This document shows, piece after piece, positions 1 to 64,000 of a DNA stretch of 64,000 nucleotides. Below the pieces are notes generated by a model. It worked only from the letters and a program-made list of their open reading frames with translations, was not told where the DNA came from and ran no database searches. This DNA comes from a virus. The stretch covers positions 64,001-128,000 of IMG/VR virus record IMGVR_UViG_3300047444_000299, one strand, 5' to 3'. The translations under genes were made by a program, and so were the position numbers. Position 1 is the first letter of the stretch. The number at the start of each line of letters is the position of its first letter.

Positions 1-2
1 AA

Positions 3-638
3 ATGGCTATCTCGACAATACCTTTCGGCGGTTTTTACAATTCGATTCATGATTCTGAAATCGACAATACACTAGAGCGGATGTTTTCCGACCGGGATAC
101 TGGCAACGAACGCAATGAGGGGCTAGAACAAGCCTTCTATAGAAAGTGCGATTTTTCCGTGGTTCACCTTGACTATGCGAAAGCCTACGCCGAAGCATTC
201 GCGGATAAATTCGAAATCAAAGCCGAATTTGAATCCATGTCAAGCCCTAAAGAGTACAATTTTACAACTGACCGGATTTTTATCACGATTGCCGATAGTG
301 AGGTGGTCCGGTTGCATTCGCTTGTAAAGGCTGATGAACTCGACAAGGTAGCGAAAGAACGGTTTACCAGTTACGACGGGTTTAGTTCCTCCTATTCGAA
401 CGATGTAGGGGATTGGGGACCGGTTGCCGAATGGGATCACAACCAAATCGGCGCACTGATTCAGGCTTATGTCAATCAAGAATCAGATTCGGAATTTGAT
501 CAATATTCTGAATTGAGTTTGATGGAATCCTTTACAAGCAACGGCGGTTTAGATAGCTCGCTGGATACCGCCAACCCGGAAGCGGCTCGCCTGTACAAGA
601 TCCATGATTATCTGGAAAATCGAAAAGAACGCAAATAA
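3..638 (+). CDS. Hypothetical acidic early protein (211 aa)
   Basis: I do not recognise this protein. It is acidic, rich in Asp, Glu and Ser, with no membrane segment or clear catalytic motif. The last third is Ser/Asp rich and the C-terminus is a basic tail (ENRKERK). The ATG at position 3 is the first in frame, but the upstream sequence is outside the window, so the true start could lie further left. It is followed by a class A promoter and heads the early host-takeover region. A DNA-mimic or anti-restriction role would fit the acidity but is only a guess. Confidence 0.7.
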   Translation: MAISTIPFGGFYNSIHDSEIDNTLERMFSDRDTGNERNEGLEQAFYRKCDFSVVHLDYAKAYAEAFADKFEIKAEFESMSSPKEYNFTTDRIFITIADSEVVRLHSLVKADELDKVAKERFTSYDGFSSSYSNDVGDWGPVAEWDHNQIGALIQAYVNQESDSEFDQYSELSLMESFTSNGGLDSSLDTANPEAARLYKIHDYLENRKERK

Positions 639-651
639 CATCAAATAGGGG

Positions 652-679
652 TTGCATCAATTGCAGCCCCTGTTATACT
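652..679 (+). promoter_or_regulatory. Class A early promoter
   Basis: TTGCAT (652-657), 16-nt spacer, TATACT (674-679). The -35 box lies inside an imperfect inverted repeat whose arms are AGGGGTTGCA and TGCAGCCCCT, so a regulator could bind over it. It drives the gene at 710. Confidence 0.75.
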
Positions 680-709
680 GACCAGACCAACTAAGCAAGG
701 GGCTACAAA

Positions 710-1015
710 ATGAAACAATCCAGCTACGGCGACATAGAAAAATTCGCGGCTGAACAAGCCCAAATCTCGCCCGTACCTTGTGATTTTAAGGTCGGTGACA
801 AAGTGACCTATACCAATGAATATGGGGTAGTCTGGCCGGGTAAGGAAATTATCGGCTTTCGCGCATCGATAGACCCAGACTTTTTACCGGATCGGTTTAT
901 CTATATTGATACCGATGGTTATTGGTTCCCCAAGAAAATTTCCGAACTGAAACATGAATCAACCGGGCCTAATATCCCGGCATGTGACTACACAATCGAT
1001 ATGGATCAACACTAA
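710..1015 (+). CDS. Hypothetical early protein (101 aa)
   Basis: Unrecognised small protein in its own transcription unit between two class A promoters. Residues 25-50 (DFKVGDKVTYTNEYG and following) read like an SH3-like or KOW-like beta barrel opening, a pattern common in small phage proteins, but no family can be named. The ATG is preceded by AAGGGG at a suitable distance. Expression is expected immediately after infection from the promoter at 652-679. Confidence 0.75.
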   Translation: MKQSSYGDIEKFAAEQAQISPVPCDFKVGDKVTYTNEYGVVWPGKEIIGFRASIDPDFLPDRFIYIDTDGYWFPKKISELKHESTGPNIPACDYTIDMDQH

Positions 1016-1033
1016 AATAAAATCAAATAGGGG

Positions 1034-1061
1034 TTGCATCAAATACAACCCCTGCTATACT
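1034..1061 (+). promoter_or_regulatory. Class A early promoter
   Basis: TTGCAT (1034-1039), 16-nt spacer, TATACT (1056-1061). It contains TTGCATCAAA and an inverted repeat with arms AGGGGTTG and CAACCCCT. It drives the gene at 1095. Confidence 0.8.
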
Positions 1062-1094
1062 TACCCTACACCAACCAAAACAGGGGTTTGAATC

Positions 1095-1313
1095 ATGCAA
1101 CTGCACACCGTCGCCAAGGGCTCTAAAGTCACACTAGATCATCTTTTTGATGCGTTCCGTGCAATGACCCGCGAAGCCAATACGTCTACCCTGATGCATG
1201 GTCGCGTGTTCACCATGTCGCATCCTGTGACGGGTATGTGGTTTGTGTATGCCCACGACGTTGTAACAGGCGCACAACTGGCGTGCGCGCAGTTCGATCA
1301 ATTCGACCTGTAA
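1095..1313 (+). CDS. Hypothetical early protein (72 aa)
   Basis: Unrecognised 72-residue protein alone in its transcription unit. It begins 34 nt after the -10 box of the promoter at 1034-1061, with AGGGG upstream of the ATG. It has mixed alpha/beta composition, no membrane segment and no metal-binding motif. The promoter for the next gene begins 18 nt after its stop. Confidence 0.7.
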   Translation: MQLHTVAKGSKVTLDHLFDAFRAMTREANTSTLMHGRVFTMSHPVTGMWFVYAHDVVTGAQLACAQFDQFDL

Positions 1314-1331
1314 AAATTTGATGCAAAGGGG

Positions 1332-1359
1332 TTGTATTTGATTCAACCCCTGCTATACT
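1332..1359 (+). promoter_or_regulatory. Class A early promoter
   Basis: TTGTAT (1332-1337), 16-nt spacer, TATACT (1354-1359). It is overlapped by a perfect inverted repeat GGGGTTG/CAACCCC and preceded by TTTGATGCAA at 1317-1326. It drives the gene at 1392. Confidence 0.8.
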
Positions 1360-1391
1360 TCCAACACACCAAACGAATCGAGGGTTACAAA

Positions 1392-1709
1392 ATGTCGGAA
1401 TTGATCAAACAACTAGCCGAAGGTCTGGAATTCGCAACCGCTACCCTGAACGCCAACGGTGGTCCGCATGGTCAAAAGATCCTGTCCGCTGACCCCGGCA
1501 AGGTTTGGGTGCGTATCGTCTCCACGGACGTGAATCAGGATGGTTCTGTAAGCGACCGTCGCTATTGCTGGGGCTTTATGGATCAAGAAGGCAATTTGTG
1601 GAAATCGGCGGGTTGGAAAGCCCCGGCAAAGAACAAGCCACGGGGAACGGTTGCCGACCTGTTGGACGCCAAGAAGGTCGAAAACTGGCGTTATGGTGGT
1701 ATCCAGTGA
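1392..1709 (+). CDS. Hypothetical early protein (105 aa)
   Basis: Unrecognised. The reading frame opens further upstream, but the ATG at 1392 is chosen because the earlier ATG at 1332 overlaps the promoter. Residues 35-75 (KVWVRIVSTDVNQDGS, then a CWGFMDQEGNLWK strand pattern) suggest a small beta-rich fold. The stop codon overlaps a GTG that could start the short protein at 1706. Confidence 0.75.
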   Translation: MSELIKQLAEGLEFATATLNANGGPHGQKILSADPGKVWVRIVSTDVNQDGSVSDRRYCWGFMDQEGNLWKSAGWKAPAKNKPRGTVADLLDAKKVENWRYGGIQ

Positions 1710-1795
1710 GCCGCTGTAGTGACTGTGACGGCGTTTTGTGGTCGGATGAATCCAAACGGTTAGGGTATCACCCCGAATGCCGCCAAGACCCCTAG
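1706..1795 (+). CDS. Possible 29-aa zinc-knuckle peptide
   Basis: A GTG at 1706 overlaps the stop of the preceding gene (GTGA) and opens a 29-codon frame with Cys4, Cys7 and Cys25 plus His22, a possible CxxC...HxxC zinc site. The coupling and the Cys/His spacing favour a real peptide. The non-ATG start and short length keep confidence low. A terminator follows after 44 nt. Confidence 0.4.
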   Translation: MSRCSDCDGVLWSDESKRLGYHPECRQDP

Positions 1796-1839
1796 AGGGG
1801 GATCTAGAGGACCAATTAGAACAACTTCTGACCGACGAA

Positions 1840-1860
1840 AGCCCCGACTAGGGGCTTTTT
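1840..1860 (+). terminator. Intrinsic terminator
   Basis: AGCCCC-GACTA-GGGGCT stem-loop followed by five T. It ends the 1392-1795 unit. Confidence 0.85.
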
Positions 1861-1894
1861 CATTTATTTTAAAATAATTGCATCAAATTGCTTG
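1851..1894 (+). repeat. 44-bp direct repeat, copy 1 (terminator tail plus promoter lead)
   Basis: The 44 bp from the descending terminator arm through an AT-rich stretch and TTGCATCAAA to the GCTTG of the next promoter recur at 2206-2249 with two mismatches. Confidence 0.85.
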
Positions 1895-1919
1895 ACCTGA
1901 CCCGAAACCATGTCATAAT
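1892..1919 (+). promoter_or_regulatory. Early promoter
   Basis: TTGACC (1892-1897), 16-nt spacer, CATAAT (1914-1919), with TTGCATCAAA just upstream at 1878-1887. It drives the gene at 1983. Confidence 0.7.
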
Positions 1920-1982
1920 GAAACCACACAAGGCGAACGCCTTACCGCATAACCGGGCGGCTCTACCGGTGGGGATTCAATC

Positions 1983-2198
1983 ATGGCTACTCTGATCATC
2001 GGTAACGTTAATCACACAAATGAACACCTAATCAAAGGCATTGCAGGTGATGCCGGTTATGGTGGTTCGGTGCGACTGATAGACGAATGCACGCGCCGAA
2101 TTTGTCTGATGGTAGACAATGAGGATGAACGCGCCGAAGTCGAGCAAATGATAGGCCGGTATGCCCTAGCCGGGTTTGATGTAAAGGTTCAAGACTAA
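1983..2198 (+). CDS. Hypothetical early protein (71 aa)
   Basis: Unrecognised 71-residue protein with alternating strands and helices (TLIIGNVNHTN, RRICLMVDN, EQMIGRYALAGFDVKVQ), compatible with a small ferredoxin-like or ACT-like fold. The leader between promoter and ATG contains the short inverted repeat AAGGCGAACGCCTT. A terminator begins at the stop codon. Confidence 0.7.
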   Translation: MATLIIGNVNHTNEHLIKGIAGDAGYGGSVRLIDECTRRICLMVDNEDERAEVEQMIGRYALAGFDVKVQD

Positions 2199-2215
2199 GC
2201 CCTTCGGGGCTTTTT
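2198..2215 (+). terminator. Intrinsic terminator
   Basis: AGCCC-TTCG-GGGCT with a T tract, immediately after the stop of the 71-aa gene. Confidence 0.8.
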
Positions 2216-2249
2216 CGTTTATTTTAAAATAATTGCATCAAATGGCTTG
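2206..2249 (+). repeat. 44-bp direct repeat, copy 2
   Basis: Second copy of the 1851-1894 repeat (two mismatches), again joining a terminator to the next promoter. Confidence 0.85.
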
Positions 2250-2274
2250 TATTGCATCAAATTAGGCGTATACT
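2247..2274 (+). promoter_or_regulatory. Class A early promoter
   Basis: TTGTAT (2247-2252), 16-nt spacer, TATACT (2269-2274). TTGCATCAAA occurs twice here, at 2233 and 2252. It drives the gene at 2320. Confidence 0.8.
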
Positions 2275-2319
2275 GACCACAAGCAAAGGCAATCACGCCT
2301 AACCCAAGGGGATGCAAAC

Positions 2320-3141
2320 ATGGCAATCGCAAATTCAGAAGCAAAATACACCTTCATATCGACCGGCGACAAAGTTGCCATGTACACCTTGCGGGTTATG
2401 TGCCTTGATACCGTGCAATGGGGCGCCGAATCGTTCAAAGAAATGAACGATTATTACATTCAAAACCTGTCGAATGATAAGGCAACCGCCGAAGCTAAAG
2501 CGGTGGAAATGTCGGCATTGATGGGCCTGCCGTTCAAAGGCAACGCGGATTTTGAACTGAATGAAATTCGCCGGGTGCGTGATGCCGAAGCCACGGCCAA
2601 ACGTGAAGCCTCAGAACGTGCCTACGCCGAACGCGTGGCGGCATGGGAAGCTGAAAAGGTTGAACAAATTCAAGCCGGTGTTTTCATCCTAGGCAAGCAT
2701 ACCGGGTTAACCGCTGCCGAAGTAGCCGCGACCGATTTGGGTTATCTGTTTTGGGTTGCCCAACAAACCGACGCCACTGGCAAAATGGCGGTATGCGTGG
2801 CAATCGCTGCAAACTACATTAAAGAAACCGGCGTGGAACTTCCCGGCTATGTCGGCACCGTCGATCAACCGATTGAGCTAAGCCTGACCCTGAAACGTGT
2901 GTTTTGGACCCAATCCCAATATCCGACCCTGATGCATATCGCTCAAACCCCGGAAGGTAATGAAATTGTGTTTTTCAGCGTGGCCCAAGGGTTCAAAGAA
3001 ATTGAAGTAGGCCAGCAATTCACCATTACCGGGACCGTTAAAGAACAGCGCGAAGGCTGGGGAGGCGTCAAACAGACCGTTATCGGTAAGCCTAAGCTGC
3101 CGAAGCCAGCCAAACCGGCAAAGGTCAAGAAAGCCCCTTAA
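2320..3141 (+). CDS. Hypothetical early protein (273 aa)
   Basis: Largest protein of the first early block, unrecognised. Residues about 80-118 form a charged Ala/Glu/Arg helix, probably coiled coil. The middle (GKHTGLTAAEVAATDLGYLFWVA) loosely resembles the GKH...YL.W motif seen after some exonuclease domains. The last 15 residues are a Lys/Pro/Ala tail. It has an ATG with upstream AAGGGGATG. A weak hairpin (AGCCCC/GGGGCT) spans its stop codon. Confidence 0.8.
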   Translation: MAIANSEAKYTFISTGDKVAMYTLRVMCLDTVQWGAESFKEMNDYYIQNLSNDKATAEAKAVEMSALMGLPFKGNADFELNEIRRVRDAEATAKREASERAYAERVAAWEAEKVEQIQAGVFILGKHTGLTAAEVAATDLGYLFWVAQQTDATGKMAVCVAIAANYIKETGVELPGYVGTVDQPIELSLTLKRVFWTQSQYPTLMHIAQTPEGNEIVFFSVAQGFKEIEVGQQFTITGTVKEQREGWGGVKQTVIGKPKLPKPAKPAKVKKAP

Positions 3142-3180
3142 CGGGGCTTTACCCGCTATAAATTTATTTGCATCAATCGC

Positions 3181-3209
3181 TTGACATATTGAATTGATGC
3201 TATTAGAAT
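3181..3209 (+). promoter_or_regulatory. Early sigma70-type promoter
   Basis: TTGACA (3181-3186), 17-nt spacer, TAGAAT (3204-3209), with TTGCATCAAT at 3168. It drives the 3237-3754 gene pair. Confidence 0.75.
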
Positions 3210-3236
3210 CAACCCATATTCAAAGGAGTTTCAAGA

Positions 3237-3482
3237 ATGCGAAACCTACTCAAAAAGCTGGATCTGGTAACTGATCAACAAATAGCCGAATTCGTGGATT
3301 CGATCCAACATCATCGATCTGATTGGTTCACCATTGTGACCGTTGGGGCTAACGTGAATTCGGTGCCGAACCTGAATTTTCATTGGGGTAAAGTCGCCCC
3401 GGTGGTCGGTAGTGTGGCCGAAGTTGAACACGGTTATTATCAGAAAATCGTCGCGGTTCTGGATAAGAAGGGTTCGCAATAA
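3237..3482 (+). CDS. Hypothetical early protein (81 aa)
   Basis: Unrecognised. It has a strong Shine-Dalgarno sequence (AAAGGAG) before the ATG. Predicted mixed fold with an N-terminal helix (MRNLLKKLDLVTDQQIAEFVDSI) and later strands. It overlaps the next gene by a TAATG, so the two are probably translationally coupled. Confidence 0.75.
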   Translation: MRNLLKKLDLVTDQQIAEFVDSIQHHRSDWFTIVTVGANVNSVPNLNFHWGKVAPVVGSVAEVEHGYYQKIVAVLDKKGSQ

Positions 3483-3754
3483 TGAAAATGACATTAGAAC
3501 ACTTCGACAAGATCAAAGCGGCCTGTATGGATGTTTTGAAAGCCAACCCGAACGCGGCTCAAGACTACAAAAACGCCGGGTTGTCTGATAAGCGTTTCAA
3601 TTTTGACGTGTACCGGGCTGCCAAGATTGACGGCAAACCATCGTTACGCTTTACGTGTGACGTGCTGTATCCCTACCTGAATGATACCCATATCGGGACC
3701 GCGCTCAAGCTGATCATGGGCAATTCCGGCCTAGGCAAAGACGGTAAGCCTTAA
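3482..3754 (+). CDS. Hypothetical early protein (90 aa)
   Basis: Unrecognised basic protein coupled to the preceding gene (TAATG). The sequence has a helical N-terminus (TLEHFDKIKAACMDVLKAN) and a segment LSDKRFNFDVYRAAKIDGK. Its end lies just upstream of the promoter for the structured RNA at 3793. Confidence 0.7.
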   Translation: MKMTLEHFDKIKAACMDVLKANPNAAQDYKNAGLSDKRFNFDVYRAAKIDGKPSLRFTCDVLYPYLNDTHIGTALKLIMGNSGLGKDGKP

Positions 3755-3758
3755 CCGC

Positions 3759-3786
3759 TTGACACACCGCCAAACGGTGCTAGGGT
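3759..3786 (+). promoter_or_regulatory. Promoter for small RNA
   Basis: TTGACA (3759-3764), 16-nt spacer, TAGGGT (3781-3786) with an extended -10 TG. No protein gene with a ribosome site follows before the terminator. Confidence 0.6.
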
Positions 3787-3792
3787 TGATTC

Positions 3793-3881
3793 TAAGCGTA
3801 CAGGATGTACGCGGCTTGCGGGAGTCCACAACCGCCAGCCATCCCTAGCCCGCAAGGCCCGGAAGCTTTGCGGGCCTTTTT
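3793..3881 (+). ncRNA. Putative structured small RNA (~90 nt)
   Basis: Between a promoter and a strong terminator lie three successive stem-loops. Hairpin 1 is 3796-3812 (GCGTAC/GTACGC). Hairpin 2 is 3813-3840 (GGCT...AGCC with inner GCGG/CCGC). Hairpin 3 is 3848-3875, an 8-bp perfect stem GCCCGCAA/TTGCGGGC followed by five T. The only ATG lies inside hairpin 1 without a ribosome site. It does not fold as a tRNA. Function unknown; an antisense, RNase-decoy or host-regulator role is possible. Confidence 0.55.
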
Positions 3882-3945
3882 ATGGGTTGGATTTGTTGCA
3901 TCAAATAAGGGATTAAAGCAAATGAAATATTGTCATGATTTGTTT

Positions 3946-3974
3946 TTGCATTGCATCAAAACCTATGGTATATT
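3946..3974 (+). promoter_or_regulatory. Class A early promoter
   Basis: TTGCAT (3946-3951), 17-nt spacer, TATATT (3969-3974). TTGCATCAAA at 3951-3960 and again at 3896-3905. It drives the gene at 4092. Confidence 0.65.
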
Positions 3975-4091
3975 GATACTACTCGGGACATATACCCCGT
4001 TTTTAGGGTTTGTGGTCTGGGCTGGTATCAAAAATATTTTGATCTAAACTTGATCTATACAGGGAATTTGATAGAATGAAAGGTAAAGGAT

Positions 4092-4457
4092 ATGAGAGAC
4101 AAAAATTTACGACACGAACTAATCCCAGCCGAAAAACGGTTGGCCCGGATTGATGCAATTGACCGGGAACTAGAACGCCGAAGGGCCGCAAATGAAATTG
4201 ATTTGGTCGAGTATGTTGCAATCAAGCAACCCCTAACAGTCAAGCGGTTTAAAGAGTTTCGGTTAGTTGAACGGGCGATGGGTTGGAACCATTACGAAAA
4301 TATCGATGTACCCGAAAAGGTGCCGATAGTTGTGGAACCCGAACCAACCCCGGAACCCGAACCGGTGGCAATCGGCCAACGCCTGCTAGGTCTAACGGTG
4401 GTCGTTGTGTTGGTGGTCGTGATTAGTTGGGTTTGGTGTTGGTTGTCTAAGCCCTGA
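4092..4457 (+). CDS. Tail-anchored hypothetical membrane protein (121 aa)
   Basis: Unrecognised. Domain order: charged helical region (residues 1-60), a Pro/Glu-rich linker (about 78-94) and a single C-terminal transmembrane segment (about 99-118, LLGLTVVVVLVVVISWVW). The topology suggests a cytoplasmic domain held at the inner membrane by a C-terminal anchor, so an early host-membrane or signalling target is plausible. The purine-rich AAAGGA lies close before the ATG. Confidence 0.7.
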   Translation: MRDKNLRHELIPAEKRLARIDAIDRELERRRAANEIDLVEYVAIKQPLTVKRFKEFRLVERAMGWNHYENIDVPEKVPIVVEPEPTPEPEPVAIGQRLLGLTVVVVLVVVISWVWCWLSKP

Positions 4458-4477
4458 AAAAATTGATGCAAAACCGC

Positions 4478-4505
4478 TTTACAACCCTGTAGGGTTTGAT
4501 ATAAT
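4478..4505 (+). promoter_or_regulatory. Early promoter with consensus -10
   Basis: TTTACA (4478-4483), 16-nt spacer, TATAAT (4500-4505). ATTGATGCAA lies at 4462-4471. It drives 4538-5272. Confidence 0.8.
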
Positions 4506-4537
4506 CAACTTACTAACTTATAGAAAGGATGTTCAAA

Positions 4538-5056
4538 ATGACTAATTCCACCGTTGCAACCAAACCAGTTAAAGCCAAGAAGACAACCGCGCCTAAACTA
4601 ACAACTGTCGCCCCGGCTACTAACAAGACCCCAGAAGCTGCCAAGCCAGCCCAAGCGGCCAAACGTACCCGTAAACCAGCGGCTGCTAAACCTGTCGTTG
4701 TGGCTGATCCGGTGGCCCCTGTAGCTGTTGTGCCTGTAGCTGCCCCAGTGGTCGCAACCCCTGTTAAAAAAGGCGCGGGCCGTCCGCTGTCGTCGGAAGC
4801 TGCTAAAGTCCGTCGCCGGGTTGTTGGTGCCTTTGTCAAGCTGGCGGCTGCCGGTGAAATTGAAGTAACTGTAAAGGCCACGGCCAAAACCGTTAAACTG
4901 AAAAAGTCAACAGTTTCCAACACAATTCGTTGGGCCGAAGCCGAAGGCATTTTGACCCGAATCGGTTACAAGCTGAAATCTGGCCCCGGTCGTAAAGAAG
5001 TGTTCTATACCATCAATGCCGCCATGCTTGCCGCCGAAGCTGCAAAGGCCGCGTAA
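4538..5056 (+). CDS. Histone-H1-like winged-helix DNA-binding protein
   Basis: 172 aa. Residues 1-85 are a low-complexity Ala/Lys/Pro/Val region like bacterial H1-like (AlgP-type) tails. A short GAGRPLS resembles a minor-groove hook. Residues about 90-165 fit a winged helix-turn-helix (AAKTVKLKKSTVSNTIRWAEAEGILTRI, then a GPGRKEVFYTI wing). The start at 4538 is preferred over the in-frame ATG at 4529 because GAAAGGA is correctly spaced only for 4538. Probably a phage nucleoid-associated protein or transcription regulator made early from a strong promoter; target unknown. Confidence 0.7.
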   Translation: MTNSTVATKPVKAKKTTAPKLTTVAPATNKTPEAAKPAQAAKRTRKPAAAKPVVVADPVAPVAVVPVAAPVVATPVKKGAGRPLSSEAAKVRRRVVGAFVKLAAAGEIEVTVKATAKTVKLKKSTVSNTIRWAEAEGILTRIGYKLKSGPGRKEVFYTINAAMLAAEAAKAA

Positions 5057-5068
5057 AGGGGTTGACAA

Positions 5069-5272
5069 ATGACTGTTAAAGAAAAACCGAAAAAGCCTGT
5101 ACAAATTCGTTTGGTTGGGTTAGAGGGTAAAATTATCGGCGCCATCTTTCAAGATGCGAAAGGGTATTTTTACCGCCCCAAACGTAACAGCATCACCGTG
5201 GGGCCGTGGTCGTCAAAATGGGACGGTGACCACTACCCGACACAAAAGGAATGCGAACGAACGCTGTACTAG
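5069..5272 (+). CDS. Hypothetical early protein (67 aa)
   Basis: Unrecognised basic protein, 12 nt after the H1-like gene and in the same unit. The sequence (IRLVGLEGKIIGAIFQDAKGYFYRPKR) suggests a small beta sheet. An intrinsic terminator follows 17 nt after the stop. Confidence 0.7.
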   Translation: MTVKEKPKKPVQIRLVGLEGKIIGAIFQDAKGYFYRPKRNSITVGPWSSKWDGDHYPTQKECERTLY

Positions 5273-5289
5273 CCCTAGTTGACCACCCC

Positions 5290-5312
5290 AGCCCCTTAAC
5301 CGGGGCTTTTTA
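5290..5312 (+). terminator. Intrinsic terminator
   Basis: AGCCCC-TTAACC-GGGGCT followed by a T tract. Confidence 0.85.
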
Positions 5313-5326
5313 TTTCTTCAAATTGC

Positions 5327-5354
5327 TTGTATTTGATGCAACCCCTGTTATACT
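5327..5354 (+). promoter_or_regulatory. Class A early promoter
   Basis: TTGTAT (5327-5332), 16-nt spacer containing TTTGATGCAA (5332-5341), TATACT (5349-5354). It drives the gene at 5387. Confidence 0.8.
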
Positions 5355-5386
5355 GCTAACACACCAAACGAAATCAGGGGTTTGAC

Positions 5387-5632
5387 ATGAAAGACTTTTC
5401 TTATATCGATCAAGGGTTGTTTACCGCATTCATACCTAACACACCAGAGGCGGAAACCGCATGGCGTGAACTGGCAACGGTAACCGAGGGAACCGGGAAA
5501 GTTCCAACTATTCAGGCGAAACAGTTTATCTATCAATTGAGGAAAGCCGGGTACACCGTAGGGAAAGCCCCGAAAGCCAAGCCCCTGACCACTGATCAAA
5601 TTGATGATATGTTAGCCGAACTGGAATCCTGA
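5387..5632 (+). CDS. Hypothetical early protein (81 aa)
   Basis: Unrecognised. Starts 32 nt after the -10 box with AGGGG before the ATG. Mostly helical, with an acidic C-terminal helix (TTDQIDDMLAELES). Sole gene of its unit, between its own promoter and terminator. Confidence 0.7.
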   Translation: MKDFSYIDQGLFTAFIPNTPEAETAWRELATVTEGTGKVPTIQAKQFIYQLRKAGYTVGKAPKAKPLTTDQIDDMLAELES

Positions 5633-5647
5633 AAAATCCAGTTGACA

Positions 5648-5668
5648 AGCCCCGATAAGGGGCTTTTT
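5648..5668 (+). terminator. Intrinsic terminator
   Basis: AGCCCC-GATAA-GGGGCT followed by five T. Confidence 0.85.
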
Positions 5669-5687
5669 ATTGCCTGCAAAAAAGTAT

Positions 5688-5715
5688 TTGACCTATGTTC
5701 TGATTCGTGTATAGT
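5688..5715 (+). promoter_or_regulatory. Early promoter
   Basis: TTGACC (5688-5693), 16-nt spacer, TATAGT (5710-5715). It drives the kinase-like gene at 5747. Confidence 0.75.
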
Positions 5716-5746
5716 TCGCGCCATTCTGTTTCTAATGGCTTGCATC

Positions 5747-6403
5747 ATGAATCAAAACACAATCCTAGAACTGTTTCGCTACCATCAAGACCGCAACCTA
5801 ACCGACTACAAAGCCCTAAAGGCTAGTTTCTGGCACGGTATGGAACAAGCCGGGGCTAAGCTACTGGGGGCCGGTTGGTATTCGACTGTATGGGCTATCG
5901 GGGGCCGGGTGTTCAAGATCAATTCAGGATCGAACGGGGGCCGGGATGGTTTTGTCCATTGGGTTGATGGTATCCGGGAATATGGATCTAATCCGCATTT
6001 GCCTAGGGTTGGGGCCGTGGCGGTTGACTATGAACGCTATTGCATCGAATTAGAGCCCCTGACCCCGTTGGGATCTATCGACGCTCGGTTGATGGGTGAT
6101 AGCGGATTACATCTAATCACCGTCGATATGCTGGCGGATTATGTCCGGGGCTTGCCTGATTTGGTCGCGGCTATCGATCTGGCATACGGCATTGTGCAAC
6201 GGGTGAACCCTGAGCATGATTATGGCCCGTTCCCTGATCTGGCGTGCAAGCTGCATTGCCTTGACTTTTCGGACGGGGCCGGGTTTAGCAATTTGATGAA
6301 ACGCGGGGACATTCTTGTATTAAATGACCCGATAGCGTATAGCGCCGAATCAATCGAGCCCTATAACATCAAATTGCGGCAAAGTCTAGGTCTAGCGGCC
6401 TGA
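5747..6403 (+). CDS. Protein-kinase-like protein, T7 gp0.7-related
   Basis: 218 aa. Residues about 37-56 (GAGWYSTVWAIGGRVFKI) look like a kinase glycine loop followed by the ATP-binding Lys. NPHLPRVGA and the hinge-like ERYCIELEPL follow. Near residues 177-200 LDFSDGAGFSNLM...LVLNDP reads as a catalytic-loop Asp/Asn and a DP in place of DFG. T7-group gp0.7 kinases share this layout and shut off host transcription. The role here is inferred from those motifs and the early location. The ATG at 5747 is chosen; an in-frame ATG at 5735 is the alternative, and neither has a good ribosome site. Confidence 0.6.
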   Translation: MNQNTILELFRYHQDRNLTDYKALKASFWHGMEQAGAKLLGAGWYSTVWAIGGRVFKINSGSNGGRDGFVHWVDGIREYGSNPHLPRVGAVAVDYERYCIELEPLTPLGSIDARLMGDSGLHLITVDMLADYVRGLPDLVAAIDLAYGIVQRVNPEHDYGPFPDLACKLHCLDFSDGAGFSNLMKRGDILVLNDPIAYSAESIEPYNIKLRQSLGLAA

Positions 6404-6434
6404 ATCGGTTTTGAAAATAATTACATCAAACCCC

Positions 6435-6463
6435 TTGACTCTAACCGGGCAAGGGGCTATAGT
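6435..6463 (+). promoter_or_regulatory. Promoter with no obvious gene
   Basis: TTGACT (6435-6440), 17-nt spacer, TATAGT (6458-6463). TTACATCAAA lies at 6421. Transcription would read into the first 34-bp repeat copy. Confidence 0.65.
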
Positions 6464-6514
6464 TTGATTATGAGGTTGCGGGGTTGTAAACCCGGAGATA
6501 AACAGGGAGGGACG

Positions 6515-6548
6515 GCGAGATTTGAGTTGGCACGAATTTTGCTATGCA
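6515..6548 (+). repeat. 34-bp direct repeat, copy 1
   Basis: Core CGAGATTTGAGTTGGCA then GAATTTTGCT. It recurs at 6660-6693 with two mismatches. Each copy lies about 40-50 bp downstream of a promoter -10 box. Confidence 0.85.
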
Positions 6549-6591
6549 TATACCATGCCAGAAAATATTTTGGAATTTGATGCAAATGGGG

Positions 6592-6619
6592 TTGCATTCT
6601 TTTTGGGGTATGCTATTCT
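6592..6619 (+). promoter_or_regulatory. Class A promoter with no obvious gene
   Basis: TTGCAT (6592-6597), 16-nt spacer, TATTCT (6614-6619), preceded by TTTGATGCAA at 6576. It leads into the second 34-bp repeat copy. Confidence 0.6.
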
Positions 6620-6659
6620 ATAGTTACTGGGGAGGCTCAGAGGAAATCACCGGGGGTGG

Positions 6660-6693
6660 GCGAGATTTGAGTTGGCATGAATTTTGCTTTGCA
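6660..6693 (+). repeat. 34-bp direct repeat, copy 2
   Basis: Second copy of the 6515-6548 repeat, two mismatches. Confidence 0.85.
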
Positions 6694-6744
6694 GGATTCG
6701 TGCCACTTTTCGCGAAAAATTTTCGAAAAAGTTGAAAATAGGGG

Positions 6745-6773
6745 TTGACAGGGGGTCGGGGACGTGCTATACT
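6745..6773 (+). promoter_or_regulatory. Strong consensus promoter with no obvious gene
   Basis: TTGACA (6745-6750), 17-nt spacer, extended -10 TGcTATACT (TATACT at 6768-6773). It is one of the best sigma70 matches in the window yet no coding gene follows for 500 bp, suggesting an untranslated transcript. Confidence 0.75.
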
Positions 6774-7133
6774 GGGTGTGATGCCCGCGATTTGACCCAG
6801 ACGGGCAGGGGACCACCCTCCCCTCTCGATTTCGCGTTTTTCGAGAATTTTTCTCATTTGGACGTTTTTCGGGCCACCCTCCCCTATCAGATGGGATTTG
6901 TTCCGAAAATTTCTACAGAAGCCCCATGCGGGGCTAGAAGCAAGCTTCTAATCTAGACCTATTCAATCCTTCTATATAGAAGCTATAGATGTACAGGCGA
7001 GCCGTAGGCGAGTCTGTAGCCCTGCAAGGGCTTGATAGAGGCTTGGTTGGGTTTGTATATATTATCGGTTTTGGCGAATAGGCATTCAGGGTATCACACT
7101 TTTCAGCCAACCTAAACACATCCGGCAAAAAGC

Positions 7134-7232
7134 TCGACCAAAACTAGTTCGACCAAAACTAGTTCGACCGAAAAAGACCTCCACCGGCAAACGGTTCGAC
7201 CGATTTTCGACCATCTGGAAAGAAGCTCGACC
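7134..7232 (+). repeat. TCGACC motif cluster
   Basis: TCGACC occurs six times on this strand, at 7134, 7149, 7164, 7196, 7207 and 7227. The first two are in perfect 15-bp tandem units TCGACCAAAACTAGT and the third begins a diverged unit. Iteron-like, or a binding array for a regulator of the adjoining promoter. Confidence 0.8.
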
Positions 7233-7233
7233 G

Positions 7234-7268
7234 ATTCTGTTTGGATTCAGATTCGGTTGTGGTATCAT
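7234..7268 (+). promoter_or_regulatory. Class B promoter
   Basis: Box ATTCTGTTTGG (7234-7244) and TATCAT (7263-7268), the same spacing as the other class B sites. The predicted transcription start falls on or next to the ATG at 7275. Confidence 0.75.
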
Positions 7269-7274
7269 AGAAGA

Positions 7275-7865
7275 ATGAAAACAAAATTAGTACAAGGTTA
7301 TGGGATTTACACGAAAGGCGTCTACAAATCTGAGATAGATGGTGATGAGGCTACGGAATATGGAATATGGGCGAGTATGATCAAACGGTGCCGCCCAGAC
7401 GGCAATTTACAATTGAGACAACCTGCATATATAGGCTGCTCAGTTCACCCAGATTTTATCAATTTCCAATGGTTTGCCGAATGGTGCCAATCCCAGATTG
7501 GGTTTGGCCTAAAAGGTTGGGCAATGGATAAAGATATTTTGATCCAAGGTAACAAGGTTTATGGGCCTGATACATGCTGTTTTGTCCCCAGAGAATTGAA
7601 TTTGATGTTAACCCATAAGCGCAAAAATCAGGGCGCGTACCCAACCGGCGTTAGCTATCACAAACAGTCTGGGAAATACAGAACACAGATTCATACCGAC
7701 GGGAAGAATCTGTGTATCGGAAGCTTCAAAACCCCCGAAGAAGCTTCCGAAGCCTATAAGGTGGCGAAGCTGGCTGAAATCCACCGCCAAGCTGACATCT
7801 ATAAGGAACGGATTGACCCCCGCGTTTACGCCGCACTGAAAGCCTATAGATTCGATTCAAAATAA
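7275..7865 (+). CDS. AP2-domain mobile endonuclease-like protein
   Basis: 196 aa. The N-terminal half has the pattern of HNH-type phage homing endonucleases with a WASMIKRC motif, W/F-rich spacing, and DKDIL...GPDTCCFVP near residues 90-110. The C-terminal half (about 121-170: GVSYHKQSGKYRTQIHTDGKNLCIGSF...EEASEAYKVAK) is a typical AP2 DNA-binding domain. Such genes are free-standing mobile elements that cut related genomes. The ATG at 7275 is chosen because the frame upstream overlaps the -10 box, which makes the mRNA nearly leaderless. It lies next to the repeat block, a likely insertion point. Confidence 0.7.
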   Translation: MKTKLVQGYGIYTKGVYKSEIDGDEATEYGIWASMIKRCRPDGNLQLRQPAYIGCSVHPDFINFQWFAEWCQSQIGFGLKGWAMDKDILIQGNKVYGPDTCCFVPRELNLMLTHKRKNQGAYPTGVSYHKQSGKYRTQIHTDGKNLCIGSFKTPEEASEAYKVAKLAEIHRQADIYKERIDPRVYAALKAYRFDSK

Positions 7866-7873
7866 AAATGTGC

Positions 7874-7908
7874 ATTCTGTTTAGGTAGACCGGAAACTGC
7901 GGTATGAT
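7874..7908 (+). promoter_or_regulatory. Class B promoter
   Basis: ATTCTGTTTAGG (7874-7885) and TATGAT (7903-7908). It drives the gene at 7957. Confidence 0.85.
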
Positions 7909-7956
7909 TCACCCATCGAAACAAAACAAATCAACCATCGTGAGAAATAAAGAAGC

Positions 7957-8634
7957 ATGAGCGCAATCAAACAACTGCAATCCCAAGCAAAACAAAACAC
8001 CTTTACCCCAGTTGTAGACCTGAGCATTCGCCATCTGTTGGCTAAAGCCCTGACCGATTCCGGCAAGTTCGAAGCCGTGAATTCCAAAGCAGATACCCGC
8101 CGTGGTTCCCTGTCGGTCAAGCTGCGCGGTTCCCGTATGGTCCGTAACGCCGAAACCATCGAAGCACTGGCCCGTAAAGCTGGCCTGACCGTTAAAGCGC
8201 GTCTGACCAGTTCCGATTTGGCAGAAGCTGGTTTCAAAATCGAACAACTGCAAATCACCAGCGATGTGAAAGCCCCGGCATCGACAACTGTTCAAACCAA
8301 CCAACTGGTAGCTGGTCTGACCAAATCTGCACCGGTTTACAACGGTTCTATTTCGGTTACTGTCGCCGGGGTATCGTGTGGTTATGTTTCTCAGGAAGCC
8401 GCTACCAAGATCAAGGCACTCATTGCCGAAGACCAGAAGCCGAAGATTCAAACTGTCACTATGGTGGACCTGAATACCAACGCCCCGGTGCATGTCATGA
8501 TGCCGAATGCGGTTGCCGAAGCTATCAAAGGCAAGGTTCCAAGCTTCAATTCCGGTGAATGGTCGGTCAAGTCCAGCTCTAGCATTGTGATCGTTCGCCA
8601 CACCAAAACTGGCGGTCATTGGGTTGTTATCTAA
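7957..8634 (+). CDS. Hypothetical protein (225 aa)
   Basis: Unrecognised soluble, basic protein with its own class B promoter and terminator. The N-terminal 90 residues are helical with a KADTRRGSLSVKLRGSRMVRN segment. The C-terminal third (VPSFNSGEWSVKSSSSIVIVRHTKTGGHWVVI) is predicted beta. Single-gene unit, so it is probably regulated independently of its neighbours. No function can be assigned. Confidence 0.8.
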   Translation: MSAIKQLQSQAKQNTFTPVVDLSIRHLLAKALTDSGKFEAVNSKADTRRGSLSVKLRGSRMVRNAETIEALARKAGLTVKARLTSSDLAEAGFKIEQLQITSDVKAPASTTVQTNQLVAGLTKSAPVYNGSISVTVAGVSCGYVSQEAATKIKALIAEDQKPKIQTVTMVDLNTNAPVHVMMPNAVAEAIKGKVPSFNSGEWSVKSSSSIVIVRHTKTGGHWVVI

Positions 8635-8659
8635 TCCCAATCTGTAATTGATTCAATAA

Positions 8660-8682
8660 GGGGGCGAAAGCCTCCTTTTTTT
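8660..8682 (+). terminator. Intrinsic terminator
   Basis: AGGGGGC-GAAA-GCCTCCT followed by seven T. Confidence 0.85.
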
Positions 8683-8690
8683 AAGGATAA

Positions 8691-9167
8691 ATGATGCAAT
8701 ACAAAACTGTTAAGGGCAACCTGTTTGATTATCTCAAACCGGGTGATGCAATGGTGCATGGTTGTAACAATCAAGGTGTAATGGGATCTGGTATCGCACT
8801 TGAGGTTAAAGAACGATTCCCCGGTGCCTATAGCACCTATCGAAACAAATACGACCTACACGGCCTAGAGCTGGGTGAAATCATACCATATTTTGATCGA
8901 TCCGGTAAAATCATCATCAACGCGGTGACCCAGAATTTCTATGGCAAAGACGGTAAACGGTATGTCAAATATGATGCTGTAGCCGATTGCTGTTACCACA
9001 TCCGCGAAGGCTTCAAAGTCATGCTAGAACCACCAAAAACCCTGTACTTCCCATTGATTGGGGCCGGGTTAGGTGGTGGTAACTGGAATGTCATATCCGA
9101 AATCATCAAATCAGAATTTGATGGTATGACCGGTACGGAATTGGTTTTGGTTCTGAAAGATGCTTGA
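8691..9167 (+). CDS. Macro-domain (ADP-ribose-binding) protein
   Basis: 158 aa, a complete single macro domain. It has the early GNLFDYL, VHGCNNQGVMGSGIALEVKERFP (ribose-binding loop about residues 23-45), NAVTQ and the late IGAGLGGGNW loop, characteristic of the Poa1/ALC1-like branch that binds ADP-ribose, hydrolyses ADP-ribose-1''-phosphate or removes ADP-ribosyl groups. In a phage this could reverse host ADP-ribosylation or remove an NAD-derived signal (inference). Two ATGs in tandem (8691, 8694) follow AAGGA. It overlaps the next gene by 8 nt. Confidence 0.9.
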   Translation: MMQYKTVKGNLFDYLKPGDAMVHGCNNQGVMGSGIALEVKERFPGAYSTYRNKYDLHGLELGEIIPYFDRSGKIIINAVTQNFYGKDGKRYVKYDAVADCCYHIREGFKVMLEPPKTLYFPLIGAGLGGGNWNVISEIIKSEFDGMTGTELVLVLKDA

Positions 9168-9426
9168 CCAACTGAAACGCCTGCAAGAAATCAATGCGGA
9201 GCTAACAGAATTGGTCAAAAGTATGCTGACCGATATCAAGGAATTGCAGGATCAAACCGGCATTACCTTCGACCGATGGAGAGAAACCAGAAAAGAACAA
9301 AATCTGCTTTACATCCGTGACAGAATTGAATATCATCGTTCGCATGGTGAGGGGATGATGGGTGCCAAGGTACTGGCAGTCAAAGACCTTCGCGAACTAC
9401 ATCAACGGGAATTTCGAAACTCATGA
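9160..9426 (+). CDS. Hypothetical coiled-coil protein (88 aa)
   Basis: Unrecognised. Heptad-like N-terminal helix (LDQLKRLQEINAELTELVKSML). Overlaps the macro-domain gene at its start and the lipoprotein gene at its end (ATGA), so the three form one translationally coupled unit. Confidence 0.75.
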   Translation: MLDQLKRLQEINAELTELVKSMLTDIKELQDQTGITFDRWRETRKEQNLLYIRDRIEYHRSHGEGMMGAKVLAVKDLRELHQREFRNS

Positions 9427-10433
9427 AAAAGACATTGATCGCTGTTTTGATTGCTTCTGTATTCACTACTGGTCTGACCGGTTGCGGTAAGAGCGATAAA
9501 GAACTGAAAATGGAAGCCGATGCTGCGGCCTATCAACAGGCTCAAGCCGAAGCCGTGAAACAGCAACAGCTTGAGTTGGAAGCCCAACAAGCGGCATCGG
9601 CTCAGCAAGCCCAAGACACCCAAGAATTGGCAGATGTAGTTGCCGAACTGAAAAAGGGTGATCCACTCGTTAAAGATGCCTATTACGGCTATAACGAAAA
9701 GGGTGATCGGGTGTTGCATGTGATTCGTGACAACCCACCACAGCAACAACCTCAGACCGGTTATGGTCAACCTCAATACCAGAATGCATCTGGTCAACCG
9801 GTGATCATCAACAACCAACCGGCTCAGCAAGCCTCTAGCGGCGTGTCTGAATCGATTTGGCCGCTGGCCGCTGGTGTTGGGGCGGGTATGTTGCTGGCGC
9901 ACGCTATGAACAGCGGTGGGGGCTATAACAGCTATTCCAGCTATCACCAGCCGTACAGTTCCCGCAATTGGAACAGCGACAACGATTATCGCCGTGAACG
10001 CACTACGGTTGTGAACAACTATCACACCACCACAATCAACAACACCCGGACTGCCTACCGCAATCCGAATGGTCCTGTTGCGCAGAAAATGGCGGCTCAG
10101 GGGTTCCAACCGGTTAAACAAGCCCCGGCTGCACCCGGCTTTGCTCAAACTAAACAACTGGCGAGCCCTACCACACTGGCAAAACCTGTACAACCTGCAC
10201 AGCAACCGGTGGCAAAACCTTTGACCAATCCACAGGTTAATTCCTATTGGAGTCAACCGAAACCAGAACCGGTTAAACCAGCAGCTCCAAGCAATTCGTA
10301 CTGGGGTTCTACCGCGAAGGCTTCACCGTCTCCAGCAGCGGCTAAGACCACCGGTTATAGTTCTGGTTCGAGTTACAAGCCATCAGCTAGTCCGGCTCGG
10401 ACTTTCACAGCCAGCCCTGCACGTCGCCGTTAA
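9423..10433 (+). CDS. Low-complexity phage lipoprotein (336 aa)
   Basis: SPII signal peptide: KK n-region, hydrophobic core (residues 4-17) and lipobox LTGC with the lipidated Cys at 21. After it come a Gln/Ala/Glu coiled coil (about 30-72), a Pro/Gln-rich linker, a short hydrophobic segment (IWPLAAGVGAGMLLAHAM, about 140-158), a Ser/Tyr/Asn/Arg region and a Pro/Ala/Ser tail ending in ARRR. Likely anchored at the inner face of the outer membrane or in the periplasm. Superinfection exclusion or envelope modification is possible, but no family is recognised. Confidence 0.8.
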   Translation: MKKTLIAVLIASVFTTGLTGCGKSDKELKMEADAAAYQQAQAEAVKQQQLELEAQQAASAQQAQDTQELADVVAELKKGDPLVKDAYYGYNEKGDRVLHVIRDNPPQQQPQTGYGQPQYQNASGQPVIINNQPAQQASSGVSESIWPLAAGVGAGMLLAHAMNSGGGYNSYSSYHQPYSSRNWNSDNDYRRERTTVVNNYHTTTINNTRTAYRNPNGPVAQKMAAQGFQPVKQAPAAPGFAQTKQLASPTTLAKPVQPAQQPVAKPLTNPQVNSYWSQPKPEPVKPAAPSNSYWGSTAKASPSPAAAKTTGYSSGSSYKPSASPARTFTASPARRR

Positions 10434-10447
10434 TTAGGAAAATAGTA

Positions 10448-10909
10448 ATGAAAGTAACATCAAAGCAAGTTAAAGATCATCGTGACATGTTGTTGAACAA
10501 ACTTCGCGACTATGTTCCACAAACCTTTTCCGAGAAGTTTGGTCATGTTGCGTTTGGTTACGGGTTCTTTGCCCTGTTCCCGCTGATGTCCACCCAGTAT
10601 CCAAGTGCGATGTTTCTGGCTAATGTTAGTCTAGGTCTGTTGATGTTTATCCAGTTGTGTGCATTGTGTGTCATGACGTTCACGTTGCAGTTCATGCGAC
10701 AAATGCCGAACGATGTTCGCAAGATGCAATACACCCTGTTGGGTGATGAAAAACACCGGATTCTCAATCTGATCTTTGGCCCGCTGTTGGTGTACACCCT
10801 GTTTGCATGTGGGTTCCCGGTATTTGCCGCCATCATCGGTATATTCTCGGTTAGTCTGTTTGTTGTAAACAGCAAGTACCGTAATCTGTGTAATGTAGGG
10901 ACTGTGTAA
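10448..10909 (+). CDS. Hypothetical multi-pass membrane protein (153 aa)
   Basis: Unrecognised. Hydrophobic segments at about residues 33-50, 55-82 and 105-142 suggest three or four transmembrane helices, with a charged N-terminus (SKQVKDHRDMLLNKLRD) and loop (QFMRQMPNDVRK). It follows the lipoprotein gene by 14 nt, so the two may act together in the envelope. Confidence 0.75.
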   Translation: MKVTSKQVKDHRDMLLNKLRDYVPQTFSEKFGHVAFGYGFFALFPLMSTQYPSAMFLANVSLGLLMFIQLCALCVMTFTLQFMRQMPNDVRKMQYTLLGDEKHRILNLIFGPLLVYTLFACGFPVFAAIIGIFSVSLFVVNSKYRNLCNVGTV

Positions 10910-11124
10910 TGCACGGTTTATATAAAATTAAGGTGGTTAACGTGCAAAGTATGAACTTGGTGACTGAGTACCATGCTTGCACCCACCCGGCGAAGGGGGA
11001 TTCCCTAGCCATGCCTGATGGTACGGTGTACCGGGTCGATTCTGTTGTACATATGATGAAAAACGACAATAACGGCTCACAGCGTTATATCGGCTTTAGT
11101 CATGTATTACTGACAGTCTTTTAA
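10909..11124 (+). CDS. Hypothetical protein (71 aa)
   Basis: Unrecognised. Coupled to its upstream neighbour (TAATG) and to its downstream neighbour (TAATG). Sequence has a beta-rich character (LYKIKVVNVQSMNLVTEYHA; DGTVYRVDSVVHM). Confidence 0.75.
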   Translation: MHGLYKIKVVNVQSMNLVTEYHACTHPAKGDSLAMPDGTVYRVDSVVHMMKNDNNGSQRYIGFSHVLLTVF

Positions 11125-11330
11125 TGATCGAATTCACACCAAACGAAGTACGTCGGATGGCTAAAAACCCCGACGTACTTCGAGCCGTAGCTAACGACCA
11201 TGATTATTGTGGTTTGGAAGCTGATGCATGTGACCCTGTGCTGTATGCCGGGGCGATTAAGTTTCACACAACCCGTTCGCTTGAATTAAATACCGAAGCC
11301 GACCGACTGGATGAACAGTATGGGTGTTAA
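11124..11330 (+). CDS. Hypothetical protein (68 aa)
   Basis: Unrecognised, acidic and helical (FTPNEVRRMAKNPDVLRAVANDHDY). Part of the coupled 10448-11805 operon. Confidence 0.7.
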   Translation: MIEFTPNEVRRMAKNPDVLRAVANDHDYCGLEADACDPVLYAGAIKFHTTRSLELNTEADRLDEQYGC

Positions 11331-11538
11331 ACTAACCAATACCACCAGAGTACAGGTGATGGTCGAAATTTGCGGTATGAGCAACTGGGCAATGGAAGCG
11401 ACTTTGGAATCAGTCCACAAACAAGCCAAACAGGAAGCATTGGGTAGACTTACCAAAGCCCTGTCTGCTCATGATGTACGAATCATCGGTGACATGCGAG
11501 TTCTACACATCGTTTCCGAATCCGACCCAATTAAATAA
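11320..11538 (+). CDS. Hypothetical protein (72 aa)
   Basis: Unrecognised. An in-frame ATG at 11311 exists, but GGATG is correctly spaced for 11320, so that start is preferred. It overlaps the preceding stop by 11 nt. Short alpha/beta protein with a strand-helix-strand pattern (TRVQVMVEICG, a helix, DVRIIGDMRVLHIVSE). Confidence 0.65.
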   Translation: MGVKLTNTTRVQVMVEICGMSNWAMEATLESVHKQAKQEALGRLTKALSAHDVRIIGDMRVLHIVSESDPIK

Positions 11539-11547
11539 AGGTGATGT

Positions 11548-11805
11548 ATGGACCCAAAATTGATTCTCGCTGACGCAGAAGTAGTCCGACCGAATCCGGT
11601 TGTTATCGGTGGTGGCAATGGTAAGTCAACGCCTTCAATGGCAATGATCGCGGCATTGTTAGGCCAGACCTTCCAACCCGAAAACCACTCAAAACAATAC
11701 CAACCGAAAAACTTACTTTCGATTGACTATGACGCCAAACTGTCGGCAGCAGAAGCCAAGCGATTAAAGCGACAACAACGAAACATCAAAAACGCCTCGG
11801 TATAA
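11548..11805 (+). CDS. Hypothetical protein (85 aa)
   Basis: Unrecognised. Contains a GGGNGKSTPSMAMIAAL stretch near residues 22-38, reminiscent of a phosphate-binding loop but without a proper Walker A. The C-terminus is a basic helix (AEAKRLKRQQRN). Last gene of the operon; its stop lies within the terminator hairpin. Confidence 0.7.
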   Translation: MDPKLILADAEVVRPNPVVIGGGNGKSTPSMAMIAALLGQTFQPENHSKQYQPKNLLSIDYDAKLSAAEAKRLKRQQRNIKNASV

Positions 11806-11817
11806 CCGGGGCTTTTT
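11794..11817 (+). terminator. Intrinsic terminator
   Basis: GCCTCGG-TATAA-CCGGGGC followed by five T, embedding the stop codon of the 85-aa gene. Confidence 0.8.
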
Positions 11818-11832
11818 ATTTGAGATTAGATT

Positions 11833-12606
11833 ATGCCAAGACCTAAAAATACCGAAAAACCAACCGGATTGTTAGCTGGGTTGCGGATTGTTGACCTAGA
11901 ACCCCCGGTTAAACGTGGTAGAGGACGCCCGAAGGGTGGAACTAACCAAAAACGGGTTAGACGATCCGAAATCCAAATAGCATTGGATGAAATTGGTAAG
12001 AAAGAACCTAATATCACCCAAGCGCTAATTGATACAATCGCTCAGTTCCAGACTGATAATGAACGACTGCGATTCCTAACCAACGAATACGCCCGATCTT
12101 TTGCCGAACGGAGACAATCCACCCGGCTATTAACTAATGCGATCCAACAAATGGCCGAACAGAAAGCACCATCCAAATCAGATAAAATCGGAATCCATAT
12201 TTTCATCCCGGTTGATTTGCATCATGAATTCCAGAACATTCTAGAAGACACCCCGCTTAACCGTAATGAAATCCTGACCAATTTGATTTTGAATTACATC
12301 AAAGCCCACAAAGGATTCTCAAAGACCATCCTACAGGACATTAGCGGCGATTTGGGGCGATTGGAGAAGCAAGAGTACCGGAACACCAAGATTGCAGCGG
12401 AAATGCTTGAGAACGCACCATACGACGCCGTGCGAACCGGTGGTAGTGGGAACGTAGCTAGGAAAGGGATTTTAGAAGAAAGTACAGCAGACGAGGAATA
12501 CGCTAGAAAGGTTGACCAGCCGTATACAGAGGAAGGTGTGACCAAGGCGATGAAGAAATCGAAAGGTCCGACCGTTGATATGTCGGAATTGTTCAAAAAA
12601 GACTAA
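11833..12606 (+). CDS. AT-hook plus ribbon-helix-helix DNA-binding protein
   Basis: 257 aa. Residues 27-36 contain a canonical AT-hook core (RGRP, GRGRPK). Residues about 118-158 fit a ribbon-helix-helix unit: strand IGIHIFIP, helix VDLHHEFQNILED and helix NRNEILTNLILNYI. The middle is helical, possibly coiled coil (QTDNERLRFLTNEYARSFAERR), and the tail is charged. A dimeric DNA-binding regulator or nucleoid-associated protein is likely. Located at the end of the early strand just before the convergent terminator. Confidence 0.65.
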   Translation: MPRPKNTEKPTGLLAGLRIVDLEPPVKRGRGRPKGGTNQKRVRRSEIQIALDEIGKKEPNITQALIDTIAQFQTDNERLRFLTNEYARSFAERRQSTRLLTNAIQQMAEQKAPSKSDKIGIHIFIPVDLHHEFQNILEDTPLNRNEILTNLILNYIKAHKGFSKTILQDISGDLGRLEKQEYRNTKIAAEMLENAPYDAVRTGGSGNVARKGILEESTADEEYARKVDQPYTEEGVTKAMKKSKGPTVDMSELFKKD

Positions 12607-12636
12607 TAAAAAAGGGAGCCAATGGCTCCCTTTTTG
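12607..12636. terminator. Bidirectional terminator
   Basis: GGGAGCC-AAT-GGCTCCC flanked by A and T runs, so it works for the plus-strand gene ending at 12606 and the minus-strand gene ending at 12644. Confidence 0.85.
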
Positions 12637-12643
12637 TTTTCCA

Positions 12644-12934
12644 TCAATTGATGTTACACACAACCCCGACCAGATCATTCAGAGCCAACGGTTTTGGTGT
12701 AGGAGGTGGATACAATTTATCCAATTCTCTTTTTACCAATGTACCGATTGAAATCTGTAGCATCGAGGCGGTTGCAGCAGCGGACGGTGTAATTGTTTCC
12801 ATGTAATATGTACGCTGGATGGTATAGGGTTCTACATCCATCAGAGTAATATCAATGGCATGGGGATCGACGTTGATATCAACGGTTACAGTCCCCAAAT
12901 CAAAGTTAACACCGGTTACTTTAAATGTATTCAT
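12644..12934 (-). CDS. Hypothetical protein (96 aa)
   Basis: Unrecognised. The ATG at 12934 overlaps the stop of the PP-loop gene (ATGA), so that start is preferred. Beta-rich N-terminus (FKVTGVNFDLGTVTVDINV) and a Pro-rich patch (YPPPTPKP). Last gene of the tail-fibre transcription unit, hence probably late. Confidence 0.75.
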   Translation of the reverse strand: MNTFKVTGVNFDLGTVTVDINVDPHAIDITLMDVEPYTIQRTYYMETITPSAAATASMLQISIGTLVKRELDKLYPPPTPKPLALNDLVGVVCNIN

Positions 12935-13896
12935 TTCCAAACAGTTTCCCAGTTTTCATTAACAAGCAGAATATTCTGTAGAATGTTCTTTGTATCAGCG
13001 GAATATTCTTGTAAAGACGCAGATTTAGTTTTACTCGGCCATACCGGTTCAAACTTGATAATGTCTATAATCAATTCTTTGTATTGATATTTATAGAGGT
13101 CGATTCCGATTCCAGCCTTTTGACTGGCATCCTGTTGCGCCCAACCTTCAAAATCTCGGGTATTGAAGAATGATACAAACCCCTTACCCGGTGATCCTAA
13201 GCCCAATTTGATTGGGAAATTCATTTCATCCCGATCCCATAGGCAAGAAAAGTCCAACCACCATGCTAAATTGGGCGCATTCATTGCCACCGGCATTAGA
13301 TCGGTTAGGGGTCTGATTTTCTTCAATTGAACTTCTACCCATAGATCAGATTGCCCGGTAAACTTGACCATCAAATCATGTGGGGTCATATCCCAGATAT
13401 CGGTGTAAATCGCCGGATCATCCATATCATCTAAAATTTCACCGATTAAGATAGAATCCGCGTGCGTCCCAGTAACCACCATCCCACCCCTAGCAGTTAC
13501 TGCTTTCATTGCATCAATCGATAATTCTTCGAATGTTGAAAACTGTTTCAACCATTCTACCACTTTTGGGTCACAGGCTTCATCAACTTGAGCTGAATGA
13601 CTGATTGTAATCTTGTGGCGTGGTTGTGCCAAACTGCATAGGTATGCAGCAAGTAGGGTTGAATCAATACCACCGGAAAACATGATATAGATTTCATCAT
13701 ATTTTGCCAGAATTTCGGTTGCTCTATTGAAACATGCTTGTTTTAAACTAATCGATGATGGCGGCGCAATTGGGGTACTAATACCGGAATATAGCTTACC
13801 CGCTCTTGGGATAGCAAATTCATTCATGGTAACTTGCGTGAGTGCCATTCGAAAATGGTCACCGGAACGCCATCTGCTATGGTATCTGTATGTCAT
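12931..13896 (-). CDS. PP-loop ATP pyrophosphatase, asparagine-synthetase-like
   Basis: 321 aa. The signature FSGGIDST (residues 73-80) is the ATP-binding PP-loop of N-type ATP pyrophosphatases. The architecture resembles the synthetase half of asparagine synthase B without the N-terminal glutaminase domain. Such enzymes adenylate a carboxylate or carbonyl and transfer nitrogen (or sulfur). Placed directly after the tail fibre and adhesin genes and coupled to a 96-aa gene, it may be expressed late. Whether it modifies a virion protein, a nucleobase or a host metabolite cannot be decided. Confidence 0.7.
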   Translation of the reverse strand: MTYRYHSRWRSGDHFRMALTQVTMNEFAIPRAGKLYSGISTPIAPPSSISLKQACFNRATEILAKYDEIYIMFSGGIDSTLLAAYLCSLAQPRHKITISHSAQVDEACDPKVVEWLKQFSTFEELSIDAMKAVTARGGMVVTGTHADSILIGEILDDMDDPAIYTDIWDMTPHDLMVKFTGQSDLWVEVQLKKIRPLTDLMPVAMNAPNLAWWLDFSCLWDRDEMNFPIKLGLGSPGKGFVSFFNTRDFEGWAQQDASQKAGIGIDLYKYQYKELIIDIIKFEPVWPSKTKSASLQEYSADTKNILQNILLVNENWETVWK

Positions 13897-13928
13897 TTAT
13901 ATATTCTCATTGTTCATGGTTGGTGGTA

Positions 13929-14789
13929 TCAACCCACCAACCCAGAATAGTTGCCGGTGTTACCGATGTAACTATTTACGTTACCCCAGCCGAGGTATGC
14001 ATATCCGGCAGTTCCACCGGGACCACCGGGCCAAGCACCGGAACATTGGCTACCCTGTCCACCACCGCCACCATCGGAGCCCGCAACACCCCACCAACCA
14101 CCCCAACCACCAGTCCCACCGTAACCATCCCCACCGGAGTTAGTTCCAGATCCACCAGCGGATTGGTAGCCACCGTATCCCATCCCGTTACCGCCACCCC
14201 CACCCCATCCCCATGAACATGATGGGTTATTAGAGGTTCCTGTTTGAACCACTCCACCACCGCCTCCACCACCGCCTCCACCACCGCCATAAACCCATCC
14301 ACCGTTTATATACAATGTGATAGATCCACCGACAATGTTGTTAGTGAATTGAAGTGCATAACCACCGGCAGTACCGGGCGAGCCCCAACCCTGATAACCA
14401 CCGGCACCGCCGATACCACCATAGGCTTGGATAGTTCCGCGAAGTTCGATTGTAAGTTGGGTATAATTAGGCCAGAACCCAACAATACACGCTGGTGTAC
14501 CAGCATTATAAGAATAGAAGTTACCAATCAAGATTAGATAGACTTTAGGTTGTCCTGCATAACCATTGGCGTTGGCTATATTACGAAGGTTACCGTTTTG
14601 TATACCACTGACGGTTAATGTAAATGTGTTTGATTTGCTACGAAGGTTTGCCATCGAAATCTGACCGGACGATATTTGTGCCAGAGTCCGAACCGCACTA
14701 AGGTTTAACGACGTGTTGGCACGGTTATACGCAGCGCCCAATTCGACGTTGACATCAGACATCGCAATTTGACCAGCAGGTGTAGTCAT
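13929..14789 (-). CDS. Glycine-rich distal tail-fibre adhesin (gp38-like)
   Basis: 286 aa. Residues 1-55 are a conserved attachment segment seen in phage glycine-rich fibre proteins (TTPAGQIAMSDVNVELG, SAVRTLAQISSGQISMANLR). Residues about 120-275 contain many polyglycine runs with Trp and Tyr, the kind of sequence that forms stacked polyglycine-II helices in T-even gp38 adhesins, which bind receptors at the fibre tip. It lies directly downstream of the long tail fibre gene, as gene 38 does. The glycine runs suggest host-range recombination hot spots (inference). Confidence 0.75.
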   Translation of the reverse strand: MTTPAGQIAMSDVNVELGAAYNRANTSLNLSAVRTLAQISSGQISMANLRSKSNTFTLTVSGIQNGNLRNIANANGYAGQPKVYLILIGNFYSYNAGTPACIVGFWPNYTQLTIELRGTIQAYGGIGGAGGYQGWGSPGTAGGYALQFTNNIVGGSITLYINGGWVYGGGGGGGGGGGGVVQTGTSNNPSCSWGWGGGGGNGMGYGGYQSAGGSGTNSGGDGYGGTGGWGGWWGVAGSDGGGGGQGSQCSGAWPGGPGGTAGYAYLGWGNVNSYIGNTGNYSGLVG

Positions 14790-14821
14790 GATTGTTACTC
14801 AATAAGGTGAATATTATATAG

Positions 14822-14829
14822 TATTTATC
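14822..14829 (-). promoter_or_regulatory. T4-type late promoter (GATAAATA)
   Basis: One mismatch to TATAAATA, upstream of the adhesin gene starting at 14789. Confidence 0.65.
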
Positions 14830-14833
14830 AAAT

Positions 14834-14857
14834 AAAAAAGGGGCCGAATGGCCCCTT
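14834..14857 (-). terminator. Intrinsic terminator after the tail fibre gene
   Basis: On the minus strand: AAGGGGCC-ATTC-GGCCCCTT then a T run, right after the stop at 14863. Confidence 0.85.
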
Positions 14858-14862
14858 ATAAG

Positions 14863-17800
14863 TTACTTGCTAATTGCTGCGATCAATGCCGCAACTTGTT
14901 GTTTTAGAGTTTGGATTTCTTTATCCTGCTCTTTGATTGCTTCCACCAATACCGGCACCAAGCGCTCATATTTCAGAGTCAGGTAGTTTTCACCGGTCAA
15001 CGATTCACCTTTAACATCAGATGTATCGAATGGGGCGCGTTCTACCGCTTGTGGGGTAGTTGCTTGAACATCTTGAGCCAGTAGCCCAATTTCTTGTTTC
15101 TCTGGATCATATCCGAACGAAGCACCCAAGGCGTTAGCGTTATAGGTGTAACCAGTCCAAGCCCGAACAGTGTCCAAGGCGTTAGCGATTGGTTTCAAGT
15201 TCTCTTTCAGACGTTTATCGGAGTAATACGCGATTACGTTACCAGTTGATGCAATATCGTTCGATACATACAGCCCTTTAGATCCGTATACACGTACCCA
15301 AGTTGTATCCTGCATAAAGATACCGCCACCGAAATCTTGGCTGTACCACCCGGTTGCACCAGACGAACGCCACCAGTTGCTATGGGTAGTTGTTCCGGTA
15401 AAAGTATGTGTTCCACTGAATGCCGCTGTACCAGAAGCAGTTAAAGCACCTGCAACAGTCACGTTAGCATTGAATGTCCAGTTTGCACTGGATTGCATCG
15501 CACCGGTTGACAACGCCATGATAAGTGGTCGGTAACTGTTATATGTACCGTATGGGTCACCTGACGCGGTTTGCATCAGATACAGGTTAGTACCATCGTT
15601 ACGCCAGAAACTACCGTAGTTACCTTGAACTTGTCTGTAGCTGTTTGTAGCCGCCGATTGTAGTTCACCGGCAAAAAGGTTGACCGATCTATCAAGTTTT
15701 GCAATGTTTGGATCAATTGAAGCAGCACCAGTAACCGTAATACCGGTTTCACTGGTGATAATAGCCGCATCCCAAGTACCGGTATCCCATCCCGCAAGGC
15801 TGGCCCCGGTGAACCCTAGATTGACATCTTTAACAGTAACAGTTGGGAATGACCAAACCGATGTTGTAGTACCAATCAGAATGCAGTTGTTTGTACCATC
15901 AAATGCGAATCGTACAGTTTGACCCATCGCAGATGTTGGGCCGCCGTTTGTACTTGCCGACACGTTAATCCATGCTGGTGTACCGTTATAGTTATAACCA
16001 CCTACCAGCAACTCAGTATTGGTTTTATCAACACCATAATCGAAAATACCAATACGCATTTTCATCATTGTGTTGTTATACCCAACCGGTAAAACAATTT
16101 TCAGCGTACCAGTGATTGTGCTACCACCACCACCAACAAACTTAGTCAGAACCTGATCATAAACTTTAGCCGACGTACCAGTACGCGAAATCGGACCAGT
16201 TAACAACCCACCAGTGGTTGGGAGTTTAGTCGGATCGGCAATGGTAATGTTCGCAGTACCATCAAAGTTTACACCGTTGATTGTACGGGCAATGTTAAGC
16301 TTAGATGCAGTTGAAGCTAATCCAAGAACGTTAATGTTATAGGTCGAACCATCAACAATAGTCGAAACTGTAATCCAATCCGACCAAACCCCACCACCGG
16401 CTGGGTTAAATTGTCTAAATTCAATAGCCGGGTTACCGGTGTATTGATAGGCCATCTGGAATCTGGCTGATGTGTTCGAAATCGAACCAGTCCAAATTGT
16501 GTTAATATACCAGTAGGTTGACCCGGCATTTGGTGTGTTAATATGATTGGTTACAATCAGGTTAAGCAATGTAGTGTTAGGGTCATCACCAACCAATGCG
16601 GTTGCGGTGTTCTGAGCCATCTGAGCCGCGATTACACCACCAACTTTAACGGTATCTAATGCCATTGCAGCGGTTGAACCAGATGCCCCTAGGAACTTGG
16701 CATCGGCTTCTGCTTTGCTGTAAACATTCAATGTACCACGGGCCGCGTTAGGGTCCGGTAGATCCGATAGGTTCGAAGTCTTTTTCAGGTACGGTGAACC
16801 GTTAACAATGCTTTCCCAAACATATTTCGATCCGTTCCAACCACGATAGATGTAAGTAACCATCAAACCGTTATCAGCAGCGGTATAGGTCAGGTTGGCA
16901 ACCCCACCATCCAGAAGCTGGGTAGAAGTGTTTTGTAGACCGACGTTAACCGGGAATGCGGTCGAGTTGATTACAGCAGTAACGGTGTCACCGACTCTTA
17001 CTTGATCAATTTGCGGCAACAGGATTGTTTGACCAGATGCACCGGTAAGGGTAACAAATGAATTCGCAATCATCGATCCAGTGGACATCGCCGGAACAGC
17101 AGTTGTATCGTTAGTTGTGAATATCGACCATTCACCCTGTTTGAACAGGAACAGGGTTTTGCTACGTTGTTTGATTCTGTATGTTGTGGTGTTTTGTGTC
17201 ACACCGTTCATACGGAAGAAACCACCACCGGACGCGGTAACCACTAAAGATCCTGTTGCTACAGGATCTTGGAACTTAGCAATTACTTCAACCCAATCCC
17301 CATCAGATACCGATGTCGAGATTGGTAGGTTCAATGTTTTAGCAGTACCGTCTAATGTAACAAATACACTCTGGTTAACCAGTGGGGTCAGGGTTTCCAT
17401 TCTACGACCGGAACTGGCTACGCTAACAGCTTTCCATTCACCCGATGACTGATCGAACAGCATCGAAACAATACTACCATTACGGTTAATTACATACGAC
17501 GCAGAACCGTTGATGTTCTTACCGTTACCGTTGATTGTAATGTTAAAGTTTGCCGCGTTGGATACACCATCCGAAACCACAACCCATTGGCCTTGAACCG
17601 GGTTGATTGGTAGAATAACGGTGATCGGAGCTGTAGTTAATTGAACATAGTTGAACGTATTAGGTGCAACGGTTTGGTTTGTACCAATCAGTTGGTATTG
17701 CGGTCTTGCAATACGAACAACCCGCCATGTACCACCCAAGAACACAACCTGAGTTGTATCAGATGAATTGATGGCATAGGTTGACACACCAGAGTTGTTG

Positions 17801-18258
17801 AATGTGTTTGTACCGGCGCTCAGAATAATCGGGTTGGTTGACGCAGTACCTTCATCGATGATAAAGACCACATCACCTTCCTCTGCAATCACCGGTAGGG
17901 TAATCGTTACAGAACTGGAAGCTGTGTTTAACAGCAGGCAATCACCGGGTTCGGCTGTATAAGCACCCGCGATTCTCTGCCATAGGTTGAAGGCGTGGAT
18001 TTCTGTCCATGCATTTAGATCAAATGCCCCGACTGCAATAGCCGATTTGGCTTTGTACAGGCGATCCGAACGCTCCACGATGAATCCTTGTGGGTATGTA
18101 CGGGTTGGATCAAATGTCTGTACGGTGTTCTTAGCCACCAGATACTGGGCGTTGACCGCATCTGTTGGGTTGATCGGGTCACCAACGTTGATGACCTGCA
18201 CGCCGTTGGAATCGACGCCTAATCTGGCTTTGAAAGGTTTTGCTTGTGGTCCGCTCAT
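14863..18258 (-). CDS. Long tail fibre with C-terminal S74 chaperone
   Basis: 1131 aa. The N-terminus has an attachment-like segment (VDSNGVQVINVGDPINPTDAVNAQYL). A long repetitive beta-rich shaft follows. The last ~120 residues are a peptidase S74 intramolecular chaperone: SDKRLKENLKPI, the GLLAQDVQATTPQAVERA segment and a terminal coiled coil (LVEAIKEQDKEIQTLKQQVAALIA). S74 domains trimerise the fibre and then cleave themselves off, at or near the Ser of SDKR. It carries receptor recognition together with the adjacent adhesin. Confidence 0.9.
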   Translation of the reverse strand: MSGPQAKPFKARLGVDSNGVQVINVGDPINPTDAVNAQYLVAKNTVQTFDPTRTYPQGFIVERSDRLYKAKSAIAVGAFDLNAWTEIHAFNLWQRIAGAYTAEPGDCLLLNTASSSVTITLPVIAEEGDVVFIIDEGTASTNPIILSAGTNTFNNSGVSTYAINSSDTTQVVFLGGTWRVVRIARPQYQLIGTNQTVAPNTFNYVQLTTAPITVILPINPVQGQWVVVSDGVSNAANFNITINGNGKNINGSASYVINRNGSIVSMLFDQSSGEWKAVSVASSGRRMETLTPLVNQSVFVTLDGTAKTLNLPISTSVSDGDWVEVIAKFQDPVATGSLVVTASGGGFFRMNGVTQNTTTYRIKQRSKTLFLFKQGEWSIFTTNDTTAVPAMSTGSMIANSFVTLTGASGQTILLPQIDQVRVGDTVTAVINSTAFPVNVGLQNTSTQLLDGGVANLTYTAADNGLMVTYIYRGWNGSKYVWESIVNGSPYLKKTSNLSDLPDPNAARGTLNVYSKAEADAKFLGASGSTAAMALDTVKVGGVIAAQMAQNTATALVGDDPNTTLLNLIVTNHINTPNAGSTYWYINTIWTGSISNTSARFQMAYQYTGNPAIEFRQFNPAGGGVWSDWITVSTIVDGSTYNINVLGLASTASKLNIARTINGVNFDGTANITIADPTKLPTTGGLLTGPISRTGTSAKVYDQVLTKFVGGGGSTITGTLKIVLPVGYNNTMMKMRIGIFDYGVDKTNTELLVGGYNYNGTPAWINVSASTNGGPTSAMGQTVRFAFDGTNNCILIGTTTSVWSFPTVTVKDVNLGFTGASLAGWDTGTWDAAIITSETGITVTGAASIDPNIAKLDRSVNLFAGELQSAATNSYRQVQGNYGSFWRNDGTNLYLMQTASGDPYGTYNSYRPLIMALSTGAMQSSANWTFNANVTVAGALTASGTAAFSGTHTFTGTTTHSNWWRSSGATGWYSQDFGGGIFMQDTTWVRVYGSKGLYVSNDIASTGNVIAYYSDKRLKENLKPIANALDTVRAWTGYTYNANALGASFGYDPEKQEIGLLAQDVQATTPQAVERAPFDTSDVKGESLTGENYLTLKYERLVPVLVEAIKEQDKEIQTLKQQVAALIAAISK

Positions 18259-18283
18259 TATTACCTCGGTGTCACTATCGACC

Positions 18284-18318
18284 GGTTTGTTTAGATGCAG
18301 ACGAAAATCTGCTATGAT
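18284..18318 (+). promoter_or_regulatory. Class B promoter
   Basis: Box GGTTTGTTTAGA (18284-18295) and TATGAT (18313-18318) at class B spacing. First of two promoters before the gene at 18455. Confidence 0.7.
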
Positions 18319-18322
18319 TATC

Positions 18323-18330
18323 TATTTATA
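18323..18330 (-). promoter_or_regulatory. T4-type late promoter (TATAAATA)
   Basis: Perfect TATAAATA on the minus strand, 64 nt upstream of the tail fibre start and 4 nt from the opposing class B -10 box. Confidence 0.8.
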
Positions 18331-18373
18331 GGGGAAAATTTTGATGGAATCGATTCGAAACAAAATTCCATGA

Positions 18374-18408
18374 ATTCTGTTTAGGTAGACCGGAAATCAT
18401 GGTAAAGT
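18374..18408 (+). promoter_or_regulatory. Class B promoter
   Basis: ATTCTGTTTAGG (18374-18385), TAAAGT (18403-18408). Drives the 18455-20264 unit. Confidence 0.8.
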
Positions 18409-18454
18409 GGCACCAAATGAACGAACCCAAACCAGTATTTAGAAGGTGGCGAAT

Positions 18455-18778
18455 TTGAAGAAAACGAAAGCCAAGGCCAAGCCAACAGGCCCGGTAGAAG
18501 ACACAGTGTTCTATACACTGGGTTGGGAGACGGGTGTGGGGGTATTTGTCAGGATGGGTAACAACCCGATGATGCCGCATCAGATGATCATTCGACCGAT
18601 TGCCTGTGTCAGTTCCCAAGATCCGACCAAGCTCTGGAACGACGGCCACCGGGGCGAAATCTCAGTGGGTAGTCGCGACGTGGTACGTTGCTCTGCGGCG
18701 TATGTCTATGGTTGGATCAAAATGCAAGAGACTTTGACTCAATACCGAGCATCAATAAAAGGTAAAAAGAAAGCGTGA
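18455..18778 (+). CDS. Hypothetical protein upstream of rnh (107 aa)
   Basis: Unrecognised. A TTG at 18455 is the likely start because AGAAGGTGG is well spaced for it. The in-frame GTG at 18446 lies inside that ribosome site. Lys-rich N-terminus (KKTKAKAKP) and a folded middle (FYTLGWETGVGVFVRMGNN). It overlaps the RNase H start (GTGA), so the two are coupled. Confidence 0.7.
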   Translation: MKKTKAKAKPTGPVEDTVFYTLGWETGVGVFVRMGNNPMMPHQMIIRPIACVSSQDPTKLWNDGHRGEISVGSRDVVRCSAAYVYGWIKMQETLTQYRASIKGKKKA

Positions 18779-19677
18779 GTTTAGCGGAATTTCTGGGTGA
18801 AGAAGAACGAAAATCTGGTTTGATGATTGTCGATTTCTCCCAAATCATAATCAGTACAATCAACGCGACATTCCGACCAACCGAAGAACTATCAGTTGAT
18901 TTGATACGTCACGTTGCTTTGAACTCGATTCGTTTCAACGTTCTAACCAATAAAGCCATCTACCCAGATATCGTTCTGGCGTGTGACCGTGGGCCATACT
19001 GGCGTAAAGAGATTGCCGAGTATTACAAGGCCCACCGAAAAGACCAACGAGACAATTCCGGTTGGGATTGGAAAGTGATATTTGAAGCGATGAATCAGGT
19101 TCGTGAAGAACTGCATTTGATCTTTCCTTACAGAACCATCCAGATTGCCGGGATTGAAGCGGATGATATCGCCGGGGTTCTGACCCACCAGCTTTGGCAC
19201 AAATATGATCGAATCCTTTTGGTTTCGTCTGATAGTGACTGGGCGCAGTTGTCCAAGTTCAAGAACGTGAAACAATGGTCACCTATCCAGAAGAAATGGG
19301 TTGAACCGAAGCACGGTTCTGCACACTTGCATTTGATGGAAAAGATCATCAAGGGCGACCCAAAGGATTGTATCGCTAGCATCAAATCGGTTGCAGACCA
19401 TTTGATGAATTTCCGGGATACACGCCAAAAGTCGATCTACCAAAAAGAGCTTGACATATGGATGCACGAACCAGTGGAAAACTGGGGCGATGAATTCACC
19501 ATCAAGCGGTTCCACGAAAACCAGAAAATGCTGGATCTGGGGATGATTCCTCAAGAGATTCAGGACAAAATCATGGCCGCATTTGACGAACCCCGCCCTA
19601 ACGGTGCCGGGATCTTTAACTATTTCATCAAACATCGTTTGAAGGAAATGCTAGGCCGCATCGGAGAGTTTGTATGA
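18775..19677 (+). CDS. rnh: RNase H, 5'-3' exonuclease of the FEN family
   Basis: 300 aa, like T4 RNase H (305 aa). Acidic metal-site residues are visible: MIVDFSQ near the N-terminus, CDRGPYWRKEI and YKAHRK, AGIEADDIAG (about residues 125-134) and SSDSDWAQL. It removes RNA primers and flaps from lagging-strand DNA. GTG start overlapping the upstream stop. Lies upstream of rII as part of the replication module. Confidence 0.9.
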   Translation: MSLAEFLGEEERKSGLMIVDFSQIIISTINATFRPTEELSVDLIRHVALNSIRFNVLTNKAIYPDIVLACDRGPYWRKEIAEYYKAHRKDQRDNSGWDWKVIFEAMNQVREELHLIFPYRTIQIAGIEADDIAGVLTHQLWHKYDRILLVSSDSDWAQLSKFKNVKQWSPIQKKWVEPKHGSAHLHLMEKIIKGDPKDCIASIKSVADHLMNFRDTRQKSIYQKELDIWMHEPVENWGDEFTIKRFHENQKMLDLGMIPQEIQDKIMAAFDEPRPNGAGIFNYFIKHRLKEMLGRIGEFV

Positions 19678-20264
19678 GCTATACACAGTTGGAAGCCGCA
19701 TTTGTTAAACAGCTTGATTGGGCTAATCGCGAACTTCGCACCACCGAACAATGGTGGGATGATGTATCCAACGATCCAGAAAAATTGATTCTCTGGCTCA
19801 AGGATCAATTCTACGGTGAACAAACGGCTGCGGCTCGAATTCGCGGCCTTCTGGATCAATACCCGGACATTACCAAGACCGAAAGAGAATTGGTGACCAT
19901 GATTGCCGACGATGAAGACAAGCACGCCGAATGGGTGAAAGGTCTTCTGATCGCCCGTGGTATTCCGGTTACCTATTTCCGTGAAAAGAGCGTTCGGTAT
20001 TGGGATAAAACCCTACCGAAAGGTGATGCAACCTTCTCCCAGATGTGCGCAATCGGTCACCATGCCGAAGTGATGCGACTGGAAAGGATCAAATTGCTGG
20101 CTCAGGATGGGCGGTTTGATGATATTGCCAGAGTATTTGGTAAGATCCTCCCGGACGAAGAATTCCATACCAAAGCATTCAAGGTGATGTCAACCCCGGA
20201 AGACATCGCAGCCGCGTTGCCTGCCCATCAAGAAGGCATGAACGCCTTGGGTCTGGTAGCGTAA
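19674..20264 (+). CDS. Ferritin-like diiron-carboxylate protein
   Basis: 196 aa, not recognised as a standard T4 gene. The sequence shows the full ferritin-like diiron pattern: E49, then E81xxH84, then E132, then E162xxH165, each on a predicted helix. This is the E...ExxH...E...ExxH arrangement of four-helix-bundle oxygenases, oxidases and ferritins. It is coupled to rnh (ATGA) and lies before rIIA. It could hydroxylate a nucleotide, RNA or protein, or handle iron or peroxide; the substrate is unknown. The 'ferritin-like' call rests only on motif and length. Confidence 0.65.
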   Translation: MSYTQLEAAFVKQLDWANRELRTTEQWWDDVSNDPEKLILWLKDQFYGEQTAAARIRGLLDQYPDITKTERELVTMIADDEDKHAEWVKGLLIARGIPVTYFREKSVRYWDKTLPKGDATFSQMCAIGHHAEVMRLERIKLLAQDGRFDDIARVFGKILPDEEFHTKAFKVMSTPEDIAAALPAHQEGMNALGLVA

Positions 20265-20274
20265 GAAAATTTCG

Positions 20275-20321
20275 AATTCTGGTTTGATTCTGTTTAGGTC
20301 AAACCAGAATTGTGATAGAAT
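20275..20321 (+). promoter_or_regulatory. Class B promoter inside a perfect palindrome (rIIA)
   Basis: Box ATTCTGTTTAGG (20287-20298) and TAGAAT (20316-20321). The 11 nt TTCTGTTTAGG form the loop between perfect 13-bp arms AATTCTGGTTTGA (20275-20287) and TCAAACCAGAATT (20299-20311). It drives rIIA-rIIB. Confidence 0.85.
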
Positions 20322-20354
20322 TTGCATATCAAAACATAGTGAGTAATTAATTTA

Positions 20355-22496
20355 ATGATTGTAACCCAAGGCAGCAACGCAGTCAGTAACATCGAAGACC
20401 GCCACGCATTCACCATCAAAGCTAACGCAAAAGCATTCAAATTGCTTTCGAGCAACCTGTATAGTAACAAACCACTTGCAATCCTACGTGAAATAGGTTG
20501 TAACGCACTCGATTCCCACCAAGCCGCTGGCAAAGCAGACGTACCTTTCAAACTGGTACTACCGTCTGATATGCACCCGTGGCTGGAAATCATAGACTAC
20601 GGTACTGGTCTAGACGACGATCAGGTGAAAAACATATTCACCACTTATTTCGAATCCACCAAAACCACCAGTAACGATTACATTGGTGCGATGGGTCTTG
20701 GATCGAAATCACCGTTTTCGTATACCGATGCGTTCGAAGTCTATGCCCGTCAGAACGGCGTACAGAACACCTATACCTGTTTCTTAAACAAGTCTGGTGC
20801 GCCTGAGCTGTTCCTATTGGAAACGAATTATGATGATCCTGAAAAGGGTATCAAGTTCGAAGACGGCGTGACCATCAAGGTTCCAATCAAGGCAAACGAT
20901 TACGAACTGTTCCGTAAGGCTGCATTACAAGCCTATCGTTTCTTCCCTGTCAAGCCTTTGGTGGGTGTGACTGGTAAAAACTTCCAGTGGGATGAAGTCA
21001 ATTATGGATTTGAAGGAACCAATTTCAAGGTTCTGAAAGGTTCGAAACAGTGTTTCGCGCTGATGGGTCCGGTTGCCTATCCTCTGGATTTGACCCAATT
21101 CACTACAGACGGTTTCATGAAGCGTCATATGGATGCTGATCTGGGTGGGTTTGTGATCGATTTCGGCATTGGTAAGCTGGATGTCAACGCCGGTCGTGAA
21201 GGTCTGTCGTATGACGAAGACACCATTGAAAACCTAATCGAAGGCGTCAAAAACATTCGTGCTGAAATGGCTGCGAAACTAGAAGCCGAGATTGAAGCTT
21301 GCCCGACGATTTATGATGCAATGCGTTATAATGCAGATAAAGACCCAAAAGGTTTGTTCAAACTGCAATATAAAGCAAAAGGTATTGGTAACGTTCTGTA
21401 CTACCGATTTGTTGATGATAAAAACATGGCTGAATGGCAGTGTAAAGAAATCAATTCCCGGTACAAAGAACGCCTGAAAGATGTCAGGGCGCACGAAATC
21501 ACAATTTCCCCGGCGAGCGGTGGTAATTTTGTTCTGATCGACGTTAAACGCAAGTATCAGAAGAAAATTCGCTGGACTTCCGAAAACATGTCGAATACGA
21601 CTTTCCTACAGGCACTGGATAGCGCCGATGGTAAAGATCAATTTGACGATGTGATTGCGAAACTTGAACTGGATGGTACGCCGTACAAATTCATTTCCGA
21701 TATCGTGGATGAATCGCCGGTAATGACCCGTGGGCCTTCTGATCCAACGGTAGCCGCTGCTCGGGCCAAGATTACCTATTCAGGTTTCTATAAGTACCAG
21801 CAAGCCCGTGGGGTGATTGCTGTAGGCCAGCACACCAATACCAATGGTGTTGAACAGGATAACCCGGATACCCTTTACATCAAATGGGATACCAGCGCTA
21901 AGCGCTATCAGTTTGGTAGTAGCATCGTATCTGGTGACGAAATTTCTCCAGTGATCTGGGGCATTATTGATGGAATCATCAAGGATACAGGCCGACCACT
22001 GGTTATTGCTACACAGAAGGTCTACGACAAGATCCCGGAAGACTGGGAAGACATTTCAGAACTGATCCCGGCGAAGCTGGCTGTTGTAATGTCGAAACAA
22101 TCCTTTGTCGAGTCTCAGCACAAATGGGCTTGCACTGGCTTGAATCTTGAACAAGCTAAATATGATGCAGCGGTGAATGACCCACAGGTCAACCCGATGT
22201 TCAAAGAATATTTTGATGCAATTCGCGGTATCACGTTTGGCACCTCGTATGATTACCTGACCATTCAGTTCATTAAGAATGTGTACGGCGATTCGAAAGC
22301 TGCCAATCCGTTTGGTTTTGTCTCGAAATTCGCAAACCATGTTTTCAACCTGCAAATGTTGAAAACACTGGCTAACCGCCACTATAGCAATTGGCCTGAA
22401 ACAGAATTCAAAGAATCTTTGATTGTGTTTAGCTCGATGGTCAAGTGTGGTATTATAGACGAACAAAAGCTGAAAAGCATTCTGATGAAGAAGTGA
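20355..22496 (+). CDS. rIIA: rIIA-like protein with GHKL ATPase domain
   Basis: 713 aa, close to T4 rIIA (725 aa). The N-terminal GHKL ATPase motifs are present: N-box EIGCNALDSHQ (N50, D53), D81YGTG and GAMGLGSKSPFSY. In T4, rIIA and rIIB act at the membrane and protect against RexAB-type abortive infection. Preceded by a class B promoter within a palindrome; overlaps rIIB by one base (TGATG). Confidence 0.9.
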   Translation: MIVTQGSNAVSNIEDRHAFTIKANAKAFKLLSSNLYSNKPLAILREIGCNALDSHQAAGKADVPFKLVLPSDMHPWLEIIDYGTGLDDDQVKNIFTTYFESTKTTSNDYIGAMGLGSKSPFSYTDAFEVYARQNGVQNTYTCFLNKSGAPELFLLETNYDDPEKGIKFEDGVTIKVPIKANDYELFRKAALQAYRFFPVKPLVGVTGKNFQWDEVNYGFEGTNFKVLKGSKQCFALMGPVAYPLDLTQFTTDGFMKRHMDADLGGFVIDFGIGKLDVNAGREGLSYDEDTIENLIEGVKNIRAEMAAKLEAEIEACPTIYDAMRYNADKDPKGLFKLQYKAKGIGNVLYYRFVDDKNMAEWQCKEINSRYKERLKDVRAHEITISPASGGNFVLIDVKRKYQKKIRWTSENMSNTTFLQALDSADGKDQFDDVIAKLELDGTPYKFISDIVDESPVMTRGPSDPTVAAARAKITYSGFYKYQQARGVIAVGQHTNTNGVEQDNPDTLYIKWDTSAKRYQFGSSIVSGDEISPVIWGIIDGIIKDTGRPLVIATQKVYDKIPEDWEDISELIPAKLAVVMSKQSFVESQHKWACTGLNLEQAKYDAAVNDPQVNPMFKEYFDAIRGITFGTSYDYLTIQFIKNVYGDSKAANPFGFVSKFANHVFNLQMLKTLANRHYSNWPETEFKESLIVFSSMVKCGIIDEQKLKSILMKK

Positions 22497-23362
22497 TGAA
22501 GAAACTAGAACTACGGTTTATTATCAACGAACAAACGATTTACGTTTGGTTGGAAACCGAGAAGGGCCAGAAAATGTCTGGCACCTTCCTCCGCGCAGAA
22601 GATCCACAAGCATTTGAAACATTAGCGAAAGCCCTGAAAGAAGACAACAAAAAGAAAATCAAAGAACTTGTTTCGATGAAATTCGACCTGATCCAAGCTA
22701 TCAATAGTTTCGGTGATGGTAAAGTTGGCTTCACTGATGGCGATCTGTTCTATGTTACCCAAGATGGTGATAAGAACCCAATCGATACCAAGCTGACCGC
22801 GAAAATCAAGGAATTGATTCGTACCGGTGCTGATGCTGGTGTATTGGTTAAGTTCTTGGATAACTTGCTGGATAACCCAAATCCACGCTCGATCAAAGAT
22901 TTCTATGACTTCTTGATCGTAAACAATCTGGCAATGACCGAAGACGGCCATTTCCTAGCATACAAGATCGTTGGGCCTAAGTTCCTAGACCTGTATACCG
23001 GTAAAATGGATAACAGTCCGGGTGCTGTAGTTCAAATGGATCGTAGCAAGGTTAACGACGATCCTAGACAGACTTGCTCGCATGGCCTGCATATCTGTTC
23101 GAAAGATTACCTACCGAACTACGGTGGCTTCTACGGCAGCGGTAACGGCAGTAACAAGATTGTTGTGGTCAAGGTTAACCCGAAGAACGTTGTTGCGTTC
23201 CCATTGGACTACAACAACGCCAAAGCCCGTGTATGTGAATATACGGTAGTTGGTGAGTTTGTTGTTCGGGAAACTCTGAAAGAGCAAATTGCCAAGATCG
23301 AAGCTGGTGTAACAGTCAACATCGAAAGCGTTAAGAAGCTGATTGCGGAAGCAATGGCTTAA
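22496..23362 (+). CDS. rIIB: rIIB-like protein
   Basis: 288 aa (T4 rIIB 312 aa). Partner of rIIA, identified by order, length and the C-terminal segment FYDFLIVNNLAMTEDGHFLAYKIV, then a CSHGLHICSKDY stretch typical of rIIB. The start ATG overlaps the rIIA stop, so stoichiometric translation is expected. A 10-bp stem-loop follows the gene. Confidence 0.9.
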   Translation: MKKLELRFIINEQTIYVWLETEKGQKMSGTFLRAEDPQAFETLAKALKEDNKKKIKELVSMKFDLIQAINSFGDGKVGFTDGDLFYVTQDGDKNPIDTKLTAKIKELIRTGADAGVLVKFLDNLLDNPNPRSIKDFYDFLIVNNLAMTEDGHFLAYKIVGPKFLDLYTGKMDNSPGAVVQMDRSKVNDDPRQTCSHGLHICSKDYLPNYGGFYGSGNGSNKIVVVKVNPKNVVAFPLDYNNAKARVCEYTVVGEFVVRETLKEQIAKIEAGVTVNIESVKKLIAEAMA

Positions 23363-23372
23363 TTGATTAATA

Positions 23373-23400
23373 ATGAGTTGGGTGTAACAGCCCAACTCAT
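23373..23400 (+). promoter_or_regulatory. Stem-loop between rIIB and dsbA
   Basis: Perfect arms ATGAGTTGGG and CCCAACTCAT with an 8-nt loop but no T tract. More likely an mRNA processing or stability element than a terminator. Confidence 0.5.
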
Positions 23401-23425
23401 TGAAGTTTAATTGTGAGAGAAATTT

Positions 23426-23737
23426 ATGAGCGTTATTGAAACTGGCAACTACGACCACCTATCCCCTACCGAACTGAAATCGGTGCAAGACGCTGCGAAA
23501 GAAGCGGCTAAATCCCTGATGCGCAGCGATGCCGAAAAAGATGTTCGAAACGGTATCAGTGCGATGGTCAAAGAAGAATTCAATATCAAGAAATCCGACT
23601 TCAACGATCTGGTAAACCGTTACCATCGTCAGGACAAAGAAGCCGTGACCGCCAAACGTGAAAACCAGAACGCATTGTTCGACAAGGTGTTCCCGGATGG
23701 TCCTACCCCACTGAATGATGACGAAGCCGATGAGTAA
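23426..23737 (+). CDS. dsbA: DsbA-like double-stranded DNA-binding protein
   Basis: 103 aa (T4 DsbA 89 aa). The C-terminal half (FNDLVNRYHRQDKEAVTAKRENQNALFDKVF) matches the DsbA pattern. T4 DsbA binds dsDNA and modulates late promoters. Same position as T4 (rnh-dsbA-33-59-32), although here rII genes intervene between rnh and dsbA. Confidence 0.75.
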   Translation: MSVIETGNYDHLSPTELKSVQDAAKEAAKSLMRSDAEKDVRNGISAMVKEEFNIKKSDFNDLVNRYHRQDKEAVTAKRENQNALFDKVFPDGPTPLNDDEADE

Positions 23738-23960
23738 AATCATTCAATTCAGTACAGCGGTTGAAATCCATGCCCGTGATACAGCGTGTAGCTATATCCA
23801 AGCGTGTCTGGAAATCGCAGACCAACAGGAAATTGACGAGGATAAAATCTCGAAATACATTTCCGAATCCCTGAAACAAAAGATCGAAATTGAAGCAGTT
23901 CGAGAAAACACCTTGCGTGGCAATTCGGCTGGTTCAAGCTCCCTAACCGACTTTATTTGA
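23730..23960 (+). CDS. 33: gp33-like late transcription coactivator
   Basis: 76 aa (T4 gp33 112 aa). The ATG at 23730 overlaps the dsbA end. The C-terminal half (DEDKISKYISESLKQKIEIEAVRENTLRG, then SSLTDFI) parallels the T4 segment ending in NTLDFLL, the clamp-binding tail. gp33 bridges RNA polymerase to the gp45 clamp at TATAAATA promoters. Shorter at the N-terminus than T4; order dsbA-33-59-32 supports the call. Confidence 0.7.
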   Translation: MSKIIQFSTAVEIHARDTACSYIQACLEIADQQEIDEDKISKYISESLKQKIEIEAVRENTLRGNSAGSSSLTDFI

Positions 23961-23969
23961 TGGTGTACG

Positions 23970-24593
23970 ATGTCCAGTTTGATGCAAATAGATCCAGATT
24001 CGATCCCAACTGGATATCGTAGCGGGTTTGAGGCATACAAACTGTATGTTGCGGTGTCGTCGCATATCACCCAACCAAAATTTGATGCATCCAAATACCG
24101 GTGGAAACGCAAGATCAATCAGGCTCATGGGCCGGATTCGTTTCCAGACAAATACACATTTGATAAAATTGCCAAACGATACCCACGCGAAGAATGGTCC
24201 CTCCTATTTGGTCGGGCTAGCATCAATTCCGGGTGGGTTCGTGACATTCTCAGCGACGATGCAGAACAACGGTATCTAGAATCCCGTGGGTTCATTGAAA
24301 ACGCGGAAAATAAATTTGAGATTCTGTTTAGGTCATACCTGATTTCGTTGCATAATAGAGGTATGAAGTTCGCAGATTCGCTAACCGGCCAAACCCCTTG
24401 GATATTCAATCAGGTTCAACAGAAAGTCTATCCAATTGAGTTTTGTGTTCTGGTTGATTTGATACACCCCTTCCTAGCAACCACAGATTCTATCGTGTAC
24501 GGTGGAATTGCCCAAAAATTAACCAAATACAGTAAATTGTTCTGTATTGACAAAAAGATATTATCGAATGTCGTTAAATCCGCATGTAGTTGA
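23970..24593 (+). CDS. 59: gp59-like helicase loader
   Basis: 207 aa (T4 gp59 217 aa). All-helical protein with recognisable blocks: GFEAYKLYVAVSSHI, FDASKYRWKRKIN, SFPDKYTFDKIAKRYPREEWSLLF, and a C-terminal SKLFCIDKKILSNVVKSACS. gp59 loads the gp41 helicase on gp32-coated forks. A class B promoter is embedded in its coding sequence at 24321. Confidence 0.85.
   Translation: MSSLMQIDPDSIPTGYRSGFEAYKLYVAVSSHITQPKFDASKYRWKRKINQAHGPDSFPDKYTFDKIAKRYPREEWSLLFGRASINSGWVRDILSDDAEQRYLESRGFIENAENKFEILFRSYLISLHNRGMKFADSLTGQTPWIFNQVQQKVYPIEFCVLVDLIHPFLATTDSIVYGGIAQKLTKYSKLFCIDKKILSNVVKSACS
24321..24356 (+). promoter_or_regulatory. Internal class B promoter within gene 59
   Basis: ATTCTGTTTAGG (24321-24332) and CATAAT (24351-24356), spacing one base longer than the others. 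It would feed gene 32 independently. Confidence 0.7.
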
Positions 24594-24837
24594 TATTTGC
24601 TTAGGGACTTGTCAAACCCCATTCAGATTTAATCCAACCAAAGTTCACGACTTGTATGCCAAAGAGAGCTTCTTGTATATCGAACTAATGGTCGATGCGA
24701 GATTTCTGGTGCCGTATGAATTCGAATATCTTGAGCTAGATGATCTTTGGAAAGACTTTCGAGCAATATCTGAGATTTTGACCGATATAAATACTACGTC
24801 ACCAGAGCGTGACGAGTTAGTAAAACTAAACAAATAA
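24568..24837 (+). CDS. Hypothetical protein between 59 and 32 (89 aa)
   Basis: Unrecognised. The ATG at 24568 is preferred to the in-frame TTG at 24547 because it shortens the overlap with gene 59. Acidic C-terminal half (LELDDLWKDFRAISEILTDI). Cotranscribed with gene 32. Confidence 0.65.
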   Translation: MSLNPHVVDICLGTCQTPFRFNPTKVHDLYAKESFLYIELMVDARFLVPYEFEYLELDDLWKDFRAISEILTDINTTSPERDELVKLNK

Positions 24838-24877
24838 TCAAATCAATTAAAATTAATCAAATCGAGTAAAATTAAGA

Positions 24878-25828
24878 ATGTTTAAGCGTAACCAAAAATC
24901 TGCCGCCCAACTTCAAGAACAACTGAAAGAACTGTCCGGTTCGCAGAAGTTTGAAAAAGACCCAAAAGAATGGACCATGACTGTTGATAAAGCAGGCAAC
25001 GGTTCGGCGGTAATTCGGTTCTTGCCTGCAACGGGCGAAGGCGAGGAAGTAATTCCATTCGTCAAAATGTACTCTCACAGTTTCAAAGATCCGAAAACCA
25101 ACAAGTGGTACATCGAAAACTGCCCAACTACCATTGGCAAGCCTTACGATGATTGCCCTGTTTGTTCGGGTAACAGCGAACTGTTCGAGAAAGGCAAAAC
25201 CAACAAAGAAATCAAAGATTACGCAAGTTCTCGCAGCCGTAAACTGTCCTACTGGGCAAACATCGTTGTTGTGAAGGATGAAGCAAATCCCGAGGCTGTT
25301 GGTGGTACTTTCAAATACCGTTTCGGTAAGAAAATTTTCGAGAAAATCGAATCTGCTCTTAACCCGGATCTGGATGAAGAAAGCCCAATTCTGGTAACCG
25401 ACGTTTACGAAGGTGCAAACTTCCTTCTGAAAGCCAAGAAAGTATCCGGCTTCCAGAACTACGACGACTCGCGTTTTGTTAGTCAAACTTCTGAGCTGTT
25501 CGACGGCGACGAAGAAAAGCTGAACAAAGCATGGGCTGCAATGCACCCACTGAAACCGATTGTTGCTGAAAAAGAATTCAAGTCGAAAGCTGAACTTGAT
25601 AAGTCGTATGCCCGTGCTACCGGTGGTACTGCCGCCCGTAAAGAAACCACAGGCGAACGCGAAGTTCGTGAAGCTCGCGAAGAAAGTCCAACCAAAAATT
25701 ACGAGAACCCAAAAGGTTCTGTAGTTGAAGACGACACACTGCCATTCGATACCGAACCAAAAGGTACTGGAACCGTCAGTGACGACATGGACGACATCCA
25801 GAGCTTCTTGGACGGTCTAGACAGCTAA
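24878..25828 (+). CDS. 32: gp32-like single-stranded DNA-binding protein
   Basis: 316 aa (T4 gp32 301 aa). Basic N-terminal LAST-like segment (FKRNQKSAAQLQEQLKEL), OB-fold core with zinc ligands H67, C82, C93 and C96, and an acidic C-terminal tail (DDMDDIQSFLDGLDS) that recruits partners. It coats ssDNA in replication, recombination and repair. A strong hairpin follows. AT-rich leader between 24838 and 24877 resembles the autoregulatory leader of T4 gene 32 (inference). Confidence 0.92.
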   Translation: MFKRNQKSAAQLQEQLKELSGSQKFEKDPKEWTMTVDKAGNGSAVIRFLPATGEGEEVIPFVKMYSHSFKDPKTNKWYIENCPTTIGKPYDDCPVCSGNSELFEKGKTNKEIKDYASSRSRKLSYWANIVVVKDEANPEAVGGTFKYRFGKKIFEKIESALNPDLDEESPILVTDVYEGANFLLKAKKVSGFQNYDDSRFVSQTSELFDGDEEKLNKAWAAMHPLKPIVAEKEFKSKAELDKSYARATGGTAARKETTGEREVREAREESPTKNYENPKGSVVEDDTLPFDTEPKGTGTVSDDMDDIQSFLDGLDS

Positions 25829-25834
25829 TTGTGA

Positions 25835-25858
25835 ATAGGGGCGAAAGCCCCTATCCTT
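25835..25858 (+). terminator. Hairpin terminator after gene 32
   Basis: ATAGGGGC-GAAA-GCCCCTAT, 8-bp stem, followed by CCTTTA. The weak T tract suggests partial termination. Confidence 0.65.
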
Positions 25859-25873
25859 TACGGGAGTTATATT

Positions 25874-26374
25874 TTGATCCAAATGATCTACGCAACAAGC
25901 CTGAATCATTTCATCGGCTTGAATGGTGGTTTGCCGTGGCCCTATATCCAATCGGATATGGCATGGTTCCAACGCAACACCAATGAGAAAGTTATCTTGA
26001 TGGGCCGTAAGACTTGGGAGTCTATTGGCCGACACCTACCCAATCGAATTAATGTGATTATCAGCTCAAAAGAAATTGCAGGTGCAGACCTGACCGTAGC
26101 TGGTGAACCCTATGATGTAATCGCAACTATCCAATCAAAATACCCCGGCAAAGATATTATTATCATCGGTGGTATGCAGGTTTATGTGCAATATGTGATG
26201 TTGTGTGATCGAATTTATTCGTCGTTGATTCAAGCAGAATACGACGGTGATATCAAATTCAGTTGCCGAGCCCTTTGCCAACAAGCCTACAAGTTAGTTA
26301 GCTCTAGTCACTTACCAGAATCCGAGGATACCCCCGGTGTTCTTTACGAAGTTTACGACAAGATTATTCAATGA
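25874..26374 (+). CDS. frd: Dihydrofolate reductase
   Basis: 166 aa. A TTG start at 25874 is supported by GGGAG 7 nt upstream and by the resulting N-terminus MIQMIYATSLNHFIGLNGGLPW, which aligns with the usual DHFR start. The ATG at 25883 would be too far from the ribosome site. Further motifs: MGRKTWESIGRHLPNR (NADPH site) and IIIGGMQVY. Supplies tetrahydrofolate for the adjacent thymidylate synthase; ATGA overlap with td. Confidence 0.92.
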   Translation: MIQMIYATSLNHFIGLNGGLPWPYIQSDMAWFQRNTNEKVILMGRKTWESIGRHLPNRINVIISSKEIAGADLTVAGEPYDVIATIQSKYPGKDIIIIGGMQVYVQYVMLCDRIYSSLIQAEYDGDIKFSCRALCQQAYKLVSSSHLPESEDTPGVLYEVYDKIIQ

Positions 26375-27324
26375 CCCCTTATATCCAACTGCTTATCAAA
26401 ATCCTCAATACCGGTGAATCGGTTGTGGATCGTACCGGCGTGGGCACTCTTGCCATTTTCGGTGAACAAATCAAGTTTGACCAAACCGAAGGCTTTCCGG
26501 GTGTAACCACCAAGAAATTGGCGTGGAAGTCTGTTGTATCCGAACTGTTGTGGTTCCTCAAAGGTTCAACCAACGTCAACGAATTACGGGCTTTGCTTCA
26601 CGGTGAAGAACATCGGTTCAATCTGGCTAAGAAAACCATTTGGGATGCGAATTACGAAGCTCAAGGTAAAGCTCTGGGCTATACAGACGGCGAATTAGGT
26701 CCGGTGTATGGTGGTCAGTGGCGGAATCGTAAGGATATCGTAACTACGGACTCCTACGATGAATCAGGGGACGTTTTAGAGACTCAAGGGTACACCAAGA
26801 TAGGTTATGAAACTTATCACGGCTATGACATCTATGAACGCCGTGTAGACCAAGTTAAAAACTTGCTTGAGCGAGCCAAGACCAACCCAGAATGCCGTCG
26901 TCTGATTGTCAGTGCATGGAACCCAGAAGAACAACATCTGATGACCCTGCCACCATGTCACTACGGTTTCCAAATCCGTATTACTGGTGACTACCTCGAT
27001 CTGCTCTGGACACAACGGTCTGTTGATACATTCCTTGGACTGCCATTCAACATTGCATCATATGCACTGTTACAAGCAATCTTTGCACGAATTCTGGGTA
27101 AGAAGCCTAGATACCTGACCGGTCAACTGGGTGATACTCATATCTACCAGAACCACCAACAACAAGTATTGGAACAGGTTAGCCGGTCGCCTTATGAACT
27201 ACCGAAGTTATGGATTAATCCAGACTTACAAACTCTGGAAGACTTCGAGAATGCGAAAGTTGATGATTTCCTGTTGATTGGGTACGAACATCACCCATTG
27301 TTAAGCGCACCGATGGCAGTGTAA
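26371..27324 (+). CDS. td: Thymidylate synthase
   Basis: 317 aa. Catalytic Cys196 lies in the PPCHYGFQ motif. Also visible: DRTGVGT (start), GELGPVYGGQWR, ECRRLIVSAWNP, LDLLWTQRSVDTFLGLPFNIASYA and HIYQNH. It makes dTMP from dUMP. Compared with T4 td it has no intron. Overlaps frd by ATGA. Confidence 0.95.
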   Translation: MTPYIQLLIKILNTGESVVDRTGVGTLAIFGEQIKFDQTEGFPGVTTKKLAWKSVVSELLWFLKGSTNVNELRALLHGEEHRFNLAKKTIWDANYEAQGKALGYTDGELGPVYGGQWRNRKDIVTTDSYDESGDVLETQGYTKIGYETYHGYDIYERRVDQVKNLLERAKTNPECRRLIVSAWNPEEQHLMTLPPCHYGFQIRITGDYLDLLWTQRSVDTFLGLPFNIASYALLQAIFARILGKKPRYLTGQLGDTHIYQNHQQQVLEQVSRSPYELPKLWINPDLQTLEDFENAKVDDFLLIGYEHHPLLSAPMAV

Positions 27325-27369
27325 AGGGCATTGCCCTGCTATTAACCCAACTAAATAGTAAACCAATTT

Positions 27370-27401
27370 TGGGAACTTCGATTGGCGGGGTTCCTTGTTT
27401 T
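27370..27401 (+). terminator. Probable terminator after td
   Basis: GGAAC...GTTCC stem with a 12-nt loop followed by TTGTTTTT. Confidence 0.5.
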
Positions 27402-27416
27402 TAAGTGATATTTTAA

Positions 27417-28436
27417 ATGCCCGATCTAGTTCGAATTAAGACTAAGCAAGAAAATTATATCATCGATTATCCCCAAGCAGTTGACGCGGCACAGAAGCAA
27501 TTAAGCATTATGTGGTTTGCTAAAGAACTTGGTGTAGAAAAAGATGAAAGTGATATAAGAACAAAATGTACCAGTGGCGAACGCTACGGCATTACCTACC
27601 TCCTTAAAATTTTCAACAAGTATGAATTAATGCTTGGTGGTAATGAATTCTGGGGTGGTAAGATTCAAAGAATGTTCCCACGCGAAGACATCGGCCAAAT
27701 GGCTATTGTGTATGCGATGGTTGAACGTGCTGTCCATGCACCGTTCTACGATTTGATCAATAAAACCCTGAATATTGCCACCGAAGAATTTTATAACGAG
27801 TGGAAAGACGATCCAGTTCTATCTGAGCGAATCAAATTCATTTCCAAGTATGCAGAATTGGAAGGTTACGGTTACAACGACCTGTTGTCGCTGGCTGCAT
27901 TTGCCTTCTTGGAAGGTGCGGTTTTGTTCTCCGCATTCTCATACCTGAAAAGTTTCAACACTGGCGGTTATAACATGATGGCTCACGTAGCCTCTGGTAT
28001 TGACGCAAGTGCAAAAGATGAAAACTTCCACTCGATGTCGGCTGCATGGTTGTTTAACCAGTACCTGTCGGAATTGATTGAAGCCAAACATATCACCCAA
28101 GAAGAAATCGACCAGCTCTATGCTGAAATCGATAAAATCTCGCTTGTTGTGTATGAACATGAAGGTGCCATCAACAAAGAAATCTTTTCGAAAGGTGGTA
28201 ACCGTACCGCAAACTTCGAAGACCAAATGCATTTCGTGCGTAACCGCATTGACGATGTACGAGCCTATTTGAAAACCAAACCAATGTTTGGTGATGAACA
28301 AGGCAAGATTTCGCAGTGGTTCTACGGTGCCCTTAGTACATTCAAATATGCAGACTTCTTTTCGAACTCGCAAGTGCAATATGTACGCAATTGGAACAAA
28401 GGTAAACTGAAATTTAGAATAGAGTTGGCAGCATAA
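27417..28436 (+). CDS. nrdB: Ribonucleotide reductase class I beta subunit
   Basis: 339 aa. Radical-helix features: candidate radical Tyr in VHAPFYDL four residues after the metal His; second-shell ligands FLEGAVLFSAF (E) and KDENFH (ExxH). The first ExxH ligand pair reads ERAVH, one residue longer than the E. coli or T4 ETIH. It generates the radical for dNTP synthesis with NrdA. No clear ribosome site precedes the ATG; stop overlaps nrdA start (TAATG). Confidence 0.9.
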   Translation: MPDLVRIKTKQENYIIDYPQAVDAAQKQLSIMWFAKELGVEKDESDIRTKCTSGERYGITYLLKIFNKYELMLGGNEFWGGKIQRMFPREDIGQMAIVYAMVERAVHAPFYDLINKTLNIATEEFYNEWKDDPVLSERIKFISKYAELEGYGYNDLLSLAAFAFLEGAVLFSAFSYLKSFNTGGYNMMAHVASGIDASAKDENFHSMSAAWLFNQYLSELIEAKHITQEEIDQLYAEIDKISLVVYEHEGAINKEIFSKGGNRTANFEDQMHFVRNRIDDVRAYLKTKPMFGDEQGKISQWFYGALSTFKYADFFSNSQVQYVRNWNKGKLKFRIELAA

Positions 28437-30130
28437 TGGCACAGAGTTTCGAGGAATTAAGTCAAGAGCGGAAAGAACTACAAGTGAAGGGTTGGTTGCC
28501 TGAATGGTACACCACCCAAGCATGGCAAATGTTCAAAGCAAAATACGCTGTGTCGGGTGAACAAGCAGTTTACGGACGACACAAAACAATTGCAAAAACC
28601 CTATCGGCTTACATGGTCGGCAACGAAGCATATTGGGAAGAAAAGTTCTTCCAACTGTTGTGGAAAGGATGGTTGTCACCATCAACCCCAGTCCTATCTA
28701 ACTGCGGTACTGATCGTGGTCTGACGGTTTCCTGTTCCGGTCAATATGTCGGTGACTCTGTAGATTCGTTCTATAAAGCAAGACATGAATGGGCGATGTT
28801 GTCCAAGAATGGTTTCGGCTGTTCGGGTGACTTCAGCGATGTTCGTCCGCGTGGTGCAGCCATCAGTAAAGGTGGTACTGCCGAAGGTCCAGTGCCTTGG
28901 ATGATTCGTGCGGCTGATGATGCTTCCCTGATTTCTCAAGGTGGTAACCGTCGCGGTTCGATTGCAACCTATCTGGATATCGAACACCCAGACTTTGATG
29001 AAATGAATGACAAACTTCTGGCCGAGCCGGATGGTTTGAACATTGGTTGGACAATTACAGACGGTTTTGTTGCAAAACTGAAAACCGGTGATGAAGAAGC
29101 CCACCGCCGATTCACCGCTGCGGTTTATACAAAACTGGTAGTTGGTAAAGGTTATTTCTTCTTTATCGACAAAGCAAATCGTCATCGTCCGATGGTTTAC
29201 AAGGATCTTGGACTTGATATCAAGGCTTCCAATCTTTGTACCGAAATTATGTTGCATAGCTCCGAGTCCCTGACTTTCAGTTGTGTACTAAGTTCGATGA
29301 ACGCTTACAAATGGGATGAATGGAAGGATACCACTGCGGTATTTGACTCGACCGTATTCCTTGACTGTGTTGTTTCCGATTTCCTAGAGAAGTCGAAAAA
29401 CATTCCGGGTCTGGAAAAAGTTCGTAAGTTCACCGAGAAAGGTCGGGCCGTTGGTCTGGGCATTCTGGGTTGGGCTTCTTACCTACAAGCGAATCGTATT
29501 CCATACGAATCTCTAGATGCTCATTACATGAACATCGATATGTTCAAGAAGCTGCATGACGACTCGCTGGCGGCGTCCCAATGGATGGCTAAGGAACTTG
29601 GTGAGCCTGAATGGTTAAAAGGCCGTGGCGAGCGTATGACGCACCGTACAGCACAGGCACCAACCAAATCGACATCCGGTTTGATGGGCAATCTGTCCGA
29701 GGCTTGGTTCCCAGAACCGGGCATGGTGTATGAACAAGGTTCGGCTGCCGGTGGGATGCATAAAATCATTCCTGAAATCTACAAGATCATGGTTGAACGC
29801 GGGGTTTATTCGAAAGAAACCTGTGACGATATCGTGGCTCATGTTGGATCTGTACAGCATGTAACTTGGCTAGATGATCATGAGAAAGAAGTTTTCAAAA
29901 CCGCTTTCGAAATTGATCAACATGTATTACTGCGATATGCAACTACCCGTCAACCGTGGCTGTGTCAGGGTCAATCCTTGAACTTCTTCTGGTCGGAAGA
30001 CGGCGACGAAGACCGTATTGCCGAAGTCATGACAGAAGCCTTCTTGCATGAAGACTGCCTGTCGGTTTACTACTTCTATTCAAGAAGTGGCGTAATCGTT
30101 AACAGTGTTTGTAGTGCTTGCGAGGCTTAA
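28436..30130 (+). CDS. nrdA: Compact ribonucleotide reductase class I alpha subunit
   Basis: 564 aa, against about 750 in T4 and E. coli. No N-terminal ATP-cone. Catalytic residues present: C100 (C225 of E. coli), NLCTE with C268 and E270 (C439/E441), C283 (C462), the YY pair in LSVYYFYSRSG and the C-terminal redox pair C559/C562 (CSAC). It reduces ribonucleotides to deoxyribonucleotides. Absence of the cone suggests loss of dATP feedback inhibition. Terminator follows. Confidence 0.92.
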   Translation: MAQSFEELSQERKELQVKGWLPEWYTTQAWQMFKAKYAVSGEQAVYGRHKTIAKTLSAYMVGNEAYWEEKFFQLLWKGWLSPSTPVLSNCGTDRGLTVSCSGQYVGDSVDSFYKARHEWAMLSKNGFGCSGDFSDVRPRGAAISKGGTAEGPVPWMIRAADDASLISQGGNRRGSIATYLDIEHPDFDEMNDKLLAEPDGLNIGWTITDGFVAKLKTGDEEAHRRFTAAVYTKLVVGKGYFFFIDKANRHRPMVYKDLGLDIKASNLCTEIMLHSSESLTFSCVLSSMNAYKWDEWKDTTAVFDSTVFLDCVVSDFLEKSKNIPGLEKVRKFTEKGRAVGLGILGWASYLQANRIPYESLDAHYMNIDMFKKLHDDSLAASQWMAKELGEPEWLKGRGERMTHRTAQAPTKSTSGLMGNLSEAWFPEPGMVYEQGSAAGGMHKIIPEIYKIMVERGVYSKETCDDIVAHVGSVQHVTWLDDHEKEVFKTAFEIDQHVLLRYATTRQPWLCQGQSLNFFWSEDGDEDRIAEVMTEAFLHEDCLSVYYFYSRSGVIVNSVCSACEA

Positions 30131-30136
30131 ACCAAT

Positions 30137-30159
30137 AAGGGGCCGAAAGGCTCCTTTTT
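30137..30159 (+). terminator. Intrinsic terminator after nrdA
   Basis: AAGGGGCC-GAAA-GGCTCCTT then a T tract. Confidence 0.8.
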
Positions 30160-30179
30160 ATTTTATTAGTGAGAATTGA

Positions 30180-30569
30180 ATGAAAGTATTTTTAGGCGGA
30201 ACTTGCAACGGTTCCTCATGGCGCGAAACCCTGATTCGTATGTTGAACTGTGATTACTTCAATCCAGTCGTGGACCATTGGTCTGAGGATTGTATGGCCG
30301 AAGAAATTCGACAACGAAGAATCTGTGATTACAACCTGTACGTGATTACTCCCAAAATGACTGGGGTGTTCTCGATTGCGGAAGTAATTGATGATTCGAA
30401 CAAACGACCTTCCAAAACCATTCTATGTGTTCTAGAAGGTGATGGCGGTATTGAGTTTACCCCACATCAATTGAAATCAATGAGTCAGGTTTGCCGCATG
30501 GCTGCTGAAAATGGGGTTGCGGTATTCAACACCCTTGGGGCTGTAGCGAGATTCTTGAATGACAAGTGA
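30180..30569 (+). CDS. Nucleoside 2-deoxyribosyltransferase-like protein
   Basis: 129 aa. Matches the Nuc_deoxyri_tr2-type pattern: KVFLGGTCNGSSWRETLI at the N-terminus, YFNPVV, DYNLYVITPKMTGVFSIAEVIDDSNKRP. The family exchanges or hydrolyses deoxyribonucleoside glycosidic bonds. The adjacent nrd, cd, td and frd genes support a role in nucleotide salvage or base exchange. Overlaps the spanin gene by 11 nt. Confidence 0.75.
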   Translation: MKVFLGGTCNGSSWRETLIRMLNCDYFNPVVDHWSEDCMAEEIRQRRICDYNLYVITPKMTGVFSIAEVIDDSNKRPSKTILCVLEGDGGIEFTPHQLKSMSQVCRMAAENGVAVFNTLGAVARFLNDK

Positions 30570-31008
30570 AATAAAATGGATCATCGGTGCGGTAATAGCA
30601 CTGATTCTCATCTTTGGTGGCTACAAGCTGTATCACCTCGGCTATGACGAAGCAATGGCTACCATAGACCATGACAACAGAATAGCCACAGACGCGGCGG
30701 TTGCATCTGCTCAAAAAGAGTTGGAATCGGCACAAAAACTAATCCAGACTGGTATCCAGAATGTCCAATCCACAAAAGAGAAAATTGTTTACGTCACTCA
30801 GAAAGCTCAAGCCATTGTGGCGCCTAAGTGCCCCGATGTTGGCCCTGACTTTGCTGGGGTGTATAACCAGTACATCAATACAATACAAAGCAACGCCGAT
30901 ACAAGTAGACACCAGTTTGATGCAAAAATGTCCACTCCATCTGCTAATGCTAATGCCGGAATCAACCCCACTCAGCCCGCTACCCCCATCGGTGGTCGCA
31001 CAAATTGA
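30559..31008 (+). CDS. Inner-membrane spanin (Rz-like)
   Basis: 149 aa. N-terminal transmembrane anchor (residues about 6-25, IKWIIGAVIALILIFGGYKL), then a periplasmic coiled coil (about 45-85) and a Pro/Ala-rich end, the i-spanin layout. It should span the periplasm and fuse membranes with the o-spanin encoded in another frame within it. Identity rests on topology and on the out-of-frame lipoprotein partner. Confidence 0.75.
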   Translation: MTSEIKWIIGAVIALILIFGGYKLYHLGYDEAMATIDHDNRIATDAAVASAQKELESAQKLIQTGIQNVQSTKEKIVYVTQKAQAIVAPKCPDVGPDFAGVYNQYINTIQSNADTSRHQFDAKMSTPSANANAGINPTQPATPIGGRTN

Positions 31009-31123
31009 TGGGCACAACCTTGCATTGCTGAATGAATGCATAGGCCGTCAATCGATCCTAATTGATGTAATTGATTCAGCAAATCGTGACAGAATTTCTA
31101 AATTGAGTTTAGAATCCCAATAA
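30761..31123 (+). CDS. Outer-membrane lipoprotein spanin (Rz1-like), overlapping in another frame
   Basis: 120 aa. Starts inside the i-spanin gene in a different frame and runs 115 nt past its stop. Basic n-region (KRK, RKLK), short hydrophobic stretch and lipobox LLGC (Cys34), then a Pro/Ser-rich mature part. The overlapped architecture is a hallmark of Rz/Rz1 pairs. The exact start is uncertain; the internal Met at residue 26 would give a shorter signal peptide. Confidence 0.7.
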   Translation: MSNPQKRKLFTSLRKLKPLWRLSAPMLALTLLGCITSTSIQYKATPIQVDTSLMQKCPLHLLMLMPESTPLSPLPPSVVAQIDGHNLALLNECIGRQSILIDVIDSANRDRISKLSLESQ

Positions 31124-31136
31124 ATTGTGGTATGAT
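31102..31136 (+). promoter_or_regulatory. Degenerate class B promoter
   Basis: ATTGAGTTTAGA (31102-31113) and GTGGTATGAT (-10 at 31131-31136). Start site predicted at about 31143. Confidence 0.65.
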
Positions 31137-31142
31137 TGCCTC

Positions 31143-31259
31143 ATGAAAAACAAAATCCTGTTGTTATCCGCGCTGTACTCGAACAAGATCCAAGCCCTGA
31201 ATGACCTAGCCATGCCTATTTTTGTAGGCGGCGTTCTTCTGGTGTCGTTTGTTCATTGA
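31143..31259 (+). CDS. 38-aa hydrophobic peptide upstream of cd
   Basis: Short frame beginning at the predicted transcription start. Basic N-terminus, then hydrophobic segments (ILLLSALY and PIFVGGVLLVSFVH). Its stop overlaps the start of the dCMP deaminase gene, suggesting a coupling or leader peptide. Length and leaderless position keep confidence modest. Confidence 0.45.
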   Translation: MKNKILLLSALYSNKIQALNDLAMPIFVGGVLLVSFVH

Positions 31260-31686
31260 GAAATGGGACTACCGATACCTCGAAATGGCAAGACTGGTGG
31301 CATCATGGTCGAAAGATCCGTCCACTAAAATCGGTAGCGTTATCATGGACTCAAACGGAAATCCAGTAAGTCATGGATTTAATGGATTTCCAAGGGGTAT
31401 GGTAGATACCCCGGAACGCTTGAATAATCGAGAATTCAAGTATCGTCACATACTGCATTCCGAAGACAACGCTATGGCGTTCGCGAATGTGAAATATTTT
31501 GATGGATGCACGATTTATATCACCCATCCACCTTGCGTCAATTGCCTATCCAGAATGCGCCAACGGCGTCTGTTCCGGGTGGTTTGCTACGATGGCGGGG
31601 AAGAATTTGCAACACGCTGGCCGACTCAAGATTCCGTGGATTTAGCCAAGGAATTGGGTATCGAACTTATTATCATCAAATCGTGA
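31249..31686 (+). CDS. cd: dCMP deaminase
   Basis: 145 aa. Zinc motif HSEDNAM (HxE) and PPCVNC (PCxxC), preceded by the substrate segment WSKDPSTKIGSVIMD. It converts dCMP to dUMP to feed thymidylate synthase. A stop codon closes the frame at 31225 and no ATG lies before WDYRY, so the TTG at 31249 is the likely start, coupled to the 38-aa frame. Confidence 0.9.
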   Translation: MFIEKWDYRYLEMARLVASWSKDPSTKIGSVIMDSNGNPVSHGFNGFPRGMVDTPERLNNREFKYRHILHSEDNAMAFANVKYFDGCTIYITHPPCVNCLSRMRQRRLFRVVCYDGGEEFATRWPTQDSVDLAKELGIELIIIKS

Positions 31687-31696
31687 GAAAAATAGA

Positions 31697-31999
31697 ATGA
31701 CCAAGACTTACAACATCAACCCGGACCAGAAATTTAGCCGTGAATTCCTTGTGGAACGCCTGTCTGCCGGTGCCGCTTACGTTCGATTCACCAAAGTGTC
31801 CAACGGCGAAGACCGTGTGATGCACTGTACCCGTGACCCTGCCGTAGTTGAACTGATTCTGGGCAAGGCCGATGAATCCTTGAAAACAGAATCAACCCGC
31901 AAAATGACCGATGCGTCTCTGCGTGTGTTCGATCTGGAAAAACGTGAATGGCGTACATTCAACATCGCTACCGTCTACCACGTAGGCGACAAGGCATGA
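31697..31999 (+). CDS. WYL_2/SH3-barrel-type small protein
   Basis: 100 aa. Pattern AAYVRFTKVSNGEDRVMHCTRDP and RVFDLEKREWRTFNI is that of the phage WYL_2 (SH3 beta-barrel fold) family. The family may bind nucleic acid or ligands; its role is unknown. Overlaps the next gene by ATGA. Confidence 0.7.
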   Translation: MTKTYNINPDQKFSREFLVERLSAGAAYVRFTKVSNGEDRVMHCTRDPAVVELILGKADESLKTESTRKMTDASLRVFDLEKREWRTFNIATVYHVGDKA

Positions 32000-32184
32000 G
32001 TGAAAGACTTCCTATAGTCTTCACCCAACACGAAATCGATCAAATGGCTAACAAGCCATTTGACGTTTACGATCATCAACTACGTGCGCGTATGGATGGA
32101 TACCAATCTGTTTTGGATGGTATCGCAGAACGTGACGCTGCACGACAAGCCGCAATTGAAAAATATAAACTGAGAACAGAATGA
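31996..32184 (+). CDS. Hypothetical protein (62 aa)
   Basis: Unrecognised. ATG at 31996 overlaps the previous stop. Charged helical C-terminus (AERDAARQAAIEKYKLRTE). Overlaps the cochaperonin gene by ATGA. Confidence 0.7.
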   Translation: MSERLPIVFTQHEIDQMANKPFDVYDHQLRARMDGYQSVLDGIAERDAARQAAIEKYKLRTE

Positions 32185-32495
32185 CCAAGCTCGCTGACCT
32201 GAAAAATGTAACCCTGACCAACAAAACCGTCCTGCTGGATGTATCCCATGTGAAAGCCCAAGGTGACGAAATCACCCAAGGTGGAATCATGATCGGTAAG
32301 GTTCTGCAATCCGAAGTCCCGACCTACGGCTATGTAGTAGGATTCGACCCGGCGATTGAAACCCTGAAAATCGGTGATGTCGTACCGATTGCCCAAGCCG
32401 GTAGCCTTCGCGTGTTCGAATGGCCCGGAAAATCGAAGGATCAAAAGGTTGTTTCGATGCGTTTCGAATTCATCGACGGTGTGATTTCCCTGTAA
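32181..32495 (+). CDS. 31: gp31-like GroES-type cochaperonin
   Basis: 104 aa (T4 gp31 111 aa). TLTNKTVLLDVSHVKAQGDEITQGGIMIGKVLQSEVPTYGYVV contains the GroES beta-barrel pattern with the mobile-loop equivalent (GDEITQGGIMIGK), which parallels T4 GDEEVTESGLIIGK. gp31 replaces GroES on host GroEL so that the major capsid protein gp23 can fold. The call rests on these blocks and on the T4-like context. Confidence 0.85.
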   Translation: MTKLADLKNVTLTNKTVLLDVSHVKAQGDEITQGGIMIGKVLQSEVPTYGYVVGFDPAIETLKIGDVVPIAQAGSLRVFEWPGKSKDQKVVSMRFEFIDGVISL

Positions 32496-32512
32496 TCGAA
32501 ATAAATTTTCAA

Positions 32513-32547
32513 ATTCTGTTTAGATTCACCGAAAACTGGGGTATAGT
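32513..32547 (+). promoter_or_regulatory. Class B promoter
   Basis: ATTCTGTTTAGA (32513-32524), TATAGT (32542-32547). First of two tandem promoters before the gene at 32688. Confidence 0.8.
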
Positions 32548-32604
32548 GATCTCACTTCCCCAGTGAAGACAAAGCAAAAACGAATTGAAACAAAAAGATT
32601 TGAG

Positions 32605-32639
32605 AAAGTGTTTGGCACAGAATCAAATCGTGATAGAAT
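32605..32639 (+). promoter_or_regulatory. Second promoter before the basic protein gene
   Basis: Degenerate box AAAGTGTTTGGC (32605-32616), TAGAAT (32634-32639). Also readable as TTGGCA-N16-TAGAAT. Confidence 0.65.
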
Positions 32640-32687
32640 GACCCCATCAGCACAAAGCTGACCTTAACTGAATTAGGAATTGAAAGA

Positions 32688-33212
32688 ATGGCAAAGCTCA
32701 AGGGTAACCACGCAAGCAAGAAATCCCAAGCCACCGCTTACAAAGCGATGATCAAGGCTGGCAAGAACAAGGCTATCAAGCTGGCTCGCCACCTGAAAAA
32801 GCATCCGAACGATGCGCAAGGGGCTGCTGCGGTTAAAGGTGCCCGTGAACACACTGGTCGTACTGCTCCAAAACGTACTGGCGCACGGTTGAACCCGTTC
32901 ATCAGCGAAATCGACAAAATTGCTCTGGCGGAAGTCATGATCCGTGAGAAGCAAGCCGGACGCGACGAACTGAATTTCCAGTCTCGTTCGTTGAACCTGC
33001 TGAGCGGTCGTGTATCGGCCTTCGGCAAGCGCGTTGCACAGCACCTGAGTTTCAGCCGTGCGGTTCGCAACGAAGCTCAGTTCGATAAGAAAGGCAAGTC
33101 CTTTCCGAAACCGAACATGACCAAAGCTGATCGTGACGCGGCGAAAGCCCGTGCGATGGCTAAACAGGCAGAACCGGCCAAGAAATCGAAGGCGCCGCGT
33201 AAAGCTGCGTAA
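32688..33212 (+). CDS. Lys/Ala/Arg-rich basic protein (174 aa)
   Basis: Unrecognised. Strongly basic along its length, with a Lys-rich N-terminus and a PAKKSKAPRKA tail. Predicted mostly helical. Two tandem promoters and its own terminator suggest high, independent expression. A nucleic-acid-binding or ribosome-associated role is likely from composition alone. Confidence 0.7.
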   Translation: MAKLKGNHASKKSQATAYKAMIKAGKNKAIKLARHLKKHPNDAQGAAAVKGAREHTGRTAPKRTGARLNPFISEIDKIALAEVMIREKQAGRDELNFQSRSLNLLSGRVSAFGKRVAQHLSFSRAVRNEAQFDKKGKSFPKPNMTKADRDAAKARAMAKQAEPAKKSKAPRKAA

Positions 33213-33220
33213 TTGATCTT

Positions 33221-33248
33221 AAAAGGGAGCCGAAAGGCTCCTTTTTTT
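33221..33248 (+). terminator. Intrinsic terminator
   Basis: AAGGGAGCC-GAAA-GGCTCCTT followed by a T run. Confidence 0.85.
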
Positions 33249-33266
33249 GTAACTAAAGGAATTGTC

Positions 33267-33716
33267 ATGAGTAGAAATGGTTTCACTGATCCGAAGCAAG
33301 TTATTGTTGCTCGACTGGATCTAAAAATGCCTCCCGGTAAACTGGCGGCTCAGGTAGCTCATGCCTCAGTTGCGGTTTTGCTGAAACATGGCCGATGGGA
33401 AAACGATTTCCAATGTGGTGATCCTGATGTCCCACGCGATAAATTCGTGTTGCATCCAACCGAAGCAATGGAACATTGGATGAAAATTTCGTTCCCAAAA
33501 GCTGTTTTGGAAGCTAAAGACGAAATGGAAATGGAAATCCTGTACGCCGAAGCTCAAAGAGCTGGCTTGCCATGTTCCAAAGTCATTGATTCTGGTCGTA
33601 CCGTGTATAACGGCGAACACAATCTAACCTGTATCGCTATTGGCCCCGCCGAGCGATCTGAAATTGATAAAATCACAGGCCATTTGCCGCTGTACAAAGG
33701 GGTTTTTCATGGATGA
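33267..33716 (+). CDS. Type 2 peptidyl-tRNA hydrolase (Pth2-like)
   Basis: 149 aa. Pth2 pattern throughout: KQVIVARLDLKMPPGKLAAQVAHASV at the N-terminus, ILYAEAQRAGLPCSKVIDSGRT, LTCIAIGPAERSEIDKITGHLPLY at the C-terminus. The enzyme releases tRNA from stalled peptidyl-tRNA. A phage copy could rescue translation stalled by host defences (inference). ATG with AAAGGA; coupled to the next gene. Confidence 0.88.
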   Translation: MSRNGFTDPKQVIVARLDLKMPPGKLAAQVAHASVAVLLKHGRWENDFQCGDPDVPRDKFVLHPTEAMEHWMKISFPKAVLEAKDEMEMEILYAEAQRAGLPCSKVIDSGRTVYNGEHNLTCIAIGPAERSEIDKITGHLPLYKGVFHG

Positions 33717-33900
33717 TTGGATCGCCGCGTTTTGTATTGTCGGGTTCTTGGGGTTACTTTCATACGGTATCTCTAAAGGCACACATGATGAACAAATCAT
33801 GGTGGACAAATGCACAGAACAGGGTGGGTATCCAACCCATGTGCAAAAGCAAGGGGTAGTATGTCTCAAAGACAATACCCAAATTTCTCTTACCAAATAG
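33709..33900 (+). CDS. Small membrane protein (63 aa)
   Basis: Unrecognised. One N-terminal transmembrane helix (WIAAFCIVGFLGLLSYGI, residues 3-20) and a short soluble tail with two Cys (C35, C52). Overlaps the Pth2-like gene by 8 nt. Confidence 0.7.
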   Translation: MDDWIAAFCIVGFLGLLSYGISKGTHDEQIMVDKCTEQGGYPTHVQKQGVVCLKDNTQISLTK

Positions 33901-33908
33901 GTTAACTG

Positions 33909-34181
33909 ATGTCCGAACAAAATGAAGTTATGCCGGTCAATGAACTGCATATTTCCGTATCTGGTAAATCCCATATCGGCAAAACTGCGGTGATCGAATC
34001 CATCGCACACATCCTGTCAAGCCTTGGCTTGGTGGTTGTATTTGACCCAAATTCGCAGAACATGCGCGAACAGAACAACCAGATGCTTGACCCACAAGAC
34101 GCTCAAGACCGTCTAGCGGCGATTGTATTAAAAGGTAATCTGTTGGTTGTGTTGAATGAGACAAATGCTCGGCCTGCCTAA
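33909..34181 (+). CDS. Minimal P-loop protein (90 aa)
   Basis: Residues 19-26 (GKSHIGKT) form a Walker A within strand-loop-helix LHISVSGKSHIGKTAVIESIAHIL, and LVVVFDPNS and LLVVLNET follow as core strands. At 90 aa it covers only part of a P-loop NTPase fold and lacks an obvious Walker B Asp-Glu. Possibly a small nucleotide-binding phage protein; partner unknown. Confidence 0.65.
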   Translation: MSEQNEVMPVNELHISVSGKSHIGKTAVIESIAHILSSLGLVVVFDPNSQNMREQNNQMLDPQDAQDRLAAIVLKGNLLVVLNETNARPA

Positions 34182-34377
34182 GCCGATCAACACCAAATTG
34201 AGAGAAATACACGGCAAAACCTTGTATTTCTCTAATCGATCCCTGACCTATAAGGATTCGGAAGGGTTTGATTATGGGCGACATGAAATCGATTGGATGG
34301 TATCCAAAGGGATCGTGTTGCAAACCATCAATTTCCGGCTAATGGTCTACGAATTCACCGTCTCCCCGTACTACTAA
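34156..34377 (+). CDS. Hypothetical protein (73 aa)
   Basis: Unrecognised. Overlaps the P-loop gene by 26 nt. Basic N-terminus and a strand-rich C-terminus (VLQTINFRLMVYEFTVS). The start could instead be the in-frame ATG at 34165. Confidence 0.6.
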   Translation: MRQMLGLPKPINTKLREIHGKTLYFSNRSLTYKDSEGFDYGRHEIDWMVSKGIVLQTINFRLMVYEFTVSPYY

Positions 34378-34378
34378 T

Positions 34379-34840
34379 ATGAAGAAATCCATTTGGAAGC
34401 CGTGGGAAGACGGTCAGACGCATATCAACGTTTATAGTAAGGGTAAGACCGATCTAGGCCAATGGCTGTCCAATTTCGCTTATAGCCCGTTTAAACATCC
34501 TAAGTATGGATCATTTGATTCAATCGAAGGGTTTTGGTACTGGCTGTCTACCGGAATGCAATACGACAAGCTCCGAACCCTGCATGGTTATCTAGCCAAG
34601 GCTCAGGGTAAGAAATACGCGATCATCGAACACCCGAACTTTGAACAATGCATCAAAACTGCTATTCGTGCAAAGCTGATAGCCAACCCAGATCGTTTAA
34701 GACAGATTATCGACAATCCATTACCCCTGACGCATTACTATGTGTACGGCGACAAGGCTATGCACGCCGGGTATGAATGGATAACAGATTACTATCAAGA
34801 AATACGGCGAGCGTGTATCGCCAAGAACTACAGACCATAA
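34379..34840 (+). CDS. NADAR/YbiA-like protein
   Basis: 153 aa. Carries the pattern of the NADAR (DUF1768) fold: LSNFAYSPF, SIEGFWYWLSTG in the place of the SxExxYQ motif, LHGYLAKAQGKKY, then AIRAKLIANPDRLRQII and THYYVYGDKAMHAGYEW. NADAR proteins act on ADP-ribose-linked substrates and some reverse guanine ADP-ribosylation of DNA. Sequence is divergent, so the assignment is moderate. Three genes downstream of Pth2 in the same run. Confidence 0.6.
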   Translation: MKKSIWKPWEDGQTHINVYSKGKTDLGQWLSNFAYSPFKHPKYGSFDSIEGFWYWLSTGMQYDKLRTLHGYLAKAQGKKYAIIEHPNFEQCIKTAIRAKLIANPDRLRQIIDNPLPLTHYYVYGDKAMHAGYEWITDYYQEIRRACIAKNYRP

Positions 34841-34843
34841 ATA
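34836..34843 (+). promoter_or_regulatory. T4-type late promoter (CATAAATA)
   Basis: One mismatch to TATAAATA, 24 nt upstream of gene 49, which also has a late promoter in T4. Confidence 0.7.
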
Positions 34844-34866
34844 CCTTTATACAATGAAGGTATTTT

Positions 34867-35331
34867 ATGAAATTCCCTAAACAACTGACCCCGACAACCG
34901 CCAAGAAATACAAAGCTCAATTGATCATCGATCAGAAGGGGCTCTGTAGACTGTGTGGGCACCCGTTGCCAATTGACATGTCCAAGATACACCTTGACCA
35001 CGATCATGACACAGGGCATGTCCGAGGGGCTTTGCATTCGAGCTGCAACCGAACAGAAGGGAAGTTGAAGTCTGTGTATAGACGTATGGGCGGTGATCCA
35101 TCAATTTATTTTGAATGGTTGGCGTCATTATCCGTCTATCTGCAACAAGATTCAACCCATAATCCAATACACCCTCAACACGTTTTAGATCAAACTAAAA
35201 AATTCAAGGCTTTGACCAAACCCGAACAGGAATTGCGGTTGAAGTCTTTGGGCGTTGCTTTTGATGAAAAGGCAACAAAAAATGACCTGACGAAGCTCTA
35301 TCAGAAGTATCTGAAAACCTTCACCAAATAA
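34867..35331 (+). CDS. 49: Recombination endonuclease VII
   Basis: 154 aa (T4 gp49 157 aa). Zinc and catalytic pattern: C27xxC30, HLDHDHDTGHVRG (D44, H45, H47) and HSSCN (C60, N61). The first Cys of the second zinc pair is replaced by His57. C-terminal four-helix dimerisation region. It resolves branched DNA before packaging. Preceded by a late promoter. Confidence 0.9.
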   Translation: MKFPKQLTPTTAKKYKAQLIIDQKGLCRLCGHPLPIDMSKIHLDHDHDTGHVRGALHSSCNRTEGKLKSVYRRMGGDPSIYFEWLASLSVYLQQDSTHNPIHPQHVLDQTKKFKALTKPEQELRLKSLGVAFDEKATKNDLTKLYQKYLKTFTK

Positions 35332-35342
35332 GGCAGTGTAGA

Positions 35343-36158
35343 ATGGGCAATCAACAAAATCGTAACAAGCGACCAACCAGAGCCGAACGTAGAGACGCGA
35401 AAGCGACAATTGCTGCGTTCAATCAGGGACTAGGTGATGGAATTGATCCAAATCCAACCCCACGCGGTAAAGGTAAAGGCACTAGGCCGAATCCTGCTGT
35501 AATGGTCGGTGTAAAACTCGATTTGACCAAATCCCAAAAGACCGTAGGTAATCTAATCAAATCGCGAGATTTGCTGTTTATCCAAGGGGCTGCGGGTGCT
35601 GGTAAGACTATGGGGATTCTAGCTGAATTTGTATCCCAATTTCTTGCAGACAACACAAAACAAATCATAGTCATTCGAACCCCTGTCGAGGCCGGTTCCG
35701 ATAAAATCGGATTCCTACCGAACGCATTGAGTGACAAGATCGAACCTCACTTTGCATCAGCTAAAGACGCGCTGAATCTGTTGCTTGGGAAAGGTAAGGT
35801 TGAAACTGCTATGGATGATCGTATCCATTTCAAAATCCCGAACTATTGCCTAGGTTCTACTTGGGATAACGCTCTGGTTCTGATTGATGAAGCCCAGCAA
35901 ATTCAACCGATGATCATGAAACTGTTGCTAGAACGTGCTGGTAAAAATACCAAAATCGTTGTAGCTGGTGACCCAACTCAGTTGTATGTAACCGATACAA
36001 CCCGTAACGGCCTGTCCAATGCTCGTTCCAAGTTCATTGACACAGACGGGGTTCCATTCTACCCAACCGTAGATTGGTTTGACTTCCCACTGGAAGACTC
36101 GAAAACCCGCTCTGAATTGGCGTATACCGTTGTACATGCCTATAACACAAAACGTTAA
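35343..36158 (+). CDS. phoH: PhoH-like ATPase
   Basis: 271 aa. Walker A GAAGAGKT (82-89), the PhoH signature IRTPVEAGSDKIGFLPN, Walker B LIDEAQ and the sensor GDPTQ. A basic 50-residue N-terminal extension (RNKRPTRAERRDAK) precedes it. PhoH-family proteins are RNA-helicase-like ATPases common in T4-superfamily phages; the exact phage role is unknown. Terminator follows. Confidence 0.92.
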   Translation: MGNQQNRNKRPTRAERRDAKATIAAFNQGLGDGIDPNPTPRGKGKGTRPNPAVMVGVKLDLTKSQKTVGNLIKSRDLLFIQGAAGAGKTMGILAEFVSQFLADNTKQIIVIRTPVEAGSDKIGFLPNALSDKIEPHFASAKDALNLLLGKGKVETAMDDRIHFKIPNYCLGSTWDNALVLIDEAQQIQPMIMKLLLERAGKNTKIVVAGDPTQLYVTDTTRNGLSNARSKFIDTDGVPFYPTVDWFDFPLEDSKTRSELAYTVVHAYNTKR

Positions 36159-36164
36159 TCCATC

Positions 36165-36188
36165 AAACGCCCTTCGGGGCGTTTTTTT
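36165..36188 (+). terminator. Intrinsic terminator after phoH
   Basis: AAACGCCC-TTCG-GGGCGTTT then a T run. Confidence 0.88.
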
Positions 36189-36194
36189 GTTTCT

Positions 36195-36229
36195 ATTCTG
36201 TTTAGGCTGACTCGAAACAGTGGTATGAT
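36195..36229 (+). promoter_or_regulatory. Class B promoter (ligase operon)
   Basis: ATTCTGTTTAGG (36195-36206), GTGGTATGAT with TATGAT at 36224-36229. Confidence 0.88.
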
Positions 36230-36254
36230 AGCCCCATATCACAAAGAGGTCTGA

Positions 36255-37664
36255 ATGACAAACCAATACCCTGATGTCCTGAGTATCATTGAAGCCGTTG
36301 CGAATGTCCCCGGCAAGAATGATAAAGTCGCAATTCTCGAAGCAAACAAAGACAATGAAGACCTAAAGACCGCTGTGTTTCTGGCGCTCAATGGTCTAAT
36401 TTCGTTTTACATCAAAAAGCTTCCTATCGCTACAGAACACCGTGGGGATTATACCCTGCAAGCTGCTCTCAAGCTGCTCCCAATCGTTCTGGCAGGCCGT
36501 CAGAAGACCGGTCACGCTGCGATTGAGTGGGTTAAACACCTGTTGGAATCCTGTTCCGAACGCGATGCCGAAGTGGTTCGACGTGTTCTAGGTCGTGACC
36601 TACGCATGGGTGCATCCGATGGTTCGGCGGATAAGGTCTGGCCGGGTCTGGTCCCATCGTTCAACGTGATGTTGGCGACGGCGTATTCCGACAAAGCTCT
36701 GGCTAAGATCAAATACCCGGCGATTGCCCAGCTCAAAGCCGATGGTAGCCGTACACAAGCGATTGTAGACCTTGATAACCGCACAGCCAGCTTCTGGACC
36801 AGAAACGGTAAGCCTCTTGAGCTTTCCCAAGCATCTATTGATGCAATCGTTGCTACGTTTGATGGAACTGATTGGACCGGTAAGGTTGTCCTAGATGGCG
36901 AGATTGTCTATCGACTCCCAGCAAAAGAAGCTTCACCGTTTGACGACGTACTGGAAACACCCGAAGAACCAGCTATTGCAGATCGTTCGACCGGTAACGG
37001 GATCTATAACAAAGCGGTTAAGGGTACGATTTCCCCAGCCGAGGAAGCCGGACTGCACTTTGTACTATGGGATTTGATTCCATACGATCAGTGGCAAGCT
37101 GGTAAGTCGGCAAACGATTATGAAACTCGTTTGGCTCAGTTGAATGAACTGAAACATACTGTGTTCACGTCGGTCATCGAAACCCATATCGTTAATAACT
37201 TGGCAGAAGCTACAGCGATCTATTCCAAATATATCGCGATGGATCTTGAGGGAATCATTCTCAAGAACTTGAAAGGCTTGTGGACCAATACCCGGTCGAA
37301 AGATCAGGTTAAGTTCAAACAGGTTATGACCGCTGACCTTCTGGTTATCGGCGTCAAGAACGGTAAGGATGGAAAGAAATACGAGGAAATCGCCGGTACA
37401 TTGACCTGTACGACTCAATGTCGTTTGGTTGAAGTTGATGCATCTGGTATGTCTGATGCGGAACGTGAATGGTTCTGGATCAATCGCGAAAAGATCGTTG
37501 TCGATCAAATGATTGTCGAAGTTGAATATAATGGGATTGTAAAGCGCCGTGGCTCGGATGTTTCCAGTCTGTTCCTACCACAGTTCGTGAAAATCCGTGA
37601 TGATAAAACTGTTGCAAATACCTTGGAAGAACTCCAAGCGAAAAAGGCGGAAGTTAGTTTATGA
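36255..37664 (+). CDS. 30: ATP-dependent DNA ligase
   Basis: 469 aa (T4 gp30 487 aa). Adenylated Lys161 in the KxDG motif (LKADGSR), DGEIVYR (motif III), GIILKN region (motif IV) and RSKDQVKFK (motif V). Seals nicks in replication and recombination with ATP. First gene of a class B transcription unit that runs through recombination genes to 41.2 kb. Confidence 0.95.
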   Translation: MTNQYPDVLSIIEAVANVPGKNDKVAILEANKDNEDLKTAVFLALNGLISFYIKKLPIATEHRGDYTLQAALKLLPIVLAGRQKTGHAAIEWVKHLLESCSERDAEVVRRVLGRDLRMGASDGSADKVWPGLVPSFNVMLATAYSDKALAKIKYPAIAQLKADGSRTQAIVDLDNRTASFWTRNGKPLELSQASIDAIVATFDGTDWTGKVVLDGEIVYRLPAKEASPFDDVLETPEEPAIADRSTGNGIYNKAVKGTISPAEEAGLHFVLWDLIPYDQWQAGKSANDYETRLAQLNELKHTVFTSVIETHIVNNLAEATAIYSKYIAMDLEGIILKNLKGLWTNTRSKDQVKFKQVMTADLLVIGVKNGKDGKKYEEIAGTLTCTTQCRLVEVDASGMSDAEREWFWINREKIVVDQMIVEVEYNGIVKRRGSDVSSLFLPQFVKIRDDKTVANTLEELQAKKAEVSL

Positions 37665-37918
37665 ATTTATTCAACAGATCGAAGCCTGTAGAACCGGCGC
37701 CGATTCAGAAACCACGGGTAAAAACCCTTTATTTAAAGTTCCGTGGACCAAACAACAAAGTTATTGATATCACCCATAAAGGGTTGTCTCGATTCTCACC
37801 GTTTCAGTACGGTATGCACGGTATCATCACCCATGAATTTTTCATTGGGGATGTTCATTGGTGCTACAGAGAATCGGATGATTTTATCCTCGCCCAATAC
37901 CATATCGAAGTGGAATAA
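37661..37918 (+). CDS. Hypothetical protein (85 aa)
   Basis: Unrecognised. Overlaps the ligase stop (ATGA). Basic N-terminus, beta-rich body (VKTLYLKFRGPNNKVIDITHKG). Confidence 0.7.
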   Translation: MNLFNRSKPVEPAPIQKPRVKTLYLKFRGPNNKVIDITHKGLSRFSPFQYGMHGIITHEFFIGDVHWCYRESDDFILAQYHIEVE

Positions 37919-37920
37919 GA

Positions 37921-38361
37921 ATGAGCTTAGTAGATTTTGTACAAGAAACGGTAAACCATATTACCCATCACCAGCAAGATGAACCCCTTAATGCACCGGA
38001 TTTGGTTGAACCTACAACCATTCCAGCCGCTCAAGACACTCAAGACACATACCCAAGCTTCGATGACGCTCGTATGGAAATGCAGCGTCAGGTTGCCAAA
38101 TGGGGGATTCAAGACCATTTGAGCTACACCCCGGATACCGTATTTGATGTTGGTACATCAAACGCCGATGATGCGAAACGGTTCTGTAACCGAAAAGCAA
38201 CATCCGGGTTGGTTTCGTGGACTGATATTTTTGCCGAAGAAGTATTAGAAGCAATCGAAGAAGCCAAAAACGGTGACTTGGAAAAGCTTGATACTGAATT
38301 GGTTCAATGCATCGCAGTTGCTCAATCGTGGCGTGAATCCATCAAAAGGAATAAGCGTTGA
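37921..38361 (+). CDS. MazG-like nucleotide pyrophosphohydrolase
   Basis: 146 aa. After a disordered 45-residue leader come RQVAKWGIQDHLSYTPDTV, SGLVSWTDIFAEEVLEAIEEA and LDTELVQCIAVAQSWRESIKR, the all-alpha EExxEA...ExxQ pattern of phage MazG-like proteins. They hydrolyse NTPs or dNTPs, possibly alarmones. Overlaps the next gene (TTGA). Confidence 0.72.
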   Translation: MSLVDFVQETVNHITHHQQDEPLNAPDLVEPTTIPAAQDTQDTYPSFDDARMEMQRQVAKWGIQDHLSYTPDTVFDVGTSNADDAKRFCNRKATSGLVSWTDIFAEEVLEAIEEAKNGDLEKLDTELVQCIAVAQSWRESIKRNKR

Positions 38362-38954
38362 AACCAACTATTTTAGTTGACGTTGATGGAGTATTGGTGG
38401 ACTGGTTTAGCCGGTTCCCATACTTTCTGGAACAGAAAGGAATGCCGCGTGAAAAGGCGATCATGATGTACGCCCATAGCCACTGGCAGACGATTGAAGA
38501 CCTTACAGGGCTCCCCACAGCGGAAGCATCTGTTCTGGTGGACGAGTACAGCCGTTCGAAGTTTATGAAGTACCTGACGCCTTACAAGGACGCTTTGATC
38601 GCAGTCAATCACCTAAAGTATTGGTACGATTTTGTAGCGGTTACGGCTATCTCCAATTCACCTGAAACACTCAAACACAGAACCGAGAACCTTGAGTTTT
38701 GGTTCCCCGGTGCATTCTCCAAAGTGCATTGTGTTGGATTAGATGGAAACAAGCTAGAAATCCTTGCTAAATACGACCCCACGGTCTGGGTTGACGATTC
38801 GCCGGGGTACGTGAAAGAGGGGTTGATGGCAGGCCACCAATGCATTAGACTGGTCCGCGATTCTAGAATGAATCAGATTCCATCATTTATTGCCCATGAT
38901 TGGCAAGAAGTGTCGAATTTGATCCAACAATTGAAACCAATCCGAGTAAAGTAA
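38358..38954 (+). CDS. HAD-family 5'-nucleotidase-like phosphatase
   Basis: 198 aa. Catalytic motif DVDGVLVDW (nucleophile and acid Asp), motif II VTAISNS and motif III-IV WVDDSPGYV. The cap insertion and length fit 5'(3')-deoxyribonucleotidase-like phage HADs. Starts at TTG 38358 with AAAGGA 6 nt upstream, overlapping the previous stop. Confidence 0.8.
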   Translation: MKPTILVDVDGVLVDWFSRFPYFLEQKGMPREKAIMMYAHSHWQTIEDLTGLPTAEASVLVDEYSRSKFMKYLTPYKDALIAVNHLKYWYDFVAVTAISNSPETLKHRTENLEFWFPGAFSKVHCVGLDGNKLEILAKYDPTVWVDDSPGYVKEGLMAGHQCIRLVRDSRMNQIPSFIAHDWQEVSNLIQQLKPIRVK

Positions 38955-38955
38955 A

Positions 38956-39138
38956 ATGATGAAATTCCGCATCCGCCGTGGTTATTTGGTAGAAATCCCA
39001 GTACATTTTGTTGGGGTCATTACCACAAAGAAAACCAAACGTCAACGTAAATCTATTGCAAAACAAAAGGTTTACAAACGTAAGGTCCGGTTGATGCGGG
39101 ATGAATCATTCGCATTCAAAACACAAGAGGCTTATTAA
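38956..39138 (+). CDS. Basic hypothetical protein (60 aa)
   Basis: Unrecognised, highly basic (TTKKTKRQRKSIAKQKVYKRKVRLMR). Two ATGs in tandem, 38956 and 38959. Likely nucleic-acid binding by composition. Confidence 0.65.
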   Translation: MMKFRIRRGYLVEIPVHFVGVITTKKTKRQRKSIAKQKVYKRKVRLMRDESFAFKTQEAY

Positions 39139-39266
39139 TGAAACGCATTAGAAACCCGGTTGCAACCTTCATGGAGGATTTCAACCGGCCTGTCACGATG
39201 GTGGACAGAAAGAAAGCCGACCGAAACGGCAAACGTAAGCACCGAAAAACGTGGAGGGACGAGTGA
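39138..39266 (+). CDS. Basic hypothetical peptide (42 aa)
   Basis: Short frame starting at the ATG that overlaps the previous stop (TAATG). Sequence KRIRNPVATFMEDFNRP... ending KRKHRKTWRDE; strongly basic. Its tail carries the ribosome site of uvsY and its stop overlaps the uvsY GTG, so translation is probably coupled. Confidence 0.6.
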   Translation: MKRIRNPVATFMEDFNRPVTMVDRKKADRNGKRKHRKTWRDE

Positions 39267-39694
39267 GTACCGAAGAACCAAAAGATAAACTGCAAGATAT
39301 GCAGGCTAAATTGGATGCGGATCTAGTGATAGATCCCAGCCATTTGATGTCGGAAGTTGCGGGTAATATCACGAAACATGCCAGTTATTACCACAAATTA
39401 ACCGCATGGAAGGCAAAGTTGAAAATGGCCGAACTTGATCTATTGGCATTGGTTCGAAATAGATACAACTTCTATGCCGGTAAACATGATGACCCTATCT
39501 ACAGCTATAACTTGGCAGCCGCTGGCATCACCAAGAATGTTGAGGGTGATAGTCAAGTTCTGGATAAAATGAAAGCCAATGCCATGATTCAAATCAAAGT
39601 TGATTTTTATGAAAAGGCTTGCAAGTTGTTTAGTGATCGTGGGTTTGCAATTCAAAACATGATTGCAATTGTGAAATTTGAGAATGGGGTTTGA
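39263..39694 (+). CDS. uvsY: UvsY-like recombination mediator
   Basis: 143 aa (T4 UvsY 137 aa). Start GTG 39263 with GGAGG 6 nt upstream. C-terminal SDRGFAIQNMIAIVKFENG matches T4 SRGFAIKHIQDMRAFEAG, and the helical middle is similar. It loads UvsX recombinase onto gp32-coated ssDNA. Neighbour of uvsW, as in T4. Confidence 0.85.
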   Translation: MSTEEPKDKLQDMQAKLDADLVIDPSHLMSEVAGNITKHASYYHKLTAWKAKLKMAELDLLALVRNRYNFYAGKHDDPIYSYNLAAAGITKNVEGDSQVLDKMKANAMIQIKVDFYEKACKLFSDRGFAIQNMIAIVKFENGV

Positions 39695-39696
39695 GA

Positions 39697-40737
39697 ATGG
39701 GCGGTAACGCATTAAAGGAATATGGAGCAACACGATTAGATCGGGCCGAATACGAAAAGATTGCATCAAAACTGGTCAATGCATTGAATCAAATCATACA
39801 ACAAGCTGGCGTCAGCGGTTATGCAACGGTTATTCGTGCATATCGTAATAAGCCGAGTTTCGGTGATATTGATGTTGTTGTTCCTAGAGAATTACATCAT
39901 GCAGTTTCGGATACAGAATTGTCAATACAGTTACCATATCTCATGAACCTATACCCGGCGTTTGTGTTCAAATCAAACGGCCCGGTAACCAGTTTTGGGA
40001 TTCCATTATCAACTGGTGGTGTGTTCCAAGCTGATTTGATCTATACCCAAGCCGATCATTTCGATTTCGCGGTAGAATACTACTCTTGGAACGATCTTGG
40101 CAACCTGATTGGGCGAATCGCTCACAAATTGGGCCTACGGTTCGGACATGACGGCCTGACGATGCCTTTACGGGATGGTGACAATCTATTTGATACAATC
40201 ATCCTAACCAGAGACTTCAAGACCGCTATCGAGTTCCTAGGGTACAGTAACCGCCAGTACCAGCGTGGATTTGATACAATGGAAGACATATTCAAGTTTA
40301 CCATCAATACCTACATGTTCAATTCCGCGATCTATGACCTTGACAACCGAAACCATACCGCAAGGGTTCGTGACAAAAAACGTCCGACATATACCGCGTT
40401 TCTGGCTTGGTTGAAAGAACACCCGGAAGTAGACAAAGAATTCCCATTCCCGAAAGACAAGACCTTCTGGCATCAAGTCATTTGGAATTATTTCCCGGCT
40501 GCGTTGGATGAATACAGTGCAGCAGTGGCTAGATTGCAACGGGTAAAATTCATCAAGAATAAGTTCAATGGGGATTTGATTCGTGGTATCATCGGGCTGG
40601 AAGGTAAGGAATTGGGTGGTTTCATAACCAAATTCAAAGGACTATTCGAACGTCCGGCTGATTTTGAGCGGTGGATCATCAAAACCGATCAAATTGACAT
40701 CAATTTTGCAATCAAGGCGCTTTATGACGAATCTTGA
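39697..40737 (+). CDS. Pol-beta-superfamily nucleotidyltransferase
   Basis: 346 aa. FGDIDVVVP holds the two metal-binding Asp (GxxxxDxD-like), and FQADLIY supplies the third. ATG at 39697 is preferred to the in-frame TTG at 39691. Such NTases are frequent in T4-like phages; whether it modifies tRNA, DNA ends or a host protein is unknown. Confidence 0.75.
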   Translation: MGGNALKEYGATRLDRAEYEKIASKLVNALNQIIQQAGVSGYATVIRAYRNKPSFGDIDVVVPRELHHAVSDTELSIQLPYLMNLYPAFVFKSNGPVTSFGIPLSTGGVFQADLIYTQADHFDFAVEYYSWNDLGNLIGRIAHKLGLRFGHDGLTMPLRDGDNLFDTIILTRDFKTAIEFLGYSNRQYQRGFDTMEDIFKFTINTYMFNSAIYDLDNRNHTARVRDKKRPTYTAFLAWLKEHPEVDKEFPFPKDKTFWHQVIWNYFPAALDEYSAAVARLQRVKFIKNKFNGDLIRGIIGLEGKELGGFITKFKGLFERPADFERWIIKTDQIDINFAIKALYDES

Positions 40738-41005
40738 CAAGAATGAAGTCCATCAAATCATGATGGAAGTACCGGAAAGCTGGCGGTATCGCTGGTGTGG
40801 TGGTGGTGGCCCATGCGGCTGTATGGGATGTTCCAACGTCTCTGGGATGGTTACATCAAAGGGTGTGACCAAAGAACAGTGGGTGGAATGGGTTGCATCA
40901 AATCCTGAGCCCGAACCAGAACCGAATTTGTGGTTGCCGGACGACGACCGAACCCCATTGCAACGGAAGCTGTCGCAGTATTTCGCAGCTAAGGCCATTT
41001 CGTAA
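40724..41005 (+). CDS. Cys-cluster hypothetical protein (93 aa)
   Basis: Unrecognised. ATG 40724 overlaps the NTase end. Residues about 21-36 (YRWCGGGGPCGCMGCSN) have four Cys in a C-x5-C-x-C-x2-C cluster that could bind zinc or iron-sulfur. Pro/Glu repeat (PEPEPEP) in the middle. Coupled to the next gene (TAATG). Confidence 0.7.
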   Translation: MTNLDKNEVHQIMMEVPESWRYRWCGGGGPCGCMGCSNVSGMVTSKGVTKEQWVEWVASNPEPEPEPNLWLPDDDRTPLQRKLSQYFAAKAIS

Positions 41006-41223
41006 TGAAATGGTATGAATGGAAATGGTGGCGACTGGCTAAGGGATTTAGTTCCGGTGGCATGACAGGTGATGGTCATGGAATTTGGATTCCAATTTTC
41101 AATACAAAATTTAAATGGCTATCCGAAAAGGGCCGTAAATTTTGTAGTAACTGCACCCGGACTGTTCCGGCCCCAGTTGATCCATATGAACCACCGCTGT
41201 GTGGGCATTGTCAAGACGTTTAG
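41005..41223 (+). CDS. Zinc-ribbon-like protein (72 aa)
   Basis: Unrecognised. C-terminal CxxC...CxxC pair (FCSNCTRTVPAP, then LCGHCQDV) forms a probable zinc ribbon; Trp-rich N-terminus (MKWYEWKWWRLAKG). Last gene of the ligase-uvsY unit. Confidence 0.7.
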   Translation: MKWYEWKWWRLAKGFSSGGMTGDGHGIWIPIFNTKFKWLSEKGRKFCSNCTRTVPAPVDPYEPPLCGHCQDV

Positions 41224-41228
41224 TTAAT

Positions 41229-41255
41229 AAAAAGGGAGCCAATGGCTCCCTTTTT
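41229..41255. terminator. Bidirectional terminator
   Basis: GGGAGCC-AAT-GGCTCCC flanked by A and T runs, between convergent genes. Nearly identical to the one at 12607. Confidence 0.85.
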
Positions 41256-41258
41256 GTT

Positions 41259-41438
41259 TTATTGCGAAAAGACTTCTGAGTTGCGATAAATCTTGCGGTA
41301 CAAAGACCACGCCGCGCTCATTAGAAACGCCTGATATTGTTCACCGTGCGTATCCATGAATGCCTGTTTATTTGAAGCAACCCATTGGTCCATGCCGGGT
41401 GGGCATTGAGCCTCGACATATTCCAGAAACGTTTCCAT
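41259..41438 (-). CDS. uvsW.1: UvsW.1-like small protein
   Basis: 59 aa. ATG 41438 overlaps the uvsW stop (TGATG). METFLEYVEAQCPPGMDQWVASNKQAF and YATAW-like helical pattern match the small gene after uvsW in T4-type phages. Function poorly known. Confidence 0.65.
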   Translation of the reverse strand: METFLEYVEAQCPPGMDQWVASNKQAFMDTHGEQYQAFLMSAAWSLYRKIYRNSEVFSQ

Positions 41439-42910
41439 CAAACTTTAACCTCTTTGATATGTAGTTCATGTTCCTCGGCATCATAGAACTTCAATCGTTC
41501 TTCCCCGTGACCGTAGGCATAGTTTTTACGGGATTTCCAACACAGATCATCCACCAAGTCAAACATTCTGGCTTTGGCTTTCGATACATGTTTCCGCAGC
41601 AGTCTTCCCAGACTCTGTAGGGAAATGATCTTACTCTTTGTCGGATGGGCAAAAATCGCGTTGTGGAGGTTATTTATGCTGACACCTGTGCTGAAAACTC
41701 CATATGATGCAATTACGACCGATCCCACCTCATTCTCTAGATTCTTCTTGGCTTCGGTGCGATGATCCTTTGCAGTACCACCAAAGATCAAATAGACCTT
41801 CCGTCCAGTCCCTTCTAATTTCTTGACAATCTGTTTGTACAACTCTTTACCATGTTCTACCCGATTGAATAGAACAATGGTGTTTTCATCTTTGAAATGG
41901 CAGGCCAAATTGGTAATGAACTTGTTCCGGCCTTCATGTTTGATAATGAAATCAATTTCTTCTGGGTAGGTTGACTTCTTAACCGCGTTCCGATCTGCAT
42001 CTGAATATTTCAGAATAAATCCATTCACCGAAATAGCCGATGCCGAACCTTCATCGATCATTTGTCGGGTTGTGATCGGGGCGAATACTTCACCGAACAA
42101 ACCAGTCAATTGCATGATATGGCATTTGGTATCTTTCAGAGTACCGGTTAGCCCAAGCTTGTATTCCGCATTGGTCAACTTTTCGTTGATGGTTTGCAGA
42201 GATTGGCCGGTTGCAAGGTGGACTTCATCGTTCAACAGCATTGTGAACTGTTGCATCCATTCAGCGGATTGCTTTGCAGCAGTTTGCCATGTGGTGATAA
42301 CGATCTTTCTTTGCGGACCTTTCTTGGTTTTTGGATCTAGAACTTGGATTTCATCCTGAGTAAACAGACCGTAATCAATCAAATCATCATTCATCTGAGT
42401 TCGCAGAACATCAGTTGGCACTAGAATCAATACCCGGCCTTCATTCTCATATTCCCAGCGGGTCAATAGAGCAATGATTAAGGACTTACCAGCGGATGTT
42501 GGAAGCTTCAACAGGTTACGTTGGTTATTCAAGGCGTGTAGGATCGAATCGTACTGATACCAGTGTGGTTTGATCAAATTGCCTTTCGCGTAAATCTTTT
42601 TAGTTGCCAACCAGTCATCGAAATCCTGTTTCTGGATTTTCTGAGGGATCAGAGACGGGTCACATTTAACCGAATAGGATTCTTGTTTGCAGTATTTCAG
42701 CAGTTCAATGAATAACCCTTTTGGCAGCAACTGGGTATTGATGTTGTACAACCGAATGTACCCATCCCATACGCCGTAACGAACCTTTGGCGAGAACTGG
42801 GAGCCTTCAACATGGAATTTGAACCTATCGGCTAAATCATATCTCACGGATGGGTCACCGGAGACATGGATAAAGGAGTGGTTGTATTCCTTAATAATCA
42901 CATCGGTCAT
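41438..42910 (-). CDS. uvsW: UvsW-like SF2 helicase
   Basis: 490 aa (T4 UvsW about 503). Small N-terminal double-stranded-RNA-like domain (1-85), then motif I LPTSAGKS, Ia ILVPTDVL, II LLNDEVHLA (D-E-V-H), III GLTGTL, VI QSLGRLLRKH. It unwinds R-loops and branched DNA and switches origin to recombination replication late. A late-type promoter lies upstream. Confidence 0.92.
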   Translation of the reverse strand: MTDVIIKEYNHSFIHVSGDPSVRYDLADRFKFHVEGSQFSPKVRYGVWDGYIRLYNINTQLLPKGLFIELLKYCKQESYSVKCDPSLIPQKIQKQDFDDWLATKKIYAKGNLIKPHWYQYDSILHALNNQRNLLKLPTSAGKSLIIALLTRWEYENEGRVLILVPTDVLRTQMNDDLIDYGLFTQDEIQVLDPKTKKGPQRKIVITTWQTAAKQSAEWMQQFTMLLNDEVHLATGQSLQTINEKLTNAEYKLGLTGTLKDTKCHIMQLTGLFGEVFAPITTRQMIDEGSASAISVNGFILKYSDADRNAVKKSTYPEEIDFIIKHEGRNKFITNLACHFKDENTIVLFNRVEHGKELYKQIVKKLEGTGRKVYLIFGGTAKDHRTEAKKNLENEVGSVVIASYGVFSTGVSINNLHNAIFAHPTKSKIISLQSLGRLLRKHVSKAKARMFDLVDDLCWKSRKNYAYGHGEERLKFYDAEEHELHIKEVKV

Positions 42911-42918
42911 TTTTGGGC

Positions 42919-42954
42919 ACTAAATATGGTTGTTAATATCCTTTATTTAGTGGA
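42919..42954. promoter_or_regulatory. Divergent late-type promoters in an inverted repeat
   Basis: CACTAAATA on the plus strand near 42919 and its inverse TATTTAGTG near 42945-42954. Each matches the late box at CTAAATA, giving back-to-back promoters for uvsW (minus) and the decoration-like gene at 42962 (plus). Confidence 0.55.
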
Positions 42955-42961
42955 GTGAAGA

Positions 42962-43480
42962 ATGACTGAACAAGTCAAAGGCAAACGCGGCCCGAAGCCG
43001 AAAGAAAAGCCTACCCAAGAACCTGTTTCCAAAGCCCCTGTAAGCCCTTCTGTTGACCCTATCGGGGAAGACCTAGGCGATGTATCCAATACAACCCTTA
43101 AACCGGCTGCAATCGAATCAGACGAGCTTGTAGACACATTCAGTACCAAACTACCGGTTGGTAGTAACCTTGATGTGGCGTTAGCAGCGGTTCTTGCCGA
43201 AGTTGATTCGGAAGTAACAGCAGCAGTGCTTGCACAATACGCAACCCAAGCAGATTTTAAACCAACCCTACGGCCATCCAGTGTAGGTGGTGAACCGAAA
43301 GGCCCAATGCCTGTACCAAAAGGTATCTTTGATCTGGTGACTAAAGATCCAGAATGGAAAGATAAGATCGATTCCCATACGGCTAAACATGGCCTGAAAT
43401 CGGTTGCACATTGGCAGGATGTAAACGGCCACGTCAAAGTACGCTGTATGTCTAGTTCTAAATTTGGAGAAGTTTTGTAA
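42962..43480 (+). CDS. Decoration-related protein with shared SSSKF domain
   Basis: 172 aa. Residues 1-40 are a Lys/Pro-rich disordered tail. The last 55 residues (VPKGIFDLVTKDPEWKDKI, then SVAHWQDVNGHVKVR, then SSSKF) are clearly related to the N-terminal domain of the Ig-like capsid decoration protein at 45062-45637. This suggests a common capsid- or partner-binding module. Possible late promoter upstream. Exact role unknown. Confidence 0.65.
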   Translation: MTEQVKGKRGPKPKEKPTQEPVSKAPVSPSVDPIGEDLGDVSNTTLKPAAIESDELVDTFSTKLPVGSNLDVALAAVLAEVDSEVTAAVLAQYATQADFKPTLRPSSVGGEPKGPMPVPKGIFDLVTKDPEWKDKIDSHTAKHGLKSVAHWQDVNGHVKVRCMSSSKFGEVL

Positions 43481-43746
43481 TGAATTTTGGTGAAGCATTA
43501 TCGGCATTGAAAGCCGGTGCTAGAGTCTGCCGTGCAGGCTGGAATGGTAAAGGCATGTTCCTGTATCTTGTATCAGGATCGAGATTTACCGTAAGTCGTG
43601 CGCCGTTGCTGGGATTGTTCCCGGAAGGCACAGAGATTGATTACTGCCCACACATTGATATGCGTACAGCCGATGGCAAATGCGCCGTGTGGACCGCAGC
43701 ACAAACCGATATCCTTGCCGATGATTGGCAATTAGTGAATATCTAA
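43480..43746 (+). CDS. Tad2-like (DUF2829) anti-Thoeris protein
   Basis: 88 aa. Matches the DUF2829 pattern over its whole length: MNFGEALSALKAGARVCRAGWNGKGMFLYLV, PHIDMRTADGKCAVW.AAQTDILADDWQLV. DUF2829 includes Tad2, which sequesters Thoeris cyclic ADP-ribose signals. TAATG overlap with the upstream gene. The family call is strong; Thoeris inhibition by this member is inferred. Confidence 0.82.
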   Translation: MNFGEALSALKAGARVCRAGWNGKGMFLYLVSGSRFTVSRAPLLGLFPEGTEIDYCPHIDMRTADGKCAVWTAAQTDILADDWQLVNI

Positions 43747-43748
43747 AA

Positions 43749-43778
43749 AGAAAGGGAGCCATTGGCTCCCTTTTTTTA
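43749..43778. terminator. Bidirectional terminator
   Basis: GGGAGCC-ATT-GGCTCCC flanked by A and T runs, between convergent genes. Confidence 0.85.
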
Positions 43779-43783
43779 TTGTC

Positions 43784-44017
43784 TCAATGTCCGTAGTTGC
43801 AGCCTACAAGCACTTCACGACCATCTACCTGCATACGGAATTCAAAGGTTCCACAACAGCTTACCGCGTTGTCGTAGTCCACTTTCTGGTATGCATCATC
43901 AATGAAACACATCCTGTAACTATCGGAGTATTCCAAATCGTTATCATGGATATTCTCACGCAGTTTTTCCAAACATTGTGGATATCGTTTGAACAGTTCT
44001 TGCATTTCGGTTGTCAT
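43784..44017 (-). CDS. Hypothetical protein (77 aa)
   Basis: Unrecognised. Start taken at the Met of MTTEMQELFKRYPQCLEKL, just after the stop of the 113-aa gene. Acidic; five Cys, including an adjacent pair (SCC) near residue 54. Confidence 0.65.
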   Translation of the reverse strand: MTTEMQELFKRYPQCLEKLRENIHDNDLEYSDSYRMCFIDDAYQKVDYDNAVSCCGTFEFRMQVDGREVLVGCNYGH

Positions 44018-44018
44018 G

Positions 44019-44360
44019 TTACACCGTTGGTTGTGGATTGGTTTCGAGGTTTTTGAACCATTCGATGCAATGATCCAGTAATCGGAGTCTGGCCGCACCG
44101 TATGGGTGTTCTGGGTTCCAGAAATCCCCTATCTGGGCGCGGTTAAATCCGCTATTCGGCGTAAGACCATTCCAACCGGGCACTGGATAGACGTTCAACC
44201 CACTGAAACTATCCCATTCGCGGAAACACAAATATTTCTTGTCAAACCAAACCTCACGAATGATTTGATATTCCGGGTGTTCTTCTACCGCCTGACAGAT
44301 TCCAAACCAATCGGTTTTGGGCCATTCTTTGATCTGTTCCAGTGCTTGCCAAACTTTCAT
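44019..44360 (-). CDS. Hypothetical protein (113 aa)
   Basis: Unrecognised, Trp-rich (VWQALEQIKEWPKTDWFGI; PVPGWNGLT). Overlaps the secreted protein gene upstream by 4 nt. Part of the small minus-strand unit from the promoter at 44987. Confidence 0.7.
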   Translation of the reverse strand: MKVWQALEQIKEWPKTDWFGICQAVEEHPEYQIIREVWFDKKYLCFREWDSFSGLNVYPVPGWNGLTPNSGFNRAQIGDFWNPEHPYGAARLRLLDHCIEWFKNLETNPQPTV

Positions 44361-44596
44361 TCTTCTGTCTCACTCTCAGTTGGTTCTACAGGCAGAACAA
44401 TACATTCGTAATCAGACCACCGATTGTATTCCGGTGTTTCATGATCAGTGGATGTATCATAACCACGCTGTTCCCATTGTTCTACCCACGCTTCACCTCG
44501 GGCAGTACAGGTTGCTTTGTCTGGAACCGGTTCCGTCGAATGGGATAACGATGACCCACTGACCAGAATGTAAACAATCAGCATTTTCGAAAGCAT
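44357..44596 (-). CDS. Secreted hypothetical protein (79 aa)
   Basis: Start taken at MLSKMLIVYILVSGSSLSHS, which has the shape of a cleavable signal peptide (about residues 1-20). The mature part is acidic with Cys27 and Cys62 (one possible disulfide). Overlaps the upstream stop (TAATG). Probably periplasmic; function unknown. Confidence 0.6.
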   Translation of the reverse strand: MLSKMLIVYILVSGSSLSHSTEPVPDKATCTARGEAWVEQWEQRGYDTSTDHETPEYNRWSDYECIVLPVEPTESETEE

Positions 44597-44874
44597 TACA
44601 GCCCCTGTTCTTTGAGTTCGGCAATCCATTTGATGTAATGGGCTTTGCATACTTCGAATGTTTCCGACGACGACAACCCATGACCATCAAGTTTTAATGC
44701 AGATGCCAATGCATATCCAGCCGGATCGATGGTTCTAACCATCGCCATAACAGCCGGAACATGTTCACCCTGACCAGCCGCTTCCAAGGCATGGCACATG
44801 AACCGATAACCTTCATATCGAGTGCTGTAAAATTCTTTCTCAATACAAAATTCCAATGATTCTGACAATTTCAT
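44596..44874 (-). CDS. Hypothetical protein (92 aa)
   Basis: Unrecognised. The frame is open upstream, but the ATG at 44874 (MKLSESLEFCIEKEF) overlaps the stop of a short membrane-peptide frame and is preferred. Helical (FMCHALEAAGQGEHVPAVMAMV). Confidence 0.65.
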   Translation of the reverse strand: MKLSESLEFCIEKEFYSTRYEGYRFMCHALEAAGQGEHVPAVMAMVRTIDPAGYALASALKLDGHGLSSSETFEVCKAHYIKWIAELKEQGL

Positions 44875-44954
44875 GATGCATCTACCCCTGTAACTGCTTT
44901 GATAATGACCAGTAAGGCCACGACGATTGCTGAAAGAATGATTGGTTCCCACAT
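44871..44954 (-). CDS. 27-aa membrane peptide
   Basis: ATG 44954 to TGA 44871 encodes MWEPIILSAIVVALLVIIK then a short tail; almost entirely one transmembrane helix. ATGA overlap with the 92-aa gene and a promoter 33 nt upstream favour a real small protein. Confidence 0.5.
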   Translation of the reverse strand: MWEPIILSAIVVALLVIIKAVTGVDAS

Positions 44955-44986
44955 GAGAATCACCGTTTTTGTTCTGAATGGTCGCC

Positions 44987-45014
44987 ATCATACCCGAAAC
45001 AGAATTCATGTCAA
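44987..45014 (-). promoter_or_regulatory. Consensus sigma70-type promoter (minus)
   Basis: TTGACA (45014-45009), 16-nt spacer, TATGAT (44992-44987), also preceded by ATTCTGTT. It drives the 44954-43784 small-gene unit. Confidence 0.75.
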
Positions 45015-45031
45015 CAGAATTTTTAGACAAT

Positions 45032-45060
45032 AAAAAAGGAGCCGAAAGGCTCCTTTTTTT
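45032..45060 (-). terminator. Intrinsic terminator after the decoration gene
   Basis: Minus strand AAGGAGCC-TTTC-GGCTCCTT followed by a T run. Confidence 0.85.
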
Positions 45061-45061
45061 A

Positions 45062-45637
45062 TTACGCAGTTGCTGTGAACGTCAGGGTATGGCTCAGTCC
45101 AGTGGACACGCCATTGTGTGTTGCAGTAACTGTGATAGTACGCACACCGATTGTGGTGAATGCGTGGGATTTGGTACGAGTTTCCGCACCACCGATTTGA
45201 TCAACAATCGAGCTATCGCCCCAGTCAATGGTGTAACCATTAACCAGACCCGGAGTACCACTTGCGGTGATAGTCAGAGCGGCGGTAGACGGTGCTTTAC
45301 CAGTTGCGATGTCCAACGAAATAGCGAAGGTCAGCGGGGTTGCAACGGTCAGGGTATCACCGGAAATGTGTGGCTTACCGTAAACGATAGTAGCACATTG
45401 GGTGATATCTTGAATTGCTGCGAATTTCGAACTTGATTGCGATCTAACCACACAAGATCCGTTGGTATCCATCCAGTATTTGATGGAATTCAGATAGGTT
45501 TGGCGGGAAGCTGGTTTGTAAGTGCCGATGGTACTAGTCCATCCAGCGTTGGTCGTAACGTACTTGAAAATATCATGGGGAACAAGGATTGCCCCAAGAT
45601 GATCAGCACGACCCGGTTTTAGGTTTGGAACGGTCAT
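45062..45637 (-). CDS. Ig/PKD-like head decoration protein
   Basis: 191 aa. Start at the ATG 45637 preceded by GGAG. Residues about 15-70 form a domain shared with the protein at 42962 (VPHDIFKYVT, SIKYWMDTNGSCVVR, SSSKF). Residues about 90-191 are an Ig/PKD-like repeat (GYTIDWGDSS, HAFTTIGVRTITVTAT). Location after gene 23 and its own late promoter fit an outer-capsid (Hoc-like) role. Confidence 0.7.
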   Translation of the reverse strand: MTVPNLKPGRADHLGAILVPHDIFKYVTTNAGWTSTIGTYKPASRQTYLNSIKYWMDTNGSCVVRSQSSSKFAAIQDITQCATIVYGKPHISGDTLTVATPLTFAISLDIATGKAPSTAALTITASGTPGLVNGYTIDWGDSSIVDQIGGAETRTKSHAFTTIGVRTITVTATHNGVSTGLSHTLTFTATA

Positions 45638-45676
45638 TATATTCTCCAATGATATTTTAGGTACAATACCTTTTAT

Positions 45677-45684
45677 TATTTATA
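45677..45684 (-). promoter_or_regulatory. Late promoter (TATAAATA)
   Basis: Perfect match, 40 nt upstream of the decoration gene. Confidence 0.85.
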
Positions 45685-45702
45685 TCACATCTTTTAGAAA
45701 CA

Positions 45703-45734
45703 AAAAAGGGGAACCCTTTCGGATTCCCCCTTTT
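45703..45734 (-). terminator. Terminator after gene 23
   Basis: Minus strand GGGGGAA...TTCCCC stem followed by T4 or more, after the stop at 45763. Confidence 0.75.
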
Positions 45735-45762
45735 AATTTGTTTTGAACCAGCTAACGATCTA

Positions 45763-47271
45763 TTACAGACCTTTAACAACTACACGGCGGAAGTATGGGT
45801 TCTTACCGATTGTACGCAGAGGCGAACCGTCGATGATTTGTGCTTCTTGCGGCAGAGCAAACGGGTTAACCGACATGGCATAACGAGTTTTCAGAGCCAT
45901 TACAGGTTGCATGTTCGCTGGGTTCTGTCCACGCAGGGTAGTCAGAGGAACATACGGGCTGTAGTACACACCAGCATCCATTTCAGTTTGGCCTTTGTAT
46001 CCAACTACGAAGTAGTCGAATTGGGCGTACTGGTCGATGAACACTTTGAAACGACCACCTAGAACACCAGCGAATACGCTGTTGTTGGTATCAGTGTTGT
46101 AACCGCTTTGTAGACCTTGCGCACCCAGACTAACCAGAGCGTCGGACATTGCCAGAGCAGAAACTACGTTACGGGAAGCGATAATGAAGTTACCGTTACC
46201 ACGTCCAGTCTGACGACCGATTTCGTTTGCTTCTTTTTCGATTTGGATCAACAGCGCTTTGTACGCTTCACCAGCCCAACGAGCGTTTTTAACGTCGTTA
46301 GCATCGGCTAGGTCGAATACACCAGCGGTAGTTGTACCAGCGGTCATACCAGCAGCACCAGTTTGGGCTTGGGTTAGAACGGTGTTAACTGTTTCGCGGT
46401 TGATTTCAACCAGAATTTCTTGTGCCAGAATACCGTACAGCTCGCTATCAGCATCCAGACCGTGAACAGCGCGCAAGTCTTGTGCAAGTTCAATAGAGTA
46501 TTGAGCTTTCAGTTGACGAGATTTTGCAGTTACAGTTTGTTTGTCGATACGGAACGACATTTCAGCGTATGGGTTACCCGAAGTACCGTTGAAGTTTTCC
46601 ATTGTTTCAGCGATGGAAGTCAACAGACCCGATCCAACTGGAACCAGTTGATTCGATTGAACCAGTGCAGCAAAGTCAGCGGCAGCATCAGTTGCAACAG
46701 TGTGGGAACCAACACCAACGTACTGCATGTATTCGCTCGAAGTGTTAGCCCCGGTGAATTTGATGAAGTCGTTTGGTGCAACAGTAGCAGCAGCAACGAA
46801 TGCTACAGCGTTAGGGATTTGCAGAGCGCCGATTGAAGAACCGTCGCCTAGGCTACCCGACCAGCCAGTTTGTGGTGCTTGACCCGGACGGAACGCTTCG
46901 GTGAAACCAGTTTGACGTGGGTTCGAACCGTATACGGAACGCAGGTAGAAAACTTGTCCAGATGGTTGAGCCAGTGGTTGTACACCAACGATGTCAAACG
47001 CCATCAGTTGTGGCATAACACGGCGAACCAGACCCATAACTACAGGAGCTGTACCAACGATACCACCAGTAGTTGTACCACCGGCTACACCAGCGGCACC
47101 GCCAGTATAATCACCCTGTACTTGGGCTTCGGTCAGATGACCAGTTTCGCGTAGGTCGCGCTCTTGGTTCTCAAGGACTGTTGCAATGATTTCCGATTTT
47201 TTAGCGGTTGCAATTGCAGGCAGTTCTTTGTCTTCCAGAAGGGCTTGCCACTTTTCAGTAAGAGCAGTCAT
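45763..47271 (-). CDS. 23: Major capsid protein
   Basis: 502 aa (T4 gp23 521 aa). HK97-type fold expected. N-terminal scaffold-binding arm ends in HLTEAQ; cleavage by the gp21 protease after Glu48 (LTE/A) is predicted, leaving about 454 residues. C-terminal LPQEAQIIDGSPLRTIGKNPYFRRVVVKGL is typical. Needs the gp31-like cochaperonin. Own late promoter upstream. Confidence 0.93.
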   Translation of the reverse strand: MTALTEKWQALLEDKELPAIATAKKSEIIATVLENQERDLRETGHLTEAQVQGDYTGGAAGVAGGTTTGGIVGTAPVVMGLVRRVMPQLMAFDIVGVQPLAQPSGQVFYLRSVYGSNPRQTGFTEAFRPGQAPQTGWSGSLGDGSSIGALQIPNAVAFVAAATVAPNDFIKFTGANTSSEYMQYVGVGSHTVATDAAADFAALVQSNQLVPVGSGLLTSIAETMENFNGTSGNPYAEMSFRIDKQTVTAKSRQLKAQYSIELAQDLRAVHGLDADSELYGILAQEILVEINRETVNTVLTQAQTGAAGMTAGTTTAGVFDLADANDVKNARWAGEAYKALLIQIEKEANEIGRQTGRGNGNFIIASRNVVSALAMSDALVSLGAQGLQSGYNTDTNNSVFAGVLGGRFKVFIDQYAQFDYFVVGYKGQTEMDAGVYYSPYVPLTTLRGQNPANMQPVMALKTRYAMSVNPFALPQEAQIIDGSPLRTIGKNPYFRRVVVKGL

Positions 47272-47325
47272 TCTATTCTCCAGAATGGAAATTGTTAAAA
47301 AGGTTTAAAAAGTTTCTGATATATG

Positions 47326-47333
47326 TATTTATA
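47326..47333 (-). promoter_or_regulatory. Late promoter (TATAAATA)
   Basis: Perfect match, 55 nt upstream of gene 23. Confidence 0.88.
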
Positions 47334-47401
47334 TCGATTGATTTCAATTTTTCGCTAAAAAGTGAAATATTTACAAAATAATTTCACTTTTTATCTATTT
47401 C

Positions 47402-48193
47402 TTAACCTAGACGACGAGCTGCGCCTAGATATGCTTGCATATGCGAACTAACAGCAGGCTTTTCGTCAACAACCGGAGCACTTTCGGTAACTACGTCGGT
47501 TTTATCAGCGGCTGGGGCCGATGGCTTGCTAGCAATTGCTTCTACAATGCGTTTAACTTTTTCGGCATACACATCACTGAAAATCAGATCCGAGGCTAGT
47601 TCACGAACTTTTTCAGCTTGTGATTCGGCTAGGTCGGCTACAGCAGCATCAAGGATTTCTGCTTTCTTACTTTCACTGATTGTTTTGCTCAGTTCGATAA
47701 CTTTTGCTTGAGATTCGGCTAGAGTTTCTTTAACAGTCGCTAGTTCAGCTTCTGCGATACTCAGTACGTCTTTCTGTTCATCGGACAGTTTGATGTTATG
47801 GTTTTCAAACACACCAATCAGTTCCGCCATTAGGGAGCTAAACAGAGCAGCTTTAACGTTGGATTCGACAACTGGTTTGTTGTCGGCAACGAATTCTTCT
47901 GCAAAGTGCTTAACATAGGCGTCAACTTTGGCTTCCATTTCTTCTCTGACCAGAACTTTGTATTCTTCGGCCTTTTCGTTTAGGAAGTTTGTGTGTTCAA
48001 GGGCTTTGGCTTCCAGCTCTGTAACTTTTGCCTCTACCAGTGAGTCAACACCGGCTTTGGTTTGTGCGGCAACAGCGGCATTGAAAACTTCTACGAAGTC
48101 ATCAATCTTACCTGCCGGGGCACCAACACTTTCGAACAGCGCCTTTACTTCATCAGTATTTAGAAGCTCAGCGCCAATAGTTTTGTCAGTCAT
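47402..48193 (-). CDS. 22: Prohead core scaffold protein
   Basis: 263 aa (T4 gp22 269 aa). Glu/Ala/Lys-rich helical protein with long coiled-coil stretches and the conserved C-terminus SHMQAYLGAARRLG. It forms the internal scaffold and is degraded by gp21. Positioned between 21 and 23 as in T4. Confidence 0.88.
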   Translation of the reverse strand: MTDKTIGAELLNTDEVKALFESVGAPAGKIDDFVEVFNAAVAAQTKAGVDSLVEAKVTELEAKALEHTNFLNEKAEEYKVLVREEMEAKVDAYVKHFAEEFVADNKPVVESNVKAALFSSLMAELIGVFENHNIKLSDEQKDVLSIAEAELATVKETLAESQAKVIELSKTISESKKAEILDAAVADLAESQAEKVRELASDLIFSDVYAEKVKRIVEAIASKPSAPAADKTDVVTESAPVVDEKPAVSSHMQAYLGAARRLG

Positions 48194-48220
48194 TAAAGAC
48201 TCTCCAAGAATTGTTTGAAG

Positions 48221-48228
48221 TATTTATA
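48221..48228 (-). promoter_or_regulatory. Late promoter (TATAAATA)
   Basis: Perfect match, 28 nt upstream of gene 22. Confidence 0.88.
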
Positions 48229-48252
48229 TCAATTGGACTGGGCATTCCAGCC

Positions 48253-49041
48253 TTAACCTAGATATTTTTTAAGTTCTTTTACCGGAACGGACCATTTGCT
48301 GGTATCGCATTCAATAATGAGAACGCCGCCCTTAGTGGACAATTTCATCCCATCTTGACCGGTGGTTGATTCAATGATCATCGGTGTATTTAGTCCTGCC
48401 AAATTACGCAGTCCGTAAGACACCCGATCCCAATCAGTTGTGGCTTTCTGTTTCAGCGGAATGTAAATTTGCCCATTGGACTCATATACCCCAGCCATGA
48501 TAGCGCCCGGTGCCGATTGGTTATGCACGAAATCAAAACCAGCAGTTAGTTGGAATTTAGTAATTTCGGTGTACGCTTTGCCGAACTTGGAACGGGCTTC
48601 ATTAATTTGAACCGCCTTTCCTAAACCACGGGTTGAAACCGTAGGAGTCCAGCCACCCTCGATCAAAGCTCGTACTGTCTGACCCTTTTCGGTGCCTAAC
48701 AGCTTGGCTCTGGCGCAAATGTTGTTCCCATCAACCCATAACTTTTCAATCAAATGACTGGCTTCGCTTAGAAGCACGTTAGGGCGTGGTGGGTGGTCGC
48801 ATTCGCCTAGGGCTTGGTGTCGATCTACATAACGTTCGATGTACTGTTGTACGGCCTCTGACATGACTTGGAAGGGGTATACACGCCCGTTCCCGTTCAA
48901 TGTCTCGGCTTGCATCGCAATACCTTCGACGTATAAATTTTTGTCGCCGCTTTTAGAAACTTCGGTAACCATTTCCACTTTGAAGTCTTCAACTTCCGTG
49001 AACAGGTACTCTTGCGACTCGACGATCAGTTGATCAGTCAT
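48253..49041 (-). CDS. 21: Prohead maturation protease
   Basis: 262 aa (T4 gp21 212 aa). Serine protease signatures: YIERYVDRHQALGECDHP (catalytic His) and GWTPTVSTRGLGK (catalytic Ser), with IVESQEYLFTEVED at the start. Cleaves scaffold and gp23 after [hydrophobic]-x-Glu. A C-terminal extension of about 50 residues is longer than in T4. Confidence 0.88.
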   Translation of the reverse strand: MTDQLIVESQEYLFTEVEDFKVEMVTEVSKSGDKNLYVEGIAMQAETLNGNGRVYPFQVMSEAVQQYIERYVDRHQALGECDHPPRPNVLLSEASHLIEKLWVDGNNICARAKLLGTEKGQTVRALIEGGWTPTVSTRGLGKAVQINEARSKFGKAYTEITKFQLTAGFDFVHNQSAPGAIMAGVYESNGQIYIPLKQKATTDWDRVSYGLRNLAGLNTPMIIESTTGQDGMKLSTKGGVLIIECDTSKWSVPVKELKKYLG

Positions 49042-49060
49042 GTTAACCTCTATCTGATAG

Positions 49061-49068
49061 TATTTATA
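49061..49068 (-). promoter_or_regulatory. Late promoter (TATAAATA)
   Basis: Perfect match, 20 nt upstream of gene 21. Confidence 0.88.
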
Positions 49069-49071
49069 TCG

Positions 49072-49506
49072 TTAAATTTCGGAACTATCAGGGTTTGTCG
49101 GTGATCCCGCCTCATCCCCGGCGACCGGAGTTGCATACGTTCCCTGTGCGACAAGTGATTGATACTTCTTAGTGGCTTTGCCAAGCAGTTTGCGCATATC
49201 AAGCGAACCATCTTTTTTGATGTGCGATTCCTTGACGAGTTTCTTCACGACTTTCAGATCCAAGTAATCTTGAACCTTGATGTCGGTGTTTAGAACCCCG
49301 TTGGAATACTTACCCAATACTTGATTGTCTTCATCGTCGTCATTATCACTAATGTCATACGAATCCCCAACTTGCTTAGAAGTCAAATCGAGTTGGGTAA
49401 GAACCATTGCTAGCTCTTTTGGCCCCAACTCATATTTGTATCTGTAACCAGTACCGGTTGCCTCGTACAAAGTCCCAAGGATATCTTGAAGACCTAGTTC
49501 GAACAT
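49072..49506 (-). CDS. 68: gp68-like prohead core protein
   Basis: 144 aa (T4 gp68 141 aa). Identified by position between 67 and 21, length, an acidic stretch (ISDNDDDEDNQ) and a helical Lys-rich second half (KVVKKLVKESHIKKDG). Abuts the upstream gene by one shared base. Sequence alone would not prove it. Confidence 0.6.
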   Translation of the reverse strand: MFELGLQDILGTLYEATGTGYRYKYELGPKELAMVLTQLDLTSKQVGDSYDISDNDDDEDNQVLGKYSNGVLNTDIKVQDYLDLKVVKKLVKESHIKKDGSLDMRKLLGKATKKYQSLVAQGTYATPVAGDEAGSPTNPDSSEI

Positions 49507-50048
49507 TACTTGCCCTTAGTCAGACGTGATAGTTCTGGATACTTTTGATGTACTTCTTTTTCCGACCAGCCCTGATCCTGCAACCATGCGGAAATCTTAC
49601 GGCCATCTTCTGGGGTCGCAACTTTAACTTTAACGACCTTGCCATCACCCGGTTCGGAAGCCGCTGCAATTCCTTTGCTTCTAAGTTGCTTAGATGCAGT
49701 TGCTGGGTTCCCAACTTCGAAAGATAGTGTACGCTCGGTCAGATCAGACTTTTTTGAGTCTTTGTCTTCCTTGTCGTCTTTGTCTTCATCGTCTTTTTTA
49801 TCTGACTCGTCTTTCTTGTCGTCCGACTTATCATCTTTTTTATCATCTTTATCATCTTTATCATCGCCGTCTTCTTTGTCTTTCTTGTCGGCAAAAGGGT
49901 TTTCACCCTTTGCTTCTTGGAAAGGTTTCAGAATTTCGGCTTTAACAGTTGCGCCGGATGCCAGAATTGCGGCTTTAACCGCTTCATCGAACTTCACTTG
50001 AAACTCGATAGGATTCTGTTCAAGGGCAGCGGTCAAAATCTCGCTCAT
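49506..50048 (-). CDS. 67: gp67-like prohead core protein with Asp/Lys repeat
   Basis: 180 aa, more than twice T4 gp67 (80 aa). An N-terminal helix (residues 1-45), a ~60-residue Asp/Lys/Glu low-complexity tract (DKKDDKDDKDDKK type) and a C-terminal folded segment (VKVATPEDGRKISAWLQDQGWSEKEVHQKYPEL). Position after the portal suggests a prohead core role; the C-terminal domain has no T4 counterpart I can name. Confidence 0.55.
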   Translation of the reverse strand: MSEILTAALEQNPIEFQVKFDEAVKAAILASGATVKAEILKPFQEAKGENPFADKKDKEDGDDKDDKDDKKDDKSDDKKDESDKKDDEDKDDKEDKDSKKSDLTERTLSFEVGNPATASKQLRSKGIAAASEPGDGKVVKVKVATPEDGRKISAWLQDQGWSEKEVHQKYPELSRLTKGK

Positions 50049-50051
50049 GCT

Positions 50052-51674
50052 TTAAACCTCGGGGGTAGTTTGTTGATTAGGTGTTTGTCCACCGGGCATA
50101 CCGTCCGGGGCTGGGGCAAATGGGTCTGTATCAGAGATACCGCCGTTCATTGCCAAGTTACGCTGATCCGCAAGTTTATAAATTGGATCATTTTGTTCTT
50201 CGAGAATTTTCTTACGCTGTTCTTCGATTTCTTCGAGGGACATTTTCAGAATTTCTTGTGCGGCCCATTCATGCGAAACGTATACCCCAATAATGTCACG
50301 AACTTGTGCATAGTTGGTTAGACGCATTTGCATCATTTCGGCTTGCTTACGCTCGGCAAAATAAGAGTCGGCAGCGAATTTGACAAGAATTTCGTTTTTG
50401 TTCGCTTCCCATTCTTCTTCCGTAATGATTTTCTTCAAAATCAAATTGGTACGAAGCGGGTCTAGCAACAGGGTAGAGAATTTCAACAGCAAACGTTTGA
50501 TGAATTTATCAAACTTCAATTCTTCACGGGTGATTTCAGTACCACCGGCTCCAAAGTCGATCATTGCACCCGATTCAGCACGCGAACCCGGAACTTGCAG
50601 GGCGTCATACAGATTCTGTTTGTAGTAATTCAACAGATCCGTTGCGTCCATGCTATTGCCACCCGGTAGGGTATCAATTTCAGTACCTTTACCACCTTCA
50701 CGGCGCGGCAACCACATGTCTTCCAACATGGACTGGGTGTTGTAACCGTTTTTAACTTTACCAGTCGTTGCATCATATGACATTTTGTTCTTGAAACCGG
50801 TCATGATCCCACGAACGTATTGTTCGGCTTTCGCTTTCGGGAGGTTACCAGTATCGATATAGAACACACGACGTTCCGGCGCACGGACGATCATGTAAAT
50901 CAATGCAGCGTCTTCCAACATTTTCAGCATGTTGGCTGGTTTGATTGCTTGGTGAATATATGAAATGATCATTTTGCCATCCGGTGCCAATAGGCCGGAG
51001 TGTGCATAGGTGACCATATCGACCGGCAGGATATAATCCTTACGCATTCCGTATCCAACATGGATAGGGTCGGTCTTGTCTACTGGGCGGTACACAAAGA
51101 AGTCGTGAACACCAGTGACAATTTCATTACCATCAATATTTTGTTTTCTATTTTCTCGAACCTTAACAACTTGCTTTGGTTCCAGAATGCGCAGTTCTTG
51201 AATGCCTTTCTTCGGGTTGTTAGGATCAATTACCTTGAGCATAACTTTCCGACCATCGACGTACCAGTCTCGGAAGTAATCATACCCCTTGTGACGGTAA
51301 TCAAGCATTTTCAGAATCAGCTTGAATTCTTCGGACATTTTTAGCTGGATAGCAACACTGAAATCTGTTCCGTCCAGATTTAAGCAGGCCGGGTCTTCAT
51401 CCATTACAATTGCTTGGTCGCATATATCTGATATACCGGAATGCACTTCATGATTTGAAGCAATGTCGCGATACATATCAATAAGGTCTGGCAGGTTTTT
51501 ATATGACGGTTCAAGGTCTATGCCATGCCCACGCCAGTTTTGAAACGCACCAGTATCCATGACATCATGTTCAATCGCCGCGTCGTCGTTAGCAGGGCCA
51601 ACAATAGACGGAAGCTGAATAGTTTCGTCTTCGAACGGTTTGAACATTTTCTGGATGAATGTAGGTAGTGCCAT
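50052..51674 (-). CDS. 20: Portal protein
   Basis: 540 aa (T4 gp20 524 aa). Start at MALPTFIQKMFKPF; the open frame upstream is not favoured. Features: SNHEVHSGISDICDQAI, VDGRKVMLKVIDPNNPKKGIQELR, GKMISYIHQAIKP and the AGGTEITREELKFDKF core. Forms the dodecameric vertex for DNA packaging and neck attachment. Confidence 0.92.
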   Translation of the reverse strand: MALPTFIQKMFKPFEDETIQLPSIVGPANDDAAIEHDVMDTGAFQNWRGHGIDLEPSYKNLPDLIDMYRDIASNHEVHSGISDICDQAIVMDEDPACLNLDGTDFSVAIQLKMSEEFKLILKMLDYRHKGYDYFRDWYVDGRKVMLKVIDPNNPKKGIQELRILEPKQVVKVRENRKQNIDGNEIVTGVHDFFVYRPVDKTDPIHVGYGMRKDYILPVDMVTYAHSGLLAPDGKMIISYIHQAIKPANMLKMLEDAALIYMIVRAPERRVFYIDTGNLPKAKAEQYVRGIMTGFKNKMSYDATTGKVKNGYNTQSMLEDMWLPRREGGKGTEIDTLPGGNSMDATDLLNYYKQNLYDALQVPGSRAESGAMIDFGAGGTEITREELKFDKFIKRLLLKFSTLLLDPLRTNLILKKIITEEEWEANKNEILVKFAADSYFAERKQAEMMQMRLTNYAQVRDIIGVYVSHEWAAQEILKMSLEEIEEQRKKILEEQNDPIYKLADQRNLAMNGGISDTDPFAPAPDGMPGGQTPNQQTTPEV

Positions 51675-51693
51675 TTGGTATCCCAATTTAGAA

Positions 51694-51712
51694 TAGGGGG
51701 CCAAATGGCCCC
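51694..51712 (-). terminator. Hairpin after gene 19
   Basis: Minus strand GGGGCC-ATTT-GGCCCC with a weak T tract. Confidence 0.6.
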
Positions 51713-51721
51713 TGTTTCACA

Positions 51722-52222
51722 TTAAACTGAAGAAGAAGGTTCCCACCAGTCGATTGCTAGAGTAACTTCAAACGTTTCAATTTCGTTGTTGGTATCCCAG
51801 TCCAGTTCAATTGCTGCAACTGTAGTTGGGAACATCCCGACAATGAGGTATTGAACAGTCTGATTACCTTTACGGTCGAACTGACGAACATAACCATTTT
51901 TCTTGTAATCTTCCGGTGCGTCACCGTAGATGTTGCGATCTTGCTGGTGAACCATACGGCTCCAGTCAAGAAACTGTTCACGAACAGAATGACCTGTATC
52001 GTTGTAAACAGTAACCGTCCAGTCTTCGAATTCGCGGTCACCACCTAGATTGATTTTACGGTTCTGATATCCAACCGGAACTTTTTCTACCGTAGAAGCT
52101 GGTAGAGAAGTGGCTTTACATTTGAACTTGAAATCACGACCTAGGAATGGAATTTCGACTTCGAATAAGTTCGGACGGGCCGCATCACCAAGGATCGCGC
52201 CAATTTGCATTTCCAATGCCAT
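51722..52222 (-). CDS. 19: Tail tube protein
   Basis: 166 aa (T4 gp19 163 aa). Typical myovirus tube pattern: RPNLFEVEIPFLGRDFKFKCKATSLPASTVEKV, DWTVTVYND, IELDWDTNNEIETFEVTLAIDWWE. Forms the inner tail tube. Late box TCTAAATA upstream. Confidence 0.92.
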   Translation of the reverse strand: MALEMQIGAILGDAARPNLFEVEIPFLGRDFKFKCKATSLPASTVEKVPVGYQNRKINLGGDREFEDWTVTVYNDTGHSVREQFLDWSRMVHQQDRNIYGDAPEDYKKNGYVRQFDRKGNQTVQYLIVGMFPTTVAAIELDWDTNNEIETFEVTLAIDWWEPSSSV

Positions 52223-52241
52223 TGTGTTTGTTTCCTATGTA

Positions 52242-52249
52242 TATTTAGA
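52242..52249 (-). promoter_or_regulatory. Late promoter (TCTAAATA)
   Basis: Two differences from TATAAATA, 20 nt upstream of gene 19. Confidence 0.6.
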
Positions 52250-52270
52250 AGGGGTCTTTTGACCCCCTCA
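52250..52270 (-). terminator. Hairpin after gene 18
   Basis: Minus strand GGGGTC-AAAA-GACCCC followed by TTCT; overlaps the gene 19 promoter box. Confidence 0.6.
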
Positions 52271-52278
52271 TTTAACGA

Positions 52279-54258
52279 TTAGATTGAACCAAGAAGTTCT
52301 TGGAAATTTGCATCCGTGCGCGTGGCGACGAAGCTCAATGTCACGTAGTTGATCGAACGAGCTGGCTTGATCATGATCGCGGCGCGGAATTCGTTGTTAT
52401 CAATCACTTGACCGGTGTTGTTACGTTCCGAACATTCAACGTAGTAGTCATAAACTCCACGCTGCGAACGGATACCTTCTAGGTACGCATTAACTTCGGT
52501 ACGGAACGAATTACGGGTGAATTCGTCGTTGATTTCAAACAGACGGTATTTCGAAGCATCCGAAATAGCTTTTTCCAGCAAGTTGAACAGTCTACGCACG
52601 TTAATGCGGTTGAATGCCGATGGCTTGTTCGTAGCGGTCTTATCACCGTACATGAACGTACCTTCACCTTCCATGCTGATGATCGGGTTAATCTGTGCTT
52701 CATACAGGCGGTCGCGATGTGCTTGTTTCGGTGCGATTGCCAGTTTTACAACAGACTTGATTTGACCACGGGTTAGACCGGCTGGCGAGTACCATGCTTG
52801 AGCAACTTGGTCAGTGTTTGCACATAGACCTGCAATGTCGCCTGAGAGCGGAACCCAGCGGTTTTTATCGTTGTACTTGTCGTACTGGAACTTGTAGTTC
52901 CCGTCAATTGATACAAAGCTTGTGTTGATGTTCAAGTTGTCTGGAACTTCGGCGCCGGACGAGTTTACCCCATTACGCCAAGCAACAATGTTGTCTACCG
53001 CGTTTACAGTCGATTGGTTAACAACCAGTTCGCGTGGTGGCGAAATCAATGCAAGGCAGTCGGCACGGCTTGTGGCTAGATCCGATAGGTATTTCAGAAC
53101 GGTACTTGCAACAGTAATTGGTTCATCGGAAGCCGCACCGCCGATCATCAGGTTAACAAAGATGTTCTCTTTGTCGCCCAACAGATCCCAACCCATTAGG
53201 TAGTCATCTGCACCAACGTTAGCATCCTTACCACCACCGAAGGTCATACCCAGCGATGTACCAACACCATCTGCAACCCAAGAATCGGAAGTTGCATGAA
53301 TGTATTGACTTGGGCCTTTCTCGAAGAATTCATCGAGATAGATGTTTGTCCCGTAAATGTCCTTGTCACCAACTTTTGTAGAAACTACGAAAGTTTCAAC
53401 CGGAACACCGTCGAAGTAAACAACAATACCGTATTGATCGGAAGTTTGTGGGCCATATTCAAACAATCCAGCAACCGACTTAACAGTCTTGGTAATACCC
53501 GATGGGAATACCGACATGTTGCCTGTTCCAGAGTTGTAATCTGTGTGGTTGATGATATCAACACTGATACGGTCGCCGTATGCACCCGGATACTTAGCAA
53601 TAACGCTAGGAATCTGGTTTGTAATCAGCTTGGTAACTGTGTCCGATGTAAACGCGGTATGCAGCGCAGCATCGTTCGGCATGTAAACACCCGAATCGGT
53701 AAGCATAGCAACAGATACAACACCACCTGTACCAGCACCGCTTGCTAACCGAACTTCAACACCGCCTAATTGGTTTGTGGTTTGTCCACTGGCAATCGCG
53801 GCCATAACACCGGCAGAGCTGATGCGTAGCAGTTGCAGTTCACCAATGCTCGACACATCCATTACAGTTGCGGTTGAAATTACTGTCGCACCGGAGTTAA
53901 CAGTTACATCATATGTAGCACCCTTAACATACCCAGTACCACCAGAAATAATCGTGGGGATAACCGCGTTGAAAAGAGGGGTCGAATTTTTTGCAGTTGC
54001 AGTATCTACCACACGCACAAAACGAAGGTCGTTTGCGTAGCGTAGGAAGTTTGCCATACTGAAAAAGGTTGCAGCAGTGTAGTCATTCGGCGCACCAGCA
54101 CGACGAACCAAATCTGGTTCATCAACATATTGACTGATTTGGAATGCTGGCCCCCACTGTGCTTTACCTACGGTCGCACCACGGCCTGTAGCCGCGTTTG
54201 CGATTGTGGTACTAAGATCAATTTCTTTGACCTCATAACCCGGAGATAGCAATGTCAT
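52279..54258 (-). CDS. 18: Tail sheath protein
   Basis: 659 aa, the same length as T4 gp18. N-terminal LLSPGYEVKEIDLST and C-terminal RSQRGVYDYYVECSERNNTGQVIDNNEFRAAIMIKPARSINYVTLSFVATRT are characteristic. Forms the contractile sheath. Confidence 0.95.
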   Translation of the reverse strand: MTLLSPGYEVKEIDLSTTIANAATGRGATVGKAQWGPAFQISQYVDEPDLVRRAGAPNDYTAATFFSMANFLRYANDLRFVRVVDTATAKNSTPLFNAVIPTIISGGTGYVKGATYDVTVNSGATVISTATVMDVSSIGELQLLRISSAGVMAAIASGQTTNQLGGVEVRLASGAGTGGVVSVAMLTDSGVYMPNDAALHTAFTSDTVTKLITNQIPSVIAKYPGAYGDRISVDIINHTDYNSGTGNMSVFPSGITKTVKSVAGLFEYGPQTSDQYGIVVYFDGVPVETFVVSTKVGDKDIYGTNIYLDEFFEKGPSQYIHATSDSWVADGVGTSLGMTFGGGKDANVGADDYLMGWDLLGDKENIFVNLMIGGAASDEPITVASTVLKYLSDLATSRADCLALISPPRELVVNQSTVNAVDNIVAWRNGVNSSGAEVPDNLNINTSFVSIDGNYKFQYDKYNDKNRWVPLSGDIAGLCANTDQVAQAWYSPAGLTRGQIKSVVKLAIAPKQAHRDRLYEAQINPIISMEGEGTFMYGDKTATNKPSAFNRINVRRLFNLLEKAISDASKYRLFEINDEFTRNSFRTEVNAYLEGIRSQRGVYDYYVECSERNNTGQVIDNNEFRAAIMIKPARSINYVTLSFVATRTDANFQELLGSI

Positions 54259-54316
54259 TGCGATTGTTTCCTCAAAGTGTAAAAAAGTTCTTGGACATAA
54301 TCCAATTATCTAATTC

Positions 54317-54324
54317 TATTTATG
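54317..54324 (-). promoter_or_regulatory. Late promoter (CATAAATA)
   Basis: One mismatch, 59 nt upstream of gene 18; next to a hairpin (54326-54347) that may terminate the gene at 54346. Confidence 0.65.
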
Positions 54325-54345
54325 CAAGAGAAAACGCGGTTTCTC

Positions 54346-54702
54346 TTATTTTTTACCGAAACTTGTAAAATTACTTAAAATATCGGTAAGTTGTTTTCTT
54401 AACCCAAAAATACATACCACACCCAATACAATGACAAAGGTAAACCAATTAGGCAGAGTATCGAGAATGTCGAACCCAGCTTTGATATTGTCACGTAGTT
54501 GTGGGATGAATACCCCAACCATTGGAATTAGAAACAACATAAACAGCAAGTCATCTAATAGGCCAAATTTTTCGGTTGGTTCGGGTGGGGTGCAAGTTGG
54601 TGGAGGGGTACAGCTTGGGGCTGCACCTTCATCCGGCTTTTCAGTCTCTGTAGTCATTTTTCGTGCCTGCAATATCCGCAATAGCGTTAAAATCCAATTC
54701 AT
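54346..54702 (-). CDS. Putative holin (118 aa, two membrane segments)
   Basis: Hydrophobic amphipathic N-terminus (MNWILTLLRIL), Pro-rich linker (TPPPTCTPPEP), membrane helices at about 48-66 (LLDDLLFMLFLIPMVGVFI) and 84-103 (TLPNWFTFVIVLGVVCIFGLRK). The LP-W...FGLR pattern resembles small phage holins. T4 has no gene here. Coupled to the upstream membrane gene (ATGA). A structural membrane protein is an alternative. Confidence 0.5.
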   Translation of the reverse strand: MNWILTLLRILQARKMTTETEKPDEGAAPSCTPPPTCTPPEPTEKFGLLDDLLFMLFLIPMVGVFIPQLRDNIKAGFDILDTLPNWFTFVIVLGVVCIFGLRKQLTDILSNFTSFGKK

Positions 54703-55031
54703 TTTCCACGACCGTATTCTTCTGGCTTAGAGCAGCACTTAGCGAGCGCTAATTTCATTTCGTTTACGGCATCGGTAAGTTGACGCTGACTGGTTTTCAT
54801 TTCGTTAACGAGGTCAGTATTTGCTTTTGTTTGGGCTTCCAATAGGATCATCATCCGGTCTGCCGCCCGTTGATCTGTTACCAGATTGTCAACAGTCGTC
54901 ATAGACTTTTTAATAACCGCTACATCAGAGTTAATCGAAAATACCCACGTACCCATAAAGGCCAATACCAAAATAATCACAGGTAAAATCAATTTGTCCC
55001 AAAGAAAGTTTTGAGTGTTTTCAGTGCTCAT
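54699..55031 (-). CDS. Membrane-anchored coiled-coil protein (110 aa)
   Basis: N-terminal transmembrane helix (about 13-33, LILPVIILVLAFMGTWVFSI), then a predicted coiled coil (38-95) and a CC pair (residues 98-99). Could be an antiholin or another lysis partner of the adjoining holin-like gene. Between terminase and sheath genes, where T4 has none. Confidence 0.55.
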   Translation of the reverse strand: MSTENTQNFLWDKLILPVIILVLAFMGTWVFSINSDVAVIKKSMTTVDNLVTDQRAADRMMILLEAQTKANTDLVNEMKTSQRQLTDAVNEMKLALAKCCSKPEEYGRGK

Positions 55032-55063
55032 TTTCTTAGTCTCTGCGATTTGGTTTGGGTGAG

Positions 55064-57294
<2,231 letters not shown>

Positions 57295-57302
<8 letters not shown>

Positions 57303-58080
57303 TTGGATATTCTTCCGTGGTTTGAATTACATATGGATCGGTGATGTTCGCAGATTCTGGAATAACTTCATTGGTTACCCGGTAAATCGATGCAGCATCA
57401 TCTAATAGGCTTTCCACTTCACCGACAAAGTTAACAATTGTTTTCTTGATAATATTGGCGGATTGGATTTGTGGGTACAGATATCCGTATAGGTCGAATG
57501 TCAAGTTCCACACAACATGCCTACGATCATCTGCCATCAACCCAATCATTTCTTCCGCTGGCTCACACTCGGTTAGATTGATGTAAATGTCTCGGTCTAC
57601 AACCCCGGCCAACGAATACTCTTTGATCTTGGCGTTAAAGTGCGGTTGGAAATACGGTAGAATCTGTTCGATAATCTGCAACATGTCGTCTTCATATCTG
57701 GTGTAGATACAGACTTCAAACTCAAAGTTATACGGAACAGGCGCCAATTGTTTCTGGTGGACCTTAACCCCATCAACTTCGACAACGTTCATCGAGTATT
57801 GCAGGGTGTTGACTTTCCGTTTTTGATCATATGTCATCTTACGCATGAAGAAACTCATGCGCGGCAAGATGGTTTGCATTTCTGGGAAATTAGGATCTGC
57901 GCCGTTTTTGTTCATGTTCTGCAAATAGGCGACGAACTTTTCTTTCGATTGATACGTGATCGGCACAACCATTGGAACTGTTTTATCCGGGCGAAGGATA
58001 TTCACCTTATTGAACAGGGTTCCCATCAGTACGACGTAGTTTCGTACTGACTTGTTGTATTGGTGGTTATCGGTAAACAT
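57295..58080 (-). CDS. 15: Tail completion and sheath stabiliser protein
   Basis: 261 aa (T4 gp15 272 aa). Typical N-terminus FTDNHQYNKSVRNYVVLMGTLFNKVNILR and the ECEPAEEMIGLMADDRRHVVWNLTFDLYGYLYP segment. Caps the tail to join the head. Abuts gene 14. Confidence 0.88.
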
Positions 58081-58823
58081 TAGTAGTTTGCCCCAAATGG
58101 ATCATTTTCATCAAATACTGTAAGCGCACTGCCTTCGGACTCGATCTGATCAGATTCGGAGTAGTCTGGGCGGTCAATGTCGCCATGCGTACCCAATTGA
58201 ATCAATTCATCCAGAATATCCGAAGGAATATCAGTTCCTGTAGGATCTGGGATGGTGGATCTATTGATAAGCGGCATGTCTTCACGGCTATAAGCAAATT
58301 TCTGTGCGGTAATTCTACGGAATGGTAATGTTCCGTTAGGGTGGAACGGGTCATCCGCTTCAACCCAAATGATTTCGAATAGCGAAGGTTGACCAGATGC
58401 GGCGCGAGCATCCCACATAATCAGGTCACCCGGACGTGGGAAGAACCCATTGGTCTGGTGTGCGAACATGTCAGGCTGCACGATTAGATCAATTTCATCG
58501 TTAACCGAAATACCAAACTTCGAATAGAAGTCCTGTTGCCCCTGCCAGCCATTGTAAGACTGTAGGTACATGTTGACTTTATAATAGTCGGTAAACTTGT
58601 TTGTAGAGTCTTCACCAAATATACGATCTAGATTTGGTAGTTCTCGTTTGATGTACCAGAATTCTAACCCGGACATCTGGATTGATTCAGAAACCAGATC
58701 ATTCAACAAATTCGACTCAGATAAGATGGAATTGTGATTGAAATATGGGTTGCGAATGTTATCCAGTGATCTTGGGTCATCAGTTTCAATTGATGCCCAA
58801 GCGTTTTCATTCCATAGCGGCAT
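58080..58823 (-). CDS. 14: Neck protein gp14-like
   Basis: 247 aa (T4 gp14 256 aa). Recognised by order and blocks such as LWNENAWASIETDDPRSLDNIRNPYFNHNSILSESNLLNDLV and FFPRPGDLIMWDARAASGQPSLFEI. Part of the head-completion neck. Confidence 0.85.
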   Translation of the reverse strand: MPLWNENAWASIETDDPRSLDNIRNPYFNHNSILSESNLLNDLVSESIQMSGLEFWYIKRELPNLDRIFGEDSTNKFTDYYKVNMYLQSYNGWQGQQDFYSKFGISVNDEIDLIVQPDMFAHQTNGFFPRPGDLIMWDARAASGQPSLFEIIWVEADDPFHPNGTLPFRRITAQKFAYSREDMPLINRSTIPDPTGTDIPSDILDELIQLGTHGDIDRPDYSESDQIESEGSALTVFDENDPFGANY

Positions 58824-58826
58824 GAA

Positions 58827-59756
58827 TTACTCCATATAAAACGGAAGTGGTTCTTGCAGTAACAGCAGTTCTTTACGAAGTTCGGCAATCTCTGCCTGAG
58901 CCTCGTCATAGATCCCCTGACCGTTTACTGTGATACCGCCCGGTAATGGCTGACCGTTGAATTTCTTCAAATTCGTGCCCCATTGCAGCTTGGTATACGC
59001 GGTCGCCATTTCTTTTAACCAACGGTTGTTATAAATCGATTGATTCATAAACGTCGCGGAATTCGCCGGATCAACAGATGTGCCAGTGATTGTATATGCA
59101 TATGGATTATGGTAATTCTGTTCCGCTCGGGTGACAAACAAGCCAGAAGCGGCATCCGGTTGCGAAATATAGGATTGATCCACGTAAACACCGGAAGCCA
59201 CATAGCATTCGATGATTACCACCTGACCGACTATTAGATTACCTTCACTCAGGATTTTCAATTTTCCCGAATCGGTGTTGAACCAAAAGTTCAAATCTGG
59301 TGTGAAAAATCTTTGAATAAGTTCAAGGTTCTGTTGGAATGCATCATATAGCGCCAATCCATACCCACCACCACTAAACATGCCCCCACCTTGGCTAGCA
59401 GCGCCAAGAGAACCAGACATCATTTTCAGTAGGTCGGCACCGGATTGCCACCCAGCATCGAATACAGAACCATCAGACCATGCCCCACCAACCGACATTG
59501 TGTTTCGGTATACACGGGACACAGCTTGCAATTTGACATCGAGTTGGATCAAACCCGCTGCGACATCATCTTGCGAAATTGTTTTGACCAAATACATCTT
59601 GTTAACACCGTCATAGTGGTAATCAACATAGATGTCTACAGCCCTATCGATTGCTTCAAATAACTGGGGTTCGGTTACGTTAATTGTATTAACCGGGGCG
59701 CCTAGTCGAGAAAGAATGATATTTTTAAGTTGAATAGGATTTGTAGCTGTTGCCAT
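58827..59756 (-). CDS. 13: Neck protein gp13-like
   Basis: 309 aa, equal to T4 gp13. Segments LKNIILSRLGAPVNTINVTEPQLFEAIDRAVDIYVDYHYDGVNK and NNRWLKEMATAYTKLQWGTNLKKF are typical. Joins head and tail with gp14. Late promoter just upstream. Confidence 0.88.
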   Translation of the reverse strand: MATATNPIQLKNIILSRLGAPVNTINVTEPQLFEAIDRAVDIYVDYHYDGVNKMYLVKTISQDDVAAGLIQLDVKLQAVSRVYRNTMSVGGAWSDGSVFDAGWQSGADLLKMMSGSLGAASQGGGMFSGGGYGLALYDAFQQNLELIQRFFTPDLNFWFNTDSGKLKILSEGNLIVGQVVIIECYVASGVYVDQSYISQPDAASGLFVTRAEQNYHNPYAYTITGTSVDPANSATFMNQSIYNNRWLKEMATAYTKLQWGTNLKKFNGQPLPGGITVNGQGIYDEAQAEIAELRKELLLLQEPLPFYME

Positions 59757-59779
59757 GATTTATCCCCAATTGATACACG

Positions 59780-59787
59780 TATTTATA
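59780..59787 (-). promoter_or_regulatory. Late promoter (TATAAATA)
   Basis: Perfect match, 24 nt upstream of gene 13. Confidence 0.88.
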
Positions 59788-59792
59788 AACGA

Positions 59793-59819
59793 AAAAAGGG
59801 GCCATTTGGCCCCTTTTAT
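59793..59819 (-). terminator. Intrinsic terminator
   Basis: Minus strand AAGGGGCC-AAAT-GGCCCCTT followed by T4, after the gene ending at 59820. Confidence 0.85.
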
Positions 59820-60296
59820 TTATTCTACAGTCATCCAGATTGCCCAGAGATTGTCTTCCTTAACTTTCGGAACTTCATGCTCATGGGTAATATTGAATGT
59901 GATAGAATCACCCGGTTCTAACATGAACAGTTCACCGTCAATGATGATCTGTTGGTTTTCACCCAACGCAACACATAAGAAGCTTGCTGTGTTCTTGGTT
60001 CCAACCCAGTTGTTCATGCGATCTAGCAGGCCAACACCTTTGTCATACTTCCGAAAGAAAAACAGGAATGTTTTATCCCAGATACCTTTCGGGGTTACAT
60101 CGATGATATTTGCTTTATCAGGGCGAGGGATTTTGTACCACTTCCACGTTTTATACATAGAAGGGTTCTTCATCCCATTTGCACCCATTCTACGACGAAT
60201 GGATGTCGAATCATCCCAAGCGGCGGTATCTTGAATTGCGGTTAGCAACTTCACAGCCTTCTTGGTCAGATGTTTTCTTCTAATTTGAATGCTCAT
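59820..60296 (-). CDS. Jelly-roll (cupin-like) protein (158 aa)
   Basis: Not a known T4 gene. The C-terminal third (IDGELFMLEPGDSITFNITHEHEVPKV, then LWAIWMTVE) reads as the second half of a double-stranded beta-helix with an HEH cluster. The N-terminus is basic (SIQIRRKHLTKKAVK). Overlaps the 2OG-oxygenase gene by ATGA, so they may work together. A virion component or a modifying enzyme are both possible. Confidence 0.55.
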   Translation of the reverse strand: MSIQIRRKHLTKKAVKLLTAIQDTAAWDDSTSIRRRMGANGMKNPSMYKTWKWYKIPRPDKANIIDVTPKGIWDKTFLFFFRKYDKGVGLLDRMNNWVGTKNTASFLCVALGENQQIIIDGELFMLEPGDSITFNITHEHEVPKVKEDNLWAIWMTVE

Positions 60297-60787
60297 AGGT
60301 AAAGATACAATGCTATATAACGTTTATGGGATACCGGTCTGACCGCATGTACCAGCTTGTTGCCGGTGACATGGATACCAGTGCCGATAGTGTCTGGATA
60401 AAAGGTTTCGTCGCCCGTAGGGCCATCAAAATACGCCGAGAACCCATCACCGTCTGCCACCAGTGGTACAACACAGAAACTCAGGTAGTGATGTGAATCA
60501 ATATGCATCGGGATAAAATCACCCGGCTCATATTTATTTACAATCACTTCCTCAAGGAATTGTCCGCATTTAGGGGCAACCTTGATCAATTTTTCACGAA
60601 TTGATTTGGGAATATCTAAGTTGATCATAGATCGGTATTTAGCAGGCACCTTATCTACAGTACGGAATAAGGTGGTGCCATTAGATCGGTCGGTGAATCT
60701 CTTTGTATCAAATTCATCAAGTTCACCCACAATCTCTTTGCAGAACTCAGGGGTGAACTCTGGAATGTCGATAACGTTTAATGTCAC
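60293..60787 (-). CDS. 2-oxoglutarate/Fe(II)-dependent oxygenase
   Basis: 164 aa. Iron triad H95xD97 (MHIDSH) and distal H147, with R156 for the 2-oxoglutarate carboxylate (HAVRPVSHKRYIAL). Fits the prolyl-4-hydroxylase-like group found in phages. Located between structural genes in the place of T4 wac, so hydroxylation of a virion protein is a reasonable inference; T4 has no equivalent here. Confidence 0.85.
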   Translation of the reverse strand: MTLNVIDIPEFTPEFCKEIVGELDEFDTKRFTDRSNGTTLFRTVDKVPAKYRSMINLDIPKSIREKLIKVAPKCGQFLEEVIVNKYEPGDFIPMHIDSHHYLSFCVVPLVADGDGFSAYFDGPTGDETFYPDTIGTGIHVTGNKLVHAVRPVSHKRYIALYLYL

Positions 60788-61359
60788 TGATTATACAGTC
60801 CTAGACCTAGTAGGTTCTTCGGCCCCATAGCTTCATGCAACCCACCGTCCAATTTAGCCTCATGTTCGGCGGCTTGTTGTTCGATGGTGATAAAGTCGAA
60901 GTCTGGGTTGTTGATGTACGATTGTTTCAGGATCTTGTTAGCGCGTTTCACGCCGTCGATATAATCGTTCATATCGGCAAGTTCATCATGCAGCAAGCCA
61001 GCCTTATCGGCAAGTTTGGTCACAACATCCCGGATCAAATCTAGTTGAACTTCCAAATGGAATCTGGCATAGATTTTTTCTTTACATTGGTTATTTACCA
61101 TTGTTTCGTAGATTTTAGTCTTAGAAGTGGCAATATCCACAATCTTAAAGCTGTCCTTGACCCCTTCAATCTTTTGGGTCTTTACGTCTATTTCAACTTC
61201 AACGTAACTGTAATGTTCTGTATCCAACCACTCCAGTGGAACAACACCAATTGTATTGATGTAGGCACCGGAAGTAGCGTTAAATTGGACCAGCATTTTA
61301 GACTGTCCGGTTGGAATTACACTATCAAGTGCATTAACTGTGTTAATTGTATCAATCAT
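60784..61359 (-). CDS. Hypothetical structural-region protein (191 aa)
   Basis: Unrecognised. N-terminal beta region (QSKMLVQFNATSGAYINTIGVVPLEWL) and a long helical C-terminal half (VVTKLADKAGLLHDELADMNDYIDGVKRANKIL) with a final GGLHEAMGPKNLLGLGLYNQ. Overlaps the oxygenase gene by ATGA. Could be a neck or whisker-type protein by position. Confidence 0.6.
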   Translation of the reverse strand: MIDTINTVNALDSVIPTGQSKMLVQFNATSGAYINTIGVVPLEWLDTEHYSYVEVEIDVKTQKIEGVKDSFKIVDIATSKTKIYETMVNNQCKEKIYARFHLEVQLDLIRDVVTKLADKAGLLHDELADMNDYIDGVKRANKILKQSYINNPDFDFITIEQQAAEHEAKLDGGLHEAMGPKNLLGLGLYNQ

Positions 61360-61368
61360 AATTCACCA

Positions 61369-61899
61369 TTAAGTTGGTAGTGTCCAGAAGTTAAGGTCAC
61401 GCCATCCGCCATTTTCGGTTAGGATCATTGTTCTGCGCACCCATGCGGTTAAGGTCGATGATCCATTCCCCCAACCATGTACATAGTTGTACTGGTCTTC
61501 GAATACGATAACCGAACCAACTGGAACCCCTGTGTATGTACTTACCATCTGAGCTAATGGGCCGGTCCCGCCGTAAATCCAACGCGGTAGGGTTACCGCT
61601 GGTGGGATTGAAGGCTGAATTGTTACGTTCCAGAATTTGACAATGTTTGCGTACACCTGATCCGGGGTAACGTATGCATTGACCGCCCATGATAATATGG
61701 ACTCCGAGTCAGTCGCTTTACGCACCAATCCGGCTACAGTGGTACTAGCATATACCGGGATATACTTCGCCTCTACAATCGCATCCTGCACGTTTGTAGA
61801 GGTGAATCCTTTGGCAACCGCTGCGCCTGTTGTGTTATCAAAAGTGACTTTTGCCCCGGCGTAGGATTCAGAAATCAACTTAGCATTTGTATATGTCAT
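61369..61899 (-). CDS. 12: Shortened gp12-like short tail fibre
   Basis: 176 aa, against 527 in T4 gp12. Residues 1-85 (ESYAGAKVTFDNTTG...STNVQDAIVEAKY...ASTTVAGLVRKATDSES...VTPDQVYANI) follow the T4 gp12 baseplate-binding N-terminus, including the AST...G...AT..E...VTP repeat. The receptor-binding shaft and head are replaced by a ~90-residue domain (VPVGSVIVFEDQYNYVHGWGNGS, then WVRRTMILTENGGWRDL). Position after gene 11 matches T4. Confidence 0.65.
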   Translation of the reverse strand: MTYTNAKLISESYAGAKVTFDNTTGAAVAKGFTSTNVQDAIVEAKYIPVYASTTVAGLVRKATDSESILSWAVNAYVTPDQVYANIVKFWNVTIQPSIPPAVTLPRWIYGGTGPLAQMVSTYTGVPVGSVIVFEDQYNYVHGWGNGSSTLTAWVRRTMILTENGGWRDLNFWTLPT

Positions 61900-61907
61900 G
61901 TTTCACC

Positions 61908-62513
61908 TTACGCGATGCGTAGCCAGCTATAAAAGGTTCTGGTGTATTTAGTCTCGGAACCTAGAAGCTCCCACCAGCCGTAGCCTAGATATCCCGGCGT
62001 ACCACCGAATGTGGTTGTTGTAGTTGCAATGGTCAGGCCAAGTTGGACGTTGTTATCAACCATGTGAGCGGTGGTATCGACAAAGGTAACGGTCACAGTG
62101 TTTGTAGACGCAACAACCGATGCAAACACCGATGTGACAGCAACCAATACAGCTCGGATTTTTGTCGCGATTTGAGTTGTGGTATCGGTTGACAAAATTG
62201 CAACCGTATAACCCATGATTGACAGGTTGCCGGTGGTTGGTGTACCTGTAACGGTAATCACGCTTACTTGCGAACTACTTGACGTAGGGGCAAGATTCGG
62301 GTTACGCGAACTCAGGGTTACAATCACTTGACCGGGTTGGGTCATTGCACCATGCCAAATTTGATCCAATGCCGCCTGTACGTTTGGTGTTAGTACACCC
62401 ACCGCAATTTGGGCTGCCGTAGCAGCCCCAACTTGAGGGGACAAGGTTTGATCAAAAGCAATGTTTACCGCGTTCTTAGTTGTTACACTAGCGGCTGATC
62501 TATTAATACTCAT
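61908..62513 (-). CDS. 11: Baseplate wedge protein gp11-like
   Basis: 201 aa (T4 gp11 219 aa). Start at MSINRS, overlapping the gene 10 stop (TAATG). VGAATAAQIAVGVLTPNVQAALDQI parallels T4 [24 protein letters not shown]; the GYGWWELLGSE...FYSWLRIA end parallels GYGTWNLLGAQ...FYHFERTA. Bridges wedge and short tail fibre. Confidence 0.85.
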   Translation of the reverse strand: MSINRSAASVTTKNAVNIAFDQTLSPQVGAATAAQIAVGVLTPNVQAALDQIWHGAMTQPGQVIVTLSSRNPNLAPTSSSSQVSVITVTGTPTTGNLSIMGYTVAILSTDTTTQIATKIRAVLVAVTSVFASVVASTNTVTVTFVDTTAHMVDNNVQLGLTIATTTTTFGGTPGYLGYGWWELLGSETKYTRTFYSWLRIA

Positions 62514-64000
62514 TATGCAGTTCGCACCCAAATATATGTTGTAATGGCTGGTGGGATAATCGCAAAGTCAGATGCGGTTTGACCCGATGTGCCATTGAAA
62601 TTAACTGTCGCCAATTCATAAGTTGCCAGTGGCATTAATGTTTGGTCTGGATCTGGTAAACAACCTGTTAGGTTGATTTCACCAGTACCTGATAGAGCTT
62701 CCCGCAGGTATTCACGATCCGATACCATTTCAGGGATATGCGCAAGGCTAAGTTGCACTTGACGCGATCCGATCAAGTTACCAGCAATTTTCGCCGGATT
62801 CCCGTAGTCATCCAGTACCGCCGAGTTAACACCAAACAATGGATCTGGCTGACTGGTATTATCCAATGTGTCATCAAAACCAAAAATGGTTTTACCCTTC
62901 GCATATCTAGCCCATGTACCGAATCCCATATAAAGACTTGGGTTGGCCGGGTTATTCGCGTTCATGTACAGAGAACCAACCGGGTAGATCGATTCGAGCA
63001 ATTGAACAACGTTTGCAAACCGGATGTTGGTTTCAGTACCGGCTACGGGGGCCATGTTCTGTGCAGTTGCAGCAGTTGTATCGGTGTAACGAATCTTGTT
63101 CGAACGGTTGAAAATGAACGATGTATCCAAGAAGGCTGTTGCCACTCGGGATTTAATCCCATCCGGGCTATCCCATTCTAGGATCGAACCAATTTCGTTG
63201 TTGTAATAGATGATCGTAACAATGTCACCATCATTTAAATCAGGGCTGATGGTTATTTGGTTCCAACGACCTAGACTGTCAACACTTAATTTGTAGTCTT
63301 CATTTGCAGCCGGGTTTAACAAAGCTTTACCAGATTCAACTAGAACCGTACCATTAACCAGAACCTGACAAGCAGCCGGGTTGATTTCTTCATCCGCAGG
63401 ACAACCAAAGTCTGTCAGGCTGTATGCCCCACCCACTTTGATTCGTGTACTCTGGCCGGATATCGGTGCAGTTGGGTTTGCAGTAGCAAGCATCTGTACA
63501 TCATAACGAACATACGATACCGGGGAACTTGCAACACCTTTACTGTAACTGATGATGGTGATGATATCGCCAATGACCACGTATGGTACATAGATATCAA
63601 CGCCATTTAATCGACCGACAACACCACCAACTTTAGAACCGTAGTCGGTGCTTGCCAATGTCGAATCATAGGTTAGCAAAGTACCGTTACGATAGACTTG
63701 AACCGCAGCGGCGTTATAGCCAGCGGTGCTAATGTTGGTGAAGAAACCGTCAGTATATTGACCACTGGTAACACGGAAAGATTGAACCACAACACCTGTT
63801 CCCGGTGCTTGCGGAACGGAGTCTAATTTCATGTTATTGATGTAACGCCATGTCGCAGGCGAGGTGTATACAAAAGTTAGATCGCTAAAGTCGGTTGCAA
63901 AATCAACTGGGTTGGTTGAACCGCCGATAGAGTCACCGGACATTGGGTGTACAATACAATCATTGGTGCCCCAAGAGGCGTGTACATCGCGTAATTTGAT
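62513..64000 (-). CDS. 10: Baseplate wedge protein gp10-like, cut by the window edge
   Basis: At least 495 codons; the frame stays open to the right edge. The first in-window Met (63943) is internal: the preceding codons read KLRDVHASWGTNDCIVHP, matching T4 gp10 RARDVFATWNVNPVTLVA. Further matches: LLESIYPVGSLYMNANNPANPSLYMGFGTWARYAKGKTIFGF and the C-terminus IPPAITTYIWVRTA (T4 IQPYITVYRWIRIA). T4 gp10 has 602 residues, so roughly 100 are missing. Confidence 0.9.
   Translation of the reverse strand: MKLRDVHASWGTNDCIVHPMSGDSIGGSTNPVDFATDFSDLTFVYTSPATWRYINNMKLDSVPQAPGTGVVVQSFRVTSGQYTDGFFTNISTAGYNAAAVQVYRNGTLLTYDSTLASTDYGSKVGGVVGRLNGVDIYVPYVVIGDIITIISYSKGVASSPVSYVRYDVQMLATANPTAPISGQSTRIKVGGAYSLTDFGCPADEEINPAACQVLVNGTVLVESGKALLNPAANEDYKLSVDSLGRWNQITISPDLNDGDIVTIIYYNNEIGSILEWDSPDGIKSRVATAFLDTSFIFNRSNKIRYTDTTAATAQNMAPVAGTETNIRFANVVQLLESIYPVGSLYMNANNPANPSLYMGFGTWARYAKGKTIFGFDDTLDNTSQPDPLFGVNSAVLDDYGNPAKIAGNLIGSRQVQLSLAHIPEMVSDREYLREALSGTGEINLTGCLPDPDQTLMPLATYELATVNFNGTSGQTASDFAIIPPAITTYIWVRTA

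Follow-up and report, generated by a model that had tools for sequence, protein, structure and literature searches.

What does a short reading frame, lying between a head-assembly gene and a hairpin terminator, do for the phage that carries it, and could its product disarm a bacterial defence? The stretch of DNA analysed here (the window, 64,000 nucleotides) comprises bases 64001-128000 of a 183,070-bp record of a T4-like phage, and T4-like markers occur elsewhere in it (gp32, gp59, RNase H, UvsY, endonuclease VII and DNA ligase). The reading frame, tad2, runs from an ATG start to a TAA stop and encodes 88 residues (MNFGEALSALKAGARVCRAGWNGKGMFLYLVSGSRFTVSRAPLLGLFPEGTEIDYCPHIDMRTADGKCAVWTAAQTDILADDWQLVNI). 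It is listed with the other features discussed in Table 1.

Table 1. Positions in the window of tad2, its neighbours and other features discussed in the text.
Feature	Position	Strand	Basis or remark
Macro-domain protein, DarG-like	8691-9167	+	28 bits against a cut-off of 22
phrog_652 protein, possible NADAR/YbiA fold	34379-34840	+	Low-confidence fold; probably the NADAR-like protein of the first-pass annotation
uvsW helicase gene, divergent neighbour	41438..42910	-	PF21241 UvsW_N, 60.7 bits; marks the conserved locus
Probable T4-type late promoter core for inh-tad2	42918..42926	+	CACTAAATA; TAAATA conservation suggests promoter function
Probable divergent late promoter facing uvsW	42944..42952	-	Mirror-image CACTAAATA core; putative function
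inh-like gene, first of the operon	42962..43480	+	phrog_1051 'minor head protein inhibitor of protease' (prohead-protease inhibitor)
tad2, 88-residue stand-alone Tad2-like (PF11195) protein	43480..43746	+	Pfam, phmmer, AlphaFold2, Foldseek, alignment
Hairpin closing the inh-tad2 operon	43751..43776	+	GGGAGCC-ATT-GGCTCCC, then a T run; can act on both strands
gp23	45763-47271		In the window

The family of the protein is clear. The Pfam profile PF11195 ('Thoeris anti-defense 2-like domain', formerly DUF2829) matched residues 1-86 over its entire length (1-73 of 73; E = 8e-26; 90.8 bits against a cut-off of 25 bits), and this was the sole PF11195 match in the whole 183,070-bp record; NCBIfam and PADLOC gave no match to the tad2 product. 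A phmmer search of PDB retrieved the solved Tad2 proteins, with ModTad2 first (best E = 8e-21). The AlphaFold2 model, a monomer built on a 67-sequence alignment, had a mean pLDDT of 94.5, and all 24 of its Foldseek matches in PDB at E <= 0.001 were Tad2/AcrIIA7 structures. The top match was 9eib, ModTad2 of Myroides odoratus with hisADPR (E 2.5e-9, TM 0.77/0.79), followed by SptTad2 with cGG, apo ModTad2, HgmTad2/AcrIIA7 and SPO1 Tad2. The first-pass annotation had proposed that the whole 88-residue protein follows DUF2829/Tad2, and the full-length profile match and the confident Tad2 fold bear this out.

The core of the family is also retained. The motif GWNGKGMF occupies residues 20-27, and R18, W21, N22, K24, F27, W71, D77, D82 and W83, which are universal in Tad2, are all kept; only S74 is changed. 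Serine stands at this position in 214 of the 217 aligned sequences, including the related loci L006, L008 and L009, while the window protein and the Tad2 of locus L089 have alanine. Position 74 falls in the loop before helix alpha-3, which is described as lying at the pocket (review PMC12043709), so the replacement of a near-universal serine may alter affinity. Two further residues, H58 and D60, are invariant across the 67-sequence alignment and absent from all three reference Tad2 proteins; they lie on strand 58-62, perhaps not lining the pocket, and we do not claim them as proof of a new one.

Comparison with related phages shows that tad2 is under purifying selection, with dN/dS of 0.04-0.16 between the window copy and its relatives and 0.04-0.21 over all pairs of five copies. 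These values, together with the same position of the gene in related phages, indicate that the reading frame is not a chance one. Judged from its sequence, it is a real and conserved Tad2-family protein, a new member of a family already known.

The gene is the second of a two-gene operon, bounded by a conserved late-promoter core upstream and a hairpin terminator downstream, and its ATG overlaps the TAA stop of inh by one base (TAATG). In the spacer between uvsW and inh, TAAATA points toward inh and its mirror TATTTA toward uvsW, and neither varies among six phages, Astolliot being one of them. The complete T4 late-promoter octamer TATAAATA is present at this spacer in L006 and L009, and in the window it also lies upstream of gp23 and of the next two genes (gp22- and gp21-like by position). 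The window's own copy before inh is degenerate (CTAAATA), and this 7-mer by itself is not enriched (11 found against 6.5 expected). Enrichment was consequently rejected as an argument for the promoter, the case for which comes from conservation and from TATAAATA in the relatives. A scan for sigma-70 promoters returned one site, on the minus strand and below the shuffled mean. Terminators were scarcely more numerous in their scan than chance predicts (2 found against 1.2 expected), and the terminator call thus rests on conservation in the relatives. It is probable, given the conserved promoter, that tad2 is transcribed late.

Searches for relatives of inh with the single sequence found a near-identical contig only, while an alignment search found seven loci. 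The inh-tad2 pair, the one-base overlap and the hairpin terminator recur in L006, L008 and L009, with the divergent uvsW on one side and the head genes on the other; the Tad2 proteins of these loci are 85%, 82% and 83% identical to that of the window, respectively. In L089 (Tad2 98% identical), the pair and the overlap are present and the sequence read runs into a matching hairpin. The Pseudomonas phages Astolliot and Milchi, with UvsW 74% identical, have inh at the same place, followed directly by a stop and the hairpin GGGAGCC..GGCTCCC-T, and no Tad2 was found anywhere in either genome. Compared with this empty site, tad2 occupies precisely the interval from the inh stop to the terminator. 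The simplest reading is that tad2 was gained in the lineage of the window; the alternative is that it was lost in the sister lineage of Astolliot and Milchi.

The locus also seems to have been reshuffled. The region L089:2872-3674 is a mosaic, with a tad2 gene 97.7% identical to that of the window and an inh gene nearer to that of L009 (71%) than to that of the window (50%), which probably reflects exchange at the inh/tad2 junction. In two of the loci the interval from uvsW to inh holds an additional gene, absent from the window: a GIY-YIG (I-TevI-like) homing endonuclease gene in L089 (2199-2831, minus strand), and in L008 (3881-4465, minus strand) an open reading frame with a sub-threshold AP2 domain, as found in phage HNH endonucleases. 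The two differ from each other. Homing-endonuclease-like genes at this site could drive the exchange of inh and tad2.

How might the protein act? Known Tad2 proteins are tetrameric sponges with pockets that take up signal molecules (review PMC12043709), and for the window protein this mechanism is well supported by homology. It most likely forms a homotetramer, and the pockets between protomers would tightly bind an ADP-ribose-derived alarm molecule made by the bacterial TIR protein of a Thoeris system; with this molecule sequestered, the Thoeris effector would never be turned on. Being translated as the second gene of the inh-tad2 operon, under a probable T4-type late promoter, Tad2 would accumulate alongside the capsid proteins that some Thoeris systems sense. 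This explanation as a whole, namely a Tad2 sponge with an ADP-ribose-type ligand, directed against Thoeris and produced from a late operon with inh, we regard as probable, with good but not strong confidence.

The identity of the ligand is a finer question, as the family binds a range of signals: gcADPR in the case of SPO1 Tad2, gcADPR and cyclic dinucleotides in that of HgmTad2, and His-ADPR in that of ModTad2. In the literature, MoTad2 is reported to bind His-ADPR, the signal of type II Thoeris, and SPO1 Tad2 to bind gcADPR, that of type I (PMC13299392), while in some Tad2 proteins an insertion between strands 2 and 5 also provides a site for cyclic dinucleotides (review PMC12043709). For the window protein, His-ADPR would be about as likely a ligand as gcADPR.

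That the protein, like ModTad2, binds His-ADPR, the signal of type II (macro-domain) Thoeris, is a serious possibility, somewhat short of an even chance. ModTad2, from a Myroides odoratus prophage (PDB 9eib with hisADPR, 8v3e apo), is a full-length homologue of the same fold and length class, likewise without the long insertion, and its hisADPR-bound form is the top PDB match by both sequence and fold. Moreover, type II Thoeris ThsA occurs in Pseudomonas (PMC11204291), the host genus of the nearest named phages. Against this, ModTad2 has V75 and S76 where the window protein has Q and T, differs from it at residues 58 and 60, and sits in a separate clade of the tree. Binding of gcADPR, the type I signal, by a protein of the SPO1 type is plausible without being probable. 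SPO1 Tad2 (Gp34.65; PDB 8sme, 8smf and 8smg) matches the window protein over its full length (E = 3e-16), belongs to the same short length class and retains Q75-T76-D77; Q75 and T76 are also common to Spt. However, ModTad2 is nearer by E-value and Foldseek rank and slightly nearer by identity in Foldseek alignments (45% for 9eib and 42% for 8v3e, against 40-44% for SPO1 Tad2), and H58 and D60, around the strand at 55-60, are unlike the residues of all three references. SPO1 itself is a different phage, and its Tad2 diverges over residues 33-60.

The family tree (217 sequences, 88 columns, three reference Tad2 proteins) has few supported deep forks. The window protein groups with those of L006, L008 and L009 (support 99), and this clade is nested in a group of 132 rows (support 91) from which all three references are absent. 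ModTad2 lies in another clade, of 22 rows, and the deep forks have support below 95. SPO1 Tad2 falls in a sister group of 40 rows, again with weak deep support; this SPO1/Spt group is the nearer sister of the window's group (SH-aLRT 88, not starred), which is a point in favour of gcADPR. With 88 columns and so few supported deep forks, reading the ligand from the tree was rejected. Pairwise similarity thus points to ModTad2, whereas Q75-T76 and the weakly supported tree point to the SPO1/Spt side, and the two lines conflict. The first-pass annotation had specified a sponge for cyclic ADP-ribose signals; its family placement holds, but the ligand was named too narrowly, since the closest solved relative is a His-ADPR binder and the tree pairs the window protein with no reference.

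A cyclic-dinucleotide (CBASS) or dual sponge in the manner of HgmTad2 or SptTad2 is very unlikely. HgmTad2/AcrIIA7 and SptTad2 (PDB 8kbi-8kbm, 8wjd and 9kzr) belong to the same family, share its core motifs and are among the solved relatives of the window protein. In the alignment, however, the long insertion between strands 2 and 5 that forms the dinucleotide site (PMC12043709) is present in Spt and absent from the window protein; HgmTad2 carries it as well. Nor is 3'3'-cGAMP bound by SPO1 Tad2, another short member (PMC11722364). Cyclic dinucleotides were rejected as likely ligands because this insertion is missing.

The setting of the gene among head genes raises the thought that the Tad2 fold has been reused for a structural task or for head assembly linked to Inh, for instance as a protein packaged in the head. 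The tight coupling of tad2 to inh and the frequent position of its subfamily beside portal and capsid genes would fit such a role, but the ligand-site core is retained, the related phages Astolliot and Milchi manage without tad2, and Tad2 also occurs at unrelated positions, as beside asiA in KVP40; this reading is likewise very unlikely. The Tad2-like DUF2829 protein of KVP40 (KVP40.0296), also a T4-like phage, is 45.8% identical to that of the window. Its gene adjoins asiA, unlike tad2 at the inh-uvsW locus, and this different place suggests that it was probably acquired separately, so that T4-like phages probably took up Tad2 more than once. Elsewhere in the window, upstream of gp23, a Hoc-like PKD protein (45062-45649, minus strand) has an N-terminal domain that corresponds to the C-terminal domain of the Inh-like protein, and both match phrog_1051; the common domain suggests a shared capsid-binding module.

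The neighbours of the tad2 subfamily were counted by family (106 proteins from 36 loci; these unrelated proteins were aligned for family counting only, and the alignment has no meaning as such). The commonest families were portal (7, 4 and 3 members), terminase large subunit, head-tail adaptor, major head protein and GroES co-chaperonin. These raw counts suggest that the subfamily may be enriched beside head genes. GroES-like genes recur next to Tad2; in one environmental phage (L010:1712-6184) the Tad2 gene has a probable portal gene on one side and a gene for a GroES-like co-chaperonin (Cpn10) on the other. In seven of 82 loci (L011, L014, L019, L037, L038, L044 and L074), the Tad2 domain is fused behind an N-terminal GYxVxY...SWxP module.

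Two further proteins had been brought into the argument by the first-pass annotation, which counted a macro-domain protein and a NADAR-like protein with Tad2 as three probable ADP-ribose/NAD-signal proteins and saw in them strong pressure from such defences. The macro-domain protein is nearest to DarG (PADLOC 4.7e-18; NCBIfam 58 bits, below the cut-off) and also matches phrog_335 'phosphatase'. Its relatives were found in 2052 phage records, among them those of Astolliot and Milchi, both without tad2, and are common in T4-like phages. Reversal of ADP-ribosylation, or processing of ADP-ribose-phosphate, is a likelier activity for it than the sequestering of a signal, and it is a candidate reverser of DarT-type DNA ADP-ribosylation. 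The NADAR profile PF08719 had no match in the whole virus record. The model of the phrog_652 protein has a pLDDT of only 63.9, and its top two Foldseek matches, the only plausible ones, are YbiA (E 0.024) and an oomycete NADAR (E 0.11). Since the macro-domain protein is DarG-like and common, the NADAR assignment comes from a low-confidence fold, and neither is a known signal sponge, the count of three signal proteins is not supported, nor is the strong pressure: the two together do not amount to evidence of Thoeris pressure.

What appears new in the window is the placement of tad2 behind a head-assembly gene in an operon that is probably late. Staphylococcal and streptococcal Thoeris are activated by the major capsid protein (PMC12578639), and macro-domain Thoeris occurs in Pseudomonas (PMC11204291, PMC12360287). 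Because the major capsid protein triggers some Thoeris systems, a sponge made late would be a sensible design. A more speculative proposal, which we consider rather unlikely but worth stating, is that this Tad2 subfamily constitutes a capsid-timed counter-defence, transcribed late within the head-assembly module and building up with the capsid protein that triggers Thoeris, and that, having near-invariant residues of its own (H58 and D60), it may also bind a TIR-derived signal new to Tad2.

In summary, the window protein belongs to an abundant environmental Tad2 subfamily with no solved reference in the tree. The inh-tad2 operon and the empty site in the sister phages illustrate how a counter-defence gene can slot into a conserved late operon, and they raise the idea that some phages may make the sponge at the same time as the capsid trigger and not early in infection.
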